Source of the DNA: Betaproteobacteria bacterium
GTDB taxonomy: Bacteria; Pseudomonadota; Gammaproteobacteria; Burkholderiales; SG8-39
Reading direction: 5' to 3'
Assembly (NCBI GenBank): GCA_009693435.1
Contig: SHXF01000071.1
Location: forward strand, 1 to 20,843
Length of the DNA: 20,843 bases
The position numbers were made by a program, and so were the translations under genes. The notes beneath the pieces are model-generated. The model searched no databases. It saw only the letters and a list, made by a program, of their open reading frames with translations, and was not told the origin of the DNA. Shown here one piece after another: positions 1-20,843 of the stretch. Positions within the stretch are counted from its first letter, which is position 1; the number at the start of each line of letters is the position of its first letter.

Positions 1-43
1 GGGACAACGGGCGCGCAAACTGCAACCAACGGAAGGAATGACC

Positions 44-1885
44 ATGGAAATGCCCGACATGCTCGGAGAAATAAGGGACTTGAATCTGACCTATCTGATG
101 CTCGCGCAACAGATGATACGCGATGACAAGTCTGCCGCCGTATATCGCCGCGCCAGCGGCGACCTGCTGGTCGCGCACCGGACGGTGATGCGCGCGGCGA
201 GTGATGCCGGGGATTGGCTGGTGGTGCGCGCACAGCCTGAAAAATCCGGAACATGCCGGGAAGACGATCCCACCCATGCACTCGCCCTGCTGCAGGCCAC
301 GCTGGAGGCTACGGCGGACGGGATACTTCTCCTCGACCGCGATGGCGCCATCCGCAACATGAATCGCCGCTTTGCCGGCATGTGGCGCCTGCCGGAGGCG
401 CTGCTCGCCGCCCGCGACGACAACGCGATTTTCGAATTCATGGCGGGGCTTTTTAGCGATAGCGAGGGCTGTCGGGCGCGCCTGGCGGAAATCGCCCGGG
501 ACGAGGGCCGGGAGACTTGCGATTTCCTCCACCTTGCGGACGGTCGCTCGTTCGAATGCAAGTCCATGCCCGCAGGCAGCGGCACGCAGCTGATCGGACG
601 TGTGTTCTCCTTCACCGACATCACCGGCCGCAAGCGCGCGGAGGCAGCGCGCGCGCTGCTCGAAGCGCAGCTGGCCGAAGCGCAGAAAATGGAAGCGATA
701 GGCACTCTCGCCGGCGGCATCGCGCACGATTTCAACAACATCATCGCTGCCATCCTCGGCAATACCGAGCTGGCGCGCCGGGATGCGAGTGCCAATCCGC
801 AGCTGCTGGATAGCCTGGAAGAAATCCGCAGGGCAGGCAACCGGGGACGCGATCTGGTACGGCAGATCCTCTCGTTCAGCCGCAGGCAGGCAACGGCATT
901 CGCGCCGCTCGCGCTCTGTCCGGTCATAGACGAGTCGGTGCGGTTGCTGCGCGCGACGCTGCCGCTTCGCCTGAAGATAGCCGTTCATTGCGATCCCGAC
1001 GTGCCGGCGGTGCTGGCCGACGCCACCCAGATCGAGCAGGTGGTGCTCAACCTGGCGACCAACGCGATGCAGGCGATGCGCGACTGCGCCGGGCGCATCG
1101 ACATACGACTGGACACGGTCGTAGTGAATGCGGCAATGGCACGGAATTGTCCGGTGCTGCGTGTACTGCACGAAAAGCATCCCGGCCGCACGGTGCGGCT
1201 GACGGTGAGCGACACCGGACCCGGCATGGATGCCGTCACGCTTGCGCGGATATTCGAACCGTTTTTCACCACCAAGGGGAACAACGAAGGCACCGGCCTG
1301 GGGCTGTCGGTGGTACACGGCATCGTGCGCGCGCACCAGGGTGCCATCGACGTGGAGAGCCAGCCCGGCAAAGGGACGAAATTCACGGTCTACCTGCCTG
1401 CAACGGCCCTTCCGGGCTCCGCGGCAAGCCCTGCCGCGGAGCCGGGCGCCATCATGCGCATGCCGGCCGCGATGCCGGCGAAGGACCCGGATCGCAGTCC
1501 GCATATCCTCTATCTCGACGACGATGAGTCGTTGGTGTATCTGGTGCAACGCCTGCTGGAGCGGGGCGGCTACCGCGTCAGCGTCCATACCGACCAGATC
1601 GAGGCGCTGGCTGCCTTGCGCGCCGCTCCCGCTTCATTCGATCTGCTGCTGAGCGATTACAACATGCCGGGCATGTCGGGCCTGGAGGTGGCGCGCGCCG
1701 CGCGCGCCATCCGCGCCGACCTGCCGGTGGCGGTGGCTTCGGGATTCGTCGACGAAACGCTGTCCTCCCAGGCGACCGAAGCCGGCGTTGTCGAATTGAT
1801 TTTCAAGGCCGATGCCGTCGAGGATTTCTGCGCGGTGGTGGCGCGTCTGGTGCAGACGGTGACGATCGCGTGCGAATCCCTCTGA
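44..1885 (+). CDS. FlhD-like domain / PAS / hybrid histidine kinase with C-terminal receiver
   Basis: Predicted cytoplasmic sensor kinase of 613 residues, with no membrane segment visible. Residues 1-60 resemble the N-terminal dimerisation part of FlhD; the stretch LNLTYLMLAQQMIRDDK is the clearest match. A PAS domain follows (about 82-198), then a HisKA domain with GGIAHDFNN and phospho-acceptor His228, an HATPase domain (N-box near 339, DTGPGMD near 390, GTGLGLS near 420), and a receiver (about 486-602) with Asp538 in SDYNMPG. The receiver has LIFK followed by Ala, not the usual Lys-Pro. The ATG at 44 is preferred over the ATG at 38 because GGAAGG (31-36) lies 7 bases upstream of it, and because this numbering aligns without gaps with E. 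coli FlhD as I recall it. The kinase and receiver are paralogous to the gene at 3302. The catalytic residues look intact; the signal and the downstream partner are unknown. Confidence 0.9.
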   Translation: MEMPDMLGEIRDLNLTYLMLAQQMIRDDKSAAVYRRASGDLLVAHRTVMRAASDAGDWLVVRAQPEKSGTCREDDPTHALALLQATLEATADGILLLDRDGAIRNMNRRFAGMWRLPEALLAARDDNAIFEFMAGLFSDSEGCRARLAEIARDEGRETCDFLHLADGRSFECKSMPAGSGTQLIGRVFSFTDITGRKRAEAARALLEAQLAEAQKMEAIGTLAGGIAHDFNNIIAAILGNTELARRDASANPQLLDSLEEIRRAGNRGRDLVRQILSFSRRQATAFAPLALCPVIDESVRLLRATLPLRLKIAVHCDPDVPAVLADATQIEQVVLNLATNAMQAMRDCAGRIDIRLDTVVVNAAMARNCPVLRVLHEKHPGRTVRLTVSDTGPGMDAVTLARIFEPFFTTKGNNEGTGLGLSVVHGIVRAHQGAIDVESQPGKGTKFTVYLPATALPGSAASPAAEPGAIMRMPAAMPAKDPDRSPHILYLDDDESLVYLVQRLLERGGYRVSVHTDQIEALAALRAAPASFDLLLSDYNMPGMSGLEVARAARAIRADLPVAVASGFVDETLSSQATEAGVVELIFKADAVEDFCAVVARLVQTVTIACESL

Positions 1886-1991
1886 AATGCATGGATTCCG
1901 AGGGAGCGATTCCTCGCAGCGATTCGGCCGCCGGCGCGCCGCTCACGCACCGGCTCGGCTGGGATAGCGCGGTGATGTCGTGCCCGCGGCC

Positions 1992-3257
1992 ATGCTGAAA
2001 CGCATCCGTGTCAGTCAACTGCGCCTTGGAATGCACGTCCACGAACTGTGCGGGTCGTGGCTGGAGCATTCCTTCTGGCGCAAGTCGTTCAAACTGGATG
2101 AACGGAATATCCTTGACCGGATTATCGAATCCCATATAGCGGAACTCTGGATAGACGTTGCGCGCGGACTGGATGTCGAAGATGTCGAGGGCGCCGAAAG
2201 TGGCGGGGCCCGGGAAGTGTCCGAGCAGCAGGTCGAGACTTTCATTGCCCATGTGGTCGACAAGAATGTCGCGGTCGCGCCGGCCGTGAAACGCGTTTCG
2301 ATGCGCGAAGAACTGCAGCGCGCCGCCAGAATCTGCGCCGAATCGCGCCTTGTCGTTGCCGGCATGTTCGAGCAGGCGCGCATGGGACAGGCCATCGATG
2401 CCGGCAAGGCCGAGGCGCTGGTGAGCGAAATATCCGCATCGGTGCTGCGCAACCCGGGCGCTCTCATCAGCGTGGCCCGGCTGAAGACGGTGGACGACTA
2501 CACCTTCATGCACTCGGTGGCCGTCTGCGCCCTGATGATTGCGCTGGCGCGCAGACTGGGGCTTTCAGAGGGGGAAACCCGGGAAGCGGGACTCGCGGGC
2601 ATGCTTCACGATGTCGGCAAGATGGCGATCCCGCTGGCCGTGCTGAACAAGCCCGCACGCCTGACCGAGGAGGAATTCACCCTGGTCCAGACCCACCCCG
2701 CCGAGGGTCATGGCATGCTGCTGCGCGGCGGCGGCGCATCGGACATGGCGCTCGACGTATGCCTGCATCACCATGAAAAGATGGACGGCAGCGGTTATCC
2801 GGAGGGACTCGACGGGGGGCAAATCAGCCTGTACGCAAAAATGAGCGCGGTCTGCGATGTGTACGACGCCATCACTTCGGACCGGCCCTACAAGCAGGCC
2901 TGGGATCCGTCCATGGCGTTGCACAAGATGACAGAATGGCGGCAGGGACACTTCGACGAGGCCGTGTTCGCCGCGTTCGTGAAGTGCCTGGGCATCTATC
3001 CCGTGGGCTCGCTGGTGCGGCTGCGATCGGGCCGCCTGGGCGTGGTCGTCGAACAATCGGCGCACACGCTGGTCGAACCGAGGGTAAAGGTTTTCTATTC
3101 CACAAAATCGCGGGCACGCATCGTTCCTGAGATAATAGATATGTCCAAACGCAGCGGGGCTGGCGACAAAGGCGACAATATCGCGTCCCGCGAAGATCCC
3201 GCGCACTGGGGCTTTCCGGATTTGAACGTGCTCTGGCAGTCCGCGGCCGCCCGCTGA
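1992..3257 (+). CDS. HD-GYP cyclic-di-GMP phosphodiesterase with DUF3391 N-terminus
   Basis: Predicted to hydrolyse cyclic-di-GMP and so favour motility over biofilm. Residues 1 to about 130 ([19 protein letters not shown] at the start) match the DUF3391 region found before HD-GYP domains. The HD-GYP domain follows: GMLHDVGK with His206-Asp207, then [15 protein letters not shown] with the GYP at 268-270, then the conserved [13 protein letters not shown]. All expected metal and signature residues are present, so activity is likely. The ATG at 1992 begins exactly where family members begin; an in-frame GTG at 1980 is possible, and neither has a clear ribosome site. The gene lies 106 bases after the FlhD-like kinase and 44 bases before the second kinase, all on one strand, suggesting a shared transcript. 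It is 421 residues, a usual length for the family. Confidence 0.92.
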
Positions 3258-3301
3258 GGCGCGGGACCGCCGCAGCCTCTGGAATCCCGGTTCTCACTGT
3301 C

Positions 3302-6064
3302 ATGCATCTCGATCCCCGCACCCTGATCGTCGTCACCATCCTGAGCGGCCTGCTGCTGAGCGGCGGGCTGATTGCTGTTTCCCGGGGCTATCTCGCGCAG
3401 GTCAGCGGCGTGAAGCGCTGGGCAGCGGCGACGCTGCTGCAGGCGCTGGGATTGATGGTGGTGGGCCCATTGCGCGGGGTCGTGCCAGACTGGCTGTCGA
3501 TCGTGGTCGGCAACGGCCTGGTCCAGATTTCCCTTGCCTGGTATCTGTTCGTGCTGGCGGAATTCAACGACAGGCCGATGCCCCGACTGCCCGCCTACGC
3601 CCTGGTGCTGGCCCAGTGCGCGGGTCTCGCCTGGTTCGCGACCGCGAGTCCCGACCTGGCCGCGCGCATCGTGCTGATTTCGGCCTGCACCGCGACGCTG
3701 ATGCTGGCCTGCGCCCACGTGCTGTGGACCGGCCGTGGCGAGCGCCCGGCGAGTCATGTGCTTACCGCCGCCCTGTTTGCCACGGGCGGAATTTTCAATG
3801 CGGGACGCGGCGCTTATGCCCTGATCCGGCATTCCATGCCGGATCAGGCGCCATTTGCGCCGAGTGCGGTCAACGATGTCGTCTATCTGGCCTACTACGC
3901 CATCGTCATACTGATGACCCTGGGCTTCGTGCTGATGTGCAATGATCGCTATATCGCCGAAAAGGCGCGCGCCGATGAAGCGCTGCGCGAGCGCATGAGT
4001 TTCATCGACATGATCATCGACAACGCGCCCACCCCCCTTGCTTACTGGACAGACGACCTGCGTTGCACCTTTGCCAACGACGGCTACCTCGAATGGTTTG
4101 GCCGCAGCAGGGACCAGATGCAGGGGATCGACATGCAGGCCCTGCTGGGAGACGAACTGTACCGCCTGAACAAGTCCCATATGCGCGCGGCGTTGCAGGG
4201 CGAGGCCCGGCGATTCGAGCGTGCACTGACCCGGCCCGATGGCGTGATCGGCGATTTCCTGGTGCAATACATTCCACATCGTCTGAATGGGCGGGTGGCG
4301 GGCTTTCTTGCGCAACTGACGGACGTTACGGCGATCAAGCGGCGCGAGGAGCAGTTGCGTCTGAGCGATATCGCCCTGAAAGCGGTTTCCCAGGGGGTAG
4401 CCGTGACTGCCCCCAACCTTGCCATACTCTCGGTGAACACCGCATTCGAGGACATCACCGGCTATCGCAGCAGCGAGTTACTGGGGCGATCGTACGAGAT
4501 CATGCATGGCGGGAACACCGATCCGCGAACGCTGGAAACCATGCGGCTTTCCGTCGCCAATGCCGAGGAGTTCTCCGGCGAATTGCTCGATTATCGCAAG
4601 GATGGCTCGACTTTCTGGAATGAAACGACCATTTCGCCGGCATGGGACGATTCGGGCAGGCTGAGTCATTTCGTCTTCGTTGCGCGCGACGTATCCGCAC
4701 GCCGGGACGCTGAATTCGCACGGACATCGCTGGAAACCCGACTGCGGGAATCGCAGGAGAAGGAGGCCGTCGCCTCGCTGCAGGCGCAGTTGCGCGAGTC
4801 GCAGAAGATGGAGGCGTTGGGCACGCTCGCCGGGGGCATCGCGCACGATTTCAACAATGTTCTCGCCACCATTCTGGGTAATGCCGATCTGGCGCGAGCG
4901 GACTCGCAGGGCAGTGCCACGGCGCTGGAAAGTCTTGCAGAAATTCGCAAAGCCGCAACGCGCGCCCGCGATCTGGTGCAGCAGATCCTGTCCTTCAGCC
5001 GCAGGCAGCCCTCCGACCTCAGGCCCACGCTGCTGGCCGATGTCGTCGACGAATCGGTGCGCTTGCTGCGGGCCACGCTGCCGGCGCGAGTGACGCTGAC
5101 GGTGCGCTGCGGCGACGCGGTTCCCGCGGTGCTTGCCGATGCCACCCAGATCCAGCAGGTATTGATCAACCTGGTCACCAACGCCATGCAGGCGCTGCAG
5201 GGCTCACCCGGGCGAATCGGGATTCGTCTCGACGCGGCCGGCCTGGACGATGCGACGGTGCAGGCGCATCCAGTGCTGCGCGGATTCCGCGAGCAGCACT
5301 CCGGCCGGACGGTGCGCCTGGCGGTGAGCGATGACGGCCCCGGCATGGACGCGGCCACGCTGGCACGGATTTTCGAGCCGTTCTTCACCACCAAGCCGGT
5401 GGATGAAGGCACCGGCCTCGGCCTTTCGGTGGTGCATGGCATCGTGCAATCGCACGACGGTGCCATCGTGGTGGACAGCGCAACAGGCGAAGGCGCGACT
5501 TTTACCCTCTGGTTTCCGGCGGCCGTGGATGAGGATATGGCGGCCGGGATCGCCGGCACCGGATCATCCGGCTCCGGCGACGGGCGGAGCGGCGCAACCG
5601 GCGCGCAGGCAATCGCGCCCGACAGCGGCGGTAACAGCGGCCGCGGCCAGCGCATACTGTATCTTGATGACGACGAAGCGATGGTGTTTCTGGTCAAGCG
5701 CCTGCTCGAGCGGCACGGCTATGGTGTCAGCGCCCATACGAACCAGCGCGAGGCGCTGGTTGCGCTGCGCGAGGACCCGGCTTCGTTCGACCTGGTGGTG
5801 ACCGACTACAACATGCCCGGCATGTCCGGGCTGGAGGTGGCGCGCGCCGTGCGCGCCATTCGGGACACGCTGCCGGTGGCGGTGGCCTCCGGGTTTATCG
5901 ACGAAACACTGCGCCGGGAGGCCGAGGGCGCCGGCGTGCGGGAACTGATATTCAAGCCAACGGCAGTGGAGGAGTTCTGCAGGATCGTCGAACAGCTGGC
6001 GCACACGCTGGCGCAGCAACCGGCGCCAGCACGGGACAGCGGTGCACAGTTGACGCCCGGTTGA
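3302..6064 (+). CDS. Membrane PAS-PAS hybrid histidine kinase with C-terminal receiver
   Basis: A 920-residue sensor kinase. Residues 1 to about 220 hold roughly seven hydrophobic segments with short loops, a membrane sensor I cannot assign to a named family. PAS 1 spans about 235-350. PAS 2 (about 355-475) resembles LOV-type PAS sequences near KDGSTFWNE but has GRSYEIMHGG where a photoreceptor would carry the flavin-binding Cys, so light sensing is not supported. HisKA has GGIAHDFNN with His515. The HATPase has SDDGPGMD and GTGLGLS. A Gly/Ser-rich linker (about 745-775) leads to a receiver with Asp835 in TDYNMPG and a Lys-Pro pair. The kinase and receiver halves are clearly paralogous to the gene at 44. 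No output domain is present, so phosphate presumably passes to a separate partner. The start at 3302 has no obvious ribosome site. Confidence 0.93.
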   Translation: MHLDPRTLIVVTILSGLLLSGGLIAVSRGYLAQVSGVKRWAAATLLQALGLMVVGPLRGVVPDWLSIVVGNGLVQISLAWYLFVLAEFNDRPMPRLPAYALVLAQCAGLAWFATASPDLAARIVLISACTATLMLACAHVLWTGRGERPASHVLTAALFATGGIFNAGRGAYALIRHSMPDQAPFAPSAVNDVVYLAYYAIVILMTLGFVLMCNDRYIAEKARADEALRERMSFIDMIIDNAPTPLAYWTDDLRCTFANDGYLEWFGRSRDQMQGIDMQALLGDELYRLNKSHMRAALQGEARRFERALTRPDGVIGDFLVQYIPHRLNGRVAGFLAQLTDVTAIKRREEQLRLSDIALKAVSQGVAVTAPNLAILSVNTAFEDITGYRSSELLGRSYEIMHGGNTDPRTLETMRLSVANAEEFSGELLDYRKDGSTFWNETTISPAWDDSGRLSHFVFVARDVSARRDAEFARTSLETRLRESQEKEAVASLQAQLRESQKMEALGTLAGGIAHDFNNVLATILGNADLARADSQGSATALESLAEIRKAATRARDLVQQILSFSRRQPSDLRPTLLADVVDESVRLLRATLPARVTLTVRCGDAVPAVLADATQIQQVLINLVTNAMQALQGSPGRIGIRLDAAGLDDATVQAHPVLRGFREQHSGRTVRLAVSDDGPGMDAATLARIFEPFFTTKPVDEGTGLGLSVVHGIVQSHDGAIVVDSATGEGATFTLWFPAAVDEDMAAGIAGTGSSGSGDGRSGATGAQAIAPDSGGNSGRGQRILYLDDDEAMVFLVKRLLERHGYGVSAHTNQREALVALREDPASFDLVVTDYNMPGMSGLEVARAVRAIRDTLPVAVASGFIDETLRREAEGAGVRELIFKPTAVEEFCRIVEQLAHTLAQQPAPARDSGAQLTPG

Positions 6065-6115
6065 CGAGTGGCGCAGCCTGAGCCGGCGCGAGCACCTTTT
6101 CCAGAGAAAACCGCA

Positions 6116-7912
6116 ATGCCTTCGACCGCAAGCAAGCCGAGAATCCTGGTAGTCGAGGACGAAGTCATCGTCGCGCGCGATCTGCGCATGAAACTGTTGG
6201 GATTGGGCTACGAACCAGTGGGCCACGTTGCCCGCGGCGAGGAGGCACTGGTCCTCGCCCGGGAGCAACGCCGATCTGGTGCTGATGGATATCCAGCTGG
6301 CCGGCGTCATCGACGGCATCGCCACGGCCCATGCCATTCGCGCTGAATTGCGCCTGCCGGTGGTGTTTCTCACCGCCTATGCCGAAGACGACACCCTGCA
6401 ACGCGCCAAGCTCGCGGAACCCTTCGGCTATGTCCCCACGAACGGGAGTTGCGGACCGTGCTGGAGATGGCGCTGTACAAGCACCGTGCCAACATGCGGA
6501 TACGGCAGAGCGAGGAAAACCTGGCGATCACGCTGCGCTCGATCGGCGACGGGGTGATCGGCAGCGATGCCGCGGGACGAATTGCGCGCATGAATCCGGT
6601 CGCCGCAGCGCTGACCGGCTGGACCGAGTCCGAGACGCTCGGCTTGCCCATAGAAACCGGATTTCACATCGTAAGCGAGCAAACGCGGGCCCCCTCAGTC
6701 AATCCGGTGGCGGCAACACTGACCTACCGCCTCGCGCAGGGACTGGCCAATCCCACCGCGCTCATTGCCCGGGACGGAACCGAGCGGTCCATCGCCGACA
6801 GCTGCGCGCCGATGCGGGACGACACCGGCCGCATCATCGGCGCGGTGCTCGTGTTTTGCGATGTAACCACAGAACACGCGGCGAGGCGCGCACTGCGGGA
6901 GAAGGAGGCGGCGTTGCGCGAAATGAACGACAGCCTCGAGCGAATCGTCTCGGCGCGCACCGGTGAATTGCGCAACAGCGAGAAAAGACTGGAATACGCG
7001 CTTGAAGCCGCCCGCGACGGGCTGTGGGACTGGGATTTCGCAAGCGGGCGCGTCCACTACAGCCAGATCTGGGCGCAATTGCTCGGCTATGCCCCCGAAG
7101 AAGTTCCGCAGCGGGTCGAATTCTTCTTCTCCGTGCTTCATCCGGGGGATATCGATCGCGTCCGGGCATGGATGGACGAACATTTTGCCGGGCGGACGCC
7201 CATCAAGGAAGGCGAAGTGCGCCTGCGCAGGAAGTCCCGCGAGTACCGCTGGTTCCTCGACCGCGGGAAGGTGGTCGCCCGGGATGAGGCCGGCATGCCC
7301 TCGCGCATGGTGGGCACGATTACCGACATCGGCGAATCGAGGCGGCTGCGGATGCATCCTGTATCTGGACGACGACGAGTCGCTGGTGTTCCTGATGAAG
7401 CGCCTGCTGCTGCGCGGCGGCCAGCGCGTCAGTGCGCACGTCAATCAGAATGAAGCGCTGGCGGCGCTGCGCGCGACCCGGCGTCTTTCAGTCTGGTGGT
7501 GACCGACTACAACATGCCGGGCCGCTCTGGCCTGGACATCGCCCGGGAAGTGCATGCCATTCGCGCCGATCTGCCGGTGGTGTTGGCCTCGGGCTTCATC
7601 GACGATGCGCTGCATGCGGCTGCCGCAGCGGCCGGGGTGAAGGATTTGATATTCAAGACCGATGCCGTGGAGGATTTCAGCGCCGTGGTGCAGCGGCTGA
7701 CGGCGACGAATTCACCGGCAAGCTGGGCGGAAGAATCCCGGCACGTGCCGGATAAAGTTCCAGTATCGATACACGAATCGGCCAGAAGGCCGCGTGCTGC
7801 TGCAACATATACGAATTATTCTTCAACAATCAAGGCAGGGGAGAAGGGTTCACGCGACGCGCCAGGGTTCATCTGGCGGCAGCGTCACGCCCCGCCCGCA
7901 GGCGGTGCATGA
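6116..7912 (+). pseudogene. Decayed receiver-PAS-PAS-receiver signalling gene, kinase core missing
   Basis: Coding homology runs through three changes of frame and ends near 7712; the last open frame stops at 7912. The order is: receiver 1 (PRILVVEDEVIVARDLRMK, then in another frame DLVLMDIQLAG), PAS 1 from about 6500, a helical linker near 6890-6960, PAS 2 (EYALEAARDGLWDWDF to GTITDIGESRR), then receiver 2 (ILYLDDDESLVFLMKRLL, VVTDYNMPG). Lesions: a net +1 near 6262-6270; about ten bases lost near 6435-6439, removing the conserved Lys-Pro of receiver 1; a junction near 7345-7353 where PAS 2 passes straight into receiver 2 out of frame; and one base lost near 7470-7475. By comparison with the gene at 3302, about 0.9 kb of HisKA and HATPase is absent at the third lesion. 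Receiver 2 is a third paralogue of the two intact kinases' receivers. Fragments may be translated, but a working kinase is not expected. Confidence 0.85.
7738..7751. other. Perfect 14-base palindrome between convergent genes
   Basis: CCGGCACGTGCCGG reads identically on both strands. It lies just past the end of receiver homology of the decayed plus-strand gene and before the end of the minus-strand HDOD-receiver reading frame. There is no T-tract, so it is not a standard terminator. It could be a binding site or chance in GC-rich DNA. Confidence 0.35.
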
Positions 7913-8390
7913 TGCCCTTCACTTCTTCCGTGGAATGGGGCTTGTGCAGGATATCGTGTATCCCGATTGCCCTGGCGCTGGCGCGCAGCTCGTCGCCAAT
8001 GTAGCCGGACACAAGCAGCACCGGGCAATCGGGTCGCAGCCTCAGGATCTCGTTTGCCACTGCTCTCCCCGATGTGCCCGGCATCTCCACGTCCAGCAGC
8101 ACCAGGCCGGTCACCAGTTGGGCGACCGTGTTCAGCCCGAGCATTGCCAGCGCCTGTTGCACGGAGGCCGCCTTGCAGCACAGGCCGTAGAAGGGCGAAT
8201 TGGCAACCTTCGGCAGCGTCGATGCCAGCCCGACATCGCCGCCTATCAACTGGCCGACGCGGCGAAAATCCGGTTCCTCGGCGCGGGTCTCGCGCTGCAG
8301 CCGGGTCAGTATCGTCGGTCAGGGCGGGATGCCGATCTCCCGCACGATTTTGGCGGCATTGCGATCCAGCGTGTCACTGTCCGCGATCAT
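7869..8390 (-). pseudogene. HDOD-receiver chimera with in-frame stop codon
   Basis: From an ATG at 8390 the frame reads into the first half of an HDOD domain (LTRLQRE, then LIGGDVGLASTLPKVANSPF and SVQQALAMLGLNTVAQLVTG). It then passes without a break into the second half of a receiver domain (LVLLDVEMPGTSG, LLVSGYIGD, LHKPHSTEEV), whose phospho-acceptor Asp is kept but whose first acidic residues are missing. Neither domain is complete, so an internal deletion joining two domains or genes is inferred. Codon 24 is TGA (8321-8319) in a spot where relatives usually read IPPxP; a single substitution from CGA or TGC would explain it. Translation could restart at a TTG at 8249. The ATG overlaps the upstream stop as ATGA, pointing to former translational coupling with the membrane-protein gene. 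Confidence 0.8.
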
Positions 8391-8752
8391 GGACTGTCGG
8401 CGCGCGTGCCTGCCTTTGGCGATTGGGCGGCGATGCCGTCCATCGCGGGCGCAACCGCTCCCCCGGCAGGGGCGTGCGACTGGGACGCCGGCGAACTGCC
8501 CGGGACTTCATGCCCGCCTGCAGACGCACCGCGCGCAGCGGACGCTCGCACATCGCGCCGGTCTGCTGGCGCCTGCGCAGTGGCGGGGGCCGCCGGCTGG
8601 CCTGCGCCGCTGGAGGGCAGTGCCGCGATGGCGCGCGTCACCGACTCGGCCGATGCGTGACCCGGTTCGTCTAGGTGGATCAATCCAAACAGCAGCGCCG
8701 TGATGCCTCCCGCAACAAAAAGCGCCAGCGCGGGCATATGTCTGTCATCCAT
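8387..8752 (-). CDS. Small single-span membrane protein with Ala/Pro-rich tail
   Basis: A 121-residue protein of no family I recognise. Residues 7 to about 25 (PALALFVAGGITALLFGLI) form one membrane span; the rest is low-complexity Ala, Pro, Ser and Gly, as in linkers that cross the periplasm or tether domains. The start is well supported: GGAGGT lies 7 bases before the ATG at 8752. An upstream in-frame extension to 9151 would run through the pyrG promoter and is rejected. The stop overlaps the ATG of the HDOD-receiver reading frame (ATGA), so the two were probably co-translated and may have acted together in signalling. With its partner broken, the function of this protein is uncertain. The low-complexity tail could also be the remnant of a longer protein. 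Confidence 0.65.
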   Translation of the reverse strand: MDDRHMPALALFVAGGITALLFGLIHLDEPGHASAESVTRAIAALPSSGAGQPAAPATAQAPADRRDVRASAARGASAGGHEVPGSSPASQSHAPAGGAVAPAMDGIAAQSPKAGTRADSP

Positions 8753-8947
8753 GCAACACACCTCCAGGTCTCGTGGGCTGCAGTTTCCGCAATCCGGAGC
8801 CTGCAGACGGTATTCGGCGCAATTTCCCGGAACTTTAGGCGCGCGAACGGACGAGCCGAGCGCGTGCGGACGCGCGCGCGGCGACCGGGGCCTGCACGCG
8901 GAAGAAAGAAACGACGCAAAAGGAGCGACAAGAATGATCGACGCAAA

Positions 8948-11500
<2,553 letters not shown>

Positions 11501-11540
11501 ACAGGGATACGGGTACCATTTCGCAACCGGGTTGTGATGA

Positions 11541-13144
<1,604 letters not shown>

Positions 13145-13236
13145 TCCGGCAGCGGCAGTGCCGCAGAGGCGAGCACAGTCACCCTTAATTTCACCAATCG
13201 CTTCCTCGGTGAGGGCTTCGTGCGGTGGATGGAATC

Positions 13237-14337
13237 CTAGGCGGCGAATTTCGTCACGCGATTGCGACCGGCCTGCTTTGCTTCATACATGGCACGATCG
13301 GCGCGAGCGAGCAGCGTATCGATGCTGCGGCCGTCTTCGGGATAACCGGCGACTCCAATGCTGACGCTTGTCATGATCTGCGTGCCGGCCGCTTCCAGCG
13401 GCGTCGCTGCAATGGCGCTGCGTATGCGCTCGGCCACGTCCAGCGCGCCTGCCGCCCCTGTCTCCGGAAGCAGCACCAAAAATTCGTCGCCGCCGTAGCG
13501 GGCCAGCACGTCGGTGTGACGCAGTTCGGTCGCGATGGACTTGGTCACGAGTTTCAGCAGGGCATTCCCCGCTTCATGGCCATGCGTGTCATTGACCATC
13601 TTGAGGTTGTCCGAATCGATCATCAACAGGCTCGCCGGGCGGTTATAGCGCACCGATTGGGCAAACAGCCGGTCCACAGCGATGGCAAATCCCCTGCGGT
13701 TGTAGACACCCGTGAGATCATCCGTTTCGGACAGCAATTTGGCCCGGTTGAGGCCGTACCGTATGTCCGCGGAAAACATGGTGGTGACGTAGGCGACCAG
13801 CAACATGGGAGCGAGCTGGGCGGCCAGCCCGCCGACAAACGCGAGGCTCAGCAATTCGCGCGCGGAGGTATTGTCGCCGAGCAGAATGAAACAGGCCGCC
13901 ACCAGCGCGACTTCGAACAGGGTGACGATCTTCCCCAGGGTGAGCGCACTGGTGATGATGACCAGCAGATAGGCATTGAGCAGCGGACTGGCCAGCCTGC
14001 CCGTAAACCAGGCCGCCCAGGTGATGAAGATGATCATCGCCCATGTTTCCAGCGCAATCTTTCCGCGGGAAACGGTCTTGTAGAACTGGATGAAATGAAA
14101 CGAAAGCACAAAGGCGGCGTAGAAAAACAGCGCCATGCCGATGGCGGCCCTGGCATCTGCCGCGGGACCTTCGAACACCTGGTACAGCAGCACGAGGATG
14201 AGCAGCAGCCACTCAATTTCCGCAACCGTGCGTGAAATACCGCGCAGTTCCTCTTGCTCGATGGTGAATTTTTCGTCGACCTGTGCAGTCAAAGCCTCTC
14301 CCAGGGTTACATGCAAGGCGGCTTTTCGGGGCCGCAC
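13237..14337 (-). CDS. Membrane-bound GGDEF diguanylate cyclase
   Basis: Predicted to make cyclic-di-GMP from two GTP at the inner membrane. The N-terminal half has about six hydrophobic segments (roughly residues 40-190) forming an unassigned membrane sensor. The GGDEF domain fills the C-terminal half: DDLTGVYNRRGF, DSDNLKMVNDTHGH, an intact GGDEF at 282-286, and an inhibitory I-site RHTD five residues before it (273-276). Both catalysis and product inhibition are therefore expected. The start is uncertain. A GTG at 14337 has AGAAGG 9 bases upstream and is preferred; a TTG at 14400 would add 21 Arg-rich residues that do not look coding. It converges on ftsB and opposes the HD-GYP enzyme at the left of the window in function. 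Confidence 0.9.
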   Translation of the reverse strand: MRPRKAALHVTLGEALTAQVDEKFTIEQEELRGISRTVAEIEWLLLILVLLYQVFEGPAADARAAIGMALFFYAAFVLSFHFIQFYKTVSRGKIALETWAMIIFITWAAWFTGRLASPLLNAYLLVIITSALTLGKIVTLFEVALVAACFILLGDNTSARELLSLAFVGGLAAQLAPMLLVAYVTTMFSADIRYGLNRAKLLSETDDLTGVYNRRGFAIAVDRLFAQSVRYNRPASLLMIDSDNLKMVNDTHGHEAGNALLKLVTKSIATELRHTDVLARYGGDEFLVLLPETGAAGALDVAERIRSAIAATPLEAAGTQIMTSVSIGVAGYPEDGRSIDTLLARADRAMYEAKQAGRNRVTKFAA

Positions 14338-14472
14338 TCTGACGAACCTTCTCGTGCGGATATTAAACCGGACCGGCGGGTGTAACGACCGGATTTCCAA
14401 AATTTCCGGTTTCCGCCCGGAAGTCCCCGGGGTTGGCTCTCGCAGCCCCTGGTGCGAAGAATTGCGGGGTGC

Positions 14473-14640
14473 TTACAGCTCCTTTCCAACCACACGGTCG
14501 ATCGAGTAGGGCCCGCCGCGGCGCCACCATATGGCCAGCAGTACGAGGCTCCACAGCAACACGAATTCGTATCCTCGATTGAGCCAGGAAAATCCGTTGG
14601 GAAGGTAGTGTGCGAACATGATATAGGCCAACTCTATCAG
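14473..14640 (-). pseudogene. C-terminal remnant of a DoxX-like membrane protein
   Basis: About 55 codons ending in TAA match the tail of DoxX-family proteins: HYLPNGFSW, then RGYEFVLLW with a hydrophobic span, then GGPYSIDRVVGKEL. Family members are usually 130 residues or longer, so the first two thirds are missing. Just upstream the frame runs into the final codons of the CAP-protein gene (shared CGCTGATAG), so a deletion probably joined the two. The only internal ATG (14619) has no ribosome site and would give 48 residues. Expression as a functional protein is doubtful. Confidence 0.7.
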
Positions 14641-15539
14641 CGGGGTCTGCCGAAAAGCTGGGTCCAGTAGATGCCGGCGCCGCTCGACCTGTTGACGGCG
14701 AAGGCGACGCCCATCTCGGTAAATTGCGGACCCATCAATGTGCCGCAGTGGGACGGGCTCTTGATCCATGCCTGTACCGCTGCTTCGGGAGTCATCTGTC
14801 CGGCGGCGATATTCTCGCCGACTGAACGCCAGCGATAGCCCCCGCGTGTAACGCGGTCGGGTGGAGTGGTTCCGTCAGGCGACTGATGCGCAAAATAGTT
14901 CTTGCTCGCCATGTCGGATGCGTGGGTGGACGCGACCTTGCTCAGGGTGGCGTTGAGGACAACCGGCGGGGCGGCGGGAAGCGATTTTTCACCGCACAGT
15001 CTCTGCTGGGAACGCGTTTCATTGACCAACTCGACCACCCGCTGCGCCACCGCTTCTGCCGACTCGGCGAGAGGTGGCGAAAACGGAGAAGCGAGAATAA
15101 TCCAGGCCTGAAGGTCCTGTTGATGGATGCCGATATCCTTCAGCGTCGCGTCGATCAGGTGTGTGCAGGATTTGGCGGCGACGACATCGGCTATGGCCTT
15201 TGCACCGGGCACGCCGCGCATGCGTATCAGCGCGGACCACAGGGGGCGATAGCCGCTGGCCGTCAGAGCCTCCCGGTGGGGCATGTTTCCCGCGCTTTTC
15301 CGGGTGGCTTCGCTGAGTTGGGGCTGCTCCACGAGCGGCGTGGCATTGCCCGGTTGTCCATCACACCCTTGCATCCGAATGGCGTTGACTGCGTCGAGGA
15401 TTTCTGCGTTCGATGCGGCGACCGACCAGACGGGATTCCCTGTCGCGCAGACGGCCGCCAACAGGACAGCCGCGCGCATGGTGCAGCGGCGGAACACCGG
15501 CAAATCGCCCGGACTTACTCCCGTGTTTCTCCTGTTCAT
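14637..15539 (-). CDS. Secreted CAP-domain protein (SCP/PR-1/YkwD-like), two CAP-like modules
   Basis: A 300-residue exported protein. An N-terminal hydrophobic signal (MRAAVLLAAVCATG onward) precedes two related modules. The second (about 160-300) is a clear CAP domain with STHASDMASKNYFAHQSPDG, SVGENIAAG, AWIKSPSHCGTLM and the closing YWTQLFGRPR. The first (about 45-150) keeps the outline (ILDAVNAIR, LSEATRKSA, DIGIHQQDLQAWIIL) but lacks the typical His and Glu pattern, so it looks degenerate. The ATG at 15539 has AGGA 8 bases upstream; alternatives are 15557 and 15479, the last giving a shorter signal peptide. The substrate is unknown; bacterial CAP proteins act outside the cytoplasm. Confidence 0.88.
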   Translation of the reverse strand: MNRRNTGVSPGDLPVFRRCTMRAAVLLAAVCATGNPVWSVAASNAEILDAVNAIRMQGCDGQPGNATPLVEQPQLSEATRKSAGNMPHREALTASGYRPLWSALIRMRGVPGAKAIADVVAAKSCTHLIDATLKDIGIHQQDLQAWIILASPFSPPLAESAEAVAQRVVELVNETRSQQRLCGEKSLPAAPPVVLNATLSKVASTHASDMASKNYFAHQSPDGTTPPDRVTRGGYRWRSVGENIAAGQMTPEAAVQAWIKSPSHCGTLMGPQFTEMGVAFAVNRSSGAGIYWTQLFGRPR

Positions 15540-15656
15540 TACCTTGGTCCTCATCATCTGGTAAGCAAGGCCTCAACTCACCAATGGGGAATTCGGCGCC
15601 TCTGATAGGATAACGACGCTGAAAAATATCATTCGCGACGTTGCCAGAGAGCCTGC

Positions 15657-16700
15657 ATGGAAATCAAATTCGGCGTCTTCGATCACCTGGACCGCAACAA
15701 CCTGCCACTCCCGGAATATTACGAGTCCCGCCTCGCCCTCATCGAGGCGTACGAGCAGGCCGGTTTTTACTCTTACCACCTGGCGGAACATCACCAGACG
15801 CCGCTCGGCATGGCGCCATCCCCCAGTGTATTCCTGGCCGCTGTTGCGCAGCGCACCCGGGTTATGCGCTTCGGCCCCATGGTGTATGCGCTGCCGCTCT
15901 ATCACCCGCTGCGCATGATAGAGGAAATATGCATGCTCGATCAGATGAGCAACGGGCGGCTGGATATCGGCTTCGGACGGGGCGCATCGCCCATAGAACT
16001 CGCTTATTACGGACAGGACCCGGCAAAGGCGCAGCGCAACTACGCCGAGTCGCTGGAACTGGTCCTGAAGGGGCTGACGGAGAAGACGCTGGACTTCGAA
16101 GGCGAATTTCACCGGTTCAGGGATGTGCCGATGGAACTCGAACCACTGCAGAAGCCCCATCCGCCGATCTGGTATGGCGCGCATACGCCGGAAAGCGCGG
16201 AACGCGCGGCGCGCAAGCGGCTGCACATCATCAGCCTCGATCCGCCCGACGAGGCCAGGCTGATTATCGAACGTTATCGGACAGTGCGCGCGGAAATGCC
16301 GTCCGCGATGCCGGCCGGAACCGATCCCGCGCCGATGATGGGCATCGGCCGCTTCGTGGTGTTGGCGCAGAGCGACGATGCGGCGCTGGCGCTGGCGCGT
16401 CGGGCCTACACAAGGTGGAACGACAGTTTCACCTTCCTGTTCCGCAAGCACGGCACGGTGCTGCAACGCTTCGCGCGACCACCGGATTTTGACGGGATCA
16501 TCGCGGTGGGACAGGGTTTTGCAGGATCCCCTGCCACCGTGATCGAGGCCATACGAAGACAGATCGATGAGACCGGGGCCAATTATTTCGTCGGGCAGTT
16601 CGCCTTTGGCGACCTGCCGCAGGGCGAGACGCGGGCGTCGCTGGATCTCTTTGTCAATGAGGTGATGCCCGGACTGAAACGTGCTACAGCAGCGCAATAA
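15657..16700 (+). CDS. LLM-class flavin-dependent oxidoreductase (luciferase-like monooxygenase)
   Basis: A 347-residue TIM-barrel enzyme of the bacterial luciferase-like family, which oxidises small organic molecules using reduced FMN or F420; the substrate cannot be read from the sequence. Family features include YHLAEHH, the strand RFGPMVYALPLYHPLR, MLDQMSNGRLDIGFGRG and the PHPPIWYGAHTPES segment. GAGAG lies 5 bases before the ATG, and the frame is intact. It diverges from the CAP-protein gene with 117 bases between starts; no firm promoter was found there. A Bug receptor gene follows 64 bases downstream, which suggests uptake and oxidation of a related compound, but this is only context. 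Confidence 0.9.
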   Translation: MEIKFGVFDHLDRNNLPLPEYYESRLALIEAYEQAGFYSYHLAEHHQTPLGMAPSPSVFLAAVAQRTRVMRFGPMVYALPLYHPLRMIEEICMLDQMSNGRLDIGFGRGASPIELAYYGQDPAKAQRNYAESLELVLKGLTEKTLDFEGEFHRFRDVPMELEPLQKPHPPIWYGAHTPESAERAARKRLHIISLDPPDEARLIIERYRTVRAEMPSAMPAGTDPAPMMGIGRFVVLAQSDDAALALARRAYTRWNDSFTFLFRKHGTVLQRFARPPDFDGIIAVGQGFAGSPATVIEAIRRQIDETGANYFVGQFAFGDLPQGETRASLDLFVNEVMPGLKRATAAQ

Positions 16701-16708
16701 ACCTGCGT

Positions 16709-16730
16709 TGCGCGCCCTGCGGGGCGCGCA
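16709..16730 (+). other. Strong intergenic stem-loop
   Basis: TGCGCGCCC, loop TGCG, GGGCGCGCA: a perfect 9-base-pair stem between the oxidoreductase stop and the Bug receptor ribosome site. It has no following T-tract, so it is more likely an mRNA-stabilising or processing hairpin, or a weak terminator, than a standard intrinsic terminator. Confidence 0.6.
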
Positions 16731-16764
16731 GTGCCGATCCCGGAGAAACAAGGAGGTATCGTTC

Positions 16765-17835
16765 GTGCGCCATCATACGTCCGTCGATTCAGTCAGTCCC
16801 GGTCAAGCCCGCATCGCGGTTTCCTTTCGCGGCGTCTTACTCCTGCTGTGCCTGCTGTCCGGTGCATTTTCTGTTGAACATGCGCGCGCGCAGGCTTATC
16901 CGAACAGGCCGATTCGCGTGCTCGTTCCACTGGACGCAGGCGGCCCGGTCGACGCGCTGATGCGCAACCTGAGCCAGATCGTCTCGGAGTCGATCGGGCA
17001 GCCCATGACCATAGTGAACATTCCCGGCGCCAGTTCGCAGATCGAGCTTGCCGCCTGCGCGAAGGCGCCGCCGGACGGATACACGATATGCGAAAACTCC
17101 ATGACCGGCATGAGTTACGGCCCGTTGCTGTTTTCAAACTTGCCTTATGACACCGAGAAGGACTTCGCGCCTATCACCAATCTCGTCATGCTCCAGGGAA
17201 TCATCGTGGCGAACAAAGACGTTCCATTCAACAATATCCGGGAAATGATCGCCTATGCCAGGGCGAAGCCCGGGGTGCTCAACATGGGCTCCTGGGGTGT
17301 CGCGAGCACGGCTCACATCTACCTGGAATGGATCAAGAACCAGACAGGAGCGGACATCGTTCACGTTCCCTACAAAGGGGGTGGCAATCCGGTAATCGCG
17401 GCAATGCTGGCCGGTGACGTGCACGTAGGCTACCTTGCGACCGGCCTCATTCTGCCTTTGATAAAAGCCGGAAAAGTAAAGCCCATCGTCGCCGCCACGT
17501 CGCAACGCTCGCGTTTCCTGCCGGATGTGCCCACGCTTGCCGAACACGGCCTCGACCCGGGAGGCGCGGTATGGTTCGGGCTGTTCGCGCCGTCACGCAC
17601 ACCCAAGCCGATTATCGACAGGCTGAACGCGGAATACGTGAAAGCGCTGCGCAATCCGGTGTTCCAGGAGCGCTTCCTCGAGTTGCAGGCATACGATGCG
17701 GCCGGCAGTTCCCCCGCCGAATTCGCCGAATTCCTGAAGGCAGATCGCGCCGCTGCGGCACGCCTCATCAAGATTATCGGGCTCAAGCCCGAGCATGTCG
17801 GTGCGCAGCCTGGTCCGGCCGCAGGAAGTCGGTGA
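16765..17835 (+). CDS. Bug/TctC-family periplasmic solute-binding protein
   Basis: Predicted periplasmic receptor of the tripartite tricarboxylate transporter type. The GTG at 16765 is chosen because AGGAGGT (16751-16757) lies 7 bases upstream; a longer reading from 16681 would overlap the preceding gene and lacks such a site. The 356 residues start with a long n-region, a hydrophobic core (GVLLLLCLLSGAF) and a cleavage region at ARAQA. Family features follow: YPNRPIRVLVPLDAGGPVD, then PPDGYTI, then HVPYKGGGNPVIAAMLAGDV. No TctA or TctB membrane genes are present, so it is an orphan receptor, which is common in Burkholderiales. The ligand is unknown; the neighbouring oxidoreductase suggests an organic acid. 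Confidence 0.93.
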   Translation: MRHHTSVDSVSPGQARIAVSFRGVLLLLCLLSGAFSVEHARAQAYPNRPIRVLVPLDAGGPVDALMRNLSQIVSESIGQPMTIVNIPGASSQIELAACAKAPPDGYTICENSMTGMSYGPLLFSNLPYDTEKDFAPITNLVMLQGIIVANKDVPFNNIREMIAYARAKPGVLNMGSWGVASTAHIYLEWIKNQTGADIVHVPYKGGGNPVIAAMLAGDVHVGYLATGLILPLIKAGKVKPIVAATSQRSRFLPDVPTLAEHGLDPGGAVWFGLFAPSRTPKPIIDRLNAEYVKALRNPVFQERFLELQAYDAAGSSPAEFAEFLKADRAAAARLIKIIGLKPEHVGAQPGPAAGSR

Positions 17836-17873
17836 CTGTACGCTGAATCGGCGGGGTAAAAACGCGCTGTCCG

Positions 17874-18581
17874 TCAGGGAATCGGCATGAGCGGTTTCTT
17901 CCCGACGTGCAACTGCATGTCTACCGCCGAAAGCAACGCCGCCGTGCTGGCGTAGGCGCCCATCAGCAGCACCAGATCGACTACTTTGTGGGGCCCATAC
18001 AGAGCTTTCAGCCTGGCGAATGTCTCCGATTTCACTTTGTGGTCGCGCCACAACTGGCGTCCCAGTTCGATTACCAGCGCCTGCGTATCGTCAAGCCCGG
18101 CGGTGCTGCGGCGGTATTTGATGACGTCGATGACGTTCTGCGACACGCCTTCCTTCAGTGCCTCCGGTTCGTGTGCGACCCATTCGAACTGGCTGTCCAT
18201 CTCGCGCGCGGTGGCAAGAATTGCGATTTCACGGATATGCGGCGTGAAGCCTGCTTCGAATCGCAAATAGCGGTTTACCGCCGTAAGCTGTGCCGTGGTC
18301 CTGGGGCTGTAGAGCTGAATGCCGGCCGGACCCTGCAAGCCGGCGATACTGGCACCGGGTGTATTGCCGCGGTCGAAAGCCCGTTTGCCGGCCTCGTCCA
18401 GATCCTCGCGGTTGGGCAAGGGCAGGCGGAATCGGGATCTGGTGTCGATGTCCGGGGGCAGCGGGTCGGCCATGCCTGAGAGTGTACCGCCTGTTTGAGC
18501 GTAGGCAGGATACGCACTGGGCAGAATCGCTACGGCGCAAAGCAACAAGACAGCAGGATGCTGGAGATGGAATTTCGGCAC
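17874..18581 (-). CDS. Exported carboxymuconolactone decarboxylase-family (AhpD-like) protein
   Basis: A 235-residue protein with an N-terminal signal sequence (HPAVLLLCAVAILPSAYPAYA) followed by an all-helical CMD/AhpD-like fold. The family signature lies at REIAILATAREMDSQFEWVAHEPEALKEG. It lacks the Cys-x-x-Cys pair of true AhpD peroxidase partners, so thiol redox activity is not supported, and export is unusual for a ring-cleavage pathway enzyme. The GTG at 18581 is chosen because AAGGG lies 7 bases upstream and the signal peptide begins just after it; sequence upstream in the same frame does not look coding. It converges on the Bug receptor gene with only 38 bases between stops. The substrate is unknown. 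Confidence 0.82.
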   Translation of the reverse strand: MPKFHLQHPAVLLLCAVAILPSAYPAYAQTGGTLSGMADPLPPDIDTRSRFRLPLPNREDLDEAGKRAFDRGNTPGASIAGLQGPAGIQLYSPRTTAQLTAVNRYLRFEAGFTPHIREIAILATAREMDSQFEWVAHEPEALKEGVSQNVIDVIKYRRSTAGLDDTQALVIELGRQLWRDHKVKSETFARLKALYGPHKVVDLVLLMGAYASTAALLSAVDMQLHVGKKPLMPIP

Positions 18582-18616
18582 AGCATGACCCTTTGCAGGG
18601 GATTCGAACCAGAATG

Positions 18617-18996
18617 CTACACGCTCAACACTCGCAACAGCAGCGTCGCCTGTGCCGCCGGGATGGTCGCCGACACCATGAACAGCGCGGAGGACACAAG
18701 CACCGTCCAGCCTGCGAAAAACCCGAGTGTATGGTTGAACACACGGCTGACCCATGCGTATGACGCTCCGGCATTGGCATCCACCCGGTTGAGGTGCATG
18801 TAGGCGAATGCGATCCCGAACATGACAGGCCGCAATACAGCAGGCTTGCAGGCGCGAGCAGACCCACTGCGGCGATCAGTGTCGCGATTGTTGCTGCGAT
18901 GCTGTAAGAAGGTGCGGTACCTGCGACACCGATAATCACCGAGTGGGCAAGGCCCAGGGCGTCTTTCTCCAGGCTCCGCCCTTGAGGAAACGGCAC
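18617..18996 (-). pseudogene. APC-family amino acid permease, N-terminal fragment with frameshift
   Basis: From a GTG at 18996 (AAGGGG four bases upstream) the frame encodes the first two membrane segments of an APC permease: ALGLAHSVIIGVAGTAPSYS, then IAAVGLLAPASLLYCG. Near 18830 the homology jumps to another frame, consistent with one missing base, and continues as MFGIAFAYMHLNRVDANAG, SYAWVSRVFNHTLGFFAGW and SALFMVSATIPA, ending at a stop at 18617. Such permeases have about 12 segments and over 450 residues, so roughly three quarters of the gene is gone, and the decarboxylase-family gene begins 35 bases further on. It lies 23 bases after the second Bug receptor gene on the same strand, so the two were probably one transcript. 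Not expected to work. Confidence 0.82.
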
Positions 18997-19019
18997 ATCG
19001 CCCCTTGTTAGGTGTTTCC

Positions 19020-19997
19020 TCAATCTGCCCTGGCACCCGACGCGCGAATTACGCCGCCCCAGCGTTCGCGCTCCTGCGCCATGAATGCCGACATCTCGGC
19101 CGGCGTGCTGCCGATTGCCGTGGTGCTGCGACTGGACAACTGTTCCACTACATCGGCTAGCTTCATCACCTCGGCGACGGCACCGGCAAGCCGGTTCACC
19201 AGCGCAGGCGGTGTGCCTGCCGGGGCAACGATTCCGTTCCAGGTGGCGGCCGCATACCCGGGCAGCACCTCTGCCACTGCAGGCACGCCCGGTAGCAGCG
19301 GATGGCGCTTCTCGCTGCCGATGCCAAGTACCTTCAGACGACCCGCGCGGATATGCTGGAACACTGTGCCCAGGTCGAAGAACACCATGTCGACCTGTCC
19401 GCCTATGAGGTCGGTAAGGCCGGTGGCCAGGACCTTGTATGGAACATGCACCACCTTCACGCCGGCCATGGACTTGAACAGTTCCGCTGCGAGGTGAAGC
19501 GTGCTGCCGCTGCCTGCCGAAGCGTAGTTGAGCCGGTCCGGGTTGGCTTTTGCATAGGCTATCAGCTGCTGCAAACTTTCCGCTGCCTGCTTTGGCGGCA
19601 CGACCAGAACAAGGGGCGTGGAGGAGACCAGCGACACCGGCACGAATCCGTCCGGATCGTAGTTGAGTCTGGCATACAGGGTCTTGTTGATCACCAGCGG
19701 CGGCGGTGGGGTGTACAAAAGGGTGTAGCCGTCCGGACTGGCCTTGGCAACGTATTCCGCTCCGATATTCAGGCCGGCACCAGCGCGATTGTCGACGACA
19801 ACAGGCTGCCCCCACTTTGCCTGGAGCTTTTCCGCAACCAGCCTCGCGATCGAGTCCACGCCGGTGCCTGGTGCGGACGGAACCACGAATTTGATTGCCC
19901 TCGCGGGGTAGTCCTGCGCGCCGGCTAACGTCGCCGAAACCAGCGCAGAGACAATCAACATTCCGCCGGAAATTTTCCTGGTGATAGCGGCAATCAC
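19020..19997 (-). CDS. Bug/TctC-family periplasmic solute-binding protein
   Basis: A 325-residue receptor of the same family as the gene at 16765 but a divergent member. The GTG at 19997 has GGGAGGA 8 bases upstream. A signal peptide ends near LAGAQ, followed by DYPARAIKFVVPSAPGTGVD, SPDGYTLLYTPPPP, the GSGSTLHLAAELF segment, VVHVPYKVLATGLTDLIGGQ and LLPGVPAVAEVLPGY. The frame is intact. It is the first gene of a minus-strand group that continues into the broken APC permease fragment. No transporter membrane subunits are nearby, so this is a second orphan receptor; the ligand is unknown. Confidence 0.93.
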   Translation of the reverse strand: MIAAITRKISGGMLIVSALVSATLAGAQDYPARAIKFVVPSAPGTGVDSIARLVAEKLQAKWGQPVVVDNRAGAGLNIGAEYVAKASPDGYTLLYTPPPPLVINKTLYARLNYDPDGFVPVSLVSSTPLVLVVPPKQAAESLQQLIAYAKANPDRLNYASAGSGSTLHLAAELFKSMAGVKVVHVPYKVLATGLTDLIGGQVDMVFFDLGTVFQHIRAGRLKVLGIGSEKRHPLLPGVPAVAEVLPGYAAATWNGIVAPAGTPPALVNRLAGAVAEVMKLADVVEQLSSRSTTAIGSTPAEMSAFMAQERERWGGVIRASGARAD

Positions 19998-20304
19998 GGT
20001 GGCATTCCTCCCTGGTCAGCATGGGCACGCGGCATTCGCACACCCGATGTAGGCGTGGCCGCAGCATACCGGACCCTACGGTCCTGTGCCGACACTCCAC
20101 CCGTCCCCTGCGGCCTGTGACTTTCGCCCCGGGGAGGGCTGAATGATCTTCCCTAGCCTGCGTTGCGCGCTCCGCTTTCGGCGGCGAGGGTATAGTGCCA
20201 TGGTGTTGACGCGAACTCGGACTGGTGGGGCGATGCGCTGTCACGCCCGCGGTCCGAGGTGGGCGCACGCTGCGTGCGACCGCAATCTCCGGGACCCAAC
20301 GTAA
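19998..20304. other. Divergent intergenic region
   Basis: About 300 bases separate the second Bug receptor gene from the methyltransferase gene. I see no coding homology and no firm promoter. It contains a short GGACC-CTAC-GGTCC hairpin near 20072-20085, a possible TATAGT box near 20191 without a well-spaced -35, and a 14-base string (CCTGCGTTGCGCGC, 20157-20170) identical to one at 16702-16715 at the foot of the stem-loop there. Confidence 0.5.
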
Positions 20305-20730
20305 ATGTTCACCAAATCGAAGCCGCGCGAAAGGTCGCTTTACAATCTGTTTCTGCTCAACCAGGGCAGGGACCTGGACAAGTGGCATCACTACTTCAAT
20401 ATCTACGAGCGATTCTTTGCCCCGCTGCGCGGCCGGCCGCTGAAGATTCTAGAGATAGGGGTGTACCTCGGTGGCTCGCTTCGCATGTGGCGCGACTATT
20501 TCGGCGAGTCAGCGCAGATCGTGGGCATAGACAAGAACCCGGCCTGCGCGGAATTTGCAGGGGAGGGCGTGACGATACGCATCGGCCACCAGGCGGACCG
20601 GGAATTTCTTGCGCAGGTGAAGGCAGAGGCGGGTGGTTTCGACATCGTGATCGACGACGGCAGCCACATCGGGGCGCATCAGATAGCCTCCTTCGAGGGA
20701 ATGGCACTTACTTTAGGTTCGCAGCGATAG
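20305..20730 (+). pseudogene. Class I SAM-dependent methyltransferase, truncated
   Basis: The first 133 residues or so match the N-terminal half of a class I methyltransferase of the kind found near cephalosporin-hydroxylase-like and sugar-modifying genes. They include SLYNLFLLNQGRDLDKWHHY, the SAM motif ILEIGVYLGGSLRMW, the acidic ribose-binding residue in GIDKN, and FDIVIDDGSHIGAHQIASFE. After FEGM the expected continuation (a strand and Lys-Pro-Gly-Gly turn) is replaced by unrelated residues and a stop at 20730. The break point, near 20703, coincides with the start of sequence that looks like the left end of an insertion element. The SAM-binding half is present but the substrate half is lost. 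The substrate is unknown. Confidence 0.75.
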
Positions 20731-20843
20731 AAGCGGCGGTGTAAGTGTTTGAATAGGCAGGGGTGGCCGACCCAAGGATTGATAGGATGGTTGTTAGCAG
20801 ACAGCCAAACCATCGCCCCGAAAGGCCAGCCATGACGGATCGT
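20704..20843 (+). mobile_element. Putative left end of an insertion element
   Basis: The methyltransferase homology stops at about 20703. The following DNA contains an inverted pair CACTTAC (20705-20711) and GTAAGTG (20741-20747), a second inverted pair GATGGTT (20786-20792) and AACCATC (20808-20814), and then GAAAGG six bases before an ATG at 20832 that stays open to the window edge (only four codons). This layout fits an insertion element with a short leader before its transposase, but the family cannot be named and the right end is outside the window. A plain deletion junction next to an unrelated gene is the main alternative. Confidence 0.4.

What the first reader, a model, noticed from the sequence alone, without database searches (positions are those of the whole stretch)
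44..235. FlhD-like segment fused to the front of a hybrid histidine kinase
Residues 1-60 of this kinase align without gaps, from the first residue, with the start of E. coli FlhD as I recall it. I count 15 identities over residues 7-35, including Asp12, Asn14, Leu15, Tyr17, Ala21-Gln22 and Asp28-Lys29. FlhD is the master flagellar regulator and this part forms its dimer. I know of no described FlhD-kinase fusion. It could let a sensor kinase dimerise with FlhD or bind FlhC, tying phosphorelay state to flagellar gene control. The adjacent HD-GYP enzyme, which lowers c-di-GMP, fits a motility role.
Basis: partly seen in the sequence, partly recalled or inferred. Interest (0 to 1): 0.78.

Follow-up and report, generated by a model that had tools for sequence, protein, structure and literature searches.

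The report
FlhD gene start stuck to kinase
The front of this sensor kinase really is the first 35 residues of the flagellar regulator FlhD, but it looks like a one-off breakpoint (an assembly error or a recent DNA break) near the end of the sequence rather than an evolved FlhD-kinase signalling protein.

Summary
The FlhD resemblance is real: residues 1-35 match Pfam FlhD at 44 bits (cut-off 27) and equal a free-standing 105-aa FlhD, P0121, at 35 of 35 residues, then 4 of 40. Bases 1-43 also match the flhD leader of close relatives. From residue 34-36 on, the protein is an ordinary hybrid kinase that has lost its own start and most of its first PAS domain. The halves meet at a short word, TATCGC(C), bases 143-149. 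I found no second FlhD-kinase protein. The flhD part fills only the first ~149 bases, and the right end stops ~146 bases into an IS4-family element, so the window looks like a whole short-read contig. Best reading: a young microhomology breakpoint without selected function. Assembly chimera (about 0.48) and real recent rearrangement (about 0.42) cannot be separated here: the identical protein is listed on two contigs, one of 74,063 bases, which I could not open. A functional FlhD-kinase device is unlikely (about 0.05): only FlhD's first 35 residues are present, modelled with low confidence.

The parts
1..43 (+). 5' leader of flhD (with GGAAGG at 31-36)
   Evidence: Local alignment to 98 nt upstream of flhD: 0 of 1000 shuffles reach the score for L001 and L003, 2 for L002, 1 for L004; L005-L008 not significant (202-787 of 1000), L009 21 of 1000; leaders of two intact kinases do not match (L104 747, L089 149 of 1000)
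44..148 (+). codons 1-35 of flhD (about helix alpha-1 of FlhD; helix limits recalled)
   Evidence: PF05247 44.1 bits; 35 of 35 residues equal to FlhD P0121; 79-83 of 105 bases equal to flhD of G001-G004
143..149 (+). junction; TATCGC(C) shared by flhD and, by inference, the kinase's lost native sequence (microhomology)
   Evidence: flhD of L001, L002 and L004 reads TATCGCC here, L003 TATCGTC; kinase relatives have Tyr-Arg or Tyr-Leu at this column; the kinase's own native DNA at this point was not available
149..1885 (+). hybrid histidine kinase lacking its own start and most of its first PAS domain
   Evidence: HisKA, HATPase_c, Response_reg, PAS_7; relatives have an N-terminal PAS here
305..643 (+). 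PAS_7 domain (second PAS)
   Evidence: residues 88-200
701..892 (+). HisKA domain
   Evidence: residues 220-283
1019..1405 (+). HATPase_c domain
   Evidence: residues 326-454
1505..1834 (+). response-regulator receiver domain
   Evidence: residues 488-597
20698..20843 (+). left end of an IS4-family element at the window's right edge (first base 20698 or 20699)
   Evidence: 71% identity over window 20699-20843 to an IS4-family element in two Acidovorax carolinensis plasmids; terminal inverted repeat found by comparing that element's two ends

Best explanation
A breakpoint, not an evolved domain fusion. The leader, start codon and first 35 codons of a normal flhD gene are joined, through a shared word of about 6-7 bases (TATCGC/C), to a hybrid histidine kinase whose own first ~80 codons and promoter are missing. 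The join happens to be in frame. Shown: the two origins, the abrupt edge, the missing PAS part, and no relative with the same order among those searched. Inferred: that the join is young (35 of 35 residues identical to a free FlhD) and unselected; the length of the shared word; that the window is a complete contig. I lean slightly to a library or assembly chimera at the contig end (about 0.48) over a real recent rearrangement in the cell (about 0.42). If real, its first effect would be promoter capture: a sensor-truncated kinase made from flhD's own leader and ribosome-binding site.
For: Profile match confined to FlhD positions 1-35 of 102. 35 of 35, then 4 of 40 residues shared with P0121. 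Upstream 43 bases are flhD leader. In L001-L004 flhD sits about 100 bases after a response-regulator-like gene and before mot- and cheY-like genes; an flhC-like ORF directly downstream was listed for L002 and L004 (my ORF picker listed overlapping reverse-strand ORFs there in L001 and L003; gene names mine). Kinase similarity starts at residue 34-36; in the family genomes no listed kinase match begins before residue 32 (15 of 98 genomes matched, mostly 13 candidates scored per genome). No other kinase-length protein carries the segment (1 of 175 candidates, the window's own). Left end: 148-149 bases of flhD; right end: 145-146 bases of an IS4-family element, as expected when a short-read contig stops at both sides inside sequence seen elsewhere.
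Against: The join is in frame without a stop (about 1 in 6 by chance, and only such cases get noticed). The identical 613-aa protein is listed on two contigs, the longest 74,063 bases, so it may have been assembled more than once. On the kinase side the contig passes the junction, whereas a rare chimeric read should have lost to the native upstream sequence. The neighbouring kinase-like locus 6061-7912 is itself frameshifted and deleted, which fits real decay of this cluster.
Confidence: 0.88

Rival explanations
1. Assembly or library chimera: chimeric molecules, or a mis-join, linked the kinase contig to flhD at TATCGC(C), and the contig then ended in flhD because native flhD reads branch there.
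For: The foreign part is only the first ~149 bases, about one short read or k-mer; the other end stops a similar ~146 bases into an IS. Abrupt join at a short shared word. A native FlhD with the same 35 residues exists on another contig (P0121). The flhD start is not seen as a repeat in relatives: four of nine genomes searched with bases 1-149 matched, once each (weak, since it missed flhD of G002 and G003).
Against: Identical protein listed on two contigs, one of 74,063 bases. The contig shows only the flhD version upstream of the kinase. Seven shared bases alone should not mislead a k-mer assembler; chimeric molecules would be needed.
Confidence: 0.48
2. Real recent rearrangement: a deletion, duplication or inversion joined the flhD start to a kinase gene in a decaying kinase cluster, perhaps with promoter capture; no conserved function.
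For: Open frame with HisKA, HATPase_c and receiver domains above cut-off. The neighbouring kinase-like locus 6061-7912 shows frameshifts and a lost HisKA/HATPase part. Identical protein on two contigs. A same-family kinase lies about 2.4 kb upstream of flhD in L004, so such genes can be neighbours.
Against: No relative found shares it. The junction lies at the window edge. In G001 the kinases near pyrG and the flhD locus lie on different contigs.
Confidence: 0.42
3. Functional FlhD-kinase fusion: the FlhD segment lets the kinase pair with FlhD or bind FlhC and so couples phosphorelay state to flagellar genes.
For: FlhD helices alpha-1 and alpha-4 form the YdiV interface and part of an FlhD-FlhD contact in FlhD4C2 (PMC3510510, passages seen); an HD-GYP-type gene follows.
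Against: Only residues 1-35 are present; the rest of the core, with the dimer cysteine, is not. No recurrence found. Part of a PAS domain is left behind. The N-terminus is modelled at block pLDDT 37-61, not as an FlhD fold.
Confidence: 0.05

Closest known systems
FlhD (PF05247), flagellar master regulator subunit; nearest P0121, 105 aa
   Same: Residues 1-35 (35 of 35 with P0121); leader matches that of flhD in L001-L004
   Different: Residues 36-105 are absent, including the dimer-cysteine region and the C-terminal part; the next gene is HD-GYP-type, not flhC
Hybrid histidine kinases P0002-P0012 (55-67% identical over 67-98% of the query; P0010, 779 aa, and P0009, 705 aa, are longer)
   Same: Everything from residue ~34 on, including HisKA, HATPase_c and receiver domains
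   Different: The relatives start with a PAS domain (about 80 residues before the point of similarity); the window's protein has 35 FlhD residues in its place

Membership tests
FlhD (PF05247) | Significant profile match | tested here: met
   44.1 bits, cut-off 27
FlhD (PF05247) | Match over the whole ~102-position domain (dimer core and C-terminus) | tested here: not met
   Only positions 1-35; residues 36-75 share 4 of 40 with P0121
FlhD (PF05247) | flhC directly downstream, as in L002 and L004 | tested here: not met
   Next gene is a DUF3391/HD_5 protein; an flhC-like ORF follows flhD in L002 and L004 (named by me)
FlhD (PF05247) | Dimerises and binds FlhC | not tested
   No homodimer or FlhD/FlhC complex was predicted; binding itself needs the bench
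Hybrid histidine kinase | HisKA, HATPase_c and receiver domains above cut-off | tested here: met
   44.8, 91.1 and 58.9 bits
Kinase subgroup of P0002-P0012 | N-terminal PAS domain | tested here: not met
   Start replaced; homology begins at residue 34-36. Pfam finds the PAS in P0002 above its cut-off, in P0005 and P0011 below it
FlhD-kinase fusion as a recurring architecture | Same order in at least one other protein or genome | tested here: not met
   1 of 175 candidates, own; 1 of the 120 kinases listed, own; largest open frame listed with an FlhD match 284 aa (one search did not list all matches)

The most novel reading that the evidence does not exclude
In some cells of this betaproteobacterial lineage the flhD leader and first 35 codons really were copied onto a sensor-truncated hybrid kinase, placing it under the flagellar master promoter and giving it an exposed FlhD helix that competes for FlhD or for a YdiV-like antagonist: a just-born flagellar feedback kinase.
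Probability: 0.04. Interest if true: 0.6.

Novelty: not a real feature. Interest (0 to 1): 0.15.

Why it matters
As it stands, mainly a caution: an excellent domain match at the very start of a contig can be the tail of another gene, and a profile hit limited to 35 of 102 positions together with a homologous leader gives it away. I mark novelty 'not a real feature' because the domain fusion as claimed is not borne out. If the join were shown in long reads it would be a new variant of a known kind: a very young chimeric gene with promoter capture, caught before selection acted. A functional FlhD-kinase link would be new to me (recall). One full-text search for FlhD + histidine kinase + fusion + domain architecture gave 12 papers; none of the 10 titles listed names such a fusion (listing only).

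Tried and rejected
Considered and dropped: (1) chance helical resemblance: excluded. (2) An old, conserved FlhD-kinase domain order: no second case found. (3) Foreign origin of the flhD piece: FlhD, PyrG, KdsA and Eno distances to G001-G004 show no usable discord (P0121 stood in for the window's FlhD; G004's FlhD is divergent from all). (4) The flhD start as a repeated element in relatives: four of nine genomes matched, once each; G002 and G003, which do have flhD, were missed at that cut-off, so this test is weak. (5) Junction word in IMG/VR viral contigs: none; in the 134 fetched loci: none. FlhD alignment A1 in viral contigs: no relative. (6) IS end in ten relative genomes: none. (7) Plasmid search of the window: 16 records, patches over eno, kdsA, the pyrG region and PAS kinases. 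(8) Paper searches seen as listings; one paper was opened for passages, one search was not used. (9) HD-GYP-type gene in nine relatives: found in four (57-60% identity); of no help with the junction.

Limits: protein searches need shared 5-residue words and a length window, so remote fusions could be missed. One search scored at most 13 candidates per genome. One search did not list all its matches. The genome sets overlap (for example G002, G117, G151, G194). The 'contigs' column is read by me as counting contigs with the identical protein. AlphaFold alignment A2 mixed kinases and FlhDs, which misaligns their N-termini.

Full report
What was claimed and what holds. The resemblance is real: PF05247 44.1 bits against a cut-off of 27, confined to protein residues 1-35 and profile positions 1-35 of 102; 15 identities with E. 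coli FlhD (PDB 1g8e) inside residues 7-35. It does not extend to residue 60.

Where the segment comes from. A search of short proteins with residues 1-75 returned 47 of 48 candidates at E <= 1. All 47 carry the precomputed Pfam FlhD label; 46 are 105-114 aa and one is 51 aa. The best, P0121, is identical over residues 1-35 (35 of 35); the next best shares 32 of 35. Over residues 36-75 P0121 shares 4 of 40. So the piece is not a diverged domain but the start of an ordinary FlhD. Bases 1-43 also belong to flhD: they align with the region just upstream of flhD in L001 and L003 better than any of 1000 shuffles, and in L002 and L004 only 2 and 1 of 1000 shuffles do as well. The more distant L005-L008 show nothing, L009 is borderline (21 of 1000), and the leaders of two intact kinases do not match. 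Everything in the window up to base 148 or 149 is therefore flhD DNA.

Where the kinase begins. Among 29 relatives aligned (chosen from the 120 listed), those with a full start carry about 80 residues before the point where window similarity starts; two of them (P0015, P0029) have shorter predicted starts. Agreement with the window protein rises at residues 34-40: 84 of 145 cells identical in 36-40 and 55 of 145 in 31-35, against 3 and 2 of 145 in 21-25 and 26-30. Scattered higher counts before that (53 of 141 in 1-5, 28 and 22 of 145 in 11-15 and 16-20) come from the shared start methionine and forced alignment, as I read it. Pfam finds the N-terminal PAS in P0002 at 27-108, and below its cut-off in P0011 at 17-95 and P0005 at 17-54; the window protein keeps only the end of this domain. 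In the family survey 15 of 98 genomes had a kinase match at E <= 1e-100 and no listed match begins before residue 32 (at most 13 candidates scored per genome).

The junction. flhD in L001, L002 and L004 reads TATCGCC then T (L003: TATCGTC); the window reads TATCGCC then G, and the kinase relatives have Tyr-Arg or Tyr-Leu at this column. A shared word of 6-7 bases at the join is therefore likely; the native kinase DNA of this organism was not available, so its length is inferred.

No second case. Kinase-length proteins with this segment: 1 of 175 candidates, the window's own. Of the 120 kinases listed (7,995 of 7,996 scored passed 1e-20), only the window's own has it; the best other ungapped match is 9 of 30. 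FlhD profile over genomes: 140 of 399 genomes of the order matched, 138 above the cut-off, the largest open frame listed being 284 aa (some matches not listed); 17 of 369 of the class matched, 10 above the cut-off, frames up to 170 aa. The two genome draws overlap.

The window's ends. The last ~146 bases are the left end of an IS4-family element: match to two Acidovorax plasmids, inverted repeat found by comparing that element's two ends. The first ~149 bases are flhD. Both overhangs are about one short read or large k-mer, which suggests that the window is a whole contig that stopped inside sequence also present elsewhere. That makes a chimeric end plausible, but equally a genuine second copy of the flhD start. 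Against a pure artefact, the identical protein is listed on two contigs, one of 74,063 bases, and the contig continues through the junction on the kinase side. I could not open that contig, so I hold the two nearly equal.

Surroundings. Downstream lie an HD-GYP-type protein with DUF3391 (1980-3257), a second hybrid kinase (3302-6064), and a third kinase-like locus (6061-7912) that is frameshifted and has lost its HisKA/HATPase part, then pyrG, kdsA and eno. PyrG is 78-86% identical in G001-G004. In G001 two hybrid kinases lie upstream of pyrG on the same contig; no FlhD match over 90 bits was printed there and the printed starts of their frames do not look like FlhD. Its flhD lies on another contig among flagellar and chemotaxis-like genes (names mine). 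In L004 a related kinase lies about 2.4 kb upstream of flhD on the same strand. Decay of the kinase cluster thus looks real, unless the third locus reflects sequence errors; the neighbouring genes that I translated (HD-GYP-type, second kinase, pyrG, kdsA, eno) are open frames.

Would it work as FlhD? In the YdiV-FlhD crystal FlhD residues 1-81 were built, dimers are linked at Cys65, and helices 1 and 4 form the YdiV interface (PMC3510510, passages seen). The window has residues 1-35 only, about helix 1 (helix limits recalled). The AlphaFold model of the whole protein from a mixed 27-row alignment has mean pLDDT 76.8 and pTM 0.38; residues 1-40 score 37-61 in blocks of ten; helix 6-27 is followed by strands 31-35, 41-53 and 56-65, which I read as PAS-like. 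No fold search was run on this model. A working FlhD interface is unlikely but not excluded, as no complex was modelled.

Verdict. True homology, wrong extent, and no support for the signalling idea: a breakpoint, probably unselected. Chimera and recent rearrangement need reads to separate.

Noticed in passing
window 6061-7912: Third hybrid-kinase-like locus in tandem, apparently a pseudogene: receiver and PAS pieces in shifting frames, PAS joined to a receiver with HisKA and HATPase missing. Could also be sequence error.
   Followed up: partly
window 20305-20727: Methyltransferase-like ORF (PF13578, 21.8 bits, below cut-off 26.3) that runs into the IS4-family element at about 20698.
   Followed up: partly
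G026 contig C293:41691-42033: flhD of this relative matches P0121 in two pieces (residues 1-41 and 44-104) with 37 bases between, as if interrupted or frameshifted.
   Followed up: no
L004:4470-7631: A 1053-aa hybrid kinase of the same family lies upstream of a response-regulator-like gene and flhD; L001-L003 also have that response-regulator-like gene about 100 bases before flhD. A possible flhD-linked signalling gene.
   Followed up: no
window 18625-20391 (-) and 13225-14232 (+): Long ORFs of 588 and 336 aa without a Pfam match at E <= 0.01; possibly not genes.
   Followed up: no
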